Positions 1 to 64,000 of a stretch of 64,000 bases of DNA are shown here, one piece after another (within the stretch, counting starts at the first letter, position 1; the number at the start of each line of letters is the position of its first letter). The DNA lies in NCBI RefSeq assembly GCF_036192275.1, contig NZ_CP108088.1:8480001-8544000 (forward strand), written 5' to 3'. Under the pieces are notes generated by a model that saw only the letters and a list, made by a program, of their open reading frames with translations, ran no database searches and was not told the DNA's origin. This DNA is from Streptomyces sp. NBC_00250. Its GTDB lineage: Bacteria > Actinomycetota > Actinomycetes > Streptomycetales > Streptomycetaceae. The translations under genes were made by a program, and so were the position numbers.

Positions 1-176
1 GCTCACAGTCGCGTAAGTACTGCGTCAGAGCCACGTACGGCGACGTCAGAATCGCGTCAGTGGAACCGCCCCGGCCTCCCTCCCCACGGCGTAATGGGTG
101 CCGTGCCGAACGCCGAATTGCGGAAGGCGCGGAAATACCGCGGGGAGCGCCGCGACGCGAAACGAAGGGGGAGGCA

Positions 177-686
177 GTGCCGAAGATAGTGGTCGGAGTG
201 AGCGGGAGCCTCGGCTGCCTGGCGGCTTTGCACCGGGCCGCTGCCGAGGCCAGGCTGCGCCGGGCGGAGCTGTGGGCCGTCCTGGCCTGGGAGACGCCCG
301 GCGGAGAACTCGGCGGCCGCTACTCCGCTCACGTCTCGGCCGTGGCCCAATGCCGTGCGACGGCCGGCGACCGGCTGCGCGAGGCGCTCGACACCGCGTT
401 CGGGCCCGTGCGACCGGAGATCCCGGTCCAGGGCGTCACGGTCTGGGGCAGCCCGGGCGCGGCGCTCGTCGATGTCGCACAGGACCCCGACGACCTCCTG
501 GTGGTGGGCACCGGAGCCCGCGGCCCCCTGCGCCGCCTGGTCCACCGCTCTGTCGCCCGGTACTGCCAGACCCACGCGGTCTGCCCCGTGCTGGCCGTGC
601 CGCCGTCCCCGCTCCTCGCCACGTACGACACGACCCACCGCCGCAACCTCTGGCACATGCCGCTCGACCCACGCGAGGTCGTCTGA
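177..686 (+). CDS. Universal stress protein (UspA-like), single domain
   Basis: A 169-residue single-domain Usp protein. The first strand and loop read KIVVGVSGSLGCLAALHRA, and the C-terminal part DLLVVGTGARGPLRRL followed by CPVLAVP matches the Usp nucleotide-binding end. In ATP-binding Usps the loop is G-x2-G-x9-G-S/T; here the last glycine is replaced (VHRSV), so ATP binding may be weak or absent. An upstream in-frame ATG at 60 exists, but the GTG at 177 has the purine-rich GGGGGAGGCA just before it and begins exactly at the Usp fold, so I chose it. It sits beside stress genes (SulP, Hsp20, CBS proteins), matching its usual place in OsdR/DevR-type regulons. A paralogue with the same N-terminal signature lies at 56100. 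Cytoplasmic; role beyond stress survival is unknown. Confidence 0.85.
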   Translation: MPKIVVGVSGSLGCLAALHRAAAEARLRRAELWAVLAWETPGGELGGRYSAHVSAVAQCRATAGDRLREALDTAFGPVRPEIPVQGVTVWGSPGAALVDVAQDPDDLLVVGTGARGPLRRLVHRSVARYCQTHAVCPVLAVPPSPLLATYDTTHRRNLWHMPLDPREVV

Positions 687-773
687 CCCACTTGGTCTGT
701 GGCTTTGTCGGCGACCTCGACACAAGGGGGCCGGTAGCTGCGGTGGCCGAGTCACCTGGGCCGGGTCGGGCGG

Positions 774-2573
774 TCACTTCCCGTCGGGGGACGCGGGACC
801 AGCGGCCCCGGGGCCGGGCTCACCGGGCGGTTCGGTCGTGGTGAGCGACGTCCATCGCGCTCCGGTGCGCAGGCGGAAGGCGGTGACGGCGGCCTCCACG
901 GTGGGGAAGAAGTGACGGGGGTCGATGGTGCGGGTGAGCCCGTACCGCTCGATCTTGCGCCGGACGGGGTCCTTGAGCTCGGCGAATACGAGGTGCACGT
1001 CGTCCGCGTTGAGCGCCTCGTCGAGCTCTTCCAGGATGTCGGCGGCGGTGGTGTCCACGTCCGTCATGGGCTCCGCCGCGACCACGATCCAGCTCGGCCG
1101 CGGATCCGCCCCGGCCAGCCGCCTGACCTCGTCCCGGAAGGTCTTCGCGTTGGCGAAGAAGAGCGGGGCGTCGAACCGGTAGATCACCAGGCCCGGCAAC
1201 TGCTGGGCCTGCGGATAGGAACGGATGTCGTGGTAGCCCTCCAGGCCGTGCACCCGCCCCAGTACGGTGTCGTACGGCCACCAGGCGCGCCGGAAGACGT
1301 TGAGCACGGACAGGGCCACGGCGATGGCGATCCCGGGCAGCACGCCGAGCAGTGCCACTCCGGCGAAGGCGGCGAAGCACAGCAGGAACTCCGCCCGGCG
1401 CTGGTGCCACAGCCGTACGGCTCCCGGTACGTCGGCCAGGGACAGCGACGCGGTGATGACCACGGCGGCCAGGGCCGGCTGGGGGAGGTTGCGGAACAGG
1501 CCCGGAGCCAGCACGAGCATGAGGACGATGAGCGCCGCTCCGACGACCCCGGTCAGCTGGCTCCTGGCCCCCGCCCGCTCCGCCACCGCCGTACGGGACC
1601 CGCTCGTGCTGACGGGGAAGCCCTGGAAGAGAGCGGCCGCCAGGTTGGCCGCACCGACCCCCGCCATCTCCTGGTTGCCGCGGACCTCCTGCCCCGTACG
1701 GGCCGCGAAGGCCGACGCGTTGGAGATGGTGTCGGCGAGGGACACCAGGGCGATGCCCGCCGCACCGCCGAGCAGCGGTGCGACGTCGGCGAGCCGCACA
1801 TCGGGGATCGTGAACGGCGGGAAGCCCTCGGGCAGCACCCCGACCAGGTTGACGCCGTGCTCGTCGAGGTCGAAGACCGCGGCCACGGCGATCGCCAGGA
1901 CCACCATCACGAGCACCGCGGGGACCTTCGGCAGGAAGCGCTGCAGGACCAGGATCAGGGCGATACCACCGATGCCGACCGCCGCGGCCGCCGGCACCGC
2001 CGCCCCGTCGGCGATCTCCCGGACGAGGCCGACGCACTCGCCGATCAGGTTGTCCGCCTCGACCTTGAAGCCCAGTAGCTTGGGGAGCTGACCGATCAGA
2101 ATGGTCAGGGCCAGGCCGTTCATGTAGCCGATCATCGTCGGTTTGGAGACCAGGTCGGCGATGAAGCCGAGCTTCGCCACCGAGGCAAGGATCATGATGC
2201 CCGCCACCATGAGCGCGAGCATCGACGCCAGCGCCACGGCCCGGTCGGGATCCCCGTCGGCCGCCACCAGGGGCAGCACGGTGGAGGCGATCATCGGCCC
2301 CAGCGAGGAATCCGGGCCCAGCACCAGGATCCGGGAGGGCCCGAACACCGCGTAGCCGAGCAGGCAGAGGATCGTCGTGTACAGGCCGGTGATCGCCGGC
2401 AGGCCCGCCAGCTCGGCGTACGCCATGCCCTGCGGCACCAGCAGCGTGGTGAGGACGACCCCCGCGACGAGGTCCTTGGCCAGCCACTCGCGCCGGTAGG
2501 CGGAGACTGCGCGGATGCCGGGCACTCCCCGGAAGCGGGAGGGCATCCCCCGGCCGTCGGGCCGAGTGGTCAC
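774..2573 (-). CDS. SulP (SLC26-type) anion permease with C-terminal STAS domain
   Basis: A 599-residue integral membrane transporter of the SulP family, which moves sulfate, bicarbonate or other anions. The family signature around residues 46-90 is clear (VPQGMAYAELAGLPAITGLY, then a GPSRILVLGPDSS segment). Many hydrophobic helices fill residues 30-430, and a STAS domain follows (about 450-575, with VIYRFDAPLFFANAKTFRDE). Full length for the family. The GTG start at 2573 has GAGGAAGG upstream. It is the last gene of a leftward run with 2745-3074 and the ppk2 remnant. The substrate cannot be told from sequence; a carbonic anhydrase domain, present in some bicarbonate-type SulPs, is absent. 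Its place in a stress island suggests anion or pH homeostasis, but this is inference. Confidence 0.9.
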   Translation of the reverse strand: MTTRPDGRGMPSRFRGVPGIRAVSAYRREWLAKDLVAGVVLTTLLVPQGMAYAELAGLPAITGLYTTILCLLGYAVFGPSRILVLGPDSSLGPMIASTVLPLVAADGDPDRAVALASMLALMVAGIMILASVAKLGFIADLVSKPTMIGYMNGLALTILIGQLPKLLGFKVEADNLIGECVGLVREIADGAAVPAAAAVGIGGIALILVLQRFLPKVPAVLVMVVLAIAVAAVFDLDEHGVNLVGVLPEGFPPFTIPDVRLADVAPLLGGAAGIALVSLADTISNASAFAARTGQEVRGNQEMAGVGAANLAAALFQGFPVSTSGSRTAVAERAGARSQLTGVVGAALIVLMLVLAPGLFRNLPQPALAAVVITASLSLADVPGAVRLWHQRRAEFLLCFAAFAGVALLGVLPGIAIAVALSVLNVFRRAWWPYDTVLGRVHGLEGYHDIRSYPQAQQLPGLVIYRFDAPLFFANAKTFRDEVRRLAGADPRPSWIVVAAEPMTDVDTTAADILEELDEALNADDVHLVFAELKDPVRRKIERYGLTRTIDPRHFFPTVEAAVTAFRLRTGARWTSLTTTEPPGEPGPGAAGPASPDGK

Positions 2574-2586
2574 GAGCCCGCCTTCC

Positions 2587-2679
2587 TCACGTGGCTCTCG
2601 ACCGGCGGGCCACCAGCCCGGGCCGCACGCCCAGCGGCTCGATGAACTCCGCGATGCGTTCGGCTCTCCTGTCCGACAT
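2587..2679 (-). pseudogene. N-terminal remnant of a polyphosphate kinase 2 (PPK2) gene
   Basis: A 30-codon frame with a good ribosome binding site (GGAGAAGGG) encodes MSDRRAERIAEFIEPL then GVRPG before losing resemblance and stopping. From memory this is the typical start of actinobacterial PPK2 proteins (R-I-x-E-F-I-E-P-L-R-V-x-P-G), which are normally about 260-300 residues. The rest of the gene is missing; the frame ends 13 bp before the SulP start. Best read as a ppk2 gene deleted down to its first ~20 codons with its start signals kept. PPK2 genes are common members of DosR/OsdR-type regulons, which fits the setting. It could also be a chance short frame. Confidence 0.45.
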
Positions 2680-2744
2680 CACATCAACCCTTCTCCGGTC
2701 AGGCGGGCACGGCGCACCTCGGCGCCGACGACAGCGGCGGTCCG

Positions 2745-3074
2745 TCACTCGCCGCCCAAGGGCACGGGAGCACTCGCGGACTCCACGACTCGCTCGCGCC
2801 CCTCCCGGCCGGGAGGGGCGCGGTACGAGGCGAGCGCCTTGCGGGACCGGCGTTCGACCAGGATCGGGAGGTAGGCCCTGACCCTGGCCTGGCGGAACGA
2901 GTCCCACGCGGTTCTGACCGTCGCCTCGACGACGACCGTGTCGACCAAGGGGAACGACGCCCTCAGCCGCGCCGTGATGTCCCTGATCGACGAGGACTCG
3001 TCCTGAGAGTCGAGTGGCAGCCCGCCCAGCCACCCAGGGGCGCCACCGTCGCGGAGTCGACCACCGACGCCCAC
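2745..3074 (-). CDS. Small protein with three-helix-bundle dimerisation domain
   Basis: About 109 residues. The central part (SSIRDITARLRASFPLVDTV, then EATVRTAWDSFRQARVRAYLP, ending ILVERRSRKAL) matches the short actinobacterial proteins annotated as three-helix bundle dimerization domain, where a small helical bundle with a conserved WxxF-x3-R(V/I)R core is followed by a P-x-L-V-E-R tail. Start choice: GTG at 3074 lies five bases after GGAGG. The frame stays open far upstream, but codon usage there is poor (see 3075-3528). Function unknown; such genes occur in stress islands beside Usp and Hsp20 genes. Likely cotranscribed with sulP downstream. Confidence 0.6.
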   Translation of the reverse strand: MGVGGRLRDGGAPGWLGGLPLDSQDESSSIRDITARLRASFPLVDTVVVEATVRTAWDSFRQARVRAYLPILVERRSRKALASYRAPPGREGRERVVESASAPVPLGGE

Positions 3075-3528
3075 GGCTTCCTCCGTACGGTCGTCGGGCG
3101 GTGACGGACTGCCGTACGGCGCGTGGCCGAAACGAGATCCGTCGGTTCCCTGTTCCTCAAGCACGTGAACGGCCTCGTCTCGTACCGCGCTCAGGAACGT
3201 CCCGGATTCCAGGTCCCATGACGTACAGACTGCGACCCGCCCATTCCGACATCGTGAGAGAGCCTCCTCCAGGTCATTCTCTGCTCGACCCCACAAGATC
3301 GCCCCCTGAGCCAGGGGCCGTCCCGCCGGGTGCCGTTGGCCCCGGCTGCGGGCGGGTGCCGCGCCCGACTCTCGGCCGATCCTCGGGGTCGCGATGGCCG
3401 CGTGGCCGTACGAAGCGGATGGCGTCCACCTGTGACGGAAGCGAATCGGCAGGCCCCTGGGGCGGCTTCCCCGAAGGAGCCCTTCATCAGCCCGTTCCGC
3501 TACGAGCCCCTTGGGCGACGCCTTGCGC
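3075..3528. other. Intergenic stretch with degenerate coding traces
   Basis: About 450 bp with no gene I can support. On the minus strand the frame of the 2745-3074 gene runs open through it and contains protein-like pieces (DLESGTFLSAVRDEAVHVLE), but third-position GC is only about two thirds, well below neighbours. A second minus frame begins with ATG at about 3258 after GGAGGAGG, giving a 31-codon peptide. Together these suggest an eroded small gene. The far right end contains the regulatory boxes listed separately. Confidence 0.35.
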
Positions 3529-3569
3529 AGGGCCGACCGGTCCCTTCCCGGAGCGGACCGTTCGGCCCT
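3529..3569. promoter_or_regulatory. Two OsdR/DevR-like boxes upstream of hsp20
   Basis: AGGGCC-GACC-GGTCCC lies at 3529-3544 and CGGACC-GTTC-GGCCCT, the same motif in reverse, at 3554-3569, 25 bp apart start to start. The same 16-bp pattern (GG-rich arm, four spacer bases, complementary arm) recurs at 5882, 7392, 7413, 10560 and 10583. Mycobacterial DevR boxes have the related GGGAC...GTCCC form. They end about 130 bp before the hsp20 start, so hsp20 and the flavodoxin gene are the likely targets. The link to the regulator at 12533-13219 is inference. Confidence 0.55.
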
Positions 3570-3699
3570 CCTCGGCGGCCCCGTTGGGCACTCCACCGTG
3601 CGAGGGCACGGCGGAAGAGTGGGTTACGGAGTCGGACCCGGCTCCTTGACCGGTCCGCGGGACCACACGAGTCCCAGGACCACGGACCAGGAGGGAACG

Positions 3700-4155
3700 A
3701 TGTCCGGAGGCAAGGTGGAACGCAGGCGCAGCCTCTTCCCCGACTTCAACGACCTGTTCAACAGCGAGTTCCCCGGACTGCCCGGATGGCGCCCCGCCAC
3801 GGCCGCCCACTCCATCCCGGTGGAGATGTCCACCGGCGACGGCGGGTGCGTGCTGCGAGCAGAGCTGCCCGGGATGGACCCGGAGGACATCACCATCACG
3901 GTCGACGACGACCTCGTCACGGTGCGTGCGGAGCGCGGCGAGAGCGAGCAGGACAAGGAGCATTCGGAGTTCCGCTACGGAGCGTTCCGCAGGACCGTGC
4001 GCCTCCCGGCGACGATTCCGGCAGACGGTGTCGACGCCTCGTACAAGGACGGCGTTCTCACCGTCCGCGTCCCCATGCCCGACGAGGCCGGCAAGAGCGG
4101 GCGGACCATCCAGGTGAAGCGGGGCGACAGCGCCTCCCAGGGAGAGACGTCATGA
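3700..4155 (+). CDS. Hsp20/alpha-crystallin family small heat-shock protein
   Basis: 151 residues. An ATP-independent holdase chaperone of the cytoplasm. The alpha-crystallin domain spans about residues 40-140: the start HSIPVEMSTGDGGCVLRAEL, the ELPGMDPEDITITVDDDLVT strand, a FRYGAFRRTVRLPATI segment, and the hallmark A-x-x-x-x-G-V-L-T-V (ASYKDGVLTVRVP). Start ATG at 3700 follows GGAGGGAAC. The gene overlaps the flavodoxin gene by four bases (ATGA), so the two are translationally coupled. Two OsdR-like boxes lie about 130-170 bp upstream. In mycobacteria the equivalent (Acr/HspX) is the most strongly DevR-induced protein. Confidence 0.95.
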   Translation: MSGGKVERRRSLFPDFNDLFNSEFPGLPGWRPATAAHSIPVEMSTGDGGCVLRAELPGMDPEDITITVDDDLVTVRAERGESEQDKEHSEFRYGAFRRTVRLPATIPADGVDASYKDGVLTVRVPMPDEAGKSGRTIQVKRGDSASQGETS

Positions 4156-4655
4156 ATCCGAAGCGCGTTCTCGTCGCCTACGGCAGCAAGCACGGTGCGA
4201 CCGCCGGAATCGCCGACGAGATCGGCCGGACGCTGCAGGCCGACGGTATCGACGCGGTCGTCGTGCCGGCCGAGGCCGTCACCGACGTCAGCGTTTACGA
4301 CGGAGTCGTCCTCGGCGGCGCCCTCTACGCCGGGCACTGGAACGGCAAGGCGCGCCGGTGCGCCCGGCGCAACGCCGCACAGCTGCGGGACCGGCCCGTC
4401 TGGCTGTTCAGCAGCGGTCCCGTGGACGGTTCGGCCGAGCAAGGTGACGTTCCGCCTGTCCCCGGTGTGGCCCGTCGTATGAAGAAGCTCGGCGCGAGGG
4501 AGCACGTCACCTTCGGTGGCTCCATGACCGCCGAGACACCCGGTCCGATCGCCCGTGCCCTGGTCCGGCAGGGGAAAGGTGGGGACTTCCGCAACCCGGA
4601 GCGCATCCGGGCCTGGGCGCACCACATCGGAACCGAACTCGTCGCCGCCCGCTGA
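4152..4655 (+). CDS. Flavodoxin-domain protein (HemG/flavodoxin-like)
   Basis: 167 residues. The N-terminus RVLVAYGSKHGATAGIADEI is an FMN phosphate-binding loop of the flavodoxin fold (T/S-x-x-G-x-T/A). Next come VYDGVVLGGALYAGHW (second FMN loop) and a RPVWLFSSGPVD strand. The closest known groups are the menaquinone-dependent protoporphyrinogen oxidase HemG and short flavodoxin-domain proteins found beside Usp genes in actinobacteria. Length fits. It starts inside the hsp20 stop codon (ATGA overlap), so it is the second gene of that operon. Likely a low-potential electron carrier or quinone-linked reductase used under hypoxia; the partner is unknown. Confidence 0.8.
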   Translation: MNPKRVLVAYGSKHGATAGIADEIGRTLQADGIDAVVVPAEAVTDVSVYDGVVLGGALYAGHWNGKARRCARRNAAQLRDRPVWLFSSGPVDGSAEQGDVPPVPGVARRMKKLGAREHVTFGGSMTAETPGPIARALVRQGKGGDFRNPERIRAWAHHIGTELVAAR

Positions 4656-4735
4656 GCGGGGGCCTCGGCCGCCCAGGCGGCCCACCCGGAGGCGCGACAT
4701 GGCCCACCGTGGGCCGGCCCTGTCCGGGAGCGAAG

Positions 4736-4770
4736 CCGTGGGGCGGGCAGTGGCCGTGGGGCGGGCAGTG
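4736..4770. repeat. 17-bp direct repeat in a convergent intergenic region
   Basis: CCGTGGGGCGGGCAGTG occurs at 4736-4752 and again at 4754-4770. It lies between the ends of the flavodoxin and CBS genes; nothing else is evident in 4656-4904. Confidence 0.7.
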
Positions 4771-4904
4771 TGGGAGCACCCGGAGCGCGTCCGTCGGTCC
4801 GGGTGCTGTCCAGGTGGTTGCTCACCGACTCAGGTCGGTGGTGGTCACCTGGGACACGCTGTGAACCTGCGCGGCCGGTTCGCGCCTCGCACGGGGACGG
4901 CATG

Positions 4905-4946
4905 GCACGCCTATACCTCGGCGTCGCACGCCTACACCTCGGCGTC
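4905..4946 (-). repeat. 21-bp tandem duplication spanning the CBS-protein stop codon
   Basis: The unit at 4926-4946 is repeated at 4905-4925 with one mismatch. Read on the minus strand the duplicated unit holds the last four codons and the TAG stop, so a second in-frame copy of Asp-Ala-Glu-Val-stop follows the real one. See the finding on stop-codon duplications. Confidence 0.85.
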
Positions 4947-5585
4947 GGCGGTGAGCTCGCACCGTACGTCCACCACGCCTTCGACCGCTCGCGCCAGACG
5001 TGCCGCGACGGGGACCAGGGAACTGTCGCGGACCCGTCCGGACAGGGTCACGACGCCCTCCTCGACATGGACGTCGATCCGGTGGTGAGAGGCGGGGAAC
5101 AGATGCTCGACGACGTCGTGGCGGACCTCGGCCGCGAGGCCCTCGTCCGGACGGAGGAACACCTTCAGGAGGTCGGACCGGCTCACGATCCCCCGGATCG
5201 TGCCGTGTGTGTCGACGACCGGCAGTCGTTTCACACCGTGGGCGGCCATCAGGCGGGCGGCCTGCGGCAGCGCGGCGTCGGGGGCGACGGTGATCGCGGG
5301 CGAGGTCATCAGATCCGCCGCCCGTCGGGAGCCGGCCTTCGCCGTCGCGCCGAGCCGCCTCATCTGCTCGATGAGTCCGAGGCGGTGGTCGTGGAACTCC
5401 TCCTTGAGGAGCAGGTCCGCCTCGGAGACCACTCCCACGACACGGCCCTCGCCCTCGACCACCGGTAGGGCCGTCACCTTCCACCGCTCCATCGCGGCGA
5501 CGATCTCCTTGAACTCCGCGCCGGGCCGCACGGCGACGACCTTTGTGGTCATCACATCGGCGACGGTGAACGGCCGGGTGGTCAT
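4932..5585 (-). CDS. CBS-pair and BON domain protein (copy 1)
   Basis: 217 residues. CBS domain 1 at about 8-62 (VADVMTTKVVAVRPGAEFKE ... VVGVVSEADLL), CBS domain 2 at about 92-143 (LMTSPAITVAPDA ... GIVSRSDLL), then a BON domain (about 150-215, IDVHVEEGVVTLSGRV). Tandem CBS domains bind adenine nucleotides or S-adenosylmethionine; BON domains usually bind membranes or other proteins. ATG at 5585 follows GAGGAG. Two paralogues with the same architecture lie at 9849-10472 and 42759-43391. Such CBS+BON proteins are regular members of Streptomyces stress islands; the biochemical role is unproven. Confidence 0.9.
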   Translation of the reverse strand: MTTRPFTVADVMTTKVVAVRPGAEFKEIVAAMERWKVTALPVVEGEGRVVGVVSEADLLLKEEFHDHRLGLIEQMRRLGATAKAGSRRAADLMTSPAITVAPDAALPQAARLMAAHGVKRLPVVDTHGTIRGIVSRSDLLKVFLRPDEGLAAEVRHDVVEHLFPASHHRIDVHVEEGVVTLSGRVRDSSLVPVAARLARAVEGVVDVRCELTADAEV

Positions 5586-5595
5586 GGTTGTCTCC

Positions 5596-5805
5596 TCACC
5601 GGGCGCAGGTCGGGGGTTCCGCGTTCGTCCGCGTCGCCGCGACGGTGTCGCACCGCCTCCTGGCGGCCCGCAGCAAGCGGTCGGCGTGCTGCGGCTCGCG
5701 GAAGACGCGCGTTCCCGCGGGGAACGCGGCGGGGCGGGCGTGTTCGAGGAGCCGGTCGCGGGCCTCGGGAGCGACTTCGTCCAGCGGGGTCCGCGTGGTG
5801 CTCAT
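5596..5805 (-). pseudogene. N-terminal fragment of a Crp/Fnr-type cyclic-nucleotide-binding protein
   Basis: A 69-codon frame from ATG 5805 with GGAGGA upstream. It reads as the beginning of a cNMP-binding domain: RLLEHARPAAFPAGTRVFRE then QHADRLL, the usual first strands (F-P-A-G-T-x-I-F-x-E-G-x-x-A-D-R). After that it falls into non-homologous, arginine-rich sequence and stops 10 bp before the downstream CBS gene start. Full cNMP-domain proteins of this sort are about 150 residues and are common in DevR/OsdR regulons. Truncation by deletion is the simplest reading. Confidence 0.65.
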
Positions 5806-5881
5806 GGTGTCCTCCAGCTCTTCTCCCACAGGCTCCCGCGCGTCGGGTTGCCGACGGCAGGGCCGCGCAGGCCAAACCGAG

Positions 5882-5897
5882 GGGGCCGAAGGGCCTG
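5882..5897. promoter_or_regulatory. OsdR-like box upstream of the Crp fragment and CBS gene
   Basis: GGGGCC-GAAG-GGCCTG, matching the AGGGCC-GANN-GG(T/C)CC pattern found elsewhere in this island. It lies about 77 bp upstream of the leftward 5805 start and just past the end of the MBL gene. Confidence 0.45.
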
Positions 5898-5899
5898 GG

Positions 5900-7327
5900 T
5901 CAGCGGACCAGGACGGCTTCTCCGGAGCGGGGCACGACGGCCGTCCAGCCCAGCTCGTGGTCGATGCGGTCGCGCAGGGCCTCGGAGGCGGCCGGTTCGC
6001 CGTGCACGAGGTAGGTGGTGTGCGGGGGAGGAGCGCCGCGCAGCCAGTCGACGATCTGGCCGGCGTCGGCGTGGGCCGAGAAATGCGGGACGTCGGCGAC
6101 CTCGGCCCGTACGGGCACGTACTCGCCGAACATCTTCAGCACCCGCGTCCCGTCCACCAGGTCCCGCGCCCGGGTGCCGGCCGCGGCGAAGCCGATCACG
6201 ACCACGGCGTTGCGCGGGTCGGGAAGGATCCGGTGCAGGTGGTGCAGGACGCGGCCGCCGGTGGCCATGCCGGCCGAGGAGACGATGACGGCGGGGCCGT
6301 GCGTGTTGTTGATGTCGATCGACTCCTGCACCGTTCGCGCCGCCTGGAACGGTTCGGGACTCAGAGCCGCTGCGCCTTGGGCCAGGATCTCCGGGCGCAG
6401 CTCCGCCGAACGCTCGGCCACCGCGTCCTGGTAGACGTCGAGGGCAGCCAGGGCCATGGGGCTGTCCACGTAGACGGGGACCGACCGGGGCAGGACGCCG
6501 GTCGTGCGCAACCGGGTCAGTTCGTGCAGGACGACCTCGGTGCGGTCGATCGCGAAGGAAGGGATCACGACGGTGCCGCCCCTGGTCACGGTCCGCTCGA
6601 TCACGGCGGCGAACTCTGACCGGGCGGACTCCTGGTCGTGCCGTCGGTCGCCGTACGTGGACTCCATGAGCAGCACGTCGGCGCCGGAGAACGGCTCCGG
6701 GGGCAGCAGCAATGGGTGCCCTGGTCGGCCCAGGTCCCCGGAGGCGGCCAGGGTATGCCCGTCCTCCAAGGTCAGGTGCGCCCACGCCGACCCGAGGATG
6801 TGCCCGCCGCGGTGGAGCCTCAACCGGGTGCCGGCCATGATCTCCACGTCCTCGCCCACGGCGATCCGGTCGAAGAACGCCAGCGTCTTCTCCACGTCGG
6901 AGTCGTCGTACAGAGGCTTGGCCGGGCGGTGCCGCGACCAGCCGTGCTCGTTGGCGTGCCGGGCGGCCTCCACCTGGAGCCGTGCGCTGTCGCGGAGCAC
7001 GATCCCGGCGAGCCGGGCGGTGTGTGCGCTGGACAGGATCGGTCCCCGGAAGCCCTGCCGGACCAGGCGGGGCAGGTAGCCGCAGTGGTCCAGGTGAGCG
7101 TGGGTGACGACCACGGCGTGAATGTCGGCGGCGTCGCGGGCGAACCGCTCCCAGTTGCGGCGCCGCAGGTCCGCGAAGCCCTGGAACAGACCGCAGTCGA
7201 GGAGGATCCGCGCGTGGTCGCTCTCGATGAGGAACTTGCTGCCGGTGACCGTGCCCACACCGCCCAGAAAACTCAGCAGAGCAGGTCGCGAGCGGGTGGG
7301 GGCTGGGTTCGGGGCTGCCTCGGACAT
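5900..7327 (-). CDS. MBL-fold beta-CASP hydrolase with RMMBL domain (RNA-specificity type)
   Basis: 475 residues. Metallo-beta-lactamase motif HAHLDH at 76-81 binds two zinc ions. The beta-CASP insert follows in the middle, and the C-terminal RMMBL segment has [19 protein letters not shown] and [17 protein letters not shown]. The family includes CPSF73-like ribonucleases and bacterial YsgF-type proteins; this short bacterial type is often called MBL fold metallo-hydrolase RNA specificity domain and is a DosR-regulon member in mycobacteria (Rv2004c neighbourhood type). ATG at 7327 follows GGAGGG; an upstream open frame lacks signals. It is divergent from the alcohol dehydrogenase gene with two OsdR-like boxes between. 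Probably processes or degrades RNA during stress; not shown here. Confidence 0.88.
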
Positions 7328-7391
7328 GGCCGGCCCTCCTTCGGAACGTGATCCGGACTCCACGTTCGCACCGGTGGCGGCCGGGTCCCCA

Positions 7392-7428
7392 GGGCCCGAC
7401 CGGTCCCTCCTCTGGGCCGATCGGCACA
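7392..7428. promoter_or_regulatory. Pair of OsdR-like boxes between divergent MBL and ADH genes
   Basis: GGGCCC-GACC-GGTCCC at 7392-7407 and TGGGCC-GATC-GGCACA at 7413-7428, start points 21 bp apart (two helical turns), in the 175-bp divergent region. Placed to control both the MBL hydrolase and the alcohol dehydrogenase. Confidence 0.6.
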
Positions 7429-7502
7429 TGCGTGGTTGTGGGCCGGCGGCCGAGCCTGGTCGAGGGAACACCCGAACGCGCGAGAGGAAGTGGGTGGGCG
7501 CC

Positions 7503-8585
7503 ATGAAGGCAGCCGTCTTCCACGGCCCGGGCAGTGTCGCCTGGCAGGACGTACCGGACCCCGGCATCAAGGACCCCGGCGATGCGATCGTTCGGGTCGA
7601 CGCCGTCACCATCTGCGGCACGGACCTGCACATCCTCAAGGGGGACGTGCCGGAGGTGACGCCCGGCCGGGTCCTCGGTCACGAGGCGGTGGGCACGGTC
7701 GTCGAGACAGGCCGGGACGTGCGTACCGTGCGCCCCGGGGACCGCGTCCTGATCTCCTGCATCTCGGCCTGCGGCCGGTGCCGCTTCTGCCGCGAGGGCC
7801 GCTACGGACAGTGCCGTGGTGGGGGAGGCTGGGTCCTCGGCCACACCATCGACGGCACACAGGCGGAGTACGTCCGGGTGCCGTTCGCCGATCTGTCCGT
7901 CCACCCGCTGCCGAACTCGGTCGACAGCTTCGACGCCGTCCTGCTCGCCGACATCTTCCCCACCTCCTACGAGGTGGGCGTCCTGAACGGCGGCGTCCGG
8001 CCGGCCGACACGGTCGTCGTGGTCGGTGCCGGTCCCATCGGTCTCGCCGCCATCGCCACGGCAGGCTTCTACAGCCCCGGACGGATCGTCGCCGTCGACC
8101 TCGCGGAGTCCCGGCTGGCCGCCGCCCGCAAGCTCGGCGCCGACGCCACCGCGACGGCCGACGAAGGTCCGGAGCAGCTCGTCGCGGATCTCACCGACGG
8201 CCTGGGTGCCGATGTCGTGATGGAGGCGGTGGGCGTCCCCGAGTCCTTCGAGATGTGCACGCGCATGGTCCGTCCCGGCGGGCGGGTCGCCAACATCGGC
8301 GTCCACGGCAAGCCGGCGGCCCTCCACCTCGAAGACCTGTGGATCAAGGACGTCACGATCACCACCGGCCTGGTCGACACCTCCTCCACCCCCATGCTGT
8401 TGCGCATGATGGCGGCCGGACGGCTGCCCGCGGCGGAACTGGTCACCCACCGCTTCGCACTCGACCAGATGGAGGAGGCCTACGATGTGTTCGGCCGCGC
8501 GGCCGACACCGGCGCCATCAAGGTCGCGCTCGGCGGCCCGCAGCACACGGCCGTGCAGATGCCCGACACTCCGGCCGCCGGATGA
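7503..8585 (+). CDS. Zinc-dependent alcohol dehydrogenase (MDR family)
   Basis: 360 residues. Catalytic zinc ligands Cys38 ([10 protein letters not shown]), His60 and Glu61 (GHE) and the four structural zinc cysteines 90, 93, 96 and 104 are all present. The NAD(P)-binding fingerprint [14 protein letters not shown] follows near residue 170. It oxidises a secondary or primary alcohol, or reduces the matching carbonyl, with NAD(H). ATG at 7503 is preceded by GAGAGGAAGTGGG. Same family as the ADH genes found in OsdR/DosR-type islands, where it may regenerate NAD+ when respiration stops. Substrate unknown. A strong hairpin follows the stop codon. Confidence 0.92.
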
Positions 8586-8610
8586 ACGGTCCGCCCACGG
8601 GTCCTTCGCC

Positions 8611-8642
8611 GCCGCGCGGTGTCGTTCTCGACACCGCGCGGC
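8611..8642 (+). terminator. Hairpin terminator after the alcohol dehydrogenase gene
   Basis: A perfect 14-bp stem (8611-8624 with 8629-8642) and a four-base TTCT loop, 25 bp after the stop codon. No U-run follows, as is common in Streptomyces. Confidence 0.7.
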
Positions 8643-8708
8643 GTTCTCCTCGACTCGGCTTCTCCGCACGCGGCGGCCTGGAAGACCGCGTTCGACACGT
8701 GTCTCGAC

Positions 8709-8770
8709 GAGTCGACGCCCGAGGCGGGGCACGGGTGTGAGTCGACGCCCGAGGCGGGGGGCACGGGTGC
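8709..8770. repeat. 30-bp tandem direct repeat in the ADH-nitroreductase gap
   Basis: The unit beginning GAGTCGACGCCCGAGGCGGG starts at 8709 and again at 8739; the second copy has two extra Gs. It lies between convergent genes; no coding sequence is evident in 8643-8818. Confidence 0.85.
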
Positions 8771-8818
8771 CGTTCGACGCGGATGCCGAGTGCCGCCGCT
8801 TCGCGCCGGAGAGGGCTT

Positions 8819-8856
8819 CAGTCGAAGGTGAGCACCTCAGTCGAAGGTGAGCACCT
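8819..8856 (-). repeat. 19-bp tandem duplication spanning the nitroreductase stop codon
   Basis: CAGTCGAAGGTGAGCACCT occurs at 8819-8837 and 8838-8856. On the minus strand it holds the last codons (Val-Leu-Thr-Phe-Asp) plus TGA, so the gene end and its stop are present twice in a row. Confidence 0.9.
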
Positions 8857-9826
8857 CGGAGACCGGCCGACGTGGTGTGGACCGCCCCTTCGGGCCGTAA
8901 CCGAGGCGGATGACCATGTGGACGAAACCGGTCGCGGACTCCGGATCGCGTGCGACGGAGCGGAGTTCGGGCCACTCCAGGGGCTGGGACATGAGGGAGG
9001 TCGACAGTCCGTCGAGGGTGGCCTGGAGCAGAACCCGTTGCAGCCCCTGGCCGGCCGTCAGCCACTGCCGAGGAGTGTCCTCGGCCGTGCTGAGGAGGGC
9101 GATCTGGGGCTCCTTCTCGAAGCGCGCCGTGGCCCGCTCCGGCACGTGCCGAGGTGAGTCGAAGTCGCGGATCGGCGAGGTGACGTCGTACTGCCGCGGC
9201 CCGAAGGCGTACGAGGGGATGCCCTCGGTCGCGGAGCCCTCGCCGGAGGTACCCGTGCGGGTCCAGGCGGCGATCTCCGCGCGAACCGCCTCGTCGGCGG
9301 CCTCCAACCGCTCGGATTCGTGGACGATCCCGAGCACGGTGTCGGTGTGCCAGGCCCCCGGGACGACCAGCCGGCAGCCCTCCAGGAGGGCCGCGGCGCG
9401 CAGACCGTCGATCAGCTCGGAGGGGATCCGCTCCTCGGTGAAGGGGAAACGGCTGGTGTGGCGCCGAGGCAAGGCGGCGTGGAGCGCGGTGAGGCCGCCG
9501 TCGGTGTCGTCGGGGCCGTGGAGTTCCACGTCGGCGAAGTGCCATGGGTCCTCGGGTCGGGGCAGGAGTCGGACGACGGCGTGCCGGCCCCGGTGCGCGG
9601 CGGCGACCCTCAGGCCGAACAGGGCGGCGCCGCAGCCGAGATGGAGAGCACGGTGGTCGGGGTCCTCCTGGGGCATGCGGCGCAGCGGGTCGCCGTGCAG
9701 CTCGATGACACCGGAGCCCGTCGGGTGGACGAACCTCCAGGGCTGCGCGTTGTGCATCGAGGGAGCTTTGACGGCATCTTCGATCAGTGACGTCACGAGC
9801 GGTCGGGTCAGAGCGGTGGTAGACAC
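8837..9826 (-). CDS. Acg-family nitroreductase-fold flavoprotein
   Basis: 329 residues. The N-terminal APSMHNAQPWRF is the nitroreductase FMN-binding signature (x-P-S-x-x-N-x-Q-P-W). The protein is a tandem, longer form of the fold, as in the Acg family (mycobacterial Rv2032/Rv3127/Rv3131), which is DosR controlled. Acg itself binds FMN but lacks reductase activity, so function here may be flavin storage rather than catalysis. GTG at 9826 begins 22 bp after the stop of the CBS+BON gene, so the two form an operon behind the boxes at 10560-10647. Its last codons and stop are tandemly duplicated. Confidence 0.88.
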   Translation of the reverse strand: MSTTALTRPLVTSLIEDAVKAPSMHNAQPWRFVHPTGSGVIELHGDPLRRMPQEDPDHRALHLGCGAALFGLRVAAAHRGRHAVVRLLPRPEDPWHFADVELHGPDDTDGGLTALHAALPRRHTSRFPFTEERIPSELIDGLRAAALLEGCRLVVPGAWHTDTVLGIVHESERLEAADEAVRAEIAAWTRTGTSGEGSATEGIPSYAFGPRQYDVTSPIRDFDSPRHVPERATARFEKEPQIALLSTAEDTPRQWLTAGQGLQRVLLQATLDGLSTSLMSQPLEWPELRSVARDPESATGFVHMVIRLGYGPKGRSTPRRPVSEVLTFD

Positions 9827-9848
9827 GGTTCGTCCTGTCTGCGGTGGG

Positions 9849-10472
9849 TCACCAGATGACCGGATGGGGAGTGCGGGCCGGGGCTGCGGGGGGCGTGTCG
9901 TCCTCGTGGAAGGTCAGCCGGTCCACGACGGCGACGACACCGTCCACGCTCTCGGCGAGTCGGACGAGCATCAATGCCTGGCTTCGCCGCCGGACACGAC
10001 CTGCGAGCGTCACCACACCGTCGAGGACGTGCACGTCCACCGCGTTCCCGGGCAGGTTCATGACCTCCGCGAGGACGTCCTCACGGATGCCGTCGCGTAC
10101 CTCCGCGTCCGGGCGGAGATAGACGCACAGCAGATCGCGGCGGGTCACGATGCCCACCAGACGCTCTTCCTCGTCGACCACCGGGAGGCGCTCGACGCCG
10201 CGACGCACCATCAGCCGTGCCGCGTCCGCCACCGTCTCCTCGGCGTGAACCGTGATGGCCGGCCGGGTCATCAGGCCCCGGGCCGTCAGCTCGTCGCGGG
10301 CCAGGAGATCGCTCTCGGAGACGACTCCGACGACGTGGTCGTCGTCGTCCACCACCGGGACCCCGGTGATGTCGTGTTCGGCGAGCAGCTTCGCCACTTC
10401 CTTGAACGAGGTCGCGGGGACGGCGGAGACCACGTCGTCGGTCATGAGACCGCCGATCTTCATGTGCTTCAT
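9849..10472 (-). CDS. CBS-pair and BON domain protein (copy 2)
   Basis: 207 residues. CBS 1 at about 8-60 (LMTDDVVSAVPATSFKEVAK ... VVGVVSESDLL), CBS 2 at about 72-125 (LMTRPAITVHAEE ... GIVTRRDLL), then BON (about 135-195, VDVHVLDGVVTLAGRV). ATG at 10472 is preceded by AGGAGG with ideal spacing. It heads the leftward operon with the Acg nitroreductase and is divergent from the histidine kinase gene, with three OsdR-like boxes in between. Same architecture as 4932-5585 and 42759-43391. A nucleotide-sensing role is likely but unproven. Confidence 0.9.
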   Translation of the reverse strand: MKHMKIGGLMTDDVVSAVPATSFKEVAKLLAEHDITGVPVVDDDDHVVGVVSESDLLARDELTARGLMTRPAITVHAEETVADAARLMVRRGVERLPVVDEEERLVGIVTRRDLLCVYLRPDAEVRDGIREDVLAEVMNLPGNAVDVHVLDGVVTLAGRVRRRSQALMLVRLAESVDGVVAVVDRLTFHEDDTPPAAPARTPHPVIW

Positions 10473-10559
10473 CGCCGTTCCTCCTGTTCGGGGATCGGAG
10501 GGTGAGGAAGGGGCGGCTTCCCGTGTCACCACCCTCCGACGCGCGCGTGGCGGGCGGCG

Positions 10560-10647
10560 AGGGCCGAATGGTCCACCGTCCCTGGTCTGAGCGGCCCTCG
10601 GACGTACGGGGACCGGCTGCCAGGGTGGAGACGGTCCATCGGGCCAC
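10560..10647. promoter_or_regulatory. Cluster of three OsdR-like boxes between CBS and kinase genes
   Basis: AGGGCC-GAAT-GGTCCA at 10560-10575; TGGTCT-GAGC-GGCCCT (reverse orientation) at 10583-10598; and a weaker CGGTCC-ATCG-GGCCAC at 10632-10647. They lie in the 320-bp divergent region between the CBS/nitroreductase operon and the sensor kinase gene, suggesting autoregulation as well as control of the operon. Confidence 0.55.
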
Positions 10648-10747
10648 GTAAGGAGAGCCATGGCTTTGCCTCGGCTCGCTCCGTACGAACCGCGTTCCAC
10701 CCGAGGACCTGACGACAGGACCACAGGCCGTCCCCGGACTACCGTGA

Positions 10748-12529
<1,782 letters not shown>

Positions 12530-12532
12530 GGG

Positions 12533-13219
12533 CTACTTCTCCTCGTTGTCGTGCTCGTGGACCTGCGCGGCGATGACGGCGGCCTGCACACGACGTTCCA
12601 CGCCCAGCTTGGCCAGCAGGCGCGAGATGTGGTTCTTGACCGTCTTCTCCGACAGGTACAGCTGTTTGGCGATCTGCCGGTTGGTGAGCCCCTCGCCGAT
12701 CAGGTCGAGCACGGACCGCTCCCGCTCGGACAGCACGGCAAGGCGCTCGTCCTCCGGCGGTTTCGCCGCCTCAGGGTCGCGCAGCGAGTGCATCAGGCGG
12801 GCGGTGGTGGCCGGGTCGAGCATCGACTGCCCGGTGGCGACGGTCCGTACCGCCGAGACGAGATCGGATCCCTTGATCTGCTTGAGGACGTATCCTGCCG
12901 CTCCCGCCATGATGGCGTCGATGAGGGCGTCCTCGTCGTCGAACGACGTCAGCATCAGGCACGCGAGCTCCGGCATGCGGGAGCGCAGCTCGCGGCACAC
13001 GGAAATGCCGTCACCGTCCGGCAGCCGCACGTCGAGCACGGCCACATCGGGCCGCAGCGCCGGCCCCCTGGCGAGGGCCTGGTCCGCCGTCCCCGCCTCC
13101 CCGACCACCTGCATGTCGGGCTCGTCGTCGATGAGATCGCGCAACCCCCGGCGGACGACCTCATGATCGTCCACGAGGAAGACCCGAGTGGGTGAGTCGG
13201 CGCCCGGCAGCTCGGTCAT
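12533..13219 (-). CDS. NarL/FixJ-type response regulator, DevR/DosR/OsdR-like
   Basis: 228 residues. Receiver domain 10-130 with acidic pocket Asp17/Asp18, phosphoacceptor Asp63 (VAVLDVRLPDGDG), the threonine in MLTSF and lysine in YVLKQIKG. The LuxR-type helix-turn-helix (about 160-215) reads LSERERSVLDLIGEGLTNRQ and KTVKNHISRLLAKLGVERR, very close to DevR. ATG at 13219 is preceded by CAGGGA. It is the presumed partner of the kinase at 10793-12529 and the candidate reader of the AGGGCC-N4-GGTCCC boxes across 3.5-10.7 kb. Called OsdR in S. coelicolor; I leave the symbol blank because orthology was not tested. Confidence 0.9.
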   Translation of the reverse strand: MTELPGADSPTRVFLVDDHEVVRRGLRDLIDDEPDMQVVGEAGTADQALARGPALRPDVAVLDVRLPDGDGISVCRELRSRMPELACLMLTSFDDEDALIDAIMAGAAGYVLKQIKGSDLVSAVRTVATGQSMLDPATTARLMHSLRDPEAAKPPEDERLAVLSERERSVLDLIGEGLTNRQIAKQLYLSEKTVKNHISRLLAKLGVERRVQAAVIAAQVHEHDNEEK

Positions 13220-13562
13220 CGCGATCCCTGAGGTGAGTGGAACCCTGCCCGCCCCTCATAAGGATTGTCCGCCATGAGACGAGTTCAGTCGTCTTCAGGC
13301 GTCCTCGTGGGCACCGGCACCCGCTGACGACCCCCTCCGGACATGCCGGCGTCGTTCACCACGGGCAGCCGTTCCACTCTGCGTGTGGCCACAGCCACGA
13401 CCTGTGCACCCCGCAGGCCGGCATCAAGCCCACCTCGGAGGGCGTGGACAGCGACACGCTCGCGGGGCCGCCGGGCGCGACCTGGCGGCGGACACGTGAA
13501 CAATGGGGGTAATGAGCCATCGCCACAAGGGAGTTGCCGAAGCTCCGCGATACGTTGAGGGT
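13220..13562. other. Intergenic region, possible small CBS-domain trace
   Basis: About 340 bp between the regulator and a methyltransferase gene. On the minus strand near 13330-13420 the translation includes VVAVATRRVERLPVVNDAG, which resembles the H-x-V-x-R-L-P-V-V-D core of a CBS domain. It is too short to call a gene; it may be a remnant, given three CBS genes nearby. No clear promoter recognised. Confidence 0.25.
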
Positions 13563-14345
13563 GTGACTGACATGGAATCGCGTATCGACACGTCCCGGCC
13601 GCACACCGCCCGGATATGGAACTACTGGACCGGCGGCAAGGACAACTACCCGGTCGACCGGGAGGCGGGCGACATGATCCGGGAGCTGCATCCCGGGATC
13701 GGGGAGTACGCGAAGGCGGACCGGCTGTTTCTGGGGCGGGCGGTGCGGTACCTGGCCGAGCGGGAGGGCATCCGGCAGTTCCTGGACATTGGGACGGGGC
13801 TGCCGAGCGCCGACAACACGCACGAGGTCGCTCAGCGCGTCGCCCCCGACGCGCGTGTCGTGTACGTGGACAACGACCCGCTCGTGCTGGCGCACGCCCG
13901 TGCCCTGCTGGTCGGGACGCCCGAGGGTCACACCGACTACCTGGACGCCGATCTGCGGGACGTCGACACGATCCTGGCCGCCGCGGCGAAGACGCTCGAT
14001 CTCTCGCAGCCGGTCGCTCTGATGCTGCTCGGGGTGGTCATCTTCGTCGAGGACGACGAGGAGTCGTACGCGATCGTCCGCCGGCTCATGGACGCGCTCG
14101 CCCCCGGCAGTCACCTCGTCCTGTCGCACACGGTCACCCACCCCGACATGCCGGACGTCGACGCGGCGGTGGCGTTCTGGAACGAGCACGGCACGCCGAA
14201 GCTCACCCAGCGGACTCCTGCCGCCGTCGCCCGCTACTTCGACGGCCTGGAGCTGCTCGACCCCGGGGTGGTGTCCTGCTCCGCGTGGCGGCCGGAGACG
14301 CCGACGGCGGATGTCGCGATGTACGCGGGCGTCGGCCGTAAGTAA
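13563..14345 (+). CDS. SAM-dependent methyltransferase, DUF574 (PF04672) family
   Basis: 260 residues from the GTG at 13563; ATG at 13572 is equally possible. The family's start motif SRPHTARIWNYWTGGKDNYP is complete, followed by FLDIGTGLPSADNTHEVAQ (the SAM-binding motif I) and VVYVDNDPLVLAHA (motif II acidic residue). These proteins are abundant in Streptomyces (dozens per genome) and mostly uncharacterised; some act near regulatory genes. The gene stands alone and is followed by a strong intrinsic terminator. Substrate unknown. Confidence 0.88.
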   Translation: MTDMESRIDTSRPHTARIWNYWTGGKDNYPVDREAGDMIRELHPGIGEYAKADRLFLGRAVRYLAEREGIRQFLDIGTGLPSADNTHEVAQRVAPDARVVYVDNDPLVLAHARALLVGTPEGHTDYLDADLRDVDTILAAAAKTLDLSQPVALMLLGVVIFVEDDEESYAIVRRLMDALAPGSHLVLSHTVTHPDMPDVDAAVAFWNEHGTPKLTQRTPAAVARYFDGLELLDPGVVSCSAWRPETPTADVAMYAGVGRK

Positions 14346-14398
14346 GGGTTCACGGCCCTGCCCTCTGCCGGGTTCCACCGCCTTGCCGTACGGCGACG

Positions 14399-14441
14399 GC
14401 AGGGCGCCCGATCGTGGACTCCGATCGGGCGCCCTGCTTTT
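14399..14441 (+). terminator. Strong intrinsic terminator after the DUF574 gene
   Basis: A perfect 16-bp stem (14399-14414 with 14422-14437), seven-base loop, then TTTT. Confidence 0.9.
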
Positions 14442-14474
14442 CCGGGCCTCGGCTACGGGGCTTCGGTCACGCGT

Positions 14475-15071
14475 TTACGGGGCGTCCACGAGGGTTCGGC
14501 CGTCGGTGGCGACGAGTGCGGCGGCGCCGTTGGCGTAGGCGGACTCCACCCGGGCCTGCTCGGTCGCGTCGGGGATCGCGTTCACGCACGCCGTACCGGC
14601 GCTGGACCCCGACATCAACTGCGAGCACGGGCCGGGCTTGGTGTCGGGGAGGCCCAGGCTGTGGCCGAGTTCATGAGCGGCGATACGGGTCTTGTCGTAC
14701 CCCTGGCTCACCGCCTGGCTCCCGAGTTCGACACGGACCTGCCTGCCCGGACGGACGGGCCCGAGTGTGGCCTGGGGCCAGCCGGTGGTCGCCACGATCA
14801 CGATCTCCGCCCGGGTGCCCGGTGCGGCCTCGACCAGCTTGACGTTGTCGACGTTCGCGTTCCACGAGGCGACGCCGGCGGTGATGGCCGCCTCCCAGCC
14901 TCCGGCCCGGCTGTCGTCGTAACGAAGTGTCACCACTGCCGACACGCTCGCGGGTGCCGTCGACGGTTCCGTCACAGGGGTGGGTGCGGCGTTCGCCGTC
15001 GTGGCCGTTGCCGTGGCCAGGACGACTGCGAAGCCGACGGTGGCCGTCTTCAGCCATGTGTAGGGAGACAT
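14475..15071 (-). CDS. Snapalysin-type (M7) secreted zinc metalloprotease
   Basis: 198 residues. A Sec signal peptide (residues 1-29, ending TTANAAP) precedes a short pro-region and a catalytic domain with the snapalysin motif HELGHSLGLPD: His133, Glu134, His137 and the third zinc ligand Asp143. Two cysteines (149, 162) could form the single disulphide of the family. Small neutral protease SnpA of Streptomyces is the type member and is normally next to a LysR activator; none is adjacent here. Likely exported to degrade milk-type or other protein. A candidate promoter lies about 130 bp upstream. Confidence 0.9.
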   Translation of the reverse strand: MSPYTWLKTATVGFAVVLATATATTANAAPTPVTEPSTAPASVSAVVTLRYDDSRAGGWEAAITAGVASWNANVDNVKLVEAAPGTRAEIVIVATTGWPQATLGPVRPGRQVRVELGSQAVSQGYDKTRIAAHELGHSLGLPDTKPGPCSQLMSGSSAGTACVNAIPDATEQARVESAYANGAAALVATDGRTLVDAP

Positions 15072-15203
15072 GCTGCTCCTTCACTCGTGGGGGGCCCGGA
15101 ACCTGGCGGAACCGAGAGTGGGGCAGGGGTGGCGCTGGTACCGGTCGACCTGGCGGTCGGGTCGCCGATCCTCCGGGGCCTTCCGACGGTATGCTCCCGC
15201 CCC

Positions 15204-15231
15204 CTCATAAGTCATGCACCTGACACGTCAA
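15204..15231 (-). promoter_or_regulatory. Candidate sigma-70-type promoter for the snapalysin gene
   Basis: Reading leftward, TTGACG (15231-15226), a 16-bp spacer and TATGAG (15209-15204). A GTCAACTTC direct repeat lies at and just upstream of the -35. The leader would be about 125 nt. Confidence 0.4.
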
Positions 15232-15282
15232 CTTCGGTCAACTTCATTGTCCTGAAGGGGAGTTAGAAGGGCGGGCGCAGAC

Positions 15283-15323
15283 GACGGAGGGCCCGAACTC
15301 GTCGAGTTCGGGCCCTCCGTCGC
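15283..15323 (-). terminator. Hairpin between snapalysin and PRC-barrel genes
   Basis: A 20-bp perfect inverted repeat (15283-15302 and 15304-15323) right after the PRC-barrel stop codon; the inner bases must open to form a loop. No U-run on the minus strand. Likely the terminator of 15332-15700. Confidence 0.7.
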
Positions 15324-15331
15324 GCGAGGGT

Positions 15332-15700
15332 TCAGACGATTCGGATACCGAACGGGCCGCCCAACATGTAGTAGGTGCCCAGCTCGTGGCGGTAGGCGGG
15401 GTCGTCCAAGTGCTTGTCGCGGTGGAACGCGGGAGCGTCCTTGATCTGCTCCTTGGTCCCGTCGACGAAGATCTTCCGTTCGTCCAGATCGATCCGGACG
15501 ACGGTGCCGGCCGGCAGGAGGACTTCCTTGCCGAAGATCCAGGCGCCGGTGTCCACGACCAGATAGGCGTCATCGACCTCGTCGGAGTGCTTGTCCACCT
15601 TCCCGATGCCGCCGTCGGTCGCCTCGACCTTGTAGCCGGTCAGATCGGTACCGGCCAGGTGGCCCGCGGTCGACTTGTAGCTCCACACGTGCTCGGTCAC
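15332..15700 (-). CDS. PRC-barrel domain protein
   Basis: 122 residues. A single PRC-barrel (LAGTDLTGYKVEATDGGIGK ... DDAYLVVDTGAWIFGKEVLL) followed by a tail with YRHELGTYYMLGG. PRC barrels occur in RimM and photosynthetic reaction-centre H subunits and mediate protein contacts; stand-alone versions are common in actinobacteria and often linked with stress. The GTG at 15700 follows GGAGGAG at ten bases; a longer frame exists but lacks signals. No obvious operon partner. Function unknown. Confidence 0.8.
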   Translation of the reverse strand: MTEHVWSYKSTAGHLAGTDLTGYKVEATDGGIGKVDKHSDEVDDAYLVVDTGAWIFGKEVLLPAGTVVRIDLDERKIFVDGTKEQIKDAPAFHRDKHLDDPAYRHELGTYYMLGGPFGIRIV

Positions 15701-15889
15701 GCGAAAACAACTCCTCCGGTAGGCAGAGGGCGGCGTGAGGTTCCCTCGTCGCCCTCCCTTTTCCGTGTGTCGTACGCGGCGGGTGGCGTGCCCGCCTGAA
15801 CTCCGCCTGCCCCGGCTTCGGCACCCCATGCCCTCGATCACCGACGGGATCGATTCCGCCGTTTCAGCGCGCGTGTGGCCGAGACCGGT

Positions 15890-17779
15890 TCATGGGGTGT
15901 GACCGGCGCGTCGGAGAACGGGGCGCAGGGCGTCGATGACGCTCGCGTCGTCGACGGTGGAGGGGATGGGCTCGTCGTGGCCGTCGGCGATGCCGCGCAT
16001 CGTCTTGCGAAGGATCTTTCCCGAGCGGGTCTTGGGCAGAGCTGCCACGACCGCCACGTCCTTGAGGGAGGCGACGGCGCCGATGCGGTCGCGTACGAGC
16101 TGGACGAGTTCCCCCTCGACCTCACCGGGATCGCGGGCGGCACCGGCTTTCAGTACGACGAAGCCCCGCGGCACCTGCCCCTTGAGGGCGTCGGCGACAC
16201 CGATGACCGCGCACTCGGCGACGTCGGGGTGGGCGGCCAGGGCCTCCTCCATGCTGCCCGTGGACAGCCGGTGTCCGGCGACGTTGATGACGTCGTCCGT
16301 GCGGCCCATGACGAAGACGTAGCCGTCCGCGTCGATGTGCCCGCTGTCGCCCGTGAGGTAGTAGCCGTCGTAGGCGGACAGGTAGGAGGTGACGTAGCGG
16401 TCGTCGTCGTTCCAGAGGGTGGGGAGCGCTCCGGGTGGCAGGGGGAGTCCGACCACGATCGCGCCGTCGACGCCTTCGGGTACCGGCTCGCCCGAGGGGT
16501 CGAGGACATGGACGTCCCAGCCGGGCAGCGGGCGGCTGGGAGAGCCGGGTTTGACGGGGGCGGCTTCGATCCCGACCGGGTTGGCGACGATGGGCCAGCC
16601 GGTCTCGGTCTGCCACCAGTGGTCGATCACCGGGACCTCCAGGAGAGCGCTCGCCCAGCGATAGGTCTCGGGGTCGAGGCGCTCGCCGGCGAGGAAGAGG
16701 TAGCGAAGGTGGGAGAGGTCGTGGTCCGCGGCCAGCGTTCCCTCCGGGTCCTCCTTGCGGATGGCACGGAAGGCGGTGGGCGCCGTGAACATGGTCTTGA
16801 CCCGGTAGTCGGCCGCGACGCGCCAGAACTGCCCCGCGTCCGGTGTGCCCACCGGCTTGCCCTCGTACAGGACGGTCGTGGCGCCGACCAGCAGGGGCCC
16901 GTAGACGATGTACGAATGACCGACGACCCAGCCCACGTCGGATCCGGTGAACATCGTCTCGCCCGCGCCGATGTCGTACACGGCGCCCATCGACCAGTGC
17001 AGGGCGACCGCGTGGCCGCCGCAGTCACGCACCACTCCCTTGGGCTTTCCGGTCGTTCCGGACGTGTAGAGGATGTACAGGGGATCGTTCGCGGGTACGG
17101 GAACGCATGCGGCCGGCGATGAACCGGCCACCAAATCGGCCCAGTCGAGGTCGTCGGGCCCCAGCTCGGCCGGCGCCTGCGGCCGTTGCAGGACCACGCT
17201 CTTCTCCGGCTTGTGGGCGGCGAGCTCGATCGCCCGGTCGAGCAGCGGCTTGTACTCGATGACACGCTTGCCTTCGATGCCGCAGGAGGCGGAGACGACC
17301 ACCTTGGGGGCGGCGTCGTCGATGCGGAGGGCGAGTTCGCGCGGGGCGAACCCGCCGAAGACGACCGAGTGGACCGCGCCGATGCGCGCGCAGGCCAGCA
17401 TCGCGACGGCGGCCTCCGGAACCATCGGCATGTAGATCACCACCCGGTCGCCGCGCCCCACGCCGAGCCGGGCGAGCGCCCCGGCGAAGACCGCCACCTC
17501 GTCCCGCAGCTGCGCGTAGGTGTAGGTCCGACGGGTGTCGGTGACGGGGGAGTCGTAGACGAGCGCGGGCTGGTCGCCGCGGCCCGCTTCGACGTGCCGG
17601 TCGAGCGCGTTGAAGCAGACGTTGAGCCGCCCGTCGGGAAACCAGCGGTAGAAGGGCGCGCCCGAGGAGTCCAGTGCTCTCCGGGGAACGACATCCCAGT
17701 CGATGCCCCCGGCGGCGTCGAGCCAGAAGTTCTCCGGGTCTTCCATGCTGGCGCGGAAGACATCCTCGTACATTCCCAT
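15890..17779 (-). CDS. prpE: Propionyl-CoA synthetase (AMP-forming, ACS family)
   Basis: 629 residues, a full-length acyl-CoA synthetase. It converts propionate (or acetate), ATP and CoA to acyl-CoA, AMP and pyrophosphate in the cytosol. The AMP-binding motif [13 protein letters not shown] lies near residue 235, the adenylate pocket motif is [14 protein letters not shown], and the C-terminal [12 protein letters not shown] carries the catalytic lysine that deacetylases and acetylases act on. The N-terminus [14 protein letters not shown] and [15 protein letters not shown] segment point to PrpE rather than AcsA. ATG at 17779 follows GAGGAG. The gene is alone; no prpBCD genes in view. PrpE versus another short-chain synthetase cannot be fully settled here. 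Confidence 0.85.
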
Positions 17780-18010
17780 CGCGGACTCCTCTGTCGCGTC
17801 AGGGTTCCTTCGCCGTGGGGTGGGACTGCGGCTGCGTCTGTCGGCTGCGGCGCACAGCGCGGGGGAGGACCACGCCTACCGTATGTCGGCGGACAGGGTC
17901 GAGCGAGGCACCGGTGACGTGAGTTCGACAACGGGTCGGCGCCCGAACTCGACGAAGCCGGGCGCCCGCGACCTGTGGCCGTGGTGCCGGGGCGGGGCGG
18001 GGCGTGCCGA

Positions 18011-18043
18011 TCCGGGTCGGGCGCGCGGGGCGCCCGACCCGGA
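18011..18043 (-). terminator. Hairpin terminator after metE
   Basis: A perfect 13-bp stem (18011-18023 with 18031-18043) and seven-base loop, starting ten bases after the metE stop; no U-run. Confidence 0.7.
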
Positions 18044-18052
18044 CCCGCGGGA

Positions 18053-20383
18053 TCAGGCGGTCACGTCGGCATCGGCCAGGTCCGCGCGGACTTCACGGGC
18101 GGCGGCGACGAGGTTCTCCAGCGAGGCCCTGGTCTCGGGCCAACCTCGGGTCTTCAGGCCGCAGTCGGGGTTGACCCACAGGCGCTCGGCGGGGATGGCT
18201 TCGAGTCCCTTGCGGAGGAGGGCGGCCGCCTCCTCGGTGCTGGGGACGCGCGGGGAGTGGATGTCCCAGACGCCGGGTCCGGCCTCGCGCGGGTAGCCGT
18301 GCTCGGCGAGTTCGTCGGCGACCTGCATGTGGGAGCGGGCCGCCTCCAGGCTGATGACGTCGGCGTCGAGGTCGTCGATGGCCTGGACGATGTCGCCGAA
18401 CTCGGCGTAGCACATGTGGGTGTGGATCTGGGTGTCCGGCCGGACGCCGCTGGTGGTGAGGCGGAAGGACTCGGTCGCCCAGGCCAGGTAGCCCGCATGG
18501 TCGGCGGCGCGCAGCGGGAGCGTCTCGCGCAGGGCCGGTTCGTCGACCTGGATGACCGATGTGCCCGCCGCCTCAAGGTCGTCGACCTCGTCGCGCAGGG
18601 CGAGTGCCACCTGCCGGGCGGTCTCCCCGAGCGGCTGGTCGTCGCGTACGAAGGACCAGGCGAGCATGGTCACCGGGCCGGTCAGCATGCCCTTGACGGG
18701 CTTCGAGGTCTGCGACCGGGCGTACGTCGTCCATCGCACGGTCATCGGTTCGGGGCGGGAGATGTCCCCGGCCAGGACCGGGGGCCGGACGTAGCGGGTG
18801 CCGTACGACTGGACCCAGCCGTGCTGGGTGGCCAGATAGCCGGTGAGCTGCTCGGCGAAGTACTGCACCATGTCGTTGCGTTCGGGCTCGCCGTGCACGA
18901 GCACGTCGACGCCGGTCTTCTCCTGGAAGGAGAGGACCTCGCGGATCTCGTCCTTGATCCGCTCCTCGTACGCGGCGGCGTCGATCCGGCCGGCGCGCAG
19001 GTCGGCGCGGGCCACGCGGAGCTCCTCGGTCTGCGGGAACGAGCCGATGGTGGTGGTCGGCAGCACGGGAAGCCCCAGGAGGGCACGCTGGGCGGTGGCC
19101 CGCACCGCATACGGCTGGGAACGCCGACCGTCCGCGTCGGTGACGGCCGCGGTACGGGCGCGGACCGCGGGGTCGTGGGTGAGGGCGGAGCCGGCTCGGG
19201 AGGCGAGGCCGGCGCGGTTGGCGGCCAGCTCGGCGGTGATCACGCCGGTGCCCTGGGCGAGTCCACGGGCGAGGGTGGAGACCTCGGTGGCCTTCTGGCG
19301 GGCGAAGGACAGCCAGCGCCGGATCTGCGGGTCGATGTCCCGTTCGGCGGTCGCGTCCAGCGGCACGTGGAGCAGCGAGCAGGAGGCGGCGACGTCGACC
19401 TGGTCGGCGAGCCCGAGCAGGGTGCCGAGAGTGGCCAGGGACTTCCGGTAGTCGTTGATCCAGATGTTGCGGCCGTTGACCACGCCCGCGACCAGGCGCT
19501 TGCCGGGCAGCCCGCCGACCGTGGCGAGGTCGTCGAGGTTCGCTGCGGCGGCCCCGGTGAAGTCGAGGGCGAGACCTTCGACGGGGGCTGCGGCGAGTAC
19601 CGGGAGGGCGTCGCCGAGCCGGTCGAAGTACGAGGCGACGAGCAGCCTGGGCCGGTCGGTGGCACGACCCAGGTCGCGGTAGGCGCGGGCGGCGGCGTTC
19701 AGCTCGGCCGGGGTGCGGTCCTGGACCAGGGCGGGTTCGTCCAGTTGCACCCACTCGGCGCCGGCCGCGCGGAGGTCGGCGAGCACCTGGGCGTACACCG
19801 GCAGCAGCCGGTCGAGGAGGGTCAGCGGCTCGAAGTCCCCGGCCACGCCGGGGGCGGGCTTGCCGAGCAGTAGGTAGGTGAGGGGGCCGACGAGGACCGG
19901 GCGGGCGGTGTGCCCGAGGGCGAGGGCCTCCTTCAGCTCGGCGACCTGCTTGCGGGAGTCGGCGGTGAACGTGGTGTCGGGGCCGAGCTCGGGGACCAGG
20001 TAGTGGTAGTTGGTGTCGAACCACTTGGTCATCTCCAGCGGGGCGACGTCCTGCGTGCCGCGGGCCATCGCGAAGTACCCGTCGAGGGTGCCCGCCTCGA
20101 CGGCGGCGCGGTGGCGAGCCGGGACGGCGCCGACCATGACGCTGGTGTCCAGGACGTGGTCGTAGTACGAGAAGTCACCGGTCGGCACTTCGTTGATGCC
20201 GGCCTCGGTCAGCCGCTGCCAGTTCGATCGGCGCAGGCCGGCCGCGGTCCGACGAAGGGCGTCAGCGGTGACGCGGCCCTTCCAGTAGCCCTCGACGGCC
20301 TTCTTCAGTTCACGGTTCTGCCCCTGACGGGGGTACCCGTACACGGTGGCTCGTGCTGCCGCGGCTGCGGGCTTCGGTGTCAC
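18053..20383 (-). CDS. metE: Cobalamin-independent methionine synthase MetE
   Basis: 776 residues, the normal length. It transfers the methyl group of 5-methyltetrahydropteroyl-tri-L-glutamate to homocysteine to make methionine, without B12. Both halves of the duplicated barrel are present: the N-terminal [20 protein letters not shown] and the catalytic C-terminal half with the zinc ligands in [12 protein letters not shown] (His, Cys), a conserved Glu, and the cysteine of [14 protein letters not shown]. The GTG at 20383 follows GGAGAG. The long leader contains a cobalamin riboswitch (20560-20740), so expression should stop when B12 is plentiful and MetH can work. Confidence 0.97.
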
Positions 20384-20559
20384 GGAACTCTCCTTCGCGA
20401 GATGTGTCCAGAACATCCCGGGGACGGAACGCGGACGCGAAGGAGACGACAGAACGGGCGGCCCACGTCGCGGAGGGTCCCGCGCGTGCCGCTCGCTGTG
20501 TACGCCGACCCGCCCACGAGGTCACCGAGAAAGCCGCACGGGAATCGTCCACGCGCGGG

Positions 20560-20740
20560 CAACGGGCAGGTCTTCGGACTCACGGGCACGCCCTCCTCGT
20601 GGAGGACACCTACTGGCCGTCGCTTCCCAGGACCGTTGTCCGGTCCCAGTGCGTATGACGGCGGTCGTTCCCGCTCACCGCTGCGGGGCAGTCCCGGATT
20701 CTCACCGGGTTCCCTCTTACGACGCCTCCCGCCTGGCGGA
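20560..20740 (-). promoter_or_regulatory. Cobalamin (B12) riboswitch in the metE leader
   Basis: Read on the minus strand, the leader has the classic consensus blocks in order: GGGAACCCGGTGAGAATCCG then GGACTGCCCCCGCA-type core (here GGGACTGCCCCGCAGCGGT), a CACTGGGA...CCTGGGAAG arm, the B12 box GCGACGGCCAGTAGG, and the closing GAGTCCGAAGACCTGCC. The element ends about 180 nt before the start codon. Expected to repress metE when adenosyl- or methylcobalamin binds. Limits are approximate. Confidence 0.93.
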
Positions 20741-20810
20741 CGGGGCGAACCAGCTGCACCGCCACCTTAGGCGCGCGAACGAGGACTGCACACCTCTGAC
20801 CGCATGCCGG

Positions 20811-20890
20811 ACCGTGAACAGGGCGTCCGTGGCCTCGTCGACCACACCGCACCGTGAACAGGGCGTCCGCGACCTCGTCGACCACACCGC
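20811..20890. repeat. 40-bp tandem direct repeat next to the LapA-like gene end
   Basis: The 40-bp unit ACCGTGAACAGGGCGTCCG... at 20811-20850 is repeated at 20851-20890 with two mismatches. It sits one base past the stop codon of the small membrane protein gene. Confidence 0.9.
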
Positions 20891-20891
20891 C

Positions 20892-21086
20892 TCACCGTTG
20901 TGCGCGGCGCCGGGCGATGAGCAGGCCGAGGACGACGCCCACGAGGAGGGTGACGGTGAGGACGATCCAGAGCGGAAGCGTGACCGACGGGACCCACAGC
21001 CTGACGGTGACCGAACCGGTATTGGCCGCGATGAACCAGATGGCCAGGGCGGCGAGAACCACGAAACCGATGGTGCGCAGGCGCAT
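20892..21086 (-). CDS. LapA/DUF1049-type small membrane protein
   Basis: 64 residues. Two transmembrane helices: TIGFVVLAALAIWFIAANTG (about 4-23) and LPLWIVLTVTLLVGVVLGLL (about 35-58), joined by a short SVTVRLWVPSVT strand, ending in RRRAQR on the cytoplasmic side. This is the LapA (DUF1049) pattern: two helices with an N-T-x-x-V-x-V motif between. ATG at 21086 follows AAGGGGCGGG; an in-frame ATG at about 21149 would add 22 polar residues. Function in Gram-positives is unknown. Confidence 0.75.
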   Translation of the reverse strand: MRLRTIGFVVLAALAIWFIAANTGSVTVRLWVPSVTLPLWIVLTVTLLVGVVLGLLIARRRAQR

Positions 21087-21330
21087 GTCCCGCCCCTTGA
21101 CCGTCAAGGTCGACGGTTCATGCGGCTTCCTGGCGGATTTCTGGGACATAGGGTCCATTATCGACCGATCTACGCGCCTGGTCGACCGCGCCGTCCACTG
21201 CTGCCCGCCGCAGATCGAGCATCGGCGGGCCTGGGTGCCGACGGAGACCGCACTCCGCGGACCCGTCGCGGTCGACACGGAGGCCTTCGTCCCCCATGAG
21301 GCGGCCTGCGTACGCGGGTGGTCCGACCTC

Positions 21331-21397
21331 TTGACGCCCCTCGTGCGGTCTCCCTACTGTCGCGCCAGAATTTCGAATGCATGACGAAATATCGAAC
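21331..21397 (+). promoter_or_regulatory. Promoter and operator of the decayed sugar-acid locus
   Basis: TTGACG (21331-21336), 18-bp spacer, TACTGT (21355-21360), followed at 21372-21397 by TTCGAA-N14-TCGAAC. The same TTCGAA-N14-TCGAAC pattern is at 21994-22019. Likely the operator of the IclR-type regulator whose remains lie at 23952-24305. Confidence 0.5.
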
Positions 21398-21418
21398 GAG
21401 CGGCAAGGGGCAACCGCT

Positions 21419-21808
21419 GTGCGGATCACGGGAATCAGCACGCACGTCGCCGCAACGCCGTGGCGCAACCTGACCTACGTCCTGTTCCACACGGACGAGG
21501 GCCTGAACGGGGTCGGCGAGACCCGGATGCTCGGGCACACCGACGCGCTCCTCGGCTATCTCGGCGAGGCCGAGGCGAACCACATCGCGGGCTCGGACCC
21601 GTTCGCCGTCGCGGACGCCGAGATCAAGAAGGTGGTCAAGGGCGCCCCGCGGGTGGACCCGGAGACGGGCTGCTTCCACCTCTCCGAGGCGCCCGGCCTC
21701 GGTGTCGAACTCGACGTGGACGCGGCGGCCGAGTTCCCGCAGCAGCAGGCCCGATTCGACCTGTGGTCCGAGGGCTGGGAGCGACGTCGACCCCAGGGGG
21801 CCCGGTGA
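21419..21808 (+). pseudogene. Internally deleted enolase/mandelate-racemase-family sugar-acid dehydratase
   Basis: A 129-codon frame from GTG 21419 (AAGGGG upstream). Residues 1-60 are a normal N-terminal cap domain (VRITGISTHVAATPWRNLTY, VLFHTDEGLNGVGETRMLGH), but the text jumps at about codon 70 (DPFAVADAEIKKVVKG) to what should be the C-terminus (LSEAPGLGVELDVDAAAEFP). The whole TIM barrel with the metal ligands and catalytic Lys/His, some 250-300 residues, is missing, with the frame kept. Family members of about 380-430 residues dehydrate aldonic or aldaric acids. The product cannot be active as an enzyme. The promoter and operator in front look intact. Confidence 0.75.
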
Positions 21809-21993
21809 ACGGCGAGGCCCTCGCCGTCCCGGCCGAGGCGCCGCTGGGGCCGTAGGCCGCGGGCGATCGATCCGGAGGCCGGACGCCGCCCCGCATCATC
21901 CCGTGTCCCGTGGGCCCCACCCCGGTGCCCCGGCCCATCCCGTGGGCCCCCGGCGCCCAGGCGCCCCGGTGGAGGAAAGTCCGTGTCCATTAC

Positions 21994-22019
21994 TTCGAAC
22001 CATGTCCGATATCTCGAAC
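21994..22019. promoter_or_regulatory. Second TTCGAA-N14-TCGAAC operator-like site
   Basis: TTCGAA at 21994-21999 and TCGAAC at 22014-22019 with CATGTCCGATATC between, matching the site at 21372-21397. It lies just before the GTG chosen for the next gene. Confidence 0.5.
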
Positions 22020-22033
22020 GTGAAGGACTGTCT

Positions 22034-23017
22034 GTGACCGACGCTCACTCCCCGACCTCCCGTCGGCCCGGCGAGCACGTGCTCGCCGCGCTGGGCCTCG
22101 GGGTCCCGGCCTTGTCCCCCGCCGACGCCTCGCCGCACACCTTCCCCGGTGGCGGCCGCTGGCGTACCGAGATTCCGTCCTGCGAGGGCCCCGAGGCGCT
22201 GGCCGTGGTCCTGGCGGAGGCCGAGCGGCTCGACGTACCGGTGCACCGGATCAGTCAGGGCAGCGGCGTGTGGATGCTCACCGATGCCGAGATCACCGAA
22301 ATGGTCGCCGAGACCACCGAACGCGCCGTCGAGCTCTGTCTGTTCACCGGCCCGCGCGGCACCTGGGACATCGGCGGCTCCGTGCGCACCGACTCGCGAG
22401 GGGCCGGACCGCGTGCGCGTGGCCACGACGCCGTCGCGGGGTGCGTCGAGGACGCCGTCCGGGCCACCGAGCTGGGGGTGAAGTGCCTGCTCGTCGCCGA
22501 CGAGGGCGTGCTGTGGGCGCTGCACCGGGCGCGCCTCAAGGGCATCGTCCCGGCCGACACCACGCTCAAGGTCTCCGCGCTGATCGGCCCGGTCAACCCC
22601 GCCTCGTACGCGGTGTACGAACGTCTCGGCGCCGACTCGATCAACGTGCCCAGCGACCTGACGCTCGATCACCTCACCGGCATTCGGCGGGTCTCCGCCG
22701 CCCCCATGGACATGTACATCGAGGCCCCCGACGACCTCGGCGGCTACGTGCGGATGTACGAGGTCGCCGAGCTGATCCGGCGCGGAGCACCGCTCTATCT
22801 GAAGTTCGGTCTGTCCAAGGCGCCCGGGATCTACCCCTACGGTTCCCATCTGCGGACGCTCGCCCTGGACACCGCCCGGGAGCGGGTGCGGCGCGGCCGT
22901 CTCTCCCTGGACCTGCTCGCCCGGCACGGCGCGGACGGCGCGATGGCGCCGCTCGGTTCCCGGCTGCCGGGGTTCCTGAAGCGCTTCGATCTCAACGACG
23001 AGAAGAACGAGGACTGA
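22034..23017 (+). CDS. U32-peptidase-like TIM-barrel protein of a sugar-acid locus
   Basis: 327 residues from GTG 22034 (GAAGGACT upstream). A GTG at 21983 has a better GGAGG site, but it would place the 21994-22019 operator inside the gene and add an odd N-terminus. Recognisable segments are LGADSINVPSDLTLDHLTGI, PMDMYIEAPDDLGGYVRMYE and APLYLKFGLSKAPGIYPYG, seen in proteins labelled U32 family peptidase that sit with sugar-acid dehydratases and sugar ABC transporters in actinobacteria. It is probably not a peptidase; an aldolase- or epimerase-like role is possible but unproven. It is the only intact gene of the locus. Its stop overlaps the ATG of the next remnant (TGATG). Confidence 0.6.
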   Translation: MTDAHSPTSRRPGEHVLAALGLGVPALSPADASPHTFPGGGRWRTEIPSCEGPEALAVVLAEAERLDVPVHRISQGSGVWMLTDAEITEMVAETTERAVELCLFTGPRGTWDIGGSVRTDSRGAGPRARGHDAVAGCVEDAVRATELGVKCLLVADEGVLWALHRARLKGIVPADTTLKVSALIGPVNPASYAVYERLGADSINVPSDLTLDHLTGIRRVSAAPMDMYIEAPDDLGGYVRMYEVAELIRRGAPLYLKFGLSKAPGIYPYGSHLRTLALDTARERVRRGRLSLDLLARHGADGAMAPLGSRLPGFLKRFDLNDEKNED

Positions 23018-23151
23018 TGACCATGCGCAACCGCAGAGCCGTCCTGACCGGCGCCATCGGCATCGCGATGCCGACCCAGTCCTCCGAGCGGTGGATCGCC
23101 GACGGAAAGAACGTCGTCAAGAGCCTGGAGGGGAAGGGGTGCAAGACCTCG
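23017..23151 (+). pseudogene. Stub of a sugar ABC transporter substrate-binding protein
   Basis: The frame begins at ATG 23017 overlapping the previous stop. It encodes a positively charged start (MTMRNRRAVLTGA) and then IGIAMPTQSSERWIADGKNV and a VKSLEGKGCKT stretch. The latter is the start of the mature domain of ChvE/xylose-type sugar-binding proteins (V-G-x-A-M-P-T-x-x-x-x-R-W-x-x-D-x-x-N). The signal-peptide core and lipobox between them are missing, and all sequence after codon 45 is lost, replaced by the tail of an oppositely oriented lactonase remnant. Clearly non-functional. Confidence 0.65.
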
Positions 23152-23955
23152 CCCGGCACGACCAAGAGGGAGCCGGACAGCGGGTGCGGGCGATCCAGGC
23201 CGGTCCGCGCCGTCGTCACGTACAGATCGGTCAGGTCGGGCCCGCCGAACGCGCAGGCCGTCGGCCGGCGCACGGGCAGTTCCACGACCCGGTCGAGCGC
23301 CCCGGACGGCGTGTGGCGGCGCACCGCCCCGCCGCCCCACAGTGCCACCCACACGCATCCGTCGGCGTGACGGCGAGCCCGTCGGGGAAGCCCGCGCCGT
23401 TCTCGACGACGGCCAGCGGGCGGCGGTTCAGCGGGTCCTGGGTCCCGGGGCCGACGCCGAAGACGTCGACGCGGCGGGTGGGCGAGTCGATGGAGTACAT
23501 CCGCCGCCCGTCAGGACTCCAGCCGGTGCCGTTGCCGATGGCGACATCGCCGAGACCGTCCGGACCGTGCCGCCGGGCGCCACCCGGGACAGGGTTCCGC
23601 CACCGGGCGCCTCGTCGTAGCGCATGGTGCACGCCCTCAGCGCCCCGTCGGGGGCGACGGCGGAGTCGTTGCCGCGGCGGCCCGGCACCGGCTCGTGGTG
23701 CAGCCGACTGAAGGCGCCCTGAGCGTCGTAAACCCCCACGCCGTCACGGAGGTTGACGGCGAGACCGCCGCTCGCGCGCGGCTTGGCCGCGCCCACGTGC
23801 TGCTCGGCGGCGAGGACGGTGCGGCGCCCGGACGCCGGGTCGTACGTGTGCACCCGGGAGCCCAGGATGTCGACCCAGACCAGCCGCCCCACGGCCGGAT
23901 CCCACGTCGGGCCGTCACCGAGTTCGGCGCGCTCCCGGACCGCGACCTCGATCAT
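23135..23955 (-). pseudogene. Frameshifted SMP-30/gluconolactonase gene
   Basis: Homology to SMP-30/gluconolactonase beta-propellers runs across three frames. From ATG 23955: ELGDGPTWDPAVGRLVWVDI through GALRACTMRYDEAPGGGTLS. After a shift near 23560: GDVAIGNGTGWSPDGRRMYS, SIDSPTRRVDVFG and NGAGFPDGLAVTPTDACG. After a second shift near 23355: CVWVALWGGGAVRRHTPSG and DRPHPLSGSLLVVPGE before merging into the binding-protein stub. At least two frameshifts break it. Its ATG overlaps the iclR remnant's TGA (ATGA), showing an ancestral coupled pair. The intact enzyme would hydrolyse sugar lactones ahead of the dehydratase. Confidence 0.75.
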
Positions 23956-24305
23956 GCCGTCCTCCGGTGGCCGAGCCGCTCGGAGAGTTCCGTGGCCCCC
24001 TCGACCACCAGGTCCTCCAGCTCGGCGCGGCGCGTCTCGCTCCAGCGGATCGTCGGCGCGGAGATCGACAGGGCGGCGACCACCCGGCCGGAACGGTCAC
24101 GGACGGGCGCGGCCACGCAGGAGACGTCCGGGTTCGACTCCCTGTCCTCCGTGGCGATTCCGCGCCGCCGCACCTCCGCGAGCGCCGCGCGCAGGTCGGC
24201 CGGGTCGGTGACGCTGTGCGGGGTCATCGCGACCAGCTCGGCCCCGTCGGGGACACCGTCCGCCGGCTCCTCCTCGGGCAGCGAGGCGAGCAGCATCTTG
24301 CATAC
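23952..24305 (-). pseudogene. C-terminal half of an IclR-family regulator
   Basis: About 117 codons of an IclR effector-binding domain: AVCKMLLASLPEEEP, HSVTDPADLRAALAEVRRRG, the typical SCVAAPVRDRSGRVVAALSI core and a final helix RRAELEDLVVEGATELSERL. The N-terminal winged helix-turn-helix and about half of the effector domain are absent; upstream sequence is unrelated. Full IclR proteins are about 250-260 residues. Without DNA-binding domain the locus should be unregulated. Likely once acted at TTCGAA-N14-TCGAAC. Confidence 0.75.
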
Positions 24306-24365
24306 TGCCCCGTCGTCCGCACCCCGTGAGCGACGAGCCGCGGAGGTCCGCCTCCGGTCTCGGCG

Positions 24366-26807
24366 TCAGCCGAGGCGGACCGTGACCTTCTGGGGTGCGC
24401 CTGCCTGGCCGGTGAGGTCGCCGAAGGTGAGCTTCAGCGATGGGCCGGTGGTCGCGGCGGTGACCGTGGCGGGCCGGGAGAGGACCTTGCCCACCCTGCG
24501 GTTCCAGACGATGTCCAGGGAGGTGGCCTGCCGCGCGGGGTCCGAGACGACGACGGTCGCCGTGCCGTTGCGGTGCTCCCGTACGAGGACGGAGGCGGGG
24601 GCGCTCGCCCGGAGGCCGCCGACGGTGCCCGCGGTCCAGAAGTTCACCGCGGTGAGGCCCAGCTTAGGGACGCGGACGCCCTGCTGGGCGCCGGTGTTGG
24701 CGAGGATCCGCAGCCATCCCCGGTCGTGGGCGCGGTGGGCGGTCGTACCTGCGCTCGCTCCCGGCAGCAGGACGTAGGCGTAGTCGCCGTCGGTCGGGTC
24801 GATGCCGTGGTCGGTGAAGAGGGTCAGATAGCGGCGGGTGATCGGGTCGGGGGATCCGCCGGTGTTGATGTCCCGCCAGGAGCCGGTGCGTTCCTCGCGT
24901 ACCGCGGCGAGCTTTGCGCCGCCGGGGAAGACGTAGCCCGCCTGACCGGCGATGTGAGCCCACTCGGCGTCGTCGAAGGTGGCCGTCCAGCCCTGTGTCA
25001 CCGGCTGCGGACGGCCGTCGACGGTGAGCACCGGGGCGCCGGCGGCGCCGAGGGCGCGGTTGTCGACGGTCGTCTCGACGGCGTGGCCGTCCGTGGAGGT
25101 GATGCCGGCGCCGAGGCAGACGATGGAGTCGTCGAGGCAGAACCAGGACTTCTTGGCGCTCATGGTGCTGGACAGGCCCTTGAGGTGCTGGCCGACTGCG
25201 GCGTATGCGCCGTCGGTGGTGCCCCCGACCCAGGCCGCGTCCGGCATGGGCTGCCCCCAGTTGCCGCCCTCGCCGTCGGCGAGGGGCTTGCGTGATGCGG
25301 TGATGCCGGGCAGGCGGTACGGGTCGACGGTGGGCCAGTAGGCGTCCGAGTACTGCTCCAGGCCGAAGTCGCTGCCCCACCAGGAGAGCCAGCCGGCGCC
25401 GGTGTGATAGCCGCGGGCATGCTCGCCGTTGCCGAACTCGTAGTGGGCGATGCGGTTCGAGGCCATGGAGAGGGAGGCCGCCCAGTCGTGACGGCGGTGG
25501 GTGGCTCGTGCCATGTGGGGGAACAGCCGGTGCTCGACGGGCTCGGGGGCGGCCTTCACGGCGGTGTCGTCCTGCAGCGCTTGCAGGAGTGATGCCCTGA
25601 TCAGGCTGAGGCCCGGGTTCTTGAGCGCGGGGTAGTAGTAGTCGCGCTGCAGCCAGCCCTTGACCATCGCCCGCCAGCGGGCGTTCTCCTCGGGGCTCGC
25701 CCCCTGGCCGACCAGCAGGATGGTCGCCATGAGGCCGTGGGCGCGCTGGTGTTCGTCGGTACCGATGCGGCTGATGCCCCGGCTGCTGACGTTGTCCATG
25801 ATCAGGCCGTTGTAGATGAACGGTGCGACGGCCTTCTCGATCGTGTCGAGGAAGAGCTGGGTGCCGGCGTCCTTCACCTCCCAGCTCGACCCGCGCAGCA
25901 GGGCCAGCAGTCGGCCCACTCCGTCGTGCAGCACCGCGCCGTAGCCGCCGATGTAGGGGACGTTGCGGTGCTGGACGAACGATCCGTCGTCGTAGAAGCC
26001 GTCTCCCGAGGTGACGTACGGGAACACCGGGGCCAGCGCCTGGGACGCCAGTGTGATCTTGCCGGTGTCCTTGCCGACGATCCCGCGCAGGATGACTCCG
26101 CGGCACAGGTCGACGCGATTGGCGCCGGTGCTGGTCCCGGTGTACGAGGCGAAGACCGATTCCGGCACGAACGCGTCCACGGCCCGGCAGTAGGCGGCGA
26201 TCTGTGTCGCCGACAGGTGGTCGTACATCAGCACGCAGGTGTCCATGAGCGCCTGCGGAGCGCCGATCTGCCAGTTGTACCAGTTGCCGTACCGCGTCGT
26301 GTTCTCGTTGTAGACCTCGGAGTGGAGGTGGTCGAGTCCGGTGAGGACGGCATCACGCAGTCCGGCGTCCCCGGTCAGTCCGGTGCCGGGCTGGGAGTAC
26401 GCCTCGGCCATGGTGCGCAGCCGGTTGTAGCTGTCGTTCATGGTGGCGGAGAACGCGTAGGACTCCGCGTCGAGGTCCGGCTCCGGGTCGGCCCAGGAGC
26501 GGCCGGGCCAGAGTGAACCGCTCGCCGGGGCCATGGTCGCCCGGTAGCCGGCCGCGGTCGTGCCGAGGCTGCTGAGGATGGTCCGGTACGGCTCCGCCGT
26601 CGGACTGAAGCCCGTACCGAGGATGAGGTCGCGCCACTTGCCGCGCAGCGCGTCGAACTCCGCGTCGGACGTGGAGGTGAACGTCCCTTCGGCGCCGGGG
26701 GCTTCGGAGGCGCCGGACGGGTGCGCGAGCGTCCCCGTGAGTCCGAGGGCGAGCACGCCCCCACCGGCGGCATGGAGGAAGGTGCGGCGACGCCAGGGAG
26801 ATGGCAT
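24366..26807 (-). CDS. Secreted polysaccharide lyase family 8 (hyaluronate/chondroitin/xanthan lyase type)
   Basis: 813 residues. The start PSPWRRRTFLHAAGGGVLAL is a Tat signal (twin Arg) cleaved near residue 33. The alpha/alpha-toroid catalytic domain carries Asn230 (TGANRVD), His280 (FVQHRNVPY) and Tyr289 (IGGYG). Their spacing, 50 and 59 residues, equals that of the Asn/His/Tyr triad of pneumococcal hyaluronate lyase as I recall it. Beta-sandwich domains follow to the end. It cleaves uronic-acid-containing polysaccharide by beta-elimination outside the cell. The gene is divergent from the hybrid regulator at 27018 and next to a decayed sugar-acid locus, which fits uronate use. Which polymer it attacks is not clear. 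Confidence 0.9.
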   Translation of the reverse strand: MPSPWRRRTFLHAAGGGVLALGLTGTLAHPSGASEAPGAEGTFTSTSDAEFDALRGKWRDLILGTGFSPTAEPYRTILSSLGTTAAGYRATMAPASGSLWPGRSWADPEPDLDAESYAFSATMNDSYNRLRTMAEAYSQPGTGLTGDAGLRDAVLTGLDHLHSEVYNENTTRYGNWYNWQIGAPQALMDTCVLMYDHLSATQIAAYCRAVDAFVPESVFASYTGTSTGANRVDLCRGVILRGIVGKDTGKITLASQALAPVFPYVTSGDGFYDDGSFVQHRNVPYIGGYGAVLHDGVGRLLALLRGSSWEVKDAGTQLFLDTIEKAVAPFIYNGLIMDNVSSRGISRIGTDEHQRAHGLMATILLVGQGASPEENARWRAMVKGWLQRDYYYPALKNPGLSLIRASLLQALQDDTAVKAAPEPVEHRLFPHMARATHRRHDWAASLSMASNRIAHYEFGNGEHARGYHTGAGWLSWWGSDFGLEQYSDAYWPTVDPYRLPGITASRKPLADGEGGNWGQPMPDAAWVGGTTDGAYAAVGQHLKGLSSTMSAKKSWFCLDDSIVCLGAGITSTDGHAVETTVDNRALGAAGAPVLTVDGRPQPVTQGWTATFDDAEWAHIAGQAGYVFPGGAKLAAVREERTGSWRDINTGGSPDPITRRYLTLFTDHGIDPTDGDYAYVLLPGASAGTTAHRAHDRGWLRILANTGAQQGVRVPKLGLTAVNFWTAGTVGGLRASAPASVLVREHRNGTATVVVSDPARQATSLDIVWNRRVGKVLSRPATVTAATTGPSLKLTFGDLTGQAGAPQKVTVRLG

Positions 26808-26905
26808 GGGAGACGACCTTTACGGGAGGAGCGCGTCGTTGCCTCGGCGCTGTCGCTGGCTCGTAAGCGTGGGGTTTCTAACACGCAGAAAACCAAGAGA
26901 GCAAC

Positions 26906-26944
26906 GGTTTGGACAGGAACCGCCATTGATTGTCCGTTCGACAA
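26906..26944. promoter_or_regulatory. Palindromes in the lyase-regulator divergent region
   Basis: TTGTC-CGTTC-GACAA (26930-26944) is a perfect 5-bp-arm palindrome and GGTT-TGGACAGG-AACC (26906-26921) a second one. They lie in a 210-bp, locally A+T-rich divergent region. Candidate binding sites for the 27018 regulator. Confidence 0.4.
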
Positions 26945-27017
26945 GAAACCGACAGAATCGATCGTGAGGTGGCTACACTGCGTCTGAACTGGGCCGTCGT
27001 TCGAGGGGAGCGGGGAA

Positions 27018-28082
27018 GTGCACGCGGAACACAGGCATCAGGCGATCCTGCGCAGGCTGCGCGAAGAGGGCTCCCTGCGGGTCAGCGACTTCGCCGCCGA
27101 ACTGGGCGTCTCCCCGGTCACGATCCGCCGCGACGTGGAGATCCTCGCCGACCGCGGCCTGGTCGCCCGGGTGCACGGCGGGGCCATGCTGCCCGAGACC
27201 TGGGCGGAGACCGCATCCGCCGACGCGGACCCCGCCGCACCGGCCCGCGGCCGGGAGCGCGTGATCGGTCTGATCGTGCCGTCCGCCGACTACTACTTCC
27301 CCGAGGTGATCAAGGGCGCGCGCGAGGCCGCCGCCGCCCTCAACGTCCGACTGGTCCTGGACATCTCGGGATACGACGCGGACGAGGAGCGCGCGCAGGT
27401 CGAAAGGATGATCGGCGACGGCGTCGACGGGCTGCTCGTGGTGCCGACCGGGCCGCGTGGCTGGTACGAGCAACTGCCTGTCCCCGTCGTGATCGTGGAG
27501 CGCCGGCCCGAGTCGGACGAGATGGCCGGGATCGACCACGTCGTGTCCGACCACGTCCACGGAGCGCGCCTGGCCGTGCGGCACCTCGCGGAGGCGGGCC
27601 GCACTCGCCTCGCGCTGCTCGTACGCGGCACGAGCCCGACCGCGCAGTGGATCACCGAGGGTTTCGAGGCCGGCGTACGCGCGGCAGGGCTCGAAGCCCC
27701 TCTTCCGGTGTCCGTCCTGGACACCGGAGACGCGGGCCCCGGGAGTCCGGAGTACGACGACCCGGTCGAGGAGCTGCTCGACGCCGTGGCAGCCGGCCGC
27801 GTCGACGCCGTCATCGCCCATCCCGACAACCACGCGCTGGCGCTCCTGAGGAGGGTGCGGGCGCGATCCGTCCAGGTCCCCGGCGACGTCGCGATCGTGG
27901 CGTACGACGACGAGGTGGCGGGGCTCGCCGACATCCCGCTGAGCGCCATCGCCCCGGCGAAACATGAAGTCGGCGCGTCTGCCGTGGAGTTGCTGGTGCG
28001 CAGAATCGAGCAGCCGGACGCTCCCCGGCACCGGCTGTTCGTCCTTCCGCGACTGAGGGTGCGCTCGTCCAGCGGCGGCTGA
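27018..28082 (+). CDS. Hybrid regulator: DeoR-type HTH fused to LacI-type sugar-binding domain
   Basis: 354 residues. Residues 1-57 are a DeoR-family winged helix (HRHQAILRRLREEGSLRVSD, FAAELGVSPVTIRRDVEIL), with the DeoR signature HGGAM just after. From about residue 75 the protein switches to a LacI/GalR periplasmic-binding-like domain (VIGLIVPSADYYFPEVIKGA, VDGLLVVPT, VAIVAYDDEVAGLADIPLSA). This fusion is seen in actinobacterial carbohydrate regulators. GTG at 27018 follows GGAGCGGGGAA. Divergent from the family 8 lyase gene, which it probably represses until a sugar product binds. A 16-bp tandem repeat begins at its stop codon. Confidence 0.88.
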   Translation: MHAEHRHQAILRRLREEGSLRVSDFAAELGVSPVTIRRDVEILADRGLVARVHGGAMLPETWAETASADADPAAPARGRERVIGLIVPSADYYFPEVIKGAREAAAALNVRLVLDISGYDADEERAQVERMIGDGVDGLLVVPTGPRGWYEQLPVPVVIVERRPESDEMAGIDHVVSDHVHGARLAVRHLAEAGRTRLALLVRGTSPTAQWITEGFEAGVRAAGLEAPLPVSVLDTGDAGPGSPEYDDPVEELLDAVAAGRVDAVIAHPDNHALALLRRVRARSVQVPGDVAIVAYDDEVAGLADIPLSAIAPAKHEVGASAVELLVRRIEQPDAPRHRLFVLPRLRVRSSSGG

Positions 28083-28112
28083 GTCGTGAGTGGGTCGAGT
28101 CGTGAGTGGGCC
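28081..28112. repeat. 16-bp tandem repeat at the regulator stop codon
   Basis: GAGTCGTGAGTGGG plus two bases at 28081-28096, repeated at 28097-28112 with one mismatch. The first unit begins inside the TGA stop (28080-28082). Confidence 0.85.
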
Positions 28113-28187
28113 GAGCCGTGGGGCCCGCGCCTCGCCGCGTGACGCGGCGGCCCGTGCTCCTCTGTCCTGGGACCGACGTCTCCTGCG

Positions 28188-30290
28188 TCAGTCCCGGCCG
28201 CCCGGCCGGCGGTCGGGGCCTTGACGCCGGATCCGGGCCAGCACGATCACGGCGTCGTCGGTGGGCGCGCCGGGCAGCAGTCTCGCCAGGATTCCGTCCG
28301 CCGCCTCCTCCAACGTGCCGGTCGAGCCTTCGAGTTGCGACCGCAGCGCGGCCATGCCCACGCCGATGTCGAGGCCGCGCGCCTCGACCAGTCCGTCGGT
28401 GTACAGCGCGAGGGTGTCGCCGTCGTGGAGCTCGATCTCGGTCGTACGGAAGGGCACGCCGCCGACGCCCAGCGGCACCCCCAGCACCTCGTCGATCGAC
28501 TCGACCGTGCCGTCCGCCCGGCGGCGCAGCGGCGGCAGGTGACCCGCGTTCGCGATGCGGGCCAGGCCCGTCGTCGGGTCGTAGCGGATGTACAGGCAGG
28601 TCGCGTACGCGATCCCGGCGTCCTGGGCGCAGACGTCGAGCTCCTCCAGGAGACTGTCGGGTTCCAGGTTCTGGCGGGCCAGTGCCTTGGCGGTGATGCG
28701 CAGGCGGCCCATCGCCGCCGCCGCGGGCACGCCATGGCCCACCACGTCACCGACGACGAGCGCCACCCGACCGTCCGGCAGCTCGATCACGTCGTACCAG
28801 TCGCCGCCGACCTCCGTGGCGTGACTGCCCGGCAGATAGCGGTGGGCGACCTGCACGGACGGGCTGCTCGCGAGGGCGGTGGGCAGCAGCGCGCGCTGGA
28901 GGGTGAGCGCGATGTCCTGGACCCGGCTGTAGAGCCGTGCGTTGTCCAGGCACAACGCGGCCCGAGAGGCGAGCTCGCCCGCCAGGCTGAGATCCTGCTC
29001 GGTGAAGTCGGGACGGCCGCCGGCGCGGCCGAACATGGTGATTCCCTGCACCGTGCCCCGCGCGATGAGCGGAGCGATGAGCAGGGACTTCAGACCGCTG
29101 TCGATCAGGAGCTGGGCGCGGGCCTGGTGGACGACCGTCCGGGTCATGAAATCGGCGTTCACGGGGACGCAGACGGGACGGCCCGTGATCAGGGCCTCGT
29201 GGATGCTCGAACCGGGCGGATAGGTCACGCTCTCCAGGCCGCCGACCAGCTCCGGGGCGGGAGGCGGCAGGCTGGTGCCGGCCGCGATGCGGCGGGTGAG
29301 CAGCACCGATTCCGGATCGAATATCTCGCGTTCGTCCTTCCACTCCACGACCTCCACCACGGAGCCGTCGCAGAACTCGGGAACGGCCGCCTCGACCAGT
29401 TCACGGGCGGTGACGTCGACGTCCAGCGTGGTGCCGATGCGGGCCGCGGCCCGGTCGAGCAGCGCCAGTCGCTGCCGTCCGGCGGCCGCCTCCACGAGGG
29501 CCTGTTCGCGGTCGGTGACGTCCACGAGGAGACCGCCCACCCCCGGTCGCGTGCCGACGGCCTGGCTGAGGGGGAAGAAACTCACGGAGCGCACCTGGTC
29601 CCGGTCGGGACGGCCCGGTGTACGCAGGACGACCAGCGTGCTCACCACGGTCCGGCCCTCGTCGGCGACGGCCCGCAGCATGCGCTGGTACTCACCACCG
29701 TCGGACGTGATCATGAACTCTTCCATGCTCCGCCCGATGTGGTCCTCGATCGGGGTCCCGTCCATGTCCGCCAGGGCCTGGTTGAGATGGACGTAGCGCA
29801 GCTTCTCGTCGAGCATCACCAGGCCGATCGGGCACGTCTCGAACAGCGCGTCGAGAAAGGCGAGATTGGTCTTCACCCGGTCGAGCCCCGCGCTCTCGCT
29901 CGCCAGTCCCAGGATGACGGAGTGGCCCTCGGTGCCGGTCACCGGAAAGACCCGGAAGCCGCAGTCGAAGACCCTGCCGTCCCGGTGCAGCGTCGGCACG
30001 CGCGCCCGCCAGTAGCCCAAGGCGCGGCCGCGCTCCGCGAGGCGCTCCGCCGCACCGGCCCCGTCGAGGGGAGCGGCGGGGAAGAGGACGGCGGCGGGTC
30101 GGGCCAGGACGTCCGCGGCCTCGTATCCGAAGAGCCGCTTCGCACCCGGCCCCCAGTAGCAGATCCGGCCCTCCTCGTCGATGCCGAGCACGGCCACGGC
30201 CACGTGTTGCAGCAGCGTCCCGGGCTCCGACCAGAGAGGCCCGGGAGCCTGTTCGTCTCCCGGTCGACCCCCCGGCCGAGGTGAGGACAC
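28188..30290 (-). CDS. PAS-PAS-GAF-PP2C (SpoIIE-type) serine phosphatase
   Basis: 700 residues. Two PAS domains (about 25-140, AVAVLGIDEEGRICYWGPGA; and about 145-265, GLVMLDEKLRYVHLNQALAD), a GAF domain (about 285-450), then a PP2C/SpoIIE phosphatase domain (about 465-690) with the metal-binding motifs EVGGDWYDVIELPDGRVALV, VVGDVVGHGVPAAAAMG and LALYTDGLVEARG. Typical of Streptomyces proteins that dephosphorylate anti-anti-sigma factors in partner-switching stress pathways. No HATPase anti-sigma domain is fused. The GTG at 30290 follows AAAGGGGG. No anti-sigma or sigma gene is adjacent, so targets are elsewhere. Confidence 0.9.
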   Translation of the reverse strand: MSSPRPGGRPGDEQAPGPLWSEPGTLLQHVAVAVLGIDEEGRICYWGPGAKRLFGYEAADVLARPAAVLFPAAPLDGAGAAERLAERGRALGYWRARVPTLHRDGRVFDCGFRVFPVTGTEGHSVILGLASESAGLDRVKTNLAFLDALFETCPIGLVMLDEKLRYVHLNQALADMDGTPIEDHIGRSMEEFMITSDGGEYQRMLRAVADEGRTVVSTLVVLRTPGRPDRDQVRSVSFFPLSQAVGTRPGVGGLLVDVTDREQALVEAAAGRQRLALLDRAAARIGTTLDVDVTARELVEAAVPEFCDGSVVEVVEWKDEREIFDPESVLLTRRIAAGTSLPPPAPELVGGLESVTYPPGSSIHEALITGRPVCVPVNADFMTRTVVHQARAQLLIDSGLKSLLIAPLIARGTVQGITMFGRAGGRPDFTEQDLSLAGELASRAALCLDNARLYSRVQDIALTLQRALLPTALASSPSVQVAHRYLPGSHATEVGGDWYDVIELPDGRVALVVGDVVGHGVPAAAAMGRLRITAKALARQNLEPDSLLEELDVCAQDAGIAYATCLYIRYDPTTGLARIANAGHLPPLRRRADGTVESIDEVLGVPLGVGGVPFRTTEIELHDGDTLALYTDGLVEARGLDIGVGMAALRSQLEGSTGTLEEAADGILARLLPGAPTDDAVIVLARIRRQGPDRRPGGRD

Positions 30291-30421
30291 CGGGCCCCCT
30301 TTCCGGGCGCAGTCGAAGGGCGAGCGCGCCGCTCACCGGCGGAGCGGGACTTTCACGTCAATTCTGCCCGCGCTCCGTGGTTCGGACATCACGGAGGGCG
30401 CCCCTCCTGCTCGCAGCCGGT

Positions 30422-30829
30422 TCAGCGGGCTCCGGCGGGCAGCGTCGCGTCCTGCCGCGGGGCGGCCTCGGCGGCTGTGTCGGTCACGCCGAGGCGGAGG
30501 TGTTCCACGTGGTACAGCGCCTGGTCGAGGAGGCCCGCCACGTGGTTGTCGTGGAGCGCGTAGACGACGGAACGGCCCTCGCGGGTGCCGGTGACGAGGC
30601 CGAGGTTGCGCAGCAGTCGCAGCTGATGGGAGCAGGCGGACTGTTCCATGCCCACGGCCGCCGCCAGTTCGGTCGCCGCGCAGGGCCCTTCGCGCAGGCG
30701 GGCCAGGATCAGGAGCCGCGACGGGGTGGACAGGGCCTGGAGCGTGGTGGCGACCTGCTGCGCGTTCTCGGGGGTCAGGCGGGTGCGCGGTGCCGCGCTG
30801 CTGTCCGGTGCGTTCACTCCGTGGCCCAT
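30422..30829 (-). CDS. ArsR/SmtB metal-sensing repressor, NmtR-like
   Basis: 135 residues. Winged helix about 25-90 (ALSTPSRLLILARLREGPCA, MEQSACSHQLRLLRNLGL). The alpha-5 metal site has Asp94, His96, His107 and His110 (HDNHVAGLLDQALYHVEHLR), the same spacing as the Ni/Co site of M. tuberculosis NmtR, and the N-terminus MGHGV matches NmtR, whose Gly-His start also contacts nickel. It should repress the divergent P-type ATPase gene and release DNA when Ni(II) or Co(II) binds. A TGAACA-N10-TGTTCA operator lies in the 95-bp divergent region. Strong functional pair. Confidence 0.92.
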   Translation of the reverse strand: MGHGVNAPDSSAAPRTRLTPENAQQVATTLQALSTPSRLLILARLREGPCAATELAAAVGMEQSACSHQLRLLRNLGLVTGTREGRSVVYALHDNHVAGLLDQALYHVEHLRLGVTDTAAEAAPRQDATLPAGAR

Positions 30830-30847
30830 GGCGCCATCCTACGGAAA

Positions 30848-30869
30848 TGAACACATGAATGGATGTTCA
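30848..30869. promoter_or_regulatory. NmtR-type operator between repressor and ATPase genes
   Basis: Perfect inverted repeat TGAACA (30848-30853), ten-base spacer, TGTTCA (30864-30869). ArsR/SmtB operators have this form. It sits in the only divergent space, upstream of the ATPase start chosen at 30925. Confidence 0.8.
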
Positions 30870-30924
30870 AGTATTCCTGTACGGTGAGGGTGTCCGGCTC
30901 CTCCCCCGAAGGACTCCCTCTGTC

Positions 30925-32907
30925 ATGGCCTCCACCCTGACCAAGCCCGCACCACCCTCCGCCGAACGCCCGGCCCCGCGCCGTCGCACCCGTGTCCTGG
31001 CGCTGCCCGAGGCCCGCTGGGCACTGGCCGCCCTGGTGCTGTTCCTGATCGGCCTTCCCCTGGACCTGCTCGGAGCCCCGGCGTGGACCTGGGCGCCGCT
31101 GTTCGCCGCCACCTACCTCACCGGCGGCTGGGAACCGGCCTGGGAGGGCCTGAAGGCCCTCAAGGACAGGACCCTCGACGTCGACCTGCTCATGGTGGTC
31201 GCCGCCCTCGGTGCCGCGGCCATCGGGCAGGTCCTCGACGGGGCGCTCCTGATCGTCATCTTCGCGACCTCCGGCGCCCTGGAGGCGGTCGCCACCGCCC
31301 GTACCGCGGACTCCGTACGCGGGCTGCTCGACCTCGCCCCGACCACCGCGACGCGACTCCTGGACGACGGCACCGAGGAGAGCGTGGCAACCGGGAACCT
31401 GGTGGTCGGGGACATCGTCGTGGTCCGCCCGGGAGAGCGGATCGGGGCCGACGGCCGCGTCCTCGACGGGGCGAGCGAGGTCGACCAGGCCACCATCACG
31501 GGCGAGCCCCTGCCGGTGCTCAAGGAGACCGGCGAGGAGGTCTTCGCCGGCACCCTCAACGGCACCGGCGCGCTCCGCGTCAAGGTCGAACGGGACGCCT
31601 CGGACTCGGTGATCGCCCGGATCGTGAGGATGGTCGAGGAGGCCTCCGGGACCAAGGCCCCCACGCAGCTCTTCATCGAGAAGATCGAGCAGCGGTACTC
31701 GCTCGGCATGGTCGCCGCCACCCTGGCGGTGTTCCTCGTGCCGCTCGCGTTCGGCTCCGGGCCGACCGACGCCCTGCCGCGGGCGATGACCTTCATGATC
31801 GTCGCCTCGCCGTGCGCCGTGGTGCTCGCCACCATGCCGCCGCTGCTCTCCGCCCTCGCCAACGCCGGCCGGCACGGTGTCCTGGTCAAGTCCGCCGTCG
31901 TCATGGAACGCCTCGGGCAGGTCGACGCCGTGGCCCTCGACAAGACCGGCACGCTGACCGAGGGCACCCCGCGCGTGACCGTCGTCCGCCCCCTCCAGGT
32001 CGAGCACGGTCCGGACGGGGACCGGCTCCTCGCCCTCGCGGCAGCCGCCGAGCACCCCAGCGAGCACCCGCTGGCCCGCGCGGTCGTGCTCGCCGCCCGC
32101 GCCCGCGGCCATCAGCTCATGCCCGCAGAGGAGTTCGCCTCCACCCCGGGAGTCGGTGTCACCGCCACCGTGGGCGGCGACAGGGTCGAGGTCGGCGCCC
32201 CCGCCCGCCTCCTGCACGGGGCCGAGGACGCACACGCGGCCCGCGCGGCCACCGTGGCGGCCGAGCTGGAGGCCGAAGGACACACCGCCGTCCTGGTCAG
32301 GGTGAACGGCGTGCCGACCGGAGTTCTGGGCATCGCGGACCGGCTGCGCCCGGACGCCGCCGCCACCGTCGCCGCCCTGACCCGGCTGACCGGCACCGCG
32401 CCCATGCTGCTCACCGGCGACAACCCGCGCGCCGCCGCCCGCCTCGCCGCCGAAGTCGGCATCACCGACGTCCGCGCCGGACTCCTGCCCCAGGGCAAGG
32501 TCGCCGCCGTCCAGGGGCAGGACAGGGCGGGACGCAAGGTCATGGTGATCGGAGACGGCGTCAACGACGCGCCCGCGCTTGCCGCGGCCCACACCGGCAT
32601 CGCCATGGGACGTGCGGGCTCCGACCTCGCCCTGGAGACGGCGGACGCGGTGATCGTCCGTGACGAACTCGCCACCGTCCCCACGGTCGTCGCCCTCTCC
32701 CGCCGCGCCCGCGGACTGGTCGTACAGAACCTCGTCATCGCGGGGGTGTTCATCACCGGCCTGGTGCTCTGGGACCTCGTGGGCACCCTGCCACTGCCCC
32801 TCGGCGTCCTCGGCCACGAGGGCTCCACCGTCCTCGTCGGCCTCAACGGCCTGCGCCTCCTCCGCGAGGCCGCCTGGCAGCGGGCCGCCGCCGAAACGAC
32901 CGACTGA
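30925..32907 (+). CDS. P1B-type heavy-metal ATPase, CtpD/CtpJ (P1B-4, Co/Ni/Fe export) type
   Basis: 660 residues. Catalytic motifs in order: TGE (192-194, actuator), the membrane metal site SPC (295-297), phosphorylated Asp339 in DKTGTLTEG, HPLA (381-384), and hinge GDGVND (543-548). The HEGST motif at 631-635 in the last helix marks the P1B-4 group, which exports Co(II), Ni(II) or Fe(II). There is no N-terminal metal-binding domain, as usual for the group. ATG at 30925 keeps the operator outside the gene; an ATG at 30859 would lie in it. Divergent from an NmtR-like repressor, as ctpJ is with nmtR regulation in mycobacteria. A repeated 18-mer follows the stop. Confidence 0.93.
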   Translation: MASTLTKPAPPSAERPAPRRRTRVLALPEARWALAALVLFLIGLPLDLLGAPAWTWAPLFAATYLTGGWEPAWEGLKALKDRTLDVDLLMVVAALGAAAIGQVLDGALLIVIFATSGALEAVATARTADSVRGLLDLAPTTATRLLDDGTEESVATGNLVVGDIVVVRPGERIGADGRVLDGASEVDQATITGEPLPVLKETGEEVFAGTLNGTGALRVKVERDASDSVIARIVRMVEEASGTKAPTQLFIEKIEQRYSLGMVAATLAVFLVPLAFGSGPTDALPRAMTFMIVASPCAVVLATMPPLLSALANAGRHGVLVKSAVVMERLGQVDAVALDKTGTLTEGTPRVTVVRPLQVEHGPDGDRLLALAAAAEHPSEHPLARAVVLAARARGHQLMPAEEFASTPGVGVTATVGGDRVEVGAPARLLHGAEDAHAARAATVAAELEAEGHTAVLVRVNGVPTGVLGIADRLRPDAAATVAALTRLTGTAPMLLTGDNPRAAARLAAEVGITDVRAGLLPQGKVAAVQGQDRAGRKVMVIGDGVNDAPALAAAHTGIAMGRAGSDLALETADAVIVRDELATVPTVVALSRRARGLVVQNLVIAGVFITGLVLWDLVGTLPLPLGVLGHEGSTVLVGLNGLRLLREAAWQRAAAETTD

Positions 32908-32910
32908 GCC

Positions 32911-32988
32911 GTCGTACGCGCGCGTGGACTCGTTCGAGCGCGTCCGCATCGACACGACGCGCTTCAAGCGGTCGTACGCGCGCGTGGA
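32911..32988. repeat. 18-bp direct repeats after the ATPase gene
   Basis: GTCGTACGCGCGCGTGGA at 32911-32928 and again at 32971-32988, exactly 60 bp apart, the first three bases after the stop codon. Confidence 0.85.
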
Positions 32989-33066
32989 ACCTCCTCAGCG
33001 GCCCACGCGGGCGGGGACCCTTCCCGCCGGCTCCATGGGAAGGGCTACCCCGGCCCTGACGTACGG

Positions 33067-34032
33067 TCACCAGCCGCGTCCCGCCTCGATCAGCAGGTCG
33101 CGGACGCGGGTGACGTCGGGATTGGCGGGTCGGCCGGGGCGCTGTGCGAGGTAGGCGGTGTTGATGGGCGGGTCGTCCGGGTGATGGAGGGGTACCAGGG
33201 CGCCGGAGGCCAGTTCGGCCTCGCAGAGGTAGCGGGGCAGCACCGTGAAACCCGCCCCGGCGGTGACCGCCGCCAGGACACCGCGCAGATCGGGGACGGT
33301 GACGGCGGCAGGGCAGGAGAGCCGGGTGCCGAAGACATGGCGCCAGTAGCGGCGCGCTATCGGCAGGTCCTCCGCGTATGTGATCAGCGGGATGGCGTGC
33401 AGCGCCGCCGGAACCTCGTCCGCCGCCCGCACCCCGACGCGATCCGCCCAGACGGGGGCGGCGACGAGCGTGAACTCCTCGTCCATCAGCGGTACGGCGG
33501 TCAGGGCGCGCCCCCGGGGCCGGTAGGTCGCGATCACCAAGTCGTGGCGCCCCGACCGGAGTTCGTCGAGGAGCGGTTCGGTCAGGCCCGGTGTGATCCG
33601 GAGCCGTACCCCTTCGGCCGCGAGCGGCGCGAGCGCCGGCAGGACACGGGTGCAGAGCAGTTCGGCGGGGCCCGCCAGATGCACGGGGGCGGCCCGCTCG
33701 TGGGGCGCGGTCTCGTGACCGGTCGCGGCGGCGAGCGCGTCGAGAGGAGCGGCGACCCGGGCCGCGAGGTCATGGGCGACCGCGGTCGGAGCGACGCCGC
33801 GCGGCAGCCGTTCGAACAGCTCCCGGCCCGTCTGCCGCTCCAGGGACCGGATCTGGGTGGTCACGGTGGGCTGCGACAGGCCCAGGAGTCCGGCGGCGGC
33901 GGTGAACGAGCCGGAGCGGTAGACCGCGAGGAAGGTACGCAGCAGATTCAGGTCCGCCGCCCCCACGCCGCCGCCGGGCGCCGTACCGGGGCGGGGGCCG
34001 TCGGGCCGCCCATCAGGATCCGTATGCCTCAC
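33067..34032 (-). CDS. LysR-family transcriptional regulator
   Basis: 321 residues. N-terminal winged helix about 27-85 (LNLLRTFLAVYRSGSFTAAA, LGLSQPTVTTQIRSLERQTG) and a LysR substrate-binding domain about 112-315. An N-terminal extension of some 25 Gly/Pro-rich residues precedes the HTH; the GTG at 34032 has no strong ribosome site, so the real start may be closer to the HTH. Neighbours on the same strand upstream are the DJ-1 gene after a hairpin; no divergent target gene is next to it. Effector unknown. Confidence 0.88.
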   Translation of the reverse strand: MRHTDPDGRPDGPRPGTAPGGGVGAADLNLLRTFLAVYRSGSFTAAAGLLGLSQPTVTTQIRSLERQTGRELFERLPRGVAPTAVAHDLAARVAAPLDALAAATGHETAPHERAAPVHLAGPAELLCTRVLPALAPLAAEGVRLRITPGLTEPLLDELRSGRHDLVIATYRPRGRALTAVPLMDEEFTLVAAPVWADRVGVRAADEVPAALHAIPLITYAEDLPIARRYWRHVFGTRLSCPAAVTVPDLRGVLAAVTAGAGFTVLPRYLCEAELASGALVPLHHPDDPPINTAYLAQRPGRPANPDVTRVRDLLIEAGRGW

Positions 34033-34140
34033 GCGGGAAGCCTACTTGTCTCCCTATGGCAGGGGGCGGGCGGACCGTCGGGGCGGGGCGGGGCGGGGCG
34101 GGCTCGGCCGGCTCGGGGAGCGGTGGCGGGCACATGCGTC

Positions 34141-34185
34141 CGGCCGGGCGCCCCGCAACCCTCAGGGGTACAGGGCGCCCGGCCG
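34141..34185 (-). terminator. Hairpin after the DJ-1 family gene
   Basis: A 13-bp perfect stem (34141-34153 with 34173-34185) with a 19-base loop, just past the stop codon at 34192; no U-run. Confidence 0.6.
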
Positions 34186-34191
34186 CCGCCG

Positions 34192-34887
34192 TCAGCCCAG
34201 CTTCTTCAGGACCTCGGCCGCGAGCGGGGCGGCGGAGGCGGGGTTCTGGCCGGTGATGAGGTTGCGGTCGACGACCACGTTCGGCACCCACGGCTCGCCG
34301 ACCTGGACGTCCACGCCGGCCTCGACGAGGCGGGACTCCAGGAGCCACTTCGCCCTTTCGGCGAAGCCGGACTGGGTCTCCTCGTCGTCGGTGAAGGCGG
34401 CGACCTTGTAGTCGGCGAAGGCGTTCGTGCCGTCGGCCTTCGTGGCGGCGAGCAGCGCGGCCGGGCCGTGGCAGACGACGGCCAGCGGCCTGCCGGAGTT
34501 CAGGGCGTCGATCAGCAGCCCGCCGGAGGTCGCGTCGACGGCGAGGTCCTCCATGGGGCCGTGGCCGCCCGGGTAGAAGACGGCCGCGTAATCGGCCAGG
34601 TCCACGTCGTCCAGGCGGATCGGGTGCTGGAGCGCGGTGATCGAGTCGAGGGTGGCGGCGACCTTGTCGGCACCTTCCTGCCCACCGTTGAACTCCGGGG
34701 CGAGGCTGCTCTTGTCGACCGTGGGCACGACACCGCCGGGGGTGGCGACGACGACCTCGTACCCGGCGGCCGTGAAGGCCTCGTACGGCGCGGCGGCCTC
34801 CTCGGCCCAGAAGCCGGTCGGGTGCTTCGTTCCGTCGGCCAGGGTCCAGAAGTCTGCGCCGGTCATCACGAAAAGGATCTTGGGCAT
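34192..34887 (-). CDS. DJ-1/PfpI family protein (Hsp31-like glyoxalase/amidotransferase fold)
   Basis: 231 residues. The nucleophile elbow AVVCHGPAALLAA carries the conserved cysteine followed by His. TGFWAEEAAAPYEAFTAAGY near residue 25 has the conserved Glu, and YPGGHGPMEDLA is the oxyanion region. This matches class I glutamine-amidotransferase-like proteins of the Hsp31/ThiJ group, several of which are glutathione-independent glyoxalases or methylglyoxal detoxifiers. ATG at 34887 follows GGGAG. A GlxA-type AraC regulator gene lies just upstream on the same strand, and three TCC(A/G)ATG repeats stand in its promoter region. Likely aldehyde-stress response. Confidence 0.88.
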   Translation of the reverse strand: MPKILFVMTGADFWTLADGTKHPTGFWAEEAAAPYEAFTAAGYEVVVATPGGVVPTVDKSSLAPEFNGGQEGADKVAATLDSITALQHPIRLDDVDLADYAAVFYPGGHGPMEDLAVDATSGGLLIDALNSGRPLAVVCHGPAALLAATKADGTNAFADYKVAAFTDDEETQSGFAERAKWLLESRLVEAGVDVQVGEPWVPNVVVDRNLITGQNPASAAPLAAEVLKKLG

Positions 34888-35033
34888 GTGGGTACTCCCA
34901 GGAGGTACGGGCCAGGGTCCGGCCCGGAGAGCGGAGGAAGAGCAGAGCAGGGCGGTGATCGCACACCCCGCGTCCCGGTCCGGGACCGCCGGTGTGGCGA
35001 TGTCCTCGAACGTAGCCCCGTCCCGGAGACCTT

Positions 35034-35073
35034 TCCAATGCGGAATCCAATGGCTGCCATGGGAAGTCCGATG
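35034..35073. promoter_or_regulatory. Direct repeats TCCRATG upstream of the DJ-1 gene
   Basis: TCCAATG at 35034-35040, TCCAATG at 35046-35052 and TCCGATG at 35067-35073 (on the minus strand CATTGGA, CATTGGA, CATCGGA). Spaced 12 and 21 bp, in the 230-bp space between the DJ-1 gene and the AraC regulator. AraC proteins bind direct repeats. Confidence 0.4.
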
Positions 35074-35116
35074 GCTCCGCGGGAATACGCTCATCCCCCC
35101 TGGCCTGCGAAAAGGC

Positions 35117-36154
35117 TCAGGCGGTCGCCGCCTCGACCGCCGTCGGGACCGTGCCGCGGAATGTGCGCCGATAGGCGAGCGGAGTGACCCCGATGGCGGC
35201 ATGGAGGTGCTGGCGCAGCGACGTCCCGGTGGCGAAGCCGACCTCCCCGGCGATGTCGTCCACCGCCAGGTCGGTGGACTCCAGCAGATGCCGGGCGCGG
35301 GCCACCCGCTGCTGGATCAGCCACCGCCCCGGGCTCATCCCGACCTCCTCGTTGAACCTGCGGGCGAAGGTCCGCAGGCTCATCCGCGCGTGATCGGCGA
35401 GCTCACTCAGGGGCAGTGGGTCCCGCAGGTTCTCCAGCGCCCACTGGCGGGTCGCCGAGGTCCCGCTGGCCGTGGTCTCGGGCACGGGCTGCTCGATGTA
35501 CTGGGCCTGGCCGCCGTCCCGCCACGGCGGCACGACGCACACCCGCGCCACGTGATTGGCGACGGCGGTGCCGTGGTCCTTCCGGACGAGATGCAGGCAG
35601 ACGTCCACCCCGGAGGCGGCGCCCGCCGAGGTCAGCACGTCGCCGTCGTCGACGAAGAGCACGTCCGGATCGAGCGCCACCTGCGGGAACCAGGAGCGGA
35701 ATTCGCCCGCGAGAGTCCAGTGGGTCGTGGCCGGACGCCCGTCCAGCAGCCCGGCCGCGGCGAGGACGAAGGCTCCGGTGCAGATGGACACGAGCCGGGC
35801 CCCTTCCCGTACGGACGCGAGGGCCTCGGCGACCACCGGAGACAGCTCGCGGCTCAGCAGGGAGACGTCGAAGGGCGGCAGCAGGACGGTGTCGGCGGTG
35901 CGCAGCACCTCGGGCCCGTGCTCGACGGTCACCGAGAAGTCGGAGTTGGTACGGACGGGCCCGCCGTCCACCGAACACGTGAGGACCTCGTAGTGCCCGT
36001 CGGCCGCCCCGAACACCCGGCTCGGGATCCCCAGCTCGAAGGGGTACACCCCGTCGAGGGCGAGGACGACGACCCGATGACGCCTGCCCGCGGTCGGCGT
36101 GACCGGCAGCACCGGCGCGGTCGACATGACGTGCACGACTGGCTCGGCCGACAT
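35117..36154 (-). CDS. GlxA-family AraC regulator with N-terminal DJ-1-like domain
   Basis: 345 residues. Residues 25-205 are a DJ-1/PfpI-like sensor domain (RVVVLALDGVYPFELGIPSR, VSICTGAFVLAAAGLLDG with Cys at the nucleophile position). Residues 230-335 hold two AraC helix-turn-helix motifs (LPLSELADHARMSLRTFARR and VDDIAGEVGFATGTSLRQHL). This is the GlxA/FtrA architecture. ATG at 36154 follows AGGAGAGGGG. A DJ-1 family enzyme gene lies 230 bp downstream, the likely target; an oxidoreductase gene is divergent (88 bp). Probably senses an aldehyde or related compound. Confidence 0.9.
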   Translation of the reverse strand: MSAEPVVHVMSTAPVLPVTPTAGRRHRVVVLALDGVYPFELGIPSRVFGAADGHYEVLTCSVDGGPVRTNSDFSVTVEHGPEVLRTADTVLLPPFDVSLLSRELSPVVAEALASVREGARLVSICTGAFVLAAAGLLDGRPATTHWTLAGEFRSWFPQVALDPDVLFVDDGDVLTSAGAASGVDVCLHLVRKDHGTAVANHVARVCVVPPWRDGGQAQYIEQPVPETTASGTSATRQWALENLRDPLPLSELADHARMSLRTFARRFNEEVGMSPGRWLIQQRVARARHLLESTDLAVDDIAGEVGFATGTSLRQHLHAAIGVTPLAYRRTFRGTVPTAVEAATA

Positions 36155-36241
36155 GACGGACCCCTCTCCTCTGGCACGATCTCGTCGAAAGATGGCAATC
36201 ATGCCATGGTACGCGCCTGGGCCGACGGCCACGCTGGAGTC

Positions 36242-37192
36242 ATGACGAACCACCCCACCATGCGCGCCATCAGCCAGGACACCCACGGCACCCCGGAGGT
36301 GCTCCAGGAGGTCGTGCTGCCGCGACCCGAGCCGGGCCCGAGCCAGATCCTCGTCTCCGTACGCGCCGCCGGCGTCAACCCCACCGACTGGAAGCACCGC
36401 TCGGCCGGCATCTTCCTCAACCGTCTGCCGCTCGTCCTCGGCTGGGACGTCTCCGGCGTCGTCGAGGCGGTCGGCTACGGCGTGACCGTGTTCAAGCCGG
36501 GCGACGAGGTCTTCGGGATGCTGCCCTACCCGTTCGGCGTCGGCTCCCACGCCGAGTACGTGACCGGCCCCGCCCGCGCCTTCGCGCACAAGCCCGCCGG
36601 CATCGACCACGTCCAGGCCGGCGCCCTGCCGCTCGCCGCCCTCACCGCCTACCAGGCCATCGTCGACACCGCCGAGGTCGGCCCCGGCCAGCGCGTCCTC
36701 ATCCACGCGGCGGCCGGCGGCGTAGGCCACCTCGCCGTCCAGATCGCCAAGGCCCGTGGCGCGTACGTCATCGGTACCGCGAGCGCGCCCAAGCACGAGT
36801 TCGTGCGGTCCCTCGGCGCGGACGAGGTCGTCGACTACCGCTCGGTCGACTTCGCCGAGGTGGTCGAGGACGTCGACATGGTCCTGGACCCGATGTCCGG
36901 CGACACCCGCACCCGGTCCCTGGACGTGCTCCGCCCCGGCGGCACCCTCGTCTCGCTGCTCCCGGGCACCGACCCGGACGAGCCGGCGAAGGCCGCCGCC
37001 CGGGGCGTCCGGGTGGAGACCCTCCTCGTCGAGGCCGATCACGCGGGTATGAACGCCGTCGCCGCCCTGGTGGAGTCGGGCGCCCTGCGCGCCCACGTCG
37101 AGGCGGTCTTCCCGCTGGCCGAGGCCGCCAAGGCGCACTCCCTCGGCGAGACCGACCGCACCACGGGCAAGATCGTCCTCGTCGTGGAGTGA
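36242..37192 (+). CDS. NADP-dependent quinone-oxidoreductase-type MDR protein
   Basis: 316 residues. Medium-chain dehydrogenase/reductase of the zinc-free quinone oxidoreductase group: GroES-like N-terminus (VSVRAAGVNPTDWKHRSAGI), then the NADPH fingerprint IHAAAGGVGHLAVQIAKARG near residue 155. No cysteine-rich structural zinc loop. It reduces quinones or enones with NADPH. ATG at 36242 has GGAG close by; an ATG at 36203 is an alternative. Divergent from the GlxA-type regulator, so probably controlled by it. Confidence 0.88.
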   Translation: MTNHPTMRAISQDTHGTPEVLQEVVLPRPEPGPSQILVSVRAAGVNPTDWKHRSAGIFLNRLPLVLGWDVSGVVEAVGYGVTVFKPGDEVFGMLPYPFGVGSHAEYVTGPARAFAHKPAGIDHVQAGALPLAALTAYQAIVDTAEVGPGQRVLIHAAAGGVGHLAVQIAKARGAYVIGTASAPKHEFVRSLGADEVVDYRSVDFAEVVEDVDMVLDPMSGDTRTRSLDVLRPGGTLVSLLPGTDPDEPAKAAARGVRVETLLVEADHAGMNAVAALVESGALRAHVEAVFPLAEAAKAHSLGETDRTTGKIVLVVE

Positions 37193-37211
37193 GACCCCCG
37201 GGTACCGCGCG

Positions 37212-37246
37212 GGCCCGCCGTCCCTGCTGACACGGGGCGGCGGGCC
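37212..37246 (+). terminator. Hairpin after the oxidoreductase gene
   Basis: Stem GGCCCGCCG (37212-37220) with CGGCGGGCC (37238-37246), extended by three more pairs past a mismatch; about 20 bp after the stop. Confidence 0.55.
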
Positions 37247-37393
37247 GCTCCGTGTCAGCGGGATGTATGCATTCGGCCCGTGTGCGTCAGGGGCGCGTCA
37301 GGGGGGCCGGGAGGTGGTGACACCGGGCCTAGCGTCGAAGACACCCCCGGCGCGACCGTGCCGGGGACCGTGCTTCGTCCCTCGGAGGAACCC

Positions 37394-37924
37394 ATGGCAG
37401 ACGCCCTGTACGGAGACGACCCGGAGCCTGGGGAACAGTTCCCGGCCGGACGGCTCTGCGTGCCCGTCCGGCCGGGCACCCGCGGTTGTGTGACCCGCTT
37501 CTTCCGCACGCCGGTCGGTGGCAGGACCGCCGTCGCGTTCACCGACCCGGCGCGGCTGAGTGCCGTCCTGGGAGCGGACCAGCCCTGGATCCGGCTGTCG
37601 GAGCCCGCACTGCGGGCGCTGATGGCACCGCTGGAGGTCCGGGAGCTGAGGATCGACCCGGTGCTGACGGCTCCGGCGACCGGCCCCGTCGCGGGCCCTG
37701 GCTCCGTACCTGCCCCCGGTCCCGTACCTGCCCCCGGTCCCGTACCTGCCCCCGGTCCCGTACCTGCCCCCGGTCCCGTACCTGCCCCCGGTCCCGTACC
37801 TGCCCCCGGCTCCGTACCTGCCCCCGGTCCCGTGGCCGCTCCGGTCTCCGTGGTCGAGGCGCAGTCGCAGCCGTCCTCGCGACATCAGGCGCAGTGGCGG
37901 CCGCTGACCGCCCTGGCGAGCTGA
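37394..37924 (+). CDS. SAV_915-like small protein with VPAPGP repeats
   Basis: 176 residues. The N-terminal half (RLCVPVRPGTRGCVTRFFRT, GGRTAVAFTDPARLSAVLG, WIRLSEPALRALMAPL) resembles proteins NCBI names SAV_915 family, found just before a diaminopimelate-decarboxylase-like gene in Streptomyces; this is from memory. From about residue 100 a Pro/Ala/Val-rich low-complexity tail holds seven VPAPGP/S hexapeptides encoded by a near-perfect 18-bp tandem repeat. ATG at 37394 follows GGAGGAACCC. The next gene starts 15 bp on, so the pair is an operon. Function unknown; repeat number probably varies between strains. Confidence 0.75.
   Translation: MADALYGDDPEPGEQFPAGRLCVPVRPGTRGCVTRFFRTPVGGRTAVAFTDPARLSAVLGADQPWIRLSEPALRALMAPLEVRELRIDPVLTAPATGPVAGPGSVPAPGPVPAPGPVPAPGPVPAPGPVPAPGPVPAPGSVPAPGPVAAPVSVVEAQSQPSSRHQAQWRPLTALAS
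37705..37830 (+). repeat. Seven 18-bp tandem repeats encoding VPAPGP
   Basis: The unit CGTACCTGCCCCCGGTCC is repeated seven times head to tail (37705-37830); only the sixth differs (Pro to Ser). Near-identity at silent positions points to recent expansion. Confidence 0.95.
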
Positions 37925-37938
37925 AGGGAGACCCAGAG

Positions 37939-39471
37939 GTGACCACCCTTCCCCTGGGAGCCGTCTCCGCCGCGCCGGCCGGCCCCGCGACAGGTGCCGC
38001 GACCGACACTGCGACGGGTATCCCGACCGGATACCCGACTGGACCCACCACCGGCCCCGCGACAGCCTCCGAGGCCGGATACGCATCCGACCCCGCGACC
38101 GACCCCGCGACCGACCCCGCGACCGGCTCCGCGACCGGATACGCATCCGGCCGCGCGACCGGCTCCGACCCCGCCCACGCACTCTCCGTCTGGCCCGTGA
38201 CCACCACCGAGCAGCCCCACGGCCGCCTCCTCGTCGGCGGCGTCTCCCTCGCCGAGATCGCCGAGAGTCACGGCACCCCCGTGTACGTCCTCGACGAGGC
38301 CGAGGTCCGCGAGCGCTGCCGCACCTACCGCAGCGCCTTCCCCGACGCCGAGATCCACTACGCGGCCAAGGCCTTCCTGTGCCGCGCCCTCGCCCACTGG
38401 GTGGAGGAGGAGGGACTCGGCTTGGACGTGTGCTCCGCCGGTGAGCTGGAACTCGCCGTCACGACCGGGTTCCCGGCCGACCGGATCCTGCTCCACGGCA
38501 ACGCCAAGTCGCCGCAGGACCTGGGGACCGCTCTGCGCCTCGGCGTGGGCCGGATCGTGATCGACACCCCCGCCGAGATCGCGCGCATCGCCGCCGCGGT
38601 CGGCATCGGAGGCCATCAGAAGGTGATGGTCCGGGTGACGCCGGGGATCAGCGCGGGCGGCCACCGGAAGATCCGTACCGGCTCCGACGACCAGAAGTTC
38701 GGACTCTCCCTGCGGGACGGCCACGCCCAGCACGCGATCGCCCGGATACTCGACCAGCCACAGCTCGAACTCACCGGAATCCATTGCCATTTGGGGTCGC
38801 AGATCACGGAGGTCAAGCCGTATCTGGTGGCCGTACGGCGGCTCGTCGGCCTCATGGCCAGGGTCCGCGACACCCATGGGGTCACCCTGGCGGAGCTCGA
38901 CCTCGGCGGTGGTCACGGCATCGCCTACCGCCCCGGCGAGCCCGCTCTCGACCTCACCGCACTCGCCCGCAAGGTCCGTGCCGAACTGGCCGAGAGCTGC
39001 GCGGCGGCGGGGCTCCCCGTGCCGCGACTGATCATCGAGCCGGGCCGCGCGGTCACAGGACCGGCCGGAGTCGCCCTCTACCGGGTGCTCGCGGTGAAAC
39101 GCACGCCCGGGCGGACCTTCGTGGCGGTGGACGGCGGGATGAGCGACAACCCACGACCCGCGCTGTACGGGGTGCGCTACGCCCCGCGCCTGATCGGCCG
39201 CCACTCGCCGGCCGACTCCGAGCGAGTGACGGTCGTCGGCCGCCACTGCGAGGCCGGCGACATCCTGGCCGAGGACGTCCCGCTGCCCGCCGACACCCAC
39301 CCGGGCGACCTGCTGGCGGTACCGGTGGCGGGCGCGTACCACCTGTCGATGGCGTCCTCGTACAACCTCGTCGGCCGCCCGCCGGTGGTTGCAGTGCGCG
39401 ACGGCCGGGCCCGGCTGTTGGTGCGCCGGGAGACCCTGGAGGACCTGCGGGCGCGGGACGTCGGCCTGTAG
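37939..39471 (+). CDS. Diaminopimelate/ornithine decarboxylase-family (fold III) PLP enzyme with repeat N-terminus
   Basis: 510 residues. Fold III PLP decarboxylase: the PLP lysine is Lys144 (IHYAAKAFLCRAL), the phosphate loop is LDLGGGHGIAY, EPGRAV follows, and the C-terminal catalytic Cys and Tyr motifs are RHCEAGDIL and YHLSMASSYN. These agree with diaminopimelate decarboxylase LysA, which forms L-lysine. Unlike LysA, the first 80 residues are Thr/Ala/Pro/Asp-rich repeats (TDPA units in 12-bp DNA repeats near 38091-38135). The pairing with a SAV_915-like gene marks it as a second LysA-like enzyme rather than the housekeeping copy. GTG at 37939 follows GAAGGGAG. Confidence 0.82.
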   Translation: MTTLPLGAVSAAPAGPATGAATDTATGIPTGYPTGPTTGPATASEAGYASDPATDPATDPATGSATGYASGRATGSDPAHALSVWPVTTTEQPHGRLLVGGVSLAEIAESHGTPVYVLDEAEVRERCRTYRSAFPDAEIHYAAKAFLCRALAHWVEEEGLGLDVCSAGELELAVTTGFPADRILLHGNAKSPQDLGTALRLGVGRIVIDTPAEIARIAAAVGIGGHQKVMVRVTPGISAGGHRKIRTGSDDQKFGLSLRDGHAQHAIARILDQPQLELTGIHCHLGSQITEVKPYLVAVRRLVGLMARVRDTHGVTLAELDLGGGHGIAYRPGEPALDLTALARKVRAELAESCAAAGLPVPRLIIEPGRAVTGPAGVALYRVLAVKRTPGRTFVAVDGGMSDNPRPALYGVRYAPRLIGRHSPADSERVTVVGRHCEAGDILAEDVPLPADTHPGDLLAVPVAGAYHLSMASSYNLVGRPPVVAVRDGRARLLVRRETLEDLRARDVGL

Positions 39472-39643
39472 CCCCCTCCGCCGCGGCTCGGCATGCGACA
39501 CCCGCGCCGTCGCGAGGAACGGCCGCCGTCCCGGGCGGAAAGTCGTGCCCCGGGGACCGGTGCCGAGGGAGCTACTCACTGGTACGGTCCCGACCAGCCG
39601 GTGCTCCGCATGGGGCCGCCGGAGGCAGGAGAGGGGCGGGGCG

Positions 39644-40462
39644 ATGGTGGGACGAGTGGGTGGGGTGCTTCCCGGCGGGCTTGCGGAGGCGATACGGGGG
39701 ACGGCCGAGGACATCGCCACCGTGCTCCGCGCGGCTCCCGGCGGACACGGCGCCGGGCTGCCCGTGCCCCGGTCCACCTGGACCCTCGGTGAGGCCGCCG
39801 CCCACCTGGCACAGGCCAACGCCCTCATGGCAGACCTGGCCGCCGGCCACGAGCGCCCCTACGGCGACGGCACCCCCGGCAGCCTCGCCGACGCCAACGA
39901 GCGCGCCCTCGCCGGGTTCGCCGAGCGGGCGCCCGGCCCGCTCGCCGAGATGATCACCGCCCAGGCCGAGGCCTTCCTCGCCTCCGTGGAGGAGCGCGAC
40001 TCCGACGCGCTCCTCTCCACCCCGCTCGGCGCCATGCGCCCGGCCGTCCTCGGCTCGTACCTGCTGACCCACATGCTCGGCCACGGCTACGATCTCGCCC
40101 TTGCCGTCGGCCGCCCCCACATGCTGGACGCGCACCGGGTCGACCTCACCCTGCCGTTCATGATCGAGGCGATGCCCCGCGTGACCGACCCGGCCGCCGT
40201 CGACGGTCTGACGGCCCGGTTCGCGGTACGGCTCCGGAGCGGCCCGACCTTCGGGGTGGTCGTCACGGACGGCGCCGTCGAGGTCACCCACGAGCCGCCC
40301 GCACGCCCGGACTGCACCATCCTCACCGAGCCGGTCGCCTTCCTCCTCCTCGGCCTCGGCCGGATCGACCCCTGGCCCGTGATCGCCCGCGGCAAGGCGC
40401 TCGGCTGGGGCCGCAAGCCCTGGCTCGCACCTCGCTTCCCGCGCCTCTTCCGGGCCCCCTAG
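39644..40462 (+). CDS. Maleylpyruvate-isomerase-type mycothiol-dependent protein (MDMPI_N + SCP2-like)
   Basis: 272 residues. The N-terminal half is a DinB-like MDMPI_N bundle (STWTLGEAAAHLAQANALMA ... LGSYLLTHMLGHGYDLALAV) with conserved histidines (W-x-x-x-x-x-x-H and H-x-x-x-x-D) for a metal site. The C-terminal part (RFAVRLRSGPTFGVVVTDG ... CTILTEPVAFLLLGLGR) is an SCP2/alkyl-sulfatase-C-like lipid-binding fold. Such proteins are mycothiol-dependent isomerases or transferases in actinobacteria. ATG at 39644 sits downstream of GGAGGCAGGAGAGGGGCGGG. Stands alone; substrate unknown. Confidence 0.8.
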   Translation: MVGRVGGVLPGGLAEAIRGTAEDIATVLRAAPGGHGAGLPVPRSTWTLGEAAAHLAQANALMADLAAGHERPYGDGTPGSLADANERALAGFAERAPGPLAEMITAQAEAFLASVEERDSDALLSTPLGAMRPAVLGSYLLTHMLGHGYDLALAVGRPHMLDAHRVDLTLPFMIEAMPRVTDPAAVDGLTARFAVRLRSGPTFGVVVTDGAVEVTHEPPARPDCTILTEPVAFLLLGLGRIDPWPVIARGKALGWGRKPWLAPRFPRLFRAP

Positions 40463-40478
40463 GCGGGACACGGCCATC

Positions 40479-40522
40479 GGGGTCCGGACCCTCCCGAAGG
40501 CGACGGGGTCCGGATCCTCCCG
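40479..40522. repeat. 18-bp direct repeat after the MDMPI gene
   Basis: GGGGTCCGGACCCTCCCG at 40479-40496 and GGGGTCCGGATCCTCCCG at 40505-40522, 16 bp past the stop codon. The rest of 40523-40710 shows no gene. Confidence 0.8.
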
Positions 40523-40710
40523 TCACAGGAGGCCATGGCGAAGGCATGGCGGTCCTTGCTTCCTCACGGTCACCGGCCTGTGACGGGGAGAGTCGATCCG
40601 CGACCGCGCCCTCTCGCGGCGTGCCGCTCGGCCCCCGCCGATGGATCCTGGAGATATCGGAAGGGGCCGCGTCCCGGTTCCTCGCGGCCCGCTGTGCGAG
40701 GAGGCAGACC

Positions 40711-41010
40711 ATGACGCGCACCCTGGAATGGACGGTCGGCGTGGAACTGGTCGAGGAGGGCGGCAGGACCAAGGCCGAGGCCCGGCTCATGACCGGCCAG
40801 TCGACCCTCACGGGTCACGGCTCCGCGCGCTGCAACCCGGCGGACGTGGACGTCCCGGCGATCGGTGACGAGCTCGCCGCGAGCCGGGCCATGAAGGACC
40901 TGGCCGGCAAGCTCATGCGCGAGGCCAACCGCGAGATGGAGGCGGTGGGCGCCGGAACCGTACCGCAGCACACCGGCCCCGGCTACGGCTGGCCGGAGGC
41001 GGTCTCCTGA
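40711..41010 (+). CDS. DUF1876 (dsRBD-like fold) stress-island protein
   Basis: 99 residues. LEWTVGVELVEEGGRTKAEA RLMTGQSTLTGHG-type strands, then NPADVDVPAIGDELAASRAM and a final helix, match DUF1876, a family with a double-stranded-RNA-binding-like fold present in DosR/OsdR regulons (Rv1738 is the mycobacterial member, which resembles ribosome hibernation factors). ATG at 40711 follows GAGGAGGCAGACC. No OsdR-like box is obvious upstream. Likely a hibernation- or dormancy-related protein, by family. Confidence 0.82.
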   Translation: MTRTLEWTVGVELVEEGGRTKAEARLMTGQSTLTGHGSARCNPADVDVPAIGDELAASRAMKDLAGKLMREANREMEAVGAGTVPQHTGPGYGWPEAVS

Positions 41011-41139
41011 CGGGACCGCCGTCCTGGGCGAGGGCCCGGCGACACGTCCCACCGGGCCCTGGCCGATGTGTTCCTGTGCCCTGATCCAAGCCGCTCGCGT
41101 GGGGGGAACCGACTCGTGGTCGACGCTCTCGGCCTGTTG

Positions 41140-42087
41140 TCAGGCGACGCGGAGGATGCTCTTTCCGTGGGTGGTGCCCTCGGCGAGCCGCTGCACGGCA
41201 GTGGCCAGGTCCATCAGGTCGTATTCGGCGGTGATGTCCACGCGCACCTTGCCGTCTGCAGCGAGGGCGAGTGCGCGGCGGGCGCTGTCGGCGAGGCGCT
41301 CCGGGTCGGTCTGGCTGAGCAGGTTGCTGTTGTACGTCATGAGTGACTTGCCGTGCATGAGCAGGTCGTTGGTGTCGGCCAGGACGGGTTCGAAGGTGCT
41401 GAGGTTGCCGAACACCGCGAGTCGGCCGTGCGCGGCGAGCTGCTCCAGTCCGGCGCGGCGAGTCACACCGCCGACCGGGTCGAGGATCACGTCGAAACGT
41501 TCGGTGCCGAGAGCGGTCGGGAACTCTTCGCGCAGCAGGACCTGGTCATAGCCGAATCGGGCGGCGTAGTCGGCCCTGGCGGCACTGCCGGCGACACCGA
41601 CGATCCGGCCGGCCCCGGCCAGCCGGGCGAACTGGGCGGCGAGCGTGCCGACCGAGCCGGCCGCCGCGTGGATCAGCACGCTTTCGCCGGGCCGTACCCG
41701 CGCGGTGGTGTTGACCAGGTCGTAGGCGGTCGGCGCGCCCCAGCCGAGACCCGCGGCGGTCCGCAGTGGCAGGTCGCCGATGTCCAGACTGAGCGCGGCG
41801 GGTGCCAGGACCACCTCGGCACAGGCGCCTGCCGTGGTCAGCGCGGCCACAGGCGCACCGACACGGCCCGCGTCGATGCCCTCGCCGACCGCGGCTATGT
41901 GCCCGGACGCCTCGAAGCCGGGGACGAAGGGGCGCGTCACGGGGAAGTGGCCGTCACGGACCATGGTGTCCCCCCACTGGATCCCGGCGTAGGCGACTCG
42001 GATCGCGACTTCGCCGGGGCCGGGGGTGGGCTCGTCGAGTTCGGCGACTCGGTAGCGGTCCTCGGAGTCGAGGAGAACAGCCTTCAT
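41140..42087 (-). CDS. Quinone-oxidoreductase-type MDR protein under MarR control
   Basis: 315 residues. GroES-like N-terminal domain (VAIRVAYAGIQWGDTMVRDG) and NADPH-binding segment IHAAAGSVGTLAAQFARLAG near residue 140; no zinc cysteines. Reduces quinones or other unsaturated carbonyls. ATG at 42087 follows AAGGG. It is divergent from a MarR-family gene, and the 100-bp space holds a 50-bp nested palindrome, the common design for redox or electrophile-responsive MarR repressors controlling a reductase. Confidence 0.88.
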   Translation of the reverse strand: MKAVLLDSEDRYRVAELDEPTPGPGEVAIRVAYAGIQWGDTMVRDGHFPVTRPFVPGFEASGHIAAVGEGIDAGRVGAPVAALTTAGACAEVVLAPAALSLDIGDLPLRTAAGLGWGAPTAYDLVNTTARVRPGESVLIHAAAGSVGTLAAQFARLAGAGRIVGVAGSAARADYAARFGYDQVLLREEFPTALGTERFDVILDPVGGVTRRAGLEQLAAHGRLAVFGNLSTFEPVLADTNDLLMHGKSLMTYNSNLLSQTDPERLADSARRALALAADGKVRVDITAEYDLMDLATAVQRLAEGTTHGKSILRVA

Positions 42088-42106
42088 GATTACAGCCCTT
42101 TGTGTC

Positions 42107-42156
42107 GACTCAGTATCCTTATAGTCGAGACGGTAGGTATATAAGGTCCCTGAGTC
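42107..42156. promoter_or_regulatory. 50-bp nested palindrome, MarR operator
   Basis: Outer arms GACTCAG (42107-42113) and CTGAGTC (42150-42156), inner arms CCTTATA (42117-42123) and TATAAGG (42140-42146). Both pairs share the same dyad centre (between 42131 and 42132). TATA-like -10 sequences for both divergent genes fall inside the inner arms, so protein binding would block both promoters. Confidence 0.75.
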
Positions 42157-42190
42157 AACCCATGAACCTGTCAATGGAAGCGAGTGTGTG

Positions 42191-42652
42191 ATGGAAGCCC
42201 CGGTCGAGGAGTTCCTCTGTACCCGGATCAGGCGGTCGGAGCAGGCGCTGATGGCGCACCACGAGGCAGTGCTGCGCGCCTACGGACTGACCATGACGCA
42301 GTACACCGTGCTGCTGGCCCTCTCGCGCGAAGGCGGCATGTCCGGCGCTCAGCTGGCCCGCTCCTGCGGGGTGACGCAGCAGAGCATGAGCAGCGTGCTG
42401 ACCAACATGGAGACCAAGGGGCTCATCCGCCGCGAGACGTCCCCGGTGCACGCCAAGGTGCAGATCGCCACCCTGACCGATGAGGGGCAGGTGCTCCTCG
42501 ACCGCGCCTACCAGGAGGTGATCATCCTTGAGCGCGCACTCACCGACGCGTTCACGCCCGCCGAACATGCCGCACTCTGCGCGCTCCTGGAGCGAGCCAC
42601 CACCGTGCTGATCCAGCAGACGCGCCACGCGACGGCCCCGCCCGCCGCCTGA
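42191..42652 (+). CDS. MarR-family transcriptional regulator
   Basis: 153 residues. Winged helix about 35-105: YGLTMTQYTVLLALSREGG, then MSGAQLARSCGVTQQSMSSV and LTNMETKGLIRRETSP with the basic wing. A GTG at 42188 directly precedes the ATG; either can start. One cysteine in the recognition region (residue 62, RSCGV) and Cys138 could serve as redox switches, but no typical HypR/OhrR-type N-terminal cysteine is present except Cys11 (EFLCTRI), which is at the position seen in thiol-sensing MarR/DUF24-like proteins. Probably represses itself and 41140-42087. Confidence 0.88.
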   Translation: MEAPVEEFLCTRIRRSEQALMAHHEAVLRAYGLTMTQYTVLLALSREGGMSGAQLARSCGVTQQSMSSVLTNMETKGLIRRETSPVHAKVQIATLTDEGQVLLDRAYQEVIILERALTDAFTPAEHAALCALLERATTVLIQQTRHATAPPAA

Positions 42653-42758
42653 GCCCTCGGCCACCAGGCGCACGGGCGCTCCTGTGCGGGTCGCCGAGGC
42701 CGTCGGCGCCGGCCTGTCGGCTTCCCGCCACACTCCCGAAAGGCTCCGGAGCCGACCG

Positions 42759-43391
42759 CTAGGCCGCGCCGCCCTCCTCGCTCTCCCCGCCCCCGCGGCT
42801 CTCCTCGTCCTCGTACGAAAGCCGGTCCGCGACCTCCACCACCCCGTCCACCGACTCGCACAGCGAGACGAGGATCGGGCCGATGCCGGCGCGGTCCAGC
42901 GTGCCGCTCAGCGTCACCCGGCCCTCGTCGACGTCGATGTGTACGGCGGAGGGGGAGAGGCGCAGGATCCGGACGACCACGTCCTCCCGGATCTCCTCCT
43001 GGATCGAGCGGTCCCTGCGCAGGAACAGCTGGAGCAGATCGCTCCGGCTCAGCACCCCGATCAGCCGCCCCTGCGCGTCCACGACCGGCAGCCGCTTCAC
43101 CCGGTGCCGCTCCATCAGGCGGGCCGCCTCGACCGCCGTCCAGGAGGGCCGGGCCGTGACGACGGGGCTCGACATCATGGCCTCGGCGGTGCTCGGCCCG
43201 TCCTTCGCGGTGTGCCGCCGCAGCAGGTCGGCCTCGGAGACGACGCCCACCGGACGGTTCTCGTCGTCGACCACCGGGACGGCGGTGATGCCGTATTCGT
43301 CGAGGAGTCGCGCGATCTCCTTGAACGACGTCCCGGGCTGCACCGCCACCGCGGTCGGCGTCATCAGGTCGGCGACACTGCGGTGCCTCAT
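42759..43391 (-). CDS. CBS-pair and BON domain protein (copy 3)
   Basis: 210 residues. CBS 1 about 8-60 (VADLMTPTAVAVQPGTSFKE, VGVVSEADLLRRH), CBS 2 about 72-125 (MMSSPVVTARPS, LIGVLSRSDLLQLFLR), BON about 133-195 (VHIDVDEGRVTLSGTLD), then an acidic Ser/Gly/Glu tail. ATG at 43391 follows AGAAGGGACGG. Third copy of the architecture in this window and the only one outside the stress island; no AGGGCC-type box is seen upstream. Role likely the same class of nucleotide-sensing stress protein. Confidence 0.88.
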   Translation of the reverse strand: MRHRSVADLMTPTAVAVQPGTSFKEIARLLDEYGITAVPVVDDENRPVGVVSEADLLRRHTAKDGPSTAEAMMSSPVVTARPSWTAVEAARLMERHRVKRLPVVDAQGRLIGVLSRSDLLQLFLRRDRSIQEEIREDVVVRILRLSPSAVHIDVDEGRVTLSGTLDRAGIGPILVSLCESVDGVVEVADRLSYEDEESRGGGESEEGGAA

Positions 43392-43601
43392 CGTCCGTTC
43401 CGTCCCTTCTGGGGTCCGGAGTCCATGATCTCCTACCGGACGCCGGAGCGGGACAAGGGGGCGGGTTCGGCTGGGAGCGCTCCGGGGCGCGCGTGGCGTG
43501 AAACGGGGTGGAGAAGAGGTGTGACAGGTACTTGCGGGGCTTGTCATATACATGGTTACTTCGGGTAAGTCACCCCTGCGAGCCGGAAGAAGGACCCCCG
43601 C

Positions 43602-44888
43602 ATGCCCTCTCTCCGTACGTCGACCGTCCGCCCCCGACGCCTCGCCGCCGCTCTCGCGGTCGCCGTCGCCCTCGTCGCCACGGTCGGCGGAACCGGATCT
43701 GCCGCCCCAGGATCGGCCGCCGCCGAAGGCGCGGCGCCCGCTGGGCTCCGCGAGGCGATGTTCGTCGGAAACAACTGGGACGGAACGGCCGACGTCATCG
43801 CCTCCCGGGGCGACTTCCACCGCATCGGCCGGGTGAACGTCATCCCCGACAAGGAGGAACGCCTCCGCGAGATCTATCTGAACCCCATCAAACTCGCGTT
43901 CTTCCTCGGCGTCCGCAGCGGCCCGGGGGAGGGCCACGACCAGTTCGTCGACGACATGTACGCCACCCCCGACGGCTCCTCCATGGTCGTCTCCCGGCCC
44001 AGCTTCGCCGACGTCGTCTCCCTCGACCTGCGCACCGGACGGATCAACTGGCGCTTCCCCGTGGCCGGTTACCGCGCCGATCACATGGCGGTCTCACCCG
44101 ACGGCACCCGGGTCGCGGTCTCCGCCTCCACCGCGAACACCGTGCACGTCCTCGACATCGCCACCGGCCGGCAGATCGGCTCGTTCAAGACCGGCGACAA
44201 GCCGCACGAGAACGTCTTCACCGCCGACGGACTCCTGTGGAACATGGCCATCGGCGAGGTCACCACCGCCCTCGACGCCCCCTGGCTCGACTGGACCAAG
44301 GGAGACCGCCGCATCACCGTCGTCGACGCCACCACCTTCAAGACCGTCCGTGTCATCGACATGCGCGAGCGCCTCGACGCCTTCGGCCGCGGCGACCTCT
44401 CCGACGCCGTCCGCCCCGTCGCCTTCACCCCGGACGAGAAGAAGCTCTACCTCCAGGTCTCCTTCTACAACGGCTTCCTGGAGTACGACGTCACCACCGA
44501 CCGGATCACCCGGGCCAAGGTCCTTCCCGGCAACCCGAAGACGGACCCCGACCGCACCACCTGGGTCAACGACTCGCGCCACCACGGCCTTTCGATGAGT
44601 CCCGACGGAACCAAGCTCTGCGTCGCGGGCACGATGGACGACTACGCCACGGTGGTCGACCGCGCCACCCTCCAAGAAGGCCCGCTCGTCGAGGCCTCCA
44701 AGCCCTACTGGGCGACCGTGAGCGGCGACGGACGGTCCTGCGTCATCTCCGAGAGCGGCGCCGACCGGGTGACGGCGATCGACTTCGCCACCGGGCAGCG
44801 CGTGGCCTCCGTGGACGTCGGCGACCACCCGCAGCGCGTACGGCTCGCCCGTATCCCCGCCGACTGGACCGGCCCCTCGGCCGGCTGA
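43602..44888 (+). CDS. Secreted YncE-like beta-propeller protein
   Basis: 428 residues. Signal peptide 1-35 (STVRPRRLAAALAVAVALVA ... APGSAAA). The mature part is made of about seven beta-propeller blades of YVTN/YncE type: DDMYATPDGSSMVVSRPSF, VVSLDLRTGRINWRFPV, HMAVSPDGTRVAVSASTANT, VHVLDIATGRQIGSFKTGDK, and a last blade SCVISESGADRVTAIDFATG. Such proteins bind ligands or DNA outside the membrane; no catalytic residues are evident. ATG at 43602 with GAAGAAGGA upstream. It precedes a secreted GH5 enzyme by 90 bp of repeats and may be cotranscribed. Function unknown. Confidence 0.8.
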   Translation: MPSLRTSTVRPRRLAAALAVAVALVATVGGTGSAAPGSAAAEGAAPAGLREAMFVGNNWDGTADVIASRGDFHRIGRVNVIPDKEERLREIYLNPIKLAFFLGVRSGPGEGHDQFVDDMYATPDGSSMVVSRPSFADVVSLDLRTGRINWRFPVAGYRADHMAVSPDGTRVAVSASTANTVHVLDIATGRQIGSFKTGDKPHENVFTADGLLWNMAIGEVTTALDAPWLDWTKGDRRITVVDATTFKTVRVIDMRERLDAFGRGDLSDAVRPVAFTPDEKKLYLQVSFYNGFLEYDVTTDRITRAKVLPGNPKTDPDRTTWVNDSRHHGLSMSPDGTKLCVAGTMDDYATVVDRATLQEGPLVEASKPYWATVSGDGRSCVISESGADRVTAIDFATGQRVASVDVGDHPQRVRLARIPADWTGPSAG

Positions 44889-44960
44889 CGCCCCCGGTCG
44901 GCTGCCCCCGGTCGGCTGACGCCCCCGGTCGGCTGACACCCGTCGGCCGGCTGACACCCC
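44883..44960 (+). repeat. Five imperfect ~17-bp repeats spanning the propeller stop codon
   Basis: GGCTGACGCCCCCGGTC starts at 44883 (containing the stop TGA 44886-44888), then shorter or variant copies start at 44900, 44914, 44931 and 44949. They fill nearly the whole space to the next ribosome binding site. Confidence 0.85.
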
Positions 44961-44978
44961 TCACCTCGGAAGGACCCT

Positions 44979-46883
44979 GTGAAGAGAACACTCCTGAGGG
45001 CCGCGCTCGCCGTGGCGCTCCTGGCCGCCGGAGCACCTGCGGCCCCGGCGGCCCCTGCGGTCCCCTCGGTCTCCACCACGGCCTCGGCGGCGGACGGTGA
45101 CCTCGCCGACAGCTGGCAGCCGCCCCTGAGCACCCGAGGCCGGTACGTCGTCGACGCGAACGGCGACCGCTTCAAGCTCAAGTCGGCCAACTGGCACGGC
45201 GCACAGGGCTCGTGGAACGGCTCGGGTGACATCGCCGACCCCGCCGCGCACCACGACGCGGAGAAGTCCGACCAACTGCCGCTGGGCCTCGACCGCGCGC
45301 CCGTCGCCACCATCCTCGCCGACTTCCATGCCCTCGGCATCAACAGCCTCCGCCTGCCGTTCTCCAACGAGATGCTCCACGATCAGCGGCCCGTCCCCGA
45401 CGCCGCGGTCGCGGCCAACCCCCAGCTGCGCGGCAAGACCCCGCTCCAGGTCTTCGACGCGGTCGTCGCCGCGACCACCGCGGAGGGCTTCGCCGTCATC
45501 CTCAACAACCACACCAACACCTCCCGTTGGTGTTGCGGCCTCGACGGCAACGAACGCTGGAACACCAGTCAGAGTGCCGCCCAGTGGGAGGCCGACTGGC
45601 TGTTCCTGGCCAAGCGCTACAAGAACGACAAGCGGGTCGTCGGTGCCGACCTCTACAACGAGGTGCGCCGCACGATCACCGACGACGCCAACTGGGGCTG
45701 GGGCGACGGGCACGACTGGTGGGCGGCCACCCAGCGCCTCGGCGACCGGCTCCTCACCGAGGCCAACCCCGACCTCCTCGTCATCGTCGAGGGCATCAAC
45801 TGGCAGGGGATACCCGCCGACGGACTCCCGCACGGGCGGCCCACCCTGGAGCCGGCGCGCACCCTCTCCCACACCCTCGTCGCCTCCGGGAAACTCGTCT
45901 ACTCGGCCCACTTCTACGGCTACACCGGACCGAACCACACCGGTGCGACCGGCACCGGCGAGACCCACGACTGGCGCTACCAGGAACTCTCCCGCGACGA
46001 GCTGTTCGCCACCCTGCGGCGGCAGGCCTTCTTCGTCGCCGCCGACACCGGCCGTCACTACACCGCCCCCGTGTGGATCAGCGAGTTCGGCATCGGCGCC
46101 GACGAGACCAACCCCCAGGCCCGCGCCTGGTTCGGGAACCTCGTCGACTACCTCGTCGCGAACGACACCGACTTCGCCTACTGGCCCCTCGTCGGCTTCA
46201 CGGGACACGGACGCTGGAAGCTCCTCGACTACGACACCGAGGGGCGGCGCTCCGGCATACTCGACGGCGACGACTGGCGCGCCCCCGACTGGCGCCGGCT
46301 CGTCACCGCGCCCGGCCTCACCGGACCCGTTCCGGTCGTCGACCGCTGGAACATGCTGAACCTCGACCACGCGGACGCCGTGCAGTCGCTCCGCACCCGG
46401 GCCCGGGGCGACTGGGACCAGGGCGCCCGCAAGGGCGTCTGCCCCGACGGGCAGCGGATCGTCGGCCTCGCCCACCGCGACGGACGCGGTCTCTGCACGG
46501 ACGCGGGAGCACCCCGACTCGACGCCCCGACGGGCGGGTTCACCGTCGTGACCGACGAACGGTACGTCAAGGAGGGCGACTGGGCCGGTGGGTACACCAA
46601 ACTCCAGTGCCCTCGCGACCAGTTCATGACCGGGTACAGCGTGCGCGGCCAGGCCGTCTCCGCCGTGCTCTGCACCGCCGCGTCCCGCGCCCTGCCGGTG
46701 ACCGGCCGCACGCTCTGGTTCGACCGGGGCGACAACCGCCCGGCAGGCGGGCCCGGCGGCGAGTTCGCCGCCGGCAACTACAAGGGACAGTGCGCCACCG
46801 GCGAGTACGCCGCCGGGATCGCCTTCACCGGAGCCTGGGCGAAGGGCAAGACCCCCGACGCCCTGCTCTGCCGCTCCCTGTAG
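44979..46883 (+). CDS. Secreted glycoside hydrolase family 5-type glycosidase
   Basis: 634 residues. Signal peptide about 1-38. The TIM barrel has the family 5 landmarks: NSLRLPFSNEM, the acid/base Glu228 (VGADLYNEVRR) and nucleophile Glu369 (APVWISEFGIG), plus VYSAHFYGYTGPNH with the conserved His/Tyr. Family 5 includes cellulases, mannanases and related endo-glycanases. From about residue 425 a C-terminal domain with paired cysteines (GVCPDGQRIVGLAHRDGRGL, LQCPRDQFMTGYSVRGQAVS, GQCATGEYAAGIAFTG) looks like a secreted accessory module, perhaps carbohydrate-binding. GTG at 44979 follows GGAAGGA. Substrate unassigned. Confidence 0.85.
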   Translation: MKRTLLRAALAVALLAAGAPAAPAAPAVPSVSTTASAADGDLADSWQPPLSTRGRYVVDANGDRFKLKSANWHGAQGSWNGSGDIADPAAHHDAEKSDQLPLGLDRAPVATILADFHALGINSLRLPFSNEMLHDQRPVPDAAVAANPQLRGKTPLQVFDAVVAATTAEGFAVILNNHTNTSRWCCGLDGNERWNTSQSAAQWEADWLFLAKRYKNDKRVVGADLYNEVRRTITDDANWGWGDGHDWWAATQRLGDRLLTEANPDLLVIVEGINWQGIPADGLPHGRPTLEPARTLSHTLVASGKLVYSAHFYGYTGPNHTGATGTGETHDWRYQELSRDELFATLRRQAFFVAADTGRHYTAPVWISEFGIGADETNPQARAWFGNLVDYLVANDTDFAYWPLVGFTGHGRWKLLDYDTEGRRSGILDGDDWRAPDWRRLVTAPGLTGPVPVVDRWNMLNLDHADAVQSLRTRARGDWDQGARKGVCPDGQRIVGLAHRDGRGLCTDAGAPRLDAPTGGFTVVTDERYVKEGDWAGGYTKLQCPRDQFMTGYSVRGQAVSAVLCTAASRALPVTGRTLWFDRGDNRPAGGPGGEFAAGNYKGQCATGEYAAGIAFTGAWAKGKTPDALLCRSL

Positions 46884-46902
46884 CCCCTCCGGGCACGAGA
46901 AA

Positions 46903-46936
46903 AGGGGCCTGCCGGATCCGCGTCCGGCAGGCCCCT
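46903..46936. terminator. Bidirectional terminator between GH5 and amidohydrolase genes
   Basis: Perfect 14-bp stem (46903-46916 with 46923-46936) and six-base loop. On the minus strand it is followed by TTTTCTC, so it best serves the leftward gene ending at 46951; it also ends the rightward GH5 transcript. Confidence 0.85.
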
Positions 46937-46950
46937 CTCGTGTCCCGCTG

Positions 46951-49023
46951 TCAGGACCTGTTGACGGACACCTCATAGAGCGAGTAGCCCCACTCCGTGG
47001 CCCGCTTCACTCCGTGGACCCGCAGGTACCGGGCCGACTGCGAGGCGAATTCCGCCGTGTCGTAGCCGCCGTCACCCGCGTCCGTGGACCACGCGGTCCG
47101 CCAGTTGGTGCCGTCGTCGGACAGCTCGATCCGGTACGCGCGCGCGTACGCCCGCTCCCAGTCCAGCGTGACCCGTCCGACCCGGCGCACGGAGCCCAGG
47201 TCCACCTGGAGCCACTGGTCGTCCGACCACTCGCTGGCCCAGCGGGTCCCCGTGTCGCCGTCGACCGTGAGACCGGGCGAGAAGTTGACGAAGGGGTTCC
47301 ACCACTGGGTGGTGGAGGCCGACACCGGCTGCCCGGACGCGAGGTTCACCCCCGGCTCGTGGTCCTCGGTCCGCTTCCACGTGGTGAGGTACGACTCCGC
47401 ACCCCGTGACAGCTCGTCCACGACCCCCGGTCCGCCGTCCGTGAGCCGGATCTGCTCGATCCAGTCCGGTACGAGGCCGTTGTGCGCGGCTCCGTCGGTG
47501 TTGAGGTCCCAGGTGCGCTCACCGGTGACCTGGCGGTCGAGGACGGAACCGCCGTCGAAGCTGCGGAAGGGGTACTTCACCGCGTTCGGGGCGTCGGGGC
47601 CGACCGGGCCCGGCCAGCCGCCGACCCCGTTCATGTCGGTGCCGTAGCCGAACCCGACGCCGTACTTCTTGCGCAGGGCCGCCTTCTGTCCCGCCTCACC
47701 GACGAACCCCTGGGCGTTGTGCATGTACGAGGCGGCGAAGCCGCCGAGGCGGTACAGCCGCTCGGTCCAGTCCAGGTCCATCCAGCTGTGGCTGGAGAGC
47801 ACGCCCGGGTACTCCTCGGCCTCCAGCATGTCGAGCGCCCGGCCCGCGGCCTTGACGCTCATGTGGTCGAGCTCCAGCATCATGCCGCGCTGGACCATGC
47901 CCTTCACGGCGTACTCCCCGAGCCGGGTGAGCCCGCGCGTGTTGCACCGTGCGTCGGAGGCGTACGAGGGGACGCCCACCCCCGCCGGCAGCTTGGCCGC
48001 CATCGCGGCGGGTGCGGCGGCCAGTCCGATGGGGTTGTCGTGCTGCGGCCCCGCGCACTTCTCGGTGGCCCAGAAGGTGCCCGTGGACAGGAACTGGCCG
48101 ATGTTGACGGCCACGCCCGTGGTCCCGCTGTCGAACCGGACGCCGCACAGCGCGTTGTCGAACTTGTGGCAGAGGAACATGCTGCGCACGCCGAGCGAGT
48201 ACAGCTCGTCGAGCCCCTTGTCGATGTCCTCCTTGCCGCACTGGGCGACGTCGAGGATCTGCTTGCAGCCGAAGGGCTCCGAGGTCTCCACGCCGAGGAC
48301 GACCGCGAGCTTGCCCTGCTCGATCACCGAGCGGGCCTGGGCGGCACTGGTGACGATCCGGAACCAGCCCTTACCGGGGCCGCCGTACATCCCGTCGACG
48401 TAGTCCTGCATCTCGTACGTCTTGCGGGCTTCGAGCCGGATGGCGTCCATCTCGTCGCAGCCGCGGTCGCGGGGCAGGAGCGAGCAGATCAGACCGTTGG
48501 TGACGAGGTCGTTGACCAGGACGCGCTGGCCGCCGCGCCAGGCCCGCTCGACCCAGGCGTAGTAGTTCTGCTGGTGGCTCAGGGAGTTGTTGGCGGGCCA
48601 GTCCTTGAACGTGGGCCAGCCCACCGGGTCGTGCTTGCCGTTGTCGCCGCCGGTGAGGTGTTCGAAGAGGGCGCCCGAACCGTCCGGGTAGTGCTCCGGA
48701 CAGTCCTTGAGCGCGTCCGCGACGCCCGCCGTCGAGAACGGCTTGCCGCAGATCATGCGGCCGCCGAACCCCTCGTTGGACATCAGGTGGTTGTGCGCGT
48801 CGACGAAGCCGCGCACCTTCCCCTGGGCGTCCGTTCCCGTGAACGGCGCACCCGTGACGTTGATCTGCGAGTCGGCGGCCGGCCGGGACGTGGGCTCCCA
48901 CCACGTGCCCGCGGCGGCGGCCGCGGGCACGGGACCGGAGCCGAAGAGGACGGCGGCCAGGGCGAGGAACAGCGCAAGGAGGGCGGGTCTGCCGCCGGTC
49001 CCGCGCGAAATGGGTCGAGTCAT
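46951..49023 (-). CDS. Secreted amidohydrolase-like protein with C-terminal F5/8 (discoidin) domain
   Basis: 690 residues. Signal peptide 1-38. The main domain begins with GFVDAHNHLMSNEGFGG (metal-binding D-x-H-x-H at 75-79) and continues with GMMLELDHMSVKAA, PGVLSSHSWMD and GFGYGTDMNGVGG, all positions where amidohydrolase or membrane-dipeptidase barrels place His/Asp ligands. From about residue 552 an F5/8 type C (CBM32-like) domain follows (SASTTQWWNPFVNFSPGLTV, WLQVDLGSVRRVGRVTLDWE), which usually binds sugars. So this is probably a cell-wall- or glycan-tethered peptidase/amidase. ATG at 49023 follows GGAGG at 11 bases. Exact activity unknown. Confidence 0.8.
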   Translation of the reverse strand: MTRPISRGTGGRPALLALFLALAAVLFGSGPVPAAAAAGTWWEPTSRPAADSQINVTGAPFTGTDAQGKVRGFVDAHNHLMSNEGFGGRMICGKPFSTAGVADALKDCPEHYPDGSGALFEHLTGGDNGKHDPVGWPTFKDWPANNSLSHQQNYYAWVERAWRGGQRVLVNDLVTNGLICSLLPRDRGCDEMDAIRLEARKTYEMQDYVDGMYGGPGKGWFRIVTSAAQARSVIEQGKLAVVLGVETSEPFGCKQILDVAQCGKEDIDKGLDELYSLGVRSMFLCHKFDNALCGVRFDSGTTGVAVNIGQFLSTGTFWATEKCAGPQHDNPIGLAAAPAAMAAKLPAGVGVPSYASDARCNTRGLTRLGEYAVKGMVQRGMMLELDHMSVKAAGRALDMLEAEEYPGVLSSHSWMDLDWTERLYRLGGFAASYMHNAQGFVGEAGQKAALRKKYGVGFGYGTDMNGVGGWPGPVGPDAPNAVKYPFRSFDGGSVLDRQVTGERTWDLNTDGAAHNGLVPDWIEQIRLTDGGPGVVDELSRGAESYLTTWKRTEDHEPGVNLASGQPVSASTTQWWNPFVNFSPGLTVDGDTGTRWASEWSDDQWLQVDLGSVRRVGRVTLDWERAYARAYRIELSDDGTNWRTAWSTDAGDGGYDTAEFASQSARYLRVHGVKRATEWGYSLYEVSVNRS

Positions 49024-49150
49024 GGTCAGCGATGCCTCCGGACGGTGGGGGAGTACCGGGCGCCCCGAGAATCGCGGTCTTGAGACAGTGAGTCAATAGT
49101 CCGGGACAGATGACCTGTTCGTGAGTGCGGAGGTCCGACCGGGCAGCGCG

Positions 49151-49753
49151 CTAGCGGGTCTTTCCCTCGATCAGCGAGACCAGTTGATCGGCCGTCAGAT
49201 CCAGCTGCGTCGCGGCGGTCTTCTCGTCGCCGAGGACCAGGAACTGGAGGGTGAGGCCGTCGATCGCCGCCGCCAGGTACCGCGCGATCGAGTCCACCGG
49301 AACCCGCGGATCGAGGTCCCGCACCGCGCGGACCTGCTCGACGAGCTCGCCCGCCGACGCCACGTACTGCTCGTACTGAGCCCGTGCCAGATGCTCGAAC
49401 CCCGGCTCGCGCAGGGCGTACTGGGTGAGGTCGTAGGTCAGCATGTGCTCGCCGGGGTGGGCGGTGACATGGTCCCAGTACGTCTGGAGCGCGCCCCGTA
49501 CGGTCTCGCGCAGGGTGGCGCCCGGCTCGACCGCCGACATCACCCGCGCCACGTAGTTGCTGTTGATCGTCTCGATCGCGGCTTCGAGGAGGGCCTGCTT
49601 GGATTCGAAGCAGTAGTGGAAGACGCTCAGCGAGACACCCGCCTCGGCACAGATCGACCGGGTGGTGGTCCGGGCGACCCCGTCCCTGGTCATCGCCCTG
49701 ATCGCCGCGTCGACCAGTTGTCTGCGTCGTTCGGCCGACGGCATCCGCCCCAT
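49151..49753 (-). CDS. TetR-family transcriptional regulator
   Basis: 200 residues. N-terminal HTH about 8-55: RRRQLVDAAIRAMTRDGVAR, TTTRSICAEAGVSLSVFHYC and FESKQALLEA. The C-terminal ligand domain (TetR_C_6-like) follows with DLTQYALREPGFEHLARAQY. ATG at 49753 follows GAGGAGG. About 130 bp downstream of the amidohydrolase gene start region and on the same strand; target not evident. Confidence 0.9.
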   Translation of the reverse strand: MGRMPSAERRRQLVDAAIRAMTRDGVARTTTRSICAEAGVSLSVFHYCFESKQALLEAAIETINSNYVARVMSAVEPGATLRETVRGALQTYWDHVTAHPGEHMLTYDLTQYALREPGFEHLARAQYEQYVASAGELVEQVRAVRDLDPRVPVDSIARYLAAAIDGLTLQFLVLGDEKTAATQLDLTADQLVSLIEGKTR

Positions 49754-49802
49754 GGTTCCTCCTCGCGTCCGGCGCCAGGGTAACCGCAGGCCCGGGAGCC
49801 GC

Positions 49803-50381
49803 CTACGGAACGTCCACCGCTCCGACCGACGGCCACGCGTCCCGCTCCGCGAGCAGCAGCACCAACGCCGCGATGTTCCAGGCGTCGTCCTCGCCCCGGT
49901 GATGACGCCCCTCCAGAGGCAGCCCCGCGACCTCCAGCGCGCGCGCCATGCCGGGGCGCTTGCGAAGGCCGTACCCCTCGGTGAACACCGCCTTGGCGTT
50001 GGTGTGGTGCCGCCCGAAGGGGTACGGGGTGCCCGTCACCCGACACTGGTGGGTGAACTGCTTGCGGTCGTAGTCGCCCCAGCTCGCCCAGGGCCGCGCC
50101 CCTGACTCGTACGTGGTCGCGAGCAGCCGGCAGGCGGCGGCGAAGTCCAGGCCGGTGTCGACCTCCGCCTGGGTGAGACCGGTCAGTTCGGTGCAGAAGG
50201 CGCTGACCTCGGAGCGAGTCGGCCGCACCAGGATCCGGTGCCGCGAGACCCGCTCACCGGCGTTCAGGTCGACGACCGTCAGCCCGATCTCGATGATCTC
50301 GCTGACCGCGCCGGGCGGGCGCTCGCCGTCCCAGCAGGTCGCCTCGACGTCGACGATGTTGATCAATCCCCCATGATGCAT
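49803..50381 (-). CDS. DEDDh-type 3'-5' exonuclease
   Basis: 192 residues. Exonuclease motifs: I, NIVDVEATCWDG with Asp11 and Glu13; II, the WGDYDRKQF region; III, HHRGEDDAWNIAALVLLL with the H-x(4)-D pair of DEDDh enzymes. Closest to the inhibitor-of-KinA/ERI1-like short exonucleases of actinobacteria. It removes nucleotides from 3' ends of RNA or DNA. The ATG at 50381 has no strong ribosome site, so the start is uncertain by a few codons. Single gene; role unknown. Confidence 0.85.
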   Translation of the reverse strand: MHHGGLINIVDVEATCWDGERPPGAVSEIIEIGLTVVDLNAGERVSRHRILVRPTRSEVSAFCTELTGLTQAEVDTGLDFAAACRLLATTYESGARPWASWGDYDRKQFTHQCRVTGTPYPFGRHHTNAKAVFTEGYGLRKRPGMARALEVAGLPLEGRHHRGEDDAWNIAALVLLLAERDAWPSVGAVDVP

Positions 50382-50451
50382 GCCGAGGAGCCTATGAGGC
50401 GGCACGGCCCCGGGCATCCGATTTACGCCCCTCGGGGGCATCGCACCGCGC

Positions 50452-51123
50452 TCAGTCCCGCTCCAGGTCCAGGACCTCGCGCAGCGCCGCCACGGCATGG
50501 GCCCGGTGCTCGTCGAGCCACCGGACGGTGGCCTCCTCGTCGCCGTGCCGGAGTGCCGAGATGACGGCGCGATGCTCGCGCACGGCCTGCTTCCGGTGCG
50601 GGTCCTCGGTGTAGTAGAGCGAGCGGTACGCATCGGTGGAGTCCCACAGGGTCGCGATCAGACGGACCAGGCGCGGCATCCCCGACGCTTCGATGAGAGT
50701 GAAATGGAAGAGCCGGTTCGCCGCGGCCATCGCCGGCACGTCGCCCTCGTCGGCCGCCAGTTCCACCTCGCGCTGGACCCGCTCCAGGGCGGCCACGATG
50801 CCGTCCGGCATCCGCCGAACGGCCATCCGAACGGCCTCCGTCTCCAGGAGCTCACGGATCCGGTAGATCTCCTCCAGATCGGCGAGCGAGAGCTCCGCGA
50901 CGAAGTACCCCCGGTGTATGTGATGGACGACCAGACCCTCGGCCTCCAGGGCCTTCAGGGCCTCGCGCAACGGCACCCGGCTCACCTCGAACCGGGCCGC
51001 GAGGGCGTCCTGGCGGATCTGCCCGCCGGGCCGGAGTTCCCCGCTGGTGATGGCGCGCCGCAGTTCCTCCAGGACGAACTGCTGGGCGGTCTGCGGCCGC
51101 CGCCTCTGCACCACGCTGCTCAT
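50452..51123 (-). CDS. GntR-family (FCD) regulator of the glutarate module
   Basis: 223 residues. GntR winged helix about 12-75 (TAQQFVLEELRRAITSGELR, ALAARFEVSRVPLREALKAL, VHHIHRGYFVAEL) and an FCD all-helical effector domain (about 85-205) whose conserved Asp/His residues bind a metal and an acid ligand. ATG at 51123 with GGAAGG upstream. Same strand as the CoA transferase (68 bp upstream gene), facing glutaryl-CoA dehydrogenase. A palindrome ATACTGGATCCAATAT in the divergent space (52452-52467) is its likely operator. Probably a repressor released by glutarate or a related acid. Confidence 0.9.
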   Translation of the reverse strand: MSSVVQRRRPQTAQQFVLEELRRAITSGELRPGGQIRQDALAARFEVSRVPLREALKALEAEGLVVHHIHRGYFVAELSLADLEEIYRIRELLETEAVRMAVRRMPDGIVAALERVQREVELAADEGDVPAMAAANRLFHFTLIEASGMPRLVRLIATLWDSTDAYRSLYYTEDPHRKQAVREHRAVISALRHGDEEATVRWLDEHRAHAVAALREVLDLERD

Positions 51124-51191
51124 CGCCTGTGACCTTCCGTTTCCCTCGCATTGCCCACCGGACGATCTCTCCACCGGTGCCGACCATCTTC

Positions 51192-52388
51192 CTACGCGCG
51201 GCCGTTCGCCGCTGAGCCCCTGTGGACAGGCCGTCCCAGCTCCGCCAGCAAACCCTCCGTGTGCTCGCCCAGACGCGGCGGAGCGGCACGGTAGGTGGGC
51301 GGGGTCGCGCCGAGCCGGATCGGATGGGCGACCTGGCCGGGGCCGGCCGCGGACTCCGGGACCCGTGGGGCGAGCCCCAGCCGGTCCGCGAGGTCGAAGG
51401 CGGCGGCCAGGTCGTTGATCGGCCCGCACGGCACCCCGGCCGCGGTGAGCTCCTCGAACCAGCTGTCGGCGGTACGGGTGCCCAACGGCCCGGTGAGCGC
51501 CGCGACCAGCTCCTCCCGGTGGGCGACGCGGGCCGTGTTGGTCGCGAAGCGCGGATCCTCGGCGAGCCCGGGCAGACCGAGGCGCTCGCACAGGACCCGG
51601 AACTGCCGGTCGTTGCCCACGGCCAGGACCAGCGGCCGGTCCTGCGCCTCGAACACCTCGTACGGGGCGATGCTCGGATGCCGATTGCCCATCGCGCGCG
51701 GCACGACCCCGGCCCCGAGGTGGGCGGCCGCCTGATTGGTGAGCGCCGAGAGGAGGGAGGAGAGCAGGGAGACCTCGACCCGCTGGCCCTCGCCGGTGCG
51801 CTCCCGGTGCCGGAGGGCGGCGAGGACGCCGAGGCCCGCGTGCAGCCCGGTGATGACGTCGACCAGGGCGACCCCGGCCTTCGTTCCCTGACCGTCCGGC
51901 TCGCCCGTCACGCTCATGAGACCGCCCATGGCCTGGACGAGCAGGTCGTAGCCGGGCAGCCGGGCCCCTCCGTCGGTGCCGAAGCCGGTCACCGAGCAGT
52001 AGACGAGTCCGGGGTTGGACTCCCGCACGTCCTCGTACCCGAGGCCGAGCTTCTCCATCGTGCCCGGGCGGAAGTTCTCCACCAGGACGTCCGCGCGGTC
52101 CACGATCGCGCGCGCCGCCGCCAGGTCCCCGGGGTCGGTGAGGTCGAGCGCGACGGAGCGCTTGTTCCGGTTCACCCCGAGGAAGTAGGTGGCCTCGCCG
52201 TCCGCGAACGGCGGACCCCACGCGCGCGTGTCGTCACCGGAACCGGGCCGTTCGATCTTGATCACGTCCGCGCCCAGATCGGCGAGGAGCATTGTCATGT
52301 ACGGCCCCGCGAGGACCCGGCCGAAGTCGGCGACGACGATCCCGGACAGGGCACCTGCCGCCGTCGTTCCCGGCTGATCTGCGCGCAT
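51192..52388 (-). CDS. CaiB/BaiF family CoA transferase (family III), likely glutarate CoA-transferase
   Basis: 398 residues. Family III CoA transferase: GIVVADFGRVLAGPYMTMLL, ADVIKIERPGSGDDTR, VLVENFRPGTMEKLGLGYED and LPGYDLLVQAMGGLMSVTGE, where Asp148 of GYD should form the acyl anhydride. The ATG at 52388 follows GAGGGAGAG and is preferred over a GTG at 52403. Divergent from a glutaryl-CoA dehydrogenase and followed by a GntR regulator, which suggests it activates glutarate with succinyl-CoA, as human SUGCT does. Other dicarboxylates cannot be excluded. Confidence 0.85.
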   Translation of the reverse strand: MRADQPGTTAAGALSGIVVADFGRVLAGPYMTMLLADLGADVIKIERPGSGDDTRAWGPPFADGEATYFLGVNRNKRSVALDLTDPGDLAAARAIVDRADVLVENFRPGTMEKLGLGYEDVRESNPGLVYCSVTGFGTDGGARLPGYDLLVQAMGGLMSVTGEPDGQGTKAGVALVDVITGLHAGLGVLAALRHRERTGEGQRVEVSLLSSLLSALTNQAAAHLGAGVVPRAMGNRHPSIAPYEVFEAQDRPLVLAVGNDRQFRVLCERLGLPGLAEDPRFATNTARVAHREELVAALTGPLGTRTADSWFEELTAAGVPCGPINDLAAAFDLADRLGLAPRVPESAAGPGQVAHPIRLGATPPTYRAAPPRLGEHTEGLLAELGRPVHRGSAANGRA

Positions 52389-52451
52389 TCCGCTCTCCCT
52401 CACTGGCGATCGGATCCCATCGGACCGTACGGGCGGGATATCGCATTTTCA

Positions 52452-52467
52452 ATACTGGATCCAATAT
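52452..52467. promoter_or_regulatory. Near-perfect palindrome, GntR-type operator
   Basis: ATACTGGATCCAATAT: 16 bp, symmetrical except for one pair, centred on GGATCC, in the 136-bp divergent region between CoA transferase and dehydrogenase genes. Confidence 0.65.
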
Positions 52468-52524
52468 CCCATCTACGGCTACGCTTCGGCTCGCCGAGTT
52501 GCCACAGCCGCCAGGAGGCCGTCC

Positions 52525-53710
<1,186 letters not shown>

Positions 53711-53715
<5 letters not shown>

Positions 53716-53736
53716 CCGGATCCGCTGACCGGATCC
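53711..53736 (+). repeat. 13-bp tandem duplication spanning the gcdH stop codon
   Basis: GCTGACCGGATCC at 53711-53723 and again at 53724-53736; the TGA stop is 53713-53715. Confidence 0.9.
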
Positions 53737-53746
53737 GACGGGCTGC

Positions 53747-54250
53747 TCAGCCCGCCGTCACCCGGTCCACGAACGCGTCCAGGTTGCCCGTCAGACGGGC
53801 GACCTGCTCGTCGACCGTGAGGGACTCCTCCTGGCGCCGCCCGCGCAGCTTCGGCTGCCGCTTGCCCCGGACGTACAGGGAACAGGCGAGGTCGGCGCAG
53901 AGGTAGATCCCGACGGTGTTCCCCTCACGGCCGCGGGTCCCGGCCAGCGGCGCCACGAGCAGCGTGACGCCCGAGGAGGCGTGCCCGGTCAGACAGACCT
54001 GGCACATGCTCGACTTCATCGCGCTGGTCCGCCCGGCGGCCGGCACCCGCAGGCTCACCCCGACCGGCCCGTCCGCGCGGGGGACGACCAGGTGCGCGCG
54101 GAGCGGCGCGCCCGGGTCGACCCAGCCGAGGAAGTCCAGGTCGTCCCAGGGGAGTTCTGCGAAGTCGAGCGGCAGTTTGAGGCGTGCCGCCTCGCCCTTG
54201 GTGCAGTTCACGAAGGACGAGCGGATCTGTTTGTCGGTCAGTGGTTCCAC
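53747..54250 (-). CDS. FBP-domain (EF-G-binding, treble-clef zinc finger) protein
   Basis: 167 residues from GTG 54250. The start EPLTDKQIRSSFVNCTKGEA and the zinc-binding cysteines Cys83/Cys86 (SSMCQVCLTGH) and Cys118/Cys123 (YLCADLACSLYVRGKR) match the FBP C-terminal treble-clef domain (PF16571) shared with fusidic-acid-resistance-type elongation-factor-G-binding proteins such as FusB. It may bind EF-G and help ribosome recycling; antibiotic resistance is not implied by the domain alone. The ribosome binding site is weak, and a GTG at 54286 is an alternative. Confidence 0.8.
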   Translation of the reverse strand: MEPLTDKQIRSSFVNCTKGEAARLKLPLDFAELPWDDLDFLGWVDPGAPLRAHLVVPRADGPVGVSLRVPAAGRTSAMKSSMCQVCLTGHASSGVTLLVAPLAGTRGREGNTVGIYLCADLACSLYVRGKRQPKLRGRRQEESLTVDEQVARLTGNLDAFVDRVTAG

Positions 54251-54349
54251 TCGGTGGACCGTACATGGACCCTCGCGGACGGGCACCCGAATAAGTACGT
54301 ACGGCCCGCAGGCGAGGGAGTACGGCCCCGAGCCGACCGCGTAGGTCCT

Positions 54350-55819
54350 TCAGGCCACCCAGTCCGGCAGCGCCGGGTCGGCGAAGCGGCCGGGTGCCCC
54401 GTCGAGGGCCGCCGCGAGCCGCTCGGCCGCCGGTTCGTACACCTCCACGGGCAGGGTGTACGGAAGGCGCAGCCGGTGCTCGTGCGTGCCGGGGTCCACC
54501 CCGAACCGGGCGCCGCCCTCCACCCGTACCCCGTGCCGCAGGCCGCGGGCCGCGAGGGCCGAGACGGCCGGACGGCCCAGGTCGATCCACAGGCACATCC
54601 CGCCGGGCGGCACCGTCCACCGCCACTCGGGCACATGGCGGGCGAGCGCCGAGGCCAGCGCGTCCCGGCGCAGCCGCAGCTCCTCGACACGCTTCGGCAG
54701 GATCACGTCGAGCCGGTCCATGAGGGCGACGGCCACCAGCTGGTCCAGTACGGAACCGGACAGGTCGGCGGTGATCCGTACCCGGGCCAGCTCGGTCACG
54801 ACCCGGGAAGCGGCCCGCACCCAGCCGACCCGGAGGCCGCCCCAGCAGCTCTTGCTCAGCGAGCCGACCGAGACGATCTGCTCGCTGTCGCCCCCGCCGG
54901 CCGCGGCCGCGAACGGCAGGGGCGCGGGCACGTCCAGGGCGATGTCGGTCAGCGTCTCGTCCACCACCAGCCAGGTCCCGGTGGCCCGCGCGGCCCGCGC
55001 CAGGTCCCGGCGCTGCTCCTGCGGCATCAGGTGCCCGGTCGGGTTGTGGAAGTCGGGGATCAGATAGGCCAGGCGCGGCGCGGTCTGCCGGAGCGCCGCC
55101 TCGACGAGCCCGGTGTCCCAGCCGGTCTCGGTGACGGGCACCGGCGTGATGCGGAGCATCCGGCTCCGCATCGCGTCGAGAGCGTTGGTGTACGAGGGGT
55201 TCTCGGCGAGCACCCGGTCTCCGGCCCGGCCGAGCAGCGTGAGCCCGAGCGAAAGGGCCTGCTGCGCGCCCGTCGTGACGAGGATCTGCTCCGGGCGGGT
55301 CGGCAGGCCCCGCGCCGTGTAGCGGGCGGCGACGGCGGCGCGCAGCGCGGGCAGTCCGTACGGGTGGTAGCCCTGCGAGCCGGCGTAACGGGGCAGTTCG
55401 GCGGCGGCCACCGCGAGCGCGGCGGAGAGTTCCTCGGCCGGGGCCTCCGGCGCGGCCAGGGCGAGGTCGATGGTCGCCCCGGCGTCGTCGTGGAAGGCGC
55501 CGAGTGCGGTCGGCGCCTGGCCCTCCGGGAGCGCGGTCCAGGTGCCCGCGCCGCGTCGGCTGTGCGCGTATCCGCTCTCGCGGAGCAGGTCGTACGCCCC
55601 CGTGACCGTCGTCCGGCTCACGGCGAGCACCGTGGCCAGCTCCCGCTCGGCCGGCAGCCGCAGCCGCAGGGCCACCCGCCCGTCGAGCAGGGCTTCCCGT
55701 ACGGCCCGCGCGAGCTCGCGGTAGCCGAACCGGCCCTCGGGGGGTGGGGTGAGGAGCGACGCCAGCTGGCGGCCCGTCAGGGTCCGGTCCGCTGTGTGGA
55801 CCACACGTGCCACTGTCAT
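54350..55819 (-). CDS. MocR/PdxR-type regulator (GntR HTH fused to class I aminotransferase)
   Basis: 489 residues. GntR winged helix about 30-95 (GYRELARAVREALLDGRVAL, LPAERELATVLAVSRTTVTG), then an aminotransferase fold I domain: HNPTGHLMP, Asp287 (VVDETL) and the PLP lysine Lys323 (VGSLSKSCWGGLRVGW). Such proteins use PLP as effector or act on amine metabolism. ATG at 55819 follows GAGGAG; a GTG at 55828 is too near that site. Three CCAAT half-sites occupy the divergent space to the small gene at 55921. No pdxST genes are in view, so the target may be that divergent pair. Confidence 0.9.
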   Translation of the reverse strand: MTVARVVHTADRTLTGRQLASLLTPPPEGRFGYRELARAVREALLDGRVALRLRLPAERELATVLAVSRTTVTGAYDLLRESGYAHSRRGAGTWTALPEGQAPTALGAFHDDAGATIDLALAAPEAPAEELSAALAVAAAELPRYAGSQGYHPYGLPALRAAVAARYTARGLPTRPEQILVTTGAQQALSLGLTLLGRAGDRVLAENPSYTNALDAMRSRMLRITPVPVTETGWDTGLVEAALRQTAPRLAYLIPDFHNPTGHLMPQEQRRDLARAARATGTWLVVDETLTDIALDVPAPLPFAAAAGGGDSEQIVSVGSLSKSCWGGLRVGWVRAASRVVTELARVRITADLSGSVLDQLVAVALMDRLDVILPKRVEELRLRRDALASALARHVPEWRWTVPPGGMCLWIDLGRPAVSALAARGLRHGVRVEGGARFGVDPGTHEHRLRLPYTLPVEVYEPAAERLAAALDGAPGRFADPALPDWVA

Positions 55820-55894
55820 GCCAATCACTCCTCATTGGCTCTGCTGTCCGGGCCAATAAGGTTACAGACTCCTTTCCAGTGGCCTGGTGGCCAC
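55820..55894. promoter_or_regulatory. MocR-type half-sites and a palindrome in a divergent promoter region
   Basis: GCCAAT (55820-55825), ATTGGC (55834-55839) and GCCAAT (55852-55857) are three alternating half-sites near the mocR start. GTGGCC-TGGT-GGCCAC (55879-55894) is a perfect palindrome with the same 6-4-6 layout as the OsdR-like boxes, upstream of the small gene and USP. Confidence 0.5.
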
Positions 55895-55920
55895 CTTGAA
55901 CAAGGGAAAGGAGACGACCG

Positions 55921-56103
55921 ATGTCCGGACACTTCACCGACCGTGACGAGCGGATGTGGCAGCAGCGTGCGGAGGAGCGGGCGGCCCGGCCCCTGCCGGT
56001 CGGAGCCTGGCTCCGCCGGGCCCTGCGGACCTCGCGTACCCCGCGTTCCGAGACGAAGGCGACCTCCAGCCCCGTCCGCCCTCGCCCCGTGGAACAGCCG
56101 TGA
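55921..56103 (+). CDS. Small basic protein coupled to a universal stress protein
   Basis: 60 residues, unrecognised. Rich in Arg, Pro and Glu (DERMWQQRAEERAARPLPVG, AWLRRALRTSRTPR). ATG at 55921 is preceded by GGGAAAGGAGA, a strong ribosome site. Its TGA overlaps the GTG of the next gene (GTGA), so the two are translationally coupled. No membrane segment or cysteine. It may be a partner or only a leader for the USP. Confidence 0.6.
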   Translation: MSGHFTDRDERMWQQRAEERAARPLPVGAWLRRALRTSRTPRSETKATSSPVRPRPVEQP

Positions 56104-56714
56104 CCGGCGGGTCCACCGACGGGTCCACCGGCGGGTCCACCGGGTCGGGCAGCGGCCTCGCCCCCGGCTCCGTCGGTCGGATCGTCGTCGGCGTGACCGG
56201 TTCACTCGCCTCGCTCGCCGCCCTGCGGTCCGCGGCCGTGCTCGCCCGCCACGACGGCGTTCAGCTGCTCGCGATCCTGGTCTGGGAACCGCCGGAGGGT
56301 GAGGCCCTGTACGCCCGGATGCCCGACCGGGCCTGGGCACGGATGTGGGCCGAGGACGCACGCCGGCGCCTGGAGGACGCCGTCGTCGACGGACTCGGTG
56401 GCATTCCCGCCGGCCTCGCCTTCGAGGGCCGGGCCGTCAGGGGCACCCCGGCGGCCGCCCTGCGCCGGGTGGCGGACCGCCCCGGCGACCTGCTCGTCCT
56501 CGGCTCGGCGCCCGGCCGCGGCCGGGCGGCCCGGTTGCGCCGCCGTCCGGTGCTGCGGGCCGTGCTGAAGAGTGCGGGCTGCCCGGTGCTGACCGTGCCC
56601 GGCCCGGCGCTCCTCCCGGGCGAGGCCCGAGTCCTGCGCCGGAACGCCCGTACCCCCGCACCCCGTCGAAGGGAATCGACCGGGACGGGGGTACGGGGAC
56701 CTGCGTCCCGCTGA
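56100..56714 (+). CDS. Universal stress protein (UspA-like), second copy
   Basis: 204 residues. A Gly/Ser/Thr linker (STDGSTGGSTGSGSG) leads into a Usp domain: GRIVVGVTGSLASLAALRSA, LLAILVWEPPEGEALYARMP, and LLVLGSAPGRGRAARL followed by CPVLTVPGPALLPGE. Same VGVxGSLxxLAAL and W-E-x-P signatures as 177-686, so the two are paralogues of one subfamily. The G-x2-G-x9-G-S loop is again imperfect. Its GTG at 56100 overlaps the stop of the 60-residue gene upstream. Outlier member of the stress gene set. Confidence 0.82.
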   Translation: MTGGSTDGSTGGSTGSGSGLAPGSVGRIVVGVTGSLASLAALRSAAVLARHDGVQLLAILVWEPPEGEALYARMPDRAWARMWAEDARRRLEDAVVDGLGGIPAGLAFEGRAVRGTPAAALRRVADRPGDLLVLGSAPGRGRAARLRRRPVLRAVLKSAGCPVLTVPGPALLPGEARVLRRNARTPAPRRRESTGTGVRGPASR

Positions 56715-56720
56715 GCGCGA

Positions 56721-58181
56721 TCAGACCACGGGCTGACGGCCGGCCCCGCCGGACGGGGACCACGGCGCCGCTCCCGGACCGGACGCCGGGACCGAGGGGG
56801 AACCCGAGGCCGTGTTCGACGGCGTCAGCGGGGCGACGTTCGCCGGGGAGCTGGCGGCGGCCGAACCGTCCGTGACCGGTGCGGACTCGGGACCCGACGA
56901 CTGGGTCGACGGCGACGAGTCGTCCGCCGGTGAGCTGTCGGGCGGCGACGTGTCGGTCGACGGTGACGTGTCGGAGGGAGACGTCGGCGGCGAGGACGTC
57001 GACGCCGAGGGGGAGAGGGTCTCGGGGCACGGAGACGGCGTGACCCCACCGCTCGGCGTCGGGGTCTCCGTGCCCGTCACCGTCACGCACGGCACCGGCG
57101 ACGACGGGGAGACGGACGTGGACGGGGACGTCGACGCGGAGGTCGACGGGGACCTGGTGGGCGGCGGGGGAGGCGGTGGGGTCGGGTGGTCGTTGCGGCC
57201 GTGGTCGCCGTGCTTCCGCGCGAACCAGCTGTCGTCCTTCGGGTCGTACACCACGAAGACGTTCACGACCGTCACGGACGGAGCCACCACGATCACCTGG
57301 TCGGAGCTGTACCCCTGCCACGCCGTGCCCGTCGTCCGGGGTGTCTTCTGCGCCACCGGATCGGTCAGCGGGTTGCCGCAGGCGCAGCGCACCCGGGGCA
57401 CCCCGCGACTGTCGACCAGGACCGCGGTCCCTGACTGGAGCACCGCCTGGTACGTGGTGGCGGAGCCGTCCCGGTACCCGTGATTCGTCACCCGGGTGTC
57501 GGCGCGGAGCTGAAGCGGGGTCAGGGAGCGGAGATAGCCCGGGACCTGGTTTCCGGCGATGCCGAGGACGGAGGCGAAGGCGGTGTTCTTCGAGGGTTCG
57601 CCGGAGAGGAAGCGGATCTGCTGTTCCACGTTGCAGCTGGCCACCGACTGCGTCCCGCCGTAGAGCCCGGGGGTCGAGCCCGACACCTCGGGGGTGGTCG
57701 AGCTGGTACGGGGCGGCAGCGAGGCCGGAGGGGCGGAGGCGGTGTCCGTGCGGGCCGTCGACCGGGTGAACGGGTCGGGGCCGGACGCGGCCGCGTTCTG
57801 GAGGAACACCTCGCCGCCACCGGAACCCGCCGTGTCGCCCTTGTCGTCGGGGCTGTTGGTGAGCACGACGGCCAGGGCGGCGGCCGCGACCAGGATGGCG
57901 GTGACCGAGGCGACCTTCGGGACGGAACGCCACCAGGGGCCCTTGGAGCCGCCGTTCCCGGCGCCGCCGCCACTGGCGCCGCCGGTACCGCCGGTACCGC
58001 CGCTCCCGGAGCCGCCCGACGAACCGCCGCCGCCCGAGCCGCCCCCCGAACCGTCGTGGGGAGGTCCGGGGGGTGGTGGCGGACCGGCGCTTCCCGGGCG
58101 TGTGCTCGGGCCCGAGAGAGGGCCGGAGGGGGGACCTGCGGGAGGTACCGACGGAGGGCCGGACGGCGGGTGGGAAGTCAC
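56721..58181 (-). CDS. DUF6777-type membrane-anchored protein
   Basis: 486 residues from GTG 58181 (AAAGGGAAAAAC before it; an ATG at 58211 is an alternative). Order: a Pro/Gly/Ser-rich cytoplasmic tail, one transmembrane helix (VASVTAILVAAAALAVVLTN, about 85-105), and an extracellular domain with GLYGGTQSVASCNVEQQIRF, VLGIAGNQVPGYLRSLTPLQ, VLVDSRGVPRVRCACGNPL and VFVVYDPKDDSWFARKH. It ends in a long Ser/Thr/Pro tail. This matches proteins annotated DUF6777 in Streptomyces, as I recall; the extracellular part has paired cysteines. Divergent from a streptophobe-type gene. Function unknown. Confidence 0.75.
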   Translation of the reverse strand: MTSHPPSGPPSVPPAGPPSGPLSGPSTRPGSAGPPPPPGPPHDGSGGGSGGGGSSGGSGSGGTGGTGGASGGGAGNGGSKGPWWRSVPKVASVTAILVAAAALAVVLTNSPDDKGDTAGSGGGEVFLQNAAASGPDPFTRSTARTDTASAPPASLPPRTSSTTPEVSGSTPGLYGGTQSVASCNVEQQIRFLSGEPSKNTAFASVLGIAGNQVPGYLRSLTPLQLRADTRVTNHGYRDGSATTYQAVLQSGTAVLVDSRGVPRVRCACGNPLTDPVAQKTPRTTGTAWQGYSSDQVIVVAPSVTVVNVFVVYDPKDDSWFARKHGDHGRNDHPTPPPPPPPTRSPSTSASTSPSTSVSPSSPVPCVTVTGTETPTPSGGVTPSPCPETLSPSASTSSPPTSPSDTSPSTDTSPPDSSPADDSSPSTQSSGPESAPVTDGSAAASSPANVAPLTPSNTASGSPSVPASGPGAAPWSPSGGAGRQPVV

Positions 58182-58429
58182 GTTTTTCCCTTTCTTCCGT
58201 TCCGGGCCCATTGTGTGCGCCGAACGGTGCCCGCCCGCAAGCGGAGGACCCCGACCGGCACAGCCCCACACGACCGGCACGGCCCCACGCGACCGGCCCC
58301 GCCCGCGACCGCCCGACCGTCACCGGCCCCGCCCGCGACCACCACCGGCCCGCCCGCGAGCGCCCGACCGTCACCGCCACGGGTACCGTCCGCAAGCGCC
58401 CGACCGCTGCCGGTACTAGCGTGGGCAGG
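58182..58429. promoter_or_regulatory. Repeat-rich divergent promoter region; likely leaderless start
   Basis: 58250-58410 is made of short imperfect repeats (CGACCGGCACRGCCCCACRC twice; CCGGCCCCGCCCGCGACC twice; CGCCCGACCGTCACCG twice). TACTAG at 58414-58419 is a good -10 sequence lying only 10 bases before the GTG at 58430, suggesting a leaderless mRNA for the membrane protein. Confidence 0.5.
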
Positions 58430-59767
58430 GTGAGCAGTCGGCTCCCCACCTCCACGCGGCCCGCCGCGACCTCCACCGGGCTCCTCGCCCGCGTCGGCCT
58501 CCAGGCCCTGGCCGCGGTGGTCGCCGGGTACGTCGCGATGGGCGTCACCGCGGGCCTGGGCCTCTGGGCCGCGGGCGCGGGCGACCTGCCCGGCGGTTTC
58601 ACCGCCGTCCTCGCCGCCGTCGTCGTCATGGCCGCCGGCGGAAAGATCGAACTCTCCGGCGACGCCGGAGCCCTCGCCGGAACCCAGGCCGAACTCACCG
58701 CCATGCCCCTGACCGTCACCCTGGTGGGCGCACTGGTCACCGGCTTCTGCTTCCTCCGCCCGCTGCGCCACCACGCCGTGACCAGCTCCCGCGAACTCCT
58801 GATGCGCGCCGCGAGCACGGTCGTCCTCTGGCTGGCAGCCCTCGCGGGCATCTCCGCCGTCGCCCGGCACGACTTCCCCCTCACCATCGGCGGCAGGGAC
58901 GAGCAGGGCTCCCTCATGGACATCTTCGGCGAGCTCCTCGACGCCGTGAACCCCACCGTCGGCTTCCGCACCGACCTCGGGCCCACCCTGTTCTACGGGC
59001 TCCTGTGGATCCTCGGCGTGCTGGTCGTGGCGCTCCTCGTCTCCCGCAGGACCCCGCTGCCGCCCCGGCTGGTGCGCTACCACGAACCCGTTCGGCCGGC
59101 GGCGTACGCGATGCTCCTGCTGCTCCTCGCGTACGTGGTCGTGGGCCTGGTGATCGGACTCGTGGTCGCGGCGGTCAAGGGGCACGCCGCCGAGACCCTC
59201 GCCGTCCTCCTCCTCGGCCTGCCCAACGTCACCTGGCTCGCCCTCGGCGTCGGCATCGGCGGCTCCTGGGAGGGCAGGGTCGACGGTCCCTTCGGCCTGC
59301 CCATGCCGCAGGTCCTCGACGCCGTCCTGCGCCAGGGCGGCACGGGCGACAGCGAGGACCTCTCGACGATCGACCTGAACTCGCTCGCCGCGCAGGACGC
59401 CCGGGCCTGGTGGCTGCTCCCCGTGGCCGCCGTCCTGGTCCTCGCCGTCGCCTTCCTGGCCGCGGTCCGCTCCCCGGCCAGGATCCGGCCCTGGCAGCAC
59501 GCCCTGCACCTGGGCATCGCCTTCGCCCTGACGATGCTGGTCGCGGCCCCCCTGACCCTGGTGGAGGCCCGCTTCGGCCTCTCCGTCCTCGGCATCGGCG
59601 AACTGGACTCCCTCGGCGGCGAGGTCATCCTGCGCCCGCACATCTGGAAGACGGTCGGCTTCGCCCTCCTCTGGGGCCTGTTCTTCGGCTTCCTGGGCGG
59701 CCTCCTCGCCACCCGGGTCCACCGCAAGGGCGAGACCGAGGAACCCAAGACGCCGTCCCGGCCGTAG
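58430..59767 (+). CDS. Streptophobe-family polytopic membrane protein
   Basis: 445 residues. About ten hydrophobic helices (for example LQALAAVVAGYVAMGVTAGL, TLFYGLLWILGVLVVALLVS, AMLLLLLAYVVVGLVIGLVV, AWWLLPVAAVLVLAVAFLAA, VGFALLWGLFFGFLGGLLAT). The conserved loops GGKIELSGDAGALAGTQAEL and LPNVTWLALGVGIGGSWEGR match what NCBI calls streptophobe family proteins, known only from Streptomyces-like genomes. Start GTG 58430 has no Shine-Dalgarno but a -10 element just upstream, so it is probably leaderless. Divergent from the DUF6777-type gene. Role unknown. Confidence 0.75.
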   Translation: MSSRLPTSTRPAATSTGLLARVGLQALAAVVAGYVAMGVTAGLGLWAAGAGDLPGGFTAVLAAVVVMAAGGKIELSGDAGALAGTQAELTAMPLTVTLVGALVTGFCFLRPLRHHAVTSSRELLMRAASTVVLWLAALAGISAVARHDFPLTIGGRDEQGSLMDIFGELLDAVNPTVGFRTDLGPTLFYGLLWILGVLVVALLVSRRTPLPPRLVRYHEPVRPAAYAMLLLLLAYVVVGLVIGLVVAAVKGHAAETLAVLLLGLPNVTWLALGVGIGGSWEGRVDGPFGLPMPQVLDAVLRQGGTGDSEDLSTIDLNSLAAQDARAWWLLPVAAVLVLAVAFLAAVRSPARIRPWQHALHLGIAFALTMLVAAPLTLVEARFGLSVLGIGELDSLGGEVILRPHIWKTVGFALLWGLFFGFLGGLLATRVHRKGETEEPKTPSRP

Positions 59768-59853
59768 CCCTTCCCGCCCCCCTCCTGACCCCCTCCCGGG
59801 CCCCCTCCTGCCCCTGGGATCGTCGTCCGCGCCCCGTGCCACGCGGCGGCGCG

Positions 59854-60219
59854 TTAGAGGTCATCTCTTTTGGTGAGTCTGCGGTAGCAGATGAGGGTGC
59901 AGGCGATGCTGGTGAAGGCGAGGAAGTCGTCGGCCTTGCGTTCGTAGCGACGGTGGAGTCGTCGGCAGCCGGCGAGCCGGGCCATGGCGCGTTCGATGGT
60001 CCAGCGGTGGCGGCCCAGTCGCTGCGAGGACTCGACGCCCTTACGGGCGATGCGGTGGGCGATGCCGCGCTCGCACAGCCATCGCCGCAGGTGGGAGCAG
60101 TCGTAGCCCTTGTCACCGTGGAGCTTGCCGGCCTTGCGTCGCCGACGTCCGCGGCTTGGCGGGAGCGGATCGGTGGGATGCCCTTTACCAGCGGGATCAG
60201 GGCCTGGCTGTCATGCAGG
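59854..60219 (-). pseudogene. IS5-type transposase fragment, copy A (3' end)
   Basis: The C-terminal ~110 codons of an IS5-family DDE transposase on the minus strand: LHGDKGYDCSHLRRWLCERG, IAHRIARKGVESSQRLGRHR, WTIERAMARLAGCRRLHRRY, then FTSIACTLICYRRLT. A four-base insertion near 60155 shifts the frame before this, and the normal TGA is changed to AGA, so translation would run four codons more to TAA. The element's terminal sequence GAGGTCATCTC starts at 59857. Homology to copy B (61806-62162, opposite strand) stops at 60219. No active transposase. Confidence 0.88.
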
Positions 60220-60263
60220 AACGTCTACGGTCTCTCCACCTGAGACCCTTCGGGTTGATCACC

Positions 60264-60302
60264 GCCGGGGGAGAAGTGGGCAGCCACTTCTCCCCCGGCT
60301 TT
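60264..60302 (+). terminator. Strong intrinsic terminator upstream of the hypothetical gene
   Basis: Perfect 16-bp stem (60264-60279 with 60284-60299), four-base loop, then TTT. It precedes the 60324 gene by only 22 bp, so it either ends a lost gene, or attenuates transcription from the IS into the cargo. Confidence 0.8.
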
Positions 60303-60323
60303 CATTGCCATCGGAAGGCAACG

Positions 60324-60854
60324 ATGATGTCGAATTTCTCGGACTGGCAGGACCGGATGCTGCGAGCGGTCTGGCGGCACGGGGAGCAACTCCCCGAGGA
60401 GGTGCTGACGTGGATGGCCGAGCTGTACGGCGAGCGTGGAGAAATTCCGGAACCGGAGTTCTGTGAATCCTGGACCGCGCGAACCTTCTCCATGGCGAGA
60501 TCGGCCTTCGAGACGGTCACCAAGTCGGCGGAGCAGGACACCGGGAAAGCGACCACCGGCGACGACTTCACCTACATCACATACGTTCGCGACCCGGAAC
60601 TGGGACCGGTCGGCGTGGTCCACATCAAGTCGGCGGAGGTCTCCACACCCGATTCGGAAGAGGTTCTGTGTGCTGTGGCAGAAGGAGTGCAGGAATTCGT
60701 CATGAGCCACCATCGCGTGACCTGGCCCGTCTGCGGCGAGCACGGCCGCGGTCTGCATGTGGGTTACGTCCATGAGACCCCGGTCTGGACATGCACGGGC
60801 GGGACCACGGATGGTCACGTGGTGAGAGCGATTGATCCCGCCGTTCAGCTGTAG
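60324..60854 (+). CDS. Uncharacterised 176-residue protein flanked by inverted IS ends
   Basis: ATG at 60324 (with a second ATG at once after) is preceded by GGAAGG. The N-terminal half is charged and helical (WQDRMLRAVWRHGEQLPEEV). The centre has FTYITYVRDPELGPVGVVHI; VLCAVAEGVQEFVMSHHRVT follows. The end WPVCGEHGRGLHVGYVHETP then VWTCTGG places two Cys and several His as in the short zinc-ribbon-like tails of many Streptomyces proteins. Codon use is less GC-biased than its neighbours (for example GAATTTCTCGG, GAAATTCC), hinting at transfer. No known family recognised. It lies in the 1.6-kb space between two inverted copies of an IS5-type end. Confidence 0.7.
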   Translation: MMSNFSDWQDRMLRAVWRHGEQLPEEVLTWMAELYGERGEIPEPEFCESWTARTFSMARSAFETVTKSAEQDTGKATTGDDFTYITYVRDPELGPVGVVHIKSAEVSTPDSEEVLCAVAEGVQEFVMSHHRVTWPVCGEHGRGLHVGYVHETPVWTCTGGTTDGHVVRAIDPAVQL

Positions 60855-61012
60855 ATCATCGCGGGACCTTTCTCGGGGTCAGCCACCATCTCACCATGAT
60901 TTCCCACTGTTCTCCGCGTGATCCGGTGCGCTTGTGGTGCGCCCGGCCATGACCGGAGGTCATCCCTGAGCCTTTTCCAAGCCTGTGGTGTCGACCGCGA
61001 GCTGGACACGCA
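60855..61012. other. Short gap with no gene
   Basis: About 160 bp between the hypothetical gene and transposase debris; no coding or structural signal recognised. Confidence 0.5.
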
Positions 61013-61430
61013 TGCGTCACCACGAAGCTCCTGGCAGACGGGTTCTCAACCAAGATCACCCGTGTCTGCCAGGAGATCGGGACACGTTGGCGGCGTCTTC
61101 CCGCCGCACGTCAAGCCCTGCCCGCCCTGTCCCACTTGCGGTGCGGTGACACCCATGCCCAGCTCGCCGCCGGGTTCGGCATCGGGATCGCGACCGTCTA
61201 CCGCTCCATACGTGAAGCCGTCGAGGTCCTGCCCCCTCGCCCCGTCCCTGGCCGAGGTGATGCGGACGATCCAGGAGAAGGCGTTCGTCATCCTCGACGG
61301 CACCCCGCTGCCGATCGACCGCATCGCCGCCGACACCCCCTATTGCTCCGGGAAGCACAAGCGCCACGGCATGCGCCGCGACAGCACGGGATCATCGAAG
61401 CCCTCACCGAAGCGCTGCTCGGACGCCGGG
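61013..61430 (+). pseudogene. Fragment of a DDE_Tnp_4-type (IS5 superfamily) transposase
   Basis: First frame: ADGFSTKITRVCQEIGTRWR, LPALSHLRCGDTHAQLAAGF and IGIATVYRSIREAVEVL, the N-terminal HTH part of the Streptomyces transposase family protein group. A frameshift near 61230 leads to SLAEVMRTIQEKAFVILDGT, IDRIAADTPYCSGKHKRHGM, which carries the first catalytic Asp (LDGT). Then a deletion joins it to HGIIEALTEA, normally some 25 residues later. It runs straight into the IS5-type copy B, so the two elements are recombined or one inserted into the other. Confidence 0.8.
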
Positions 61431-61452
61431 CGGACGAGGCACATCAGGGCGC

Positions 61453-62153
61453 CGGCGGCCCCGTCCGCGTACCGTTGATCGTGTTCGTGGCCACGTCGGG
61501 CTGCACGTGGCAGCAGTTGCCGTCCGCGTCGTTCGGGCCGTCGGGAGCGACGGCCCGCCGGCGCTTCTCTGAGTGGATGAAGGCCAGGGTGTGGGCCAAG
61601 CTCTACCGTCTGGTCCTCGACGAGCTCGGGTCCCGAGGCGAGCGGGACTGGTCCCGCTGCGCGATCGACTCGGTGAACATGCGGGCCCTGAAAAGGGGGA
61701 CCTGACGGGTCCGAATCCTGTCGACCGGGGCAAGTACGGGTCGAAGATGCACTTGATCACCGAGCGGACGGGTCTGCCCATCTCTGTCGCAATCTCGGCG
61801 GCGAACCTGCATGACAGCCAGGCCCTGATCCCGCCGGTAAAGGGCATCCCACCGATCGGCTCCCGCCGCGGACGTCGGCGACGCAAGGCCGGCAAGCTCC
61901 ACGGTGACAACGGCTACGACTACTCCCACCTGCGGCGATGGCTGTGCGAGCGCGGCATCGCCCACCGCATCGCCCGTAAGGGCGTCGAGTCCTCGCAGCG
62001 ACTGGGCCGCCACCGCTGGACCATCGAACGCACCATGGCCCGGCTCGCCGGCTGCCGACGACTCCACGTCGCTACGAACGCAAGGCCGACGACTTCCTCG
62101 CCTTCACCAGCATCGCCTGCACCCTCATCTGCTACCGCAGACTCACCAAATGA
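61453..62153 (+). pseudogene. IS5-type transposase, copy B (nearly full length, two frameshifts)
   Basis: Homology starts at about 61453 (VFVATSGCTWQQLPSASFGP, RRRFSEWMKARVWAKLYRLV, WSRCAIDSVNMRALKRG, with the catalytic Asp in AIDS). One missing base near 61700 shifts the frame; it continues with LTGPNPVDRGKYGSKMHLIT, LPISVAISAANLHDSQALIP and NGYDYSHLRRWLCERGIAHR. A second missing base near 62073 (CCACGTCGC against CCACCGTCGC in copy A) breaks the end. The original stop is 62151-62153 and the terminal GAGATGACCTC ends at 62162. Inactive. Confidence 0.88.
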
Positions 62154-62233
62154 GATGACCTCTTAAACGCATGTGCGAACAGCGTTCCGGACGCATAAAG
62201 TCCGTTCGTTCACAGGGAGGGGAAACGGATCTG

Positions 62234-63058
62234 ATGAAGAGTGGAAGAACGGCACGGGCCGTCATCGCGGTCAGTGTCGTCGGGGTCGTGCTCGCGGGCT
62301 GCTCGACCAGCAGGACAGGTTCGGCAGACGCGGGGGATGCCGGGCCGGAGTCACAGGCCGCTTCGGCGCGTTACACGTCGTCCGCCGAGCTGCTCGAACG
62401 TCTGTCGGCGGACGGAACCACCGTGGTGGTCGGCAACCCCGAAGCCAGGTCTGTCGTGCATCTGCTGGAGGACCCGCGGTGCCCCGTGGTCGAGGAGTTC
62501 GAACGGACCGGCGCCAAGGCCGTTCGGAAGCTGGTCCTCAGCCGGGAGATCCGCGTCGAGTACACCTTCGCCTCCTTCAAGGACGACCGGCTCGGCGGTG
62601 ACGGGTCGAAGCGGGCCGTGAACGCCCTGCGCGCGGCGCTGGACCGGGGCAAGTTCGTCGAGTACCACGCCGTGCTGTTCCGGAACCAGGTCGTCGTGGA
62701 GGGCTCGGGCGGCTTCACCACCGAACGCCTTCTGAAACTCGCCGACCAGGTGCCCGGGCTGCGCAGTGCCGCCTTCGACGCCGCCGTCAGGACCATGAAG
62801 TACAAGGCGTTCGTGACCGCCTCCGAGAAGGCCTACGAGAACACCGGCGACGACCCGAACGGACCCGGAACGCCCTCGCTCGTCGTCAACGGTCATCAGC
62901 TCGAAGGCGGCCTGTTCGCGGCGGCCTTCAGGGAGGAGCTGCTCACCCGTCTGGTGGTCGACCTCCACGACCGGCCGGCGAGGTGGTCGACCTTCTGGGT
63001 GCCCTTCGGCCAGCGTGTCGAGGCCCAGTGGGAGGCCGAGGAGTCGCAGGAGTCGTAG
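62234..63058 (+). CDS. DsbA-like thioredoxin-fold lipoprotein lacking the CxxC pair
   Basis: 274 residues. Lipoprotein signal peptide: TARAVIAVSVVGVVLAGC with Cys23 for lipidation. The mature part has a DsbA/thioredoxin_4 layout: VVVGNPEARSVVHLLEDPRC PVVEEFE-type active-site strand, a helical insert with NALRAALDRGKFVEYHAVLF, LLKLADQVPGL, and the cis-Pro region GTPSLVVNGHQLEGG. DsbA-family proteins have C-x-x-C after E-D/Y-x-x-P; here only one cysteine (RCPVV) remains, so it cannot act as a normal disulphide oxidase. It starts 70 bp after the IS end, so its promoter may be altered. Ribosome site GGGAGGGG is somewhat far (13 bases). Confidence 0.78.
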   Translation: MKSGRTARAVIAVSVVGVVLAGCSTSRTGSADAGDAGPESQAASARYTSSAELLERLSADGTTVVVGNPEARSVVHLLEDPRCPVVEEFERTGAKAVRKLVLSREIRVEYTFASFKDDRLGGDGSKRAVNALRAALDRGKFVEYHAVLFRNQVVVEGSGGFTTERLLKLADQVPGLRSAAFDAAVRTMKYKAFVTASEKAYENTGDDPNGPGTPSLVVNGHQLEGGLFAAAFREELLTRLVVDLHDRPARWSTFWVPFGQRVEAQWEAEESQES

Positions 63059-63064
63059 GACCCG

Positions 63065-63220
63065 TCAGAAGAGGCTTCTGACGAAGTCGACGAACCAGTT
63101 CATGACGACGACCACGAGGATCAGCAGCCCGATCAGGACCACGTAGAACCAGGAGCAGCCACCCCCGGCGTCCACGTCGTGTTCGTCGCTCCCGCCCAGC
63201 TCTCCGTCGAACAGATCCAC
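63065..63220 (-). CDS. Small single-helix membrane protein
   Basis: 51 residues from GTG 63220 (GAGAGGGGACGAAG before it) to TGA 63065. An acidic N-terminus (VDLFDGELGGSDEHDVDAGG) with a GC-rich turn, one strong transmembrane helix (WFYVVLIGLLILVVVVMNWF) and a short positive end (VDFVRSLF). Too short for most gene finders. Convergent with the lipoprotein gene, six bases between stops. Function unknown. Confidence 0.6.
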   Translation of the reverse strand: MDLFDGELGGSDEHDVDAGGGCSWFYVVLIGLLILVVVVMNWFVDFVRSLF

Positions 63221-63317
63221 CTTCGTCCCCTCTCCCCGCCCGGTTCACCCGGACCCCCGGCCCGTAAGGACGTCCTTTCGCACGCCCGGGTTCCGGGCCC
63301 GAGGGGTCCGGTACTCA

Positions 63318-63363
63318 GGGGCAGGGGCAGGGGCAGGGGCAGGGGTAGGGGCAGGGGGTGGGG
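63318..63363 (+). repeat. Tandem GGGGCA hexamers, G-quadruplex-prone
   Basis: Six or seven head-to-tail GGGGCA/GGGGTA hexamers between two copies of GTACTCAGG (63311 region and 63363 region). At least four G4 runs separated by two bases. It lies just past the kinase stop codon, on the plus strand. Confidence 0.85.
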
Positions 63364-63402
63364 TACTCAGGCGCGCGGAGAGGCCGTGCCCCCCGGTGCC
63401 GC

Positions 63403-64000
63403 CTACAGTTCGCGGAACATCGGCCTCGCCCACGCGGGCGGGGCCCGTGGCGGTGCGAGCGGTTCGGGGCCCTTGGTCACGATCGGGCCGCCACCGTCCG
63501 CGGTCAGGGTCGCGCGTAGCTCGGTCACGAACTCCAGGCACGTCCCGTACCGCTCCTCGGGCGTCTTCGCCAGCGCCTTGGCGAACACCGCGTCCGCCGC
63601 CTCCGGCAGCCCGGGACGCACCTCGGAGAGCGGCGGAGGCGGATCGTACTGCTGCGCCCACAGCACGGCCCAGTCGGTGTCACGGCGGAACGGCGGCGCA
63701 CCCACCAGCGTCTCGAACACCACACACGCGAGGCTGTACACATCGCACCGGCCGTCCACCGGCTTCCCCGAGATCTGCTCGGGTGCCACATAGTCCAGCG
63801 TGCCCACGAACTCGCCCACCGTGGTGAACCCGGTCAGCGACAGCGACTTCTTCGTCAGGCCGAAGTCCGTGAGGTACACATGCTCCGGATGGTCCCGGTC
63901 GGTGCCCTCCGCGACCAGGATGTTGCCGGGCTTCACATCCCGGTGCACCAGGTCGTGCGCGTGCGCCGCGTCCAGGGCCGAAGCCACCTGCACGGCGATC
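63403..64000 (-). CDS. Serine/threonine protein kinase, C-terminal part (cut by window edge)
   Basis: About 198 codons visible; the N-terminus lies beyond 64000. Kinase motifs: catalytic loop HRDVKPGNIL, metal-binding DFG (YLTDFGLTKK), activation segment end YVAPEQ, and helix F region DGRCDVYSLACVVFETLVGA. The sequence ends soon after the kinase domain (GTCLEFVTELRATLTADGGG and a Pro-rich tail), so this protein has no C-terminal PASTA or transmembrane part. Hanks-type kinase, cytoplasmic on this side. Substrates unknown. Confidence 0.92.
   Translation of the reverse strand, partial: IAVQVASALDAAHAHDLVHRDVKPGNILVAEGTDRDHPEHVYLTDFGLTKKSLSLTGFTTVGEFVGTLDYVAPEQISGKPVDGRCDVYSLACVVFETLVGAPPFRRDTDWAVLWAQQYDPPPPLSEVRPGLPEAADAVFAKALAKTPEERYGTCLEFVTELRATLTADGGGPIVTKGPEPLAPPRAPPAWARPMFREL

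Follow-up and report, generated by a model that had tools for sequence, protein, structure and literature searches.

Putative OsdR-type operators in a Streptomyces genome and a trimmed, inverted copy of the island that carries them

A 16-bp box that recurs within a 64,000-nucleotide stretch of Streptomyces DNA (hereafter, the window) is very probably the operator of a DevR/OsdR-type two-component system responding to low oxygen and possibly to NO or CO; we put the probability of this reading, including the mechanism proposed below, at roughly 0.86. Judged by its sequence, the box is a known OsdR-type element and not a new motif; the island around it, a trimmed and inverted second copy of a fuller island in the same genome, is a new observation. 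An earlier note on this DNA had proposed an OsdR/DevR-type regulon, and this lead was correct: it is supported by the printed consensus, by DevR/DevS-like neighbours and by sites conserved before orthologues, and the regulon is of a known type with one unusual wiring detail.

Identity of the box and features of the island

The consensus AGGGCCGATCGGCCCT is the 16-bp palindromic OsdR site of Streptomyces, already in print (PMC5069765, in excerpt), so that the earlier view of its identity as inference has been overtaken. OsdR, which acts at low oxygen, is a relative of the dormancy switch of tuberculosis; its site has been tested by EMSA (PMC5069765, in excerpt). A scoring matrix was built from the 25 S. 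coelicolor sites printed in Table 1 of that paper and applied to the eight positions at which the earlier note had placed the box. Six of these score at least 9, position 10583 is doubtful, and 10632, with a score of at most 2 within 2 bases of the named position, was dropped as a site. Most copies had also been described as paired 21-25 bp apart, which agrees with spacings of 25, 21 and 23 in the window, the 10583 partner being weak. As in OsdR regulons, the palindrome lies upstream of target genes, and the features are as follows (matrix scores in parentheses for boxes).

3529..3544, + strand, candidate OsdR-type box of the hsp20-flavodoxin promoter, first of a pair (14.9)
3554..3569, + strand, candidate OsdR-type box of the hsp20 promoter, second of the pair (14.7; conserved)
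3700..4155, + strand, hsp20, small heat-shock protein (Pfam HSP20, 1.7e-20; likely start)
4152..4655, + strand, flavodoxin-domain protein, overlapping hsp20 (Pfam Flavodoxin_5, 1.5e-15)
4932..5585, - strand, CBS-BON protein (Pfam CBS, BON)
5599..5805, - strand, short ORF that may be what is left of a crp-like, cNMP-binding gene
5882..5897, + strand, candidate OsdR-type box before the short ORF and CBS-BON gene (10.0)
5900..7327, - strand, beta-CASP metallo-beta-lactamase-fold (MBL) RNase-like protein (Pfam Beta-Casp, RMMBL)
7392..7407, + strand, candidate OsdR-type box, secondary, divergent ADH/MBL promoter (9.4)
7413..7428, + strand, candidate OsdR-type box, primary, divergent ADH/MBL promoter (11.5)
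7503..8585, + strand, zinc alcohol dehydrogenase, ADH (Pfam ADH_N, ADH_zinc_N; likely start)
8837..9826, - strand, nitroreductase (Acg), downstream of CBS-BON (Pfam Nitroreductase, 1.9e-11)
9849..10472, - strand, CBS-BON protein, first gene of the CBS-Acg operon (Pfam CBS, BON)
10560..10575, + strand, candidate OsdR-type box of the CBS-Acg promoter (10.7)
10583..10598, + strand, doubtful secondary site (5.0)
10660..10747, + strand, deletion scar: lost usp start (~10660), then lost P-type ATPase 3' end (~10672-10747)
10793..12529, + strand, DevS/OsdK-like histidine kinase, GAF-GAF-HisKA_3-HATPase (Pfam, structure-chain alignment)
12533..13219, - strand, DevR/OsdR-like response regulator, convergent with the kinase (Pfam, alignment to 3c3w)
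13220..13391, - strand, regulator upstream region, without a box (best matrix score in 1.5 kb, 3.2)

A truncated crp gene, as claimed for the short ORF at 5599..5805, is plausible through one 22-residue match to the cNMP protein of the fuller island (E 6e-4, in a one-sequence search) and is not established, the ORF having no Pfam match.

A fuller twin island near 1.0 Mb

Positions 3530-13276 of the window are an inverted, shortened copy of an island near 1.0 Mb, far off on the same chromosome (C1:992404-1043000, hereafter the left island), the two sharing collinear blocks of 80-85% identical DNA. The host chromosome is presumably linear, as in its relatives. The left island is fuller and more strongly boxed: its hsp20, ADH/MBL and CBS-Acg promoters carry boxes, its cNMP-CBS-regulator and usp-usp-ATPase-kinase rows are both present and boxed, and it holds further Usp, CBS and transport genes. 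The 16-mer at 10560 recurs there identically at 999481 on the other strand, while box 5882 lies inside a 303-bp stretch facing only 73 bp in the left copy.

The earlier note had assigned a box to a CBS-Acg operon/kinase pair. Its CBS-Acg part holds; the link to the kinase, whose start lies 233 nt beyond the 5' edge of box 10560, runs through a usp-usp-P-type ATPase-kinase operon that shares the box in the fuller island and whose first three genes are missing from the window. The scar at 10660..10747 was delimited by blastn and translations against the left island, and the ATPase family was assigned through an orthologue at locus L053; by Pfam that orthologue is a P-type cation ATPase, and an assignment of the gene before the left-island kinase as pyruvate phosphate dikinase was rejected.

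Frequency, density and placement of the boxes

The box signal is regional, not global. Genome-wide, the consensus was counted 121 times and its reversal 158 times, a further count gave 40+36 versus 48+49, and in the window the loose form GGGCCGANNGGYCC, with two mismatches allowed, was found 88 times versus 85.6 expected; none of these is an excess, and they rule out genome-wide abundance as a mark of the regulon. Within 9.9 kb (3401-13300), six matches scoring at least 9 were found where 1.26 are expected (P ~0.002; this and the other P values for the window are indicative, the region having been picked because of the finding), given 51 such matches in a 400-kb background set, drawn from this genome as 20 stretches that cover 4.3% of it. 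The left island stands out similarly: C1:992404-1043000, a stretch picked after its matches were known, holds 11 matches of at least 11, nine of them non-coding, and six spaced pairs, versus 20 matches, one of them non-coding, and no spaced pairs in the 400-kb background. Across the whole left 100 kb there are 13 matches (expected 5; P 0.002). A separate pair at 8446606/8446627 (L037) lies inside a called ORF with no Pfam match above the cut-off.

Intergenic placement, another claim of the earlier note, depends on gene starts. With the start codons that we infer for hsp20 (3700) and ADH (7503), all six boxes fall in the 1,534 bp of non-coding DNA (expected 0.24; P ~2e-7); the script gene calls put four of them inside coding sequence and leave two in 1,182 bp (expected 0.18; P ~0.015), the script being a simple G+C-frame method that tends to extend starts and was also used for the background sample.

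Conservation before orthologous genes

Conservation gives stronger proof than density. The promoters counted here had passed filters on identity, on where the match starts and on upstream length (250 nt or more). Among them, a box was found before CBS orthologues of the CBS-Acg promoter in 25/25 cases (reversed-matrix control, 2), before ADH orthologues in 10/10 (control, 0), before MBL orthologues in 4/5 (control, 0) and before hsp20 orthologues in 3/4 (control, 0). CBS1 was boxed in 4/6 and the flavodoxin gene in 3/7 (controls, 0 and 0), the regulator within 350 nt upstream in 34/80 (control, 3), and the Acg gene itself in 2/28 (control, 1). Across 26 CBS promoters the box columns are 92% pairwise identical versus 42-58% in the flanks, with each promoter anchored on its best-scoring place. 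On the earlier note's question of whether the motif is equally common elsewhere, the answer is divided: there is no global excess, but regional clustering and conservation are strong.

Arrangement is retained to differing degrees. The 25-bp pair before hsp20 is also present in L065, L080 and the left island and absent in L098. In four of six other loci a box lies between -128 and -317 relative to the CBS gene; L079 and the left island have none there. A secondary ADH/MBL box scoring at least 9 is found at the equivalent place in the window and L087 only, among 11 promoters. At CBS-Acg orthologues the best partner box is 21-22 bp away, compared with the weak partner at 23 bp in the window.

The kinase and regulator

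Chain alignments, domains and retained key residues uphold the claim that the island encodes a DevS-DevR-like pair, and both ORFs are intact in the window. The kinase, 84% identical to its left copy, matches DevS-type GAF-A chains at 4e-53 to 1e-46, the first being 2vzw, which we take to be DosT. It keeps the equivalents of His149 (proximal) and Tyr171 (distal), numbered by mapping from the chain alignment, whose roles in the haem GAF domain have been described (PMC4082495, in excerpt). The regulator, with a NarL-type receiver and a GerE domain, aligns to DevR (3c3w) at 1.6e-73 over residues 12-220 and keeps D54, K179, K182 and N183, key DevR residues (PMC5999986 and PMC3029386, in excerpt). 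It is 92% identical to its left copy, the two sharing the segment SEKTVKNHISR unchanged. The genome encodes at least three DevR-like regulators, including a 61% paralogue at 4.796 Mb.

In the proposed mechanism, the kinase (10793-12529) would sense gas via its haem GAF domain and phosphorylate the regulator (12533-13219), its twin near 0.99 Mb, or both; the phosphorylated dimer would bind the strong box and then its weaker neighbour about two helical turns off, and binding would turn on hsp20-flavodoxin, the CBS gene, the MBL/ADH pair and CBS-Acg. DevR itself binds a high-affinity site and then, cooperatively, an adjacent weak one (PMC3029386, in excerpt).

Wiring of the window copy

The unusual detail is that, in the window copy, the kinase apparently still sits behind a box and the regulator does not. 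No box was found in the 1.5 kb upstream of the window regulator (best score 3.2), where homology to the left copy ends at 13276 and a CBS gene fragment is left at 13317-13391; the left regulator copy has a box scoring 14.3 upstream of its cNMP-CBS-regulator row. Among 42 window-type loci (at least 84% identity, both copies of this genome included; L058, L068 and L104 left out as too short), 38 have a box of at least 9 within 1.5 kb upstream of the regulator (control, 6), and only the window, L055, L061 and L085 have none. Relatives below 84% identity, a positive control, have a box of at least 11 within 1.5 kb upstream in 34/37 cases (control, 3). Window-type regulators and their 74-80% relatives form separate groups in a quick tree made without bootstraps, in which two very long rows (L095_1, L107_1) were kept, and most of these relatives carry a strong box at about -103. 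The idea that the whole window-type clade is without autoregulation proved wrong, many members lying in boxed cNMP-CBS-regulator or CBS-regulator rows.

A box of the kinase's own was rejected in relatives, the 350 nt upstream being boxed in 4/34 versus 4/34 in the control. With the genes read as operons, a box stands at the called start of the kinase operon in 24/42 loci, and in 19/24 where the operon has at least three genes, a link that depends on the kinase being the last gene; the other five of these 24, L050, L053, L054, L057 and L064, are unboxed, and the script gene calls may be faulty there. With a box kept before the kinase and none before the regulator, the kinase would be the route of whatever feedback the window copy has.

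Alternative readings

Chance G+C-rich palindromes in 72% G+C sequence would fit global counts that do not exceed the control, but density, fixed position, pairing and conservation against the reversed matrix all speak against chance, which is strongly disfavoured. It is very unlikely that another regulator, a Crp-like protein or a different NarL-family member, reads the box: cNMP genes do accompany the system, and scoring 150 of 189 candidates in the genome gave 38 NarL-like matches with an E value of 1e-30 or below, but the box has the sequence of the EMSA-tested OsdR site (PMC5069765, in excerpt).

A more serious possibility, which we consider tenable though not probable, is that the boxes are operators that do not need the local regulator: they would be driven by the twin near 0.99 Mb or by the 4.796 Mb paralogue, and the window island would be a copy in decay. 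The 92% identical twin with its unchanged SEKTVKNHISR segment, the missing gene blocks, the lack of a box at the window regulator and the single match in the same-species genome G003, among the matches listed, would all suit this reading. Against it, the kinase and regulator ORFs are intact, remaining target genes are still boxed at their promoters, and L061 and one of two G093 copies fall together with the trimmed lineage (support 88, in a quick tree of 49 rows, 45 of them different sequences, made without bootstraps), which has therefore persisted. A persistent second DevS-DevR module might have its kinase inside the regulon and its regulator outside, with feedback via kinase level and an independently supplied regulator, and could prime or precede the fully autoregulated island through one shared operator; this reading as a whole is speculative and rather unlikely.

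Comparison with known systems

If, as we prefer to read them, the boxes serve a DevR/OsdR-type system as operators, the island would lend itself readily to tests of a dormancy-like regulon for low oxygen outside mycobacteria, with defined operators and strong and weak partners, and two diverged operator/island copies in one genome would be a natural experiment on two-component rewiring after duplication or transfer. OsdK/OsdR of Streptomyces coelicolor (SCO0203/SCO0204) is alike in its box, the same 16-bp palindrome, and in the kinds of targets, which in Table 1 of PMC5069765 (in excerpt) include Usp, zinc alcohol dehydrogenase, nitroreductase and Crp-like genes. In S. coelicolor the two genes form an osdR-osdK operon (PMC5069765, in excerpt), whereas kinase and regulator are convergent in the window, where the regulator is unboxed and the island is present twice in the genome. 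With DevS/DosT-DevR (DosR) of Mycobacterium tuberculosis the window system shares regulator residues, haem GAF-A residues and strong-plus-weak site pairs; it differs in having kinase and regulator on opposite strands, a G+C-richer box and partly different targets.

The island carries an OsdR-type box and a DevS-DevR-like pair

The 16-bp palindrome proposed from the sequence alone proved to be the OsdR consensus, AGGGCCGATCGGCCCT, given in PMC5069765, which also reports OsdR binding by EMSA, including mutated sites. The 25 S. coelicolor sites that section 7 of that paper lists served to train a scoring matrix, in which window sites played no part. Six of the eight proposed positions reached a score of 9, while 10583 (5.0) and 10632 (not above 2) did not. 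The boxes and the two signalling genes are as follows:

3529, box, score 14.9
3554, box, score 14.7
5882, box, score 10.0
7392, box, score 9.4
7413, box, score 11.5
10560, box, score 10.7
10793-12529, forward strand, kinase
12533-13219, reverse strand, regulator

The DevS-DevR-like pair described in the earlier note was borne out by the proteins. An alignment of the regulator to M. tuberculosis DevR spans residues 12-220 (3c3w, 1.6e-73) and shows D54, K179, K182 and N183 retained. The kinase has matches among DevS-type GAF-A domains at 4e-53 to 1e-46 and, by our mapping of the numbering, retains the haem ligand His and the distal Tyr.

Conservation across relatives

Orthologues passing filters were taken from 80 loci around regulators of named relatives and the left island. 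A box scoring at least 9 was found upstream of 25/25 CBS orthologues (main box at -82 to -96; two with the reversed matrix), all ten ADH orthologues (-86 to -98; reversed, none), four of five MBL orthologues (reversed, none) and three of four hsp20 orthologues (reversed, none), each of these three with a 25 bp pair. Boxes directly before Acg were few (2/28 loci), as expected because Acg is a downstream gene. Across 26 CBS promoters, in an alignment anchored on the best score and so favouring the box, pairwise identity was 92% in box columns, 73% in the neighbour site and 42-58% in the remaining flanks. The best neighbour score (19-26 bp searched) lay at 21-22 bp in 25 of 26; the window's neighbour site is 23 bp off and weak (5.0).

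Frequency in the genome provides a different picture. The genome-wide check put forward in the earlier note failed to set the consensus above its reversed word (121 vs 158 places, up to three mismatches); neither GGGCCGANNGGNCC genome-wide (40+36 vs 48+49 control) nor the two-mismatch form within the window (88 vs 85.6) was in excess. Regionally, six matches of at least 9 fall in 3401-13300, where a background of 51 across twenty 20-kb samples from this genome predicts 1.26 (P ~0.002). The intergenic placement claimed for all but one of the boxes holds for 6/6 with start codons at 3700 for hsp20 and 7503 for ADH (1,534 bp, expected 0.24, P ~2e-7), but for 2/6 under the script's gene calls (expected 0.18, P ~0.015), because these extend both genes further upstream. 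Conservation across species is stronger proof for the box than such counts, and since it carries the case, the odds for our reading are unchanged by the weaker P under one gene caller and by the confirmation of the ATPase assignment.

With the same script, a 50.6-kb left-island stretch, chosen once its matches were known, holds 11 matches of at least 11, nine non-coding, and six box pairs spaced 20-25 bp, against 20 matches, one non-coding, and no pairs in a 400-kb sample; the whole 100 kb taken around the island holds 13 (expected 5), ten non-coding. About 33 kb before the window, C1:8446606-8446642 (chromosome contig; L037:6606-6642) carries a strong pair (14.8 and 11.3, 21 bp spacing) within a called 835-aa ORF with a possibly misplaced start codon.

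In the most likely mechanism, low oxygen (or NO/CO) would activate the kinase, which would phosphorylate one or both regulator copies; the phosphorylated regulator would bind the primary box, then the neighbour site, and activate the stress genes. We infer binding, signal and direction of control from relatives.

A copied and rewired island

Inverted collinear blocks of 80-85% identity link window 3530-13276 to C1:1014021-992404. The two islands lie towards opposite ends of the 9.16-Mb contig, at distances of ~1.0 and 0.7 Mb, and therefore probably on opposite arms. The left copy is fuller: its cNMP-CBS-regulator row has an upstream box (14.3), and its usp-usp-ATPase-kinase row (ATPase assigned through the L053 orthologue) shares a boxed promoter with CBS-Acg. 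Across C1:991210-1043000 (L032-L035), which includes the cNMP-CBS-regulator row, boxes also precede Usp, CBS-BON, DUF305, hsp20 and MFS genes.

In the window, a deletion scar joins a usp gene start directly to an ATPase gene tail, so that the kinase now follows the former promoter. On the upstream side of the regulator, homology stops at 13276, a CBS gene piece follows at 13317-13391, and no box of at least 9 lies within 1.5 kb. Such a site is present in 38 of the 42 window-type loci whose sequence reaches far enough (control 6), the exceptions being the window, L055, L061 and L085. Of the two signalling genes in the window copy, only the kinase is preceded by a box.

The regulator is adjoined by an S-adenosyl methyltransferase gene (Methyltransf_19, 13572-14345), where the left island has cNMP-CBS genes. 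Several relatives (L046, L052, L065, L142, L145) also have a shortened or missing usp-usp-ATPase segment upstream of the kinase, some with gene-tail remnants.

Two island lineages

In a tree built on kinase and regulator together (49 loci, 45 different), L061 and L142 group with the window copy (support 88) and S. flavochromogenes L053 with the left copy (support 97). L142 is one of two island copies in genome G093 and has neither a cNMP or CBS gene adjoining the regulator nor a box of at least 9 on the regulator side, whereas the other copy, L143, has both genes and box. Two island lineages therefore coexist, which either transfer or an old duplication may have produced. Among the matches listed, best first, at least 8 of 151 genus genomes have two such regulators (identity at least 83%), one match being partial in G037. 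G003, marked as the same species, has one regulator match among those listed, so the window island may differ from strain to strain.

Comparison with known systems

A third DevR-like regulator (61%) is encoded at C1:4795843-4796481 (L036:9843-10481), with no box within 350 nt upstream and no window-type kinase within ~2 kb. PMC5069765 gives SCO0203 two cognate regulators, the second being the orphan SCO3818, to which this paralogue may correspond. Three further loci (L076, L077, L078) each hold two regulators of the window regulator's family, one preceded by a box scoring 18.7 to 22.3 (matrix maximum 22.3), the other, window-type, with no box in 350 nt upstream.

Operator and regulator type have been published since 2016. 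As described in PMC3029386, M. tuberculosis DevR occupies a high-affinity site and extends cooperatively to a weak site next to it, an arrangement that the strong-plus-weak box pairs of the window fit. The window system is a further member of this known type, its rewired second island being the sole unusual point.
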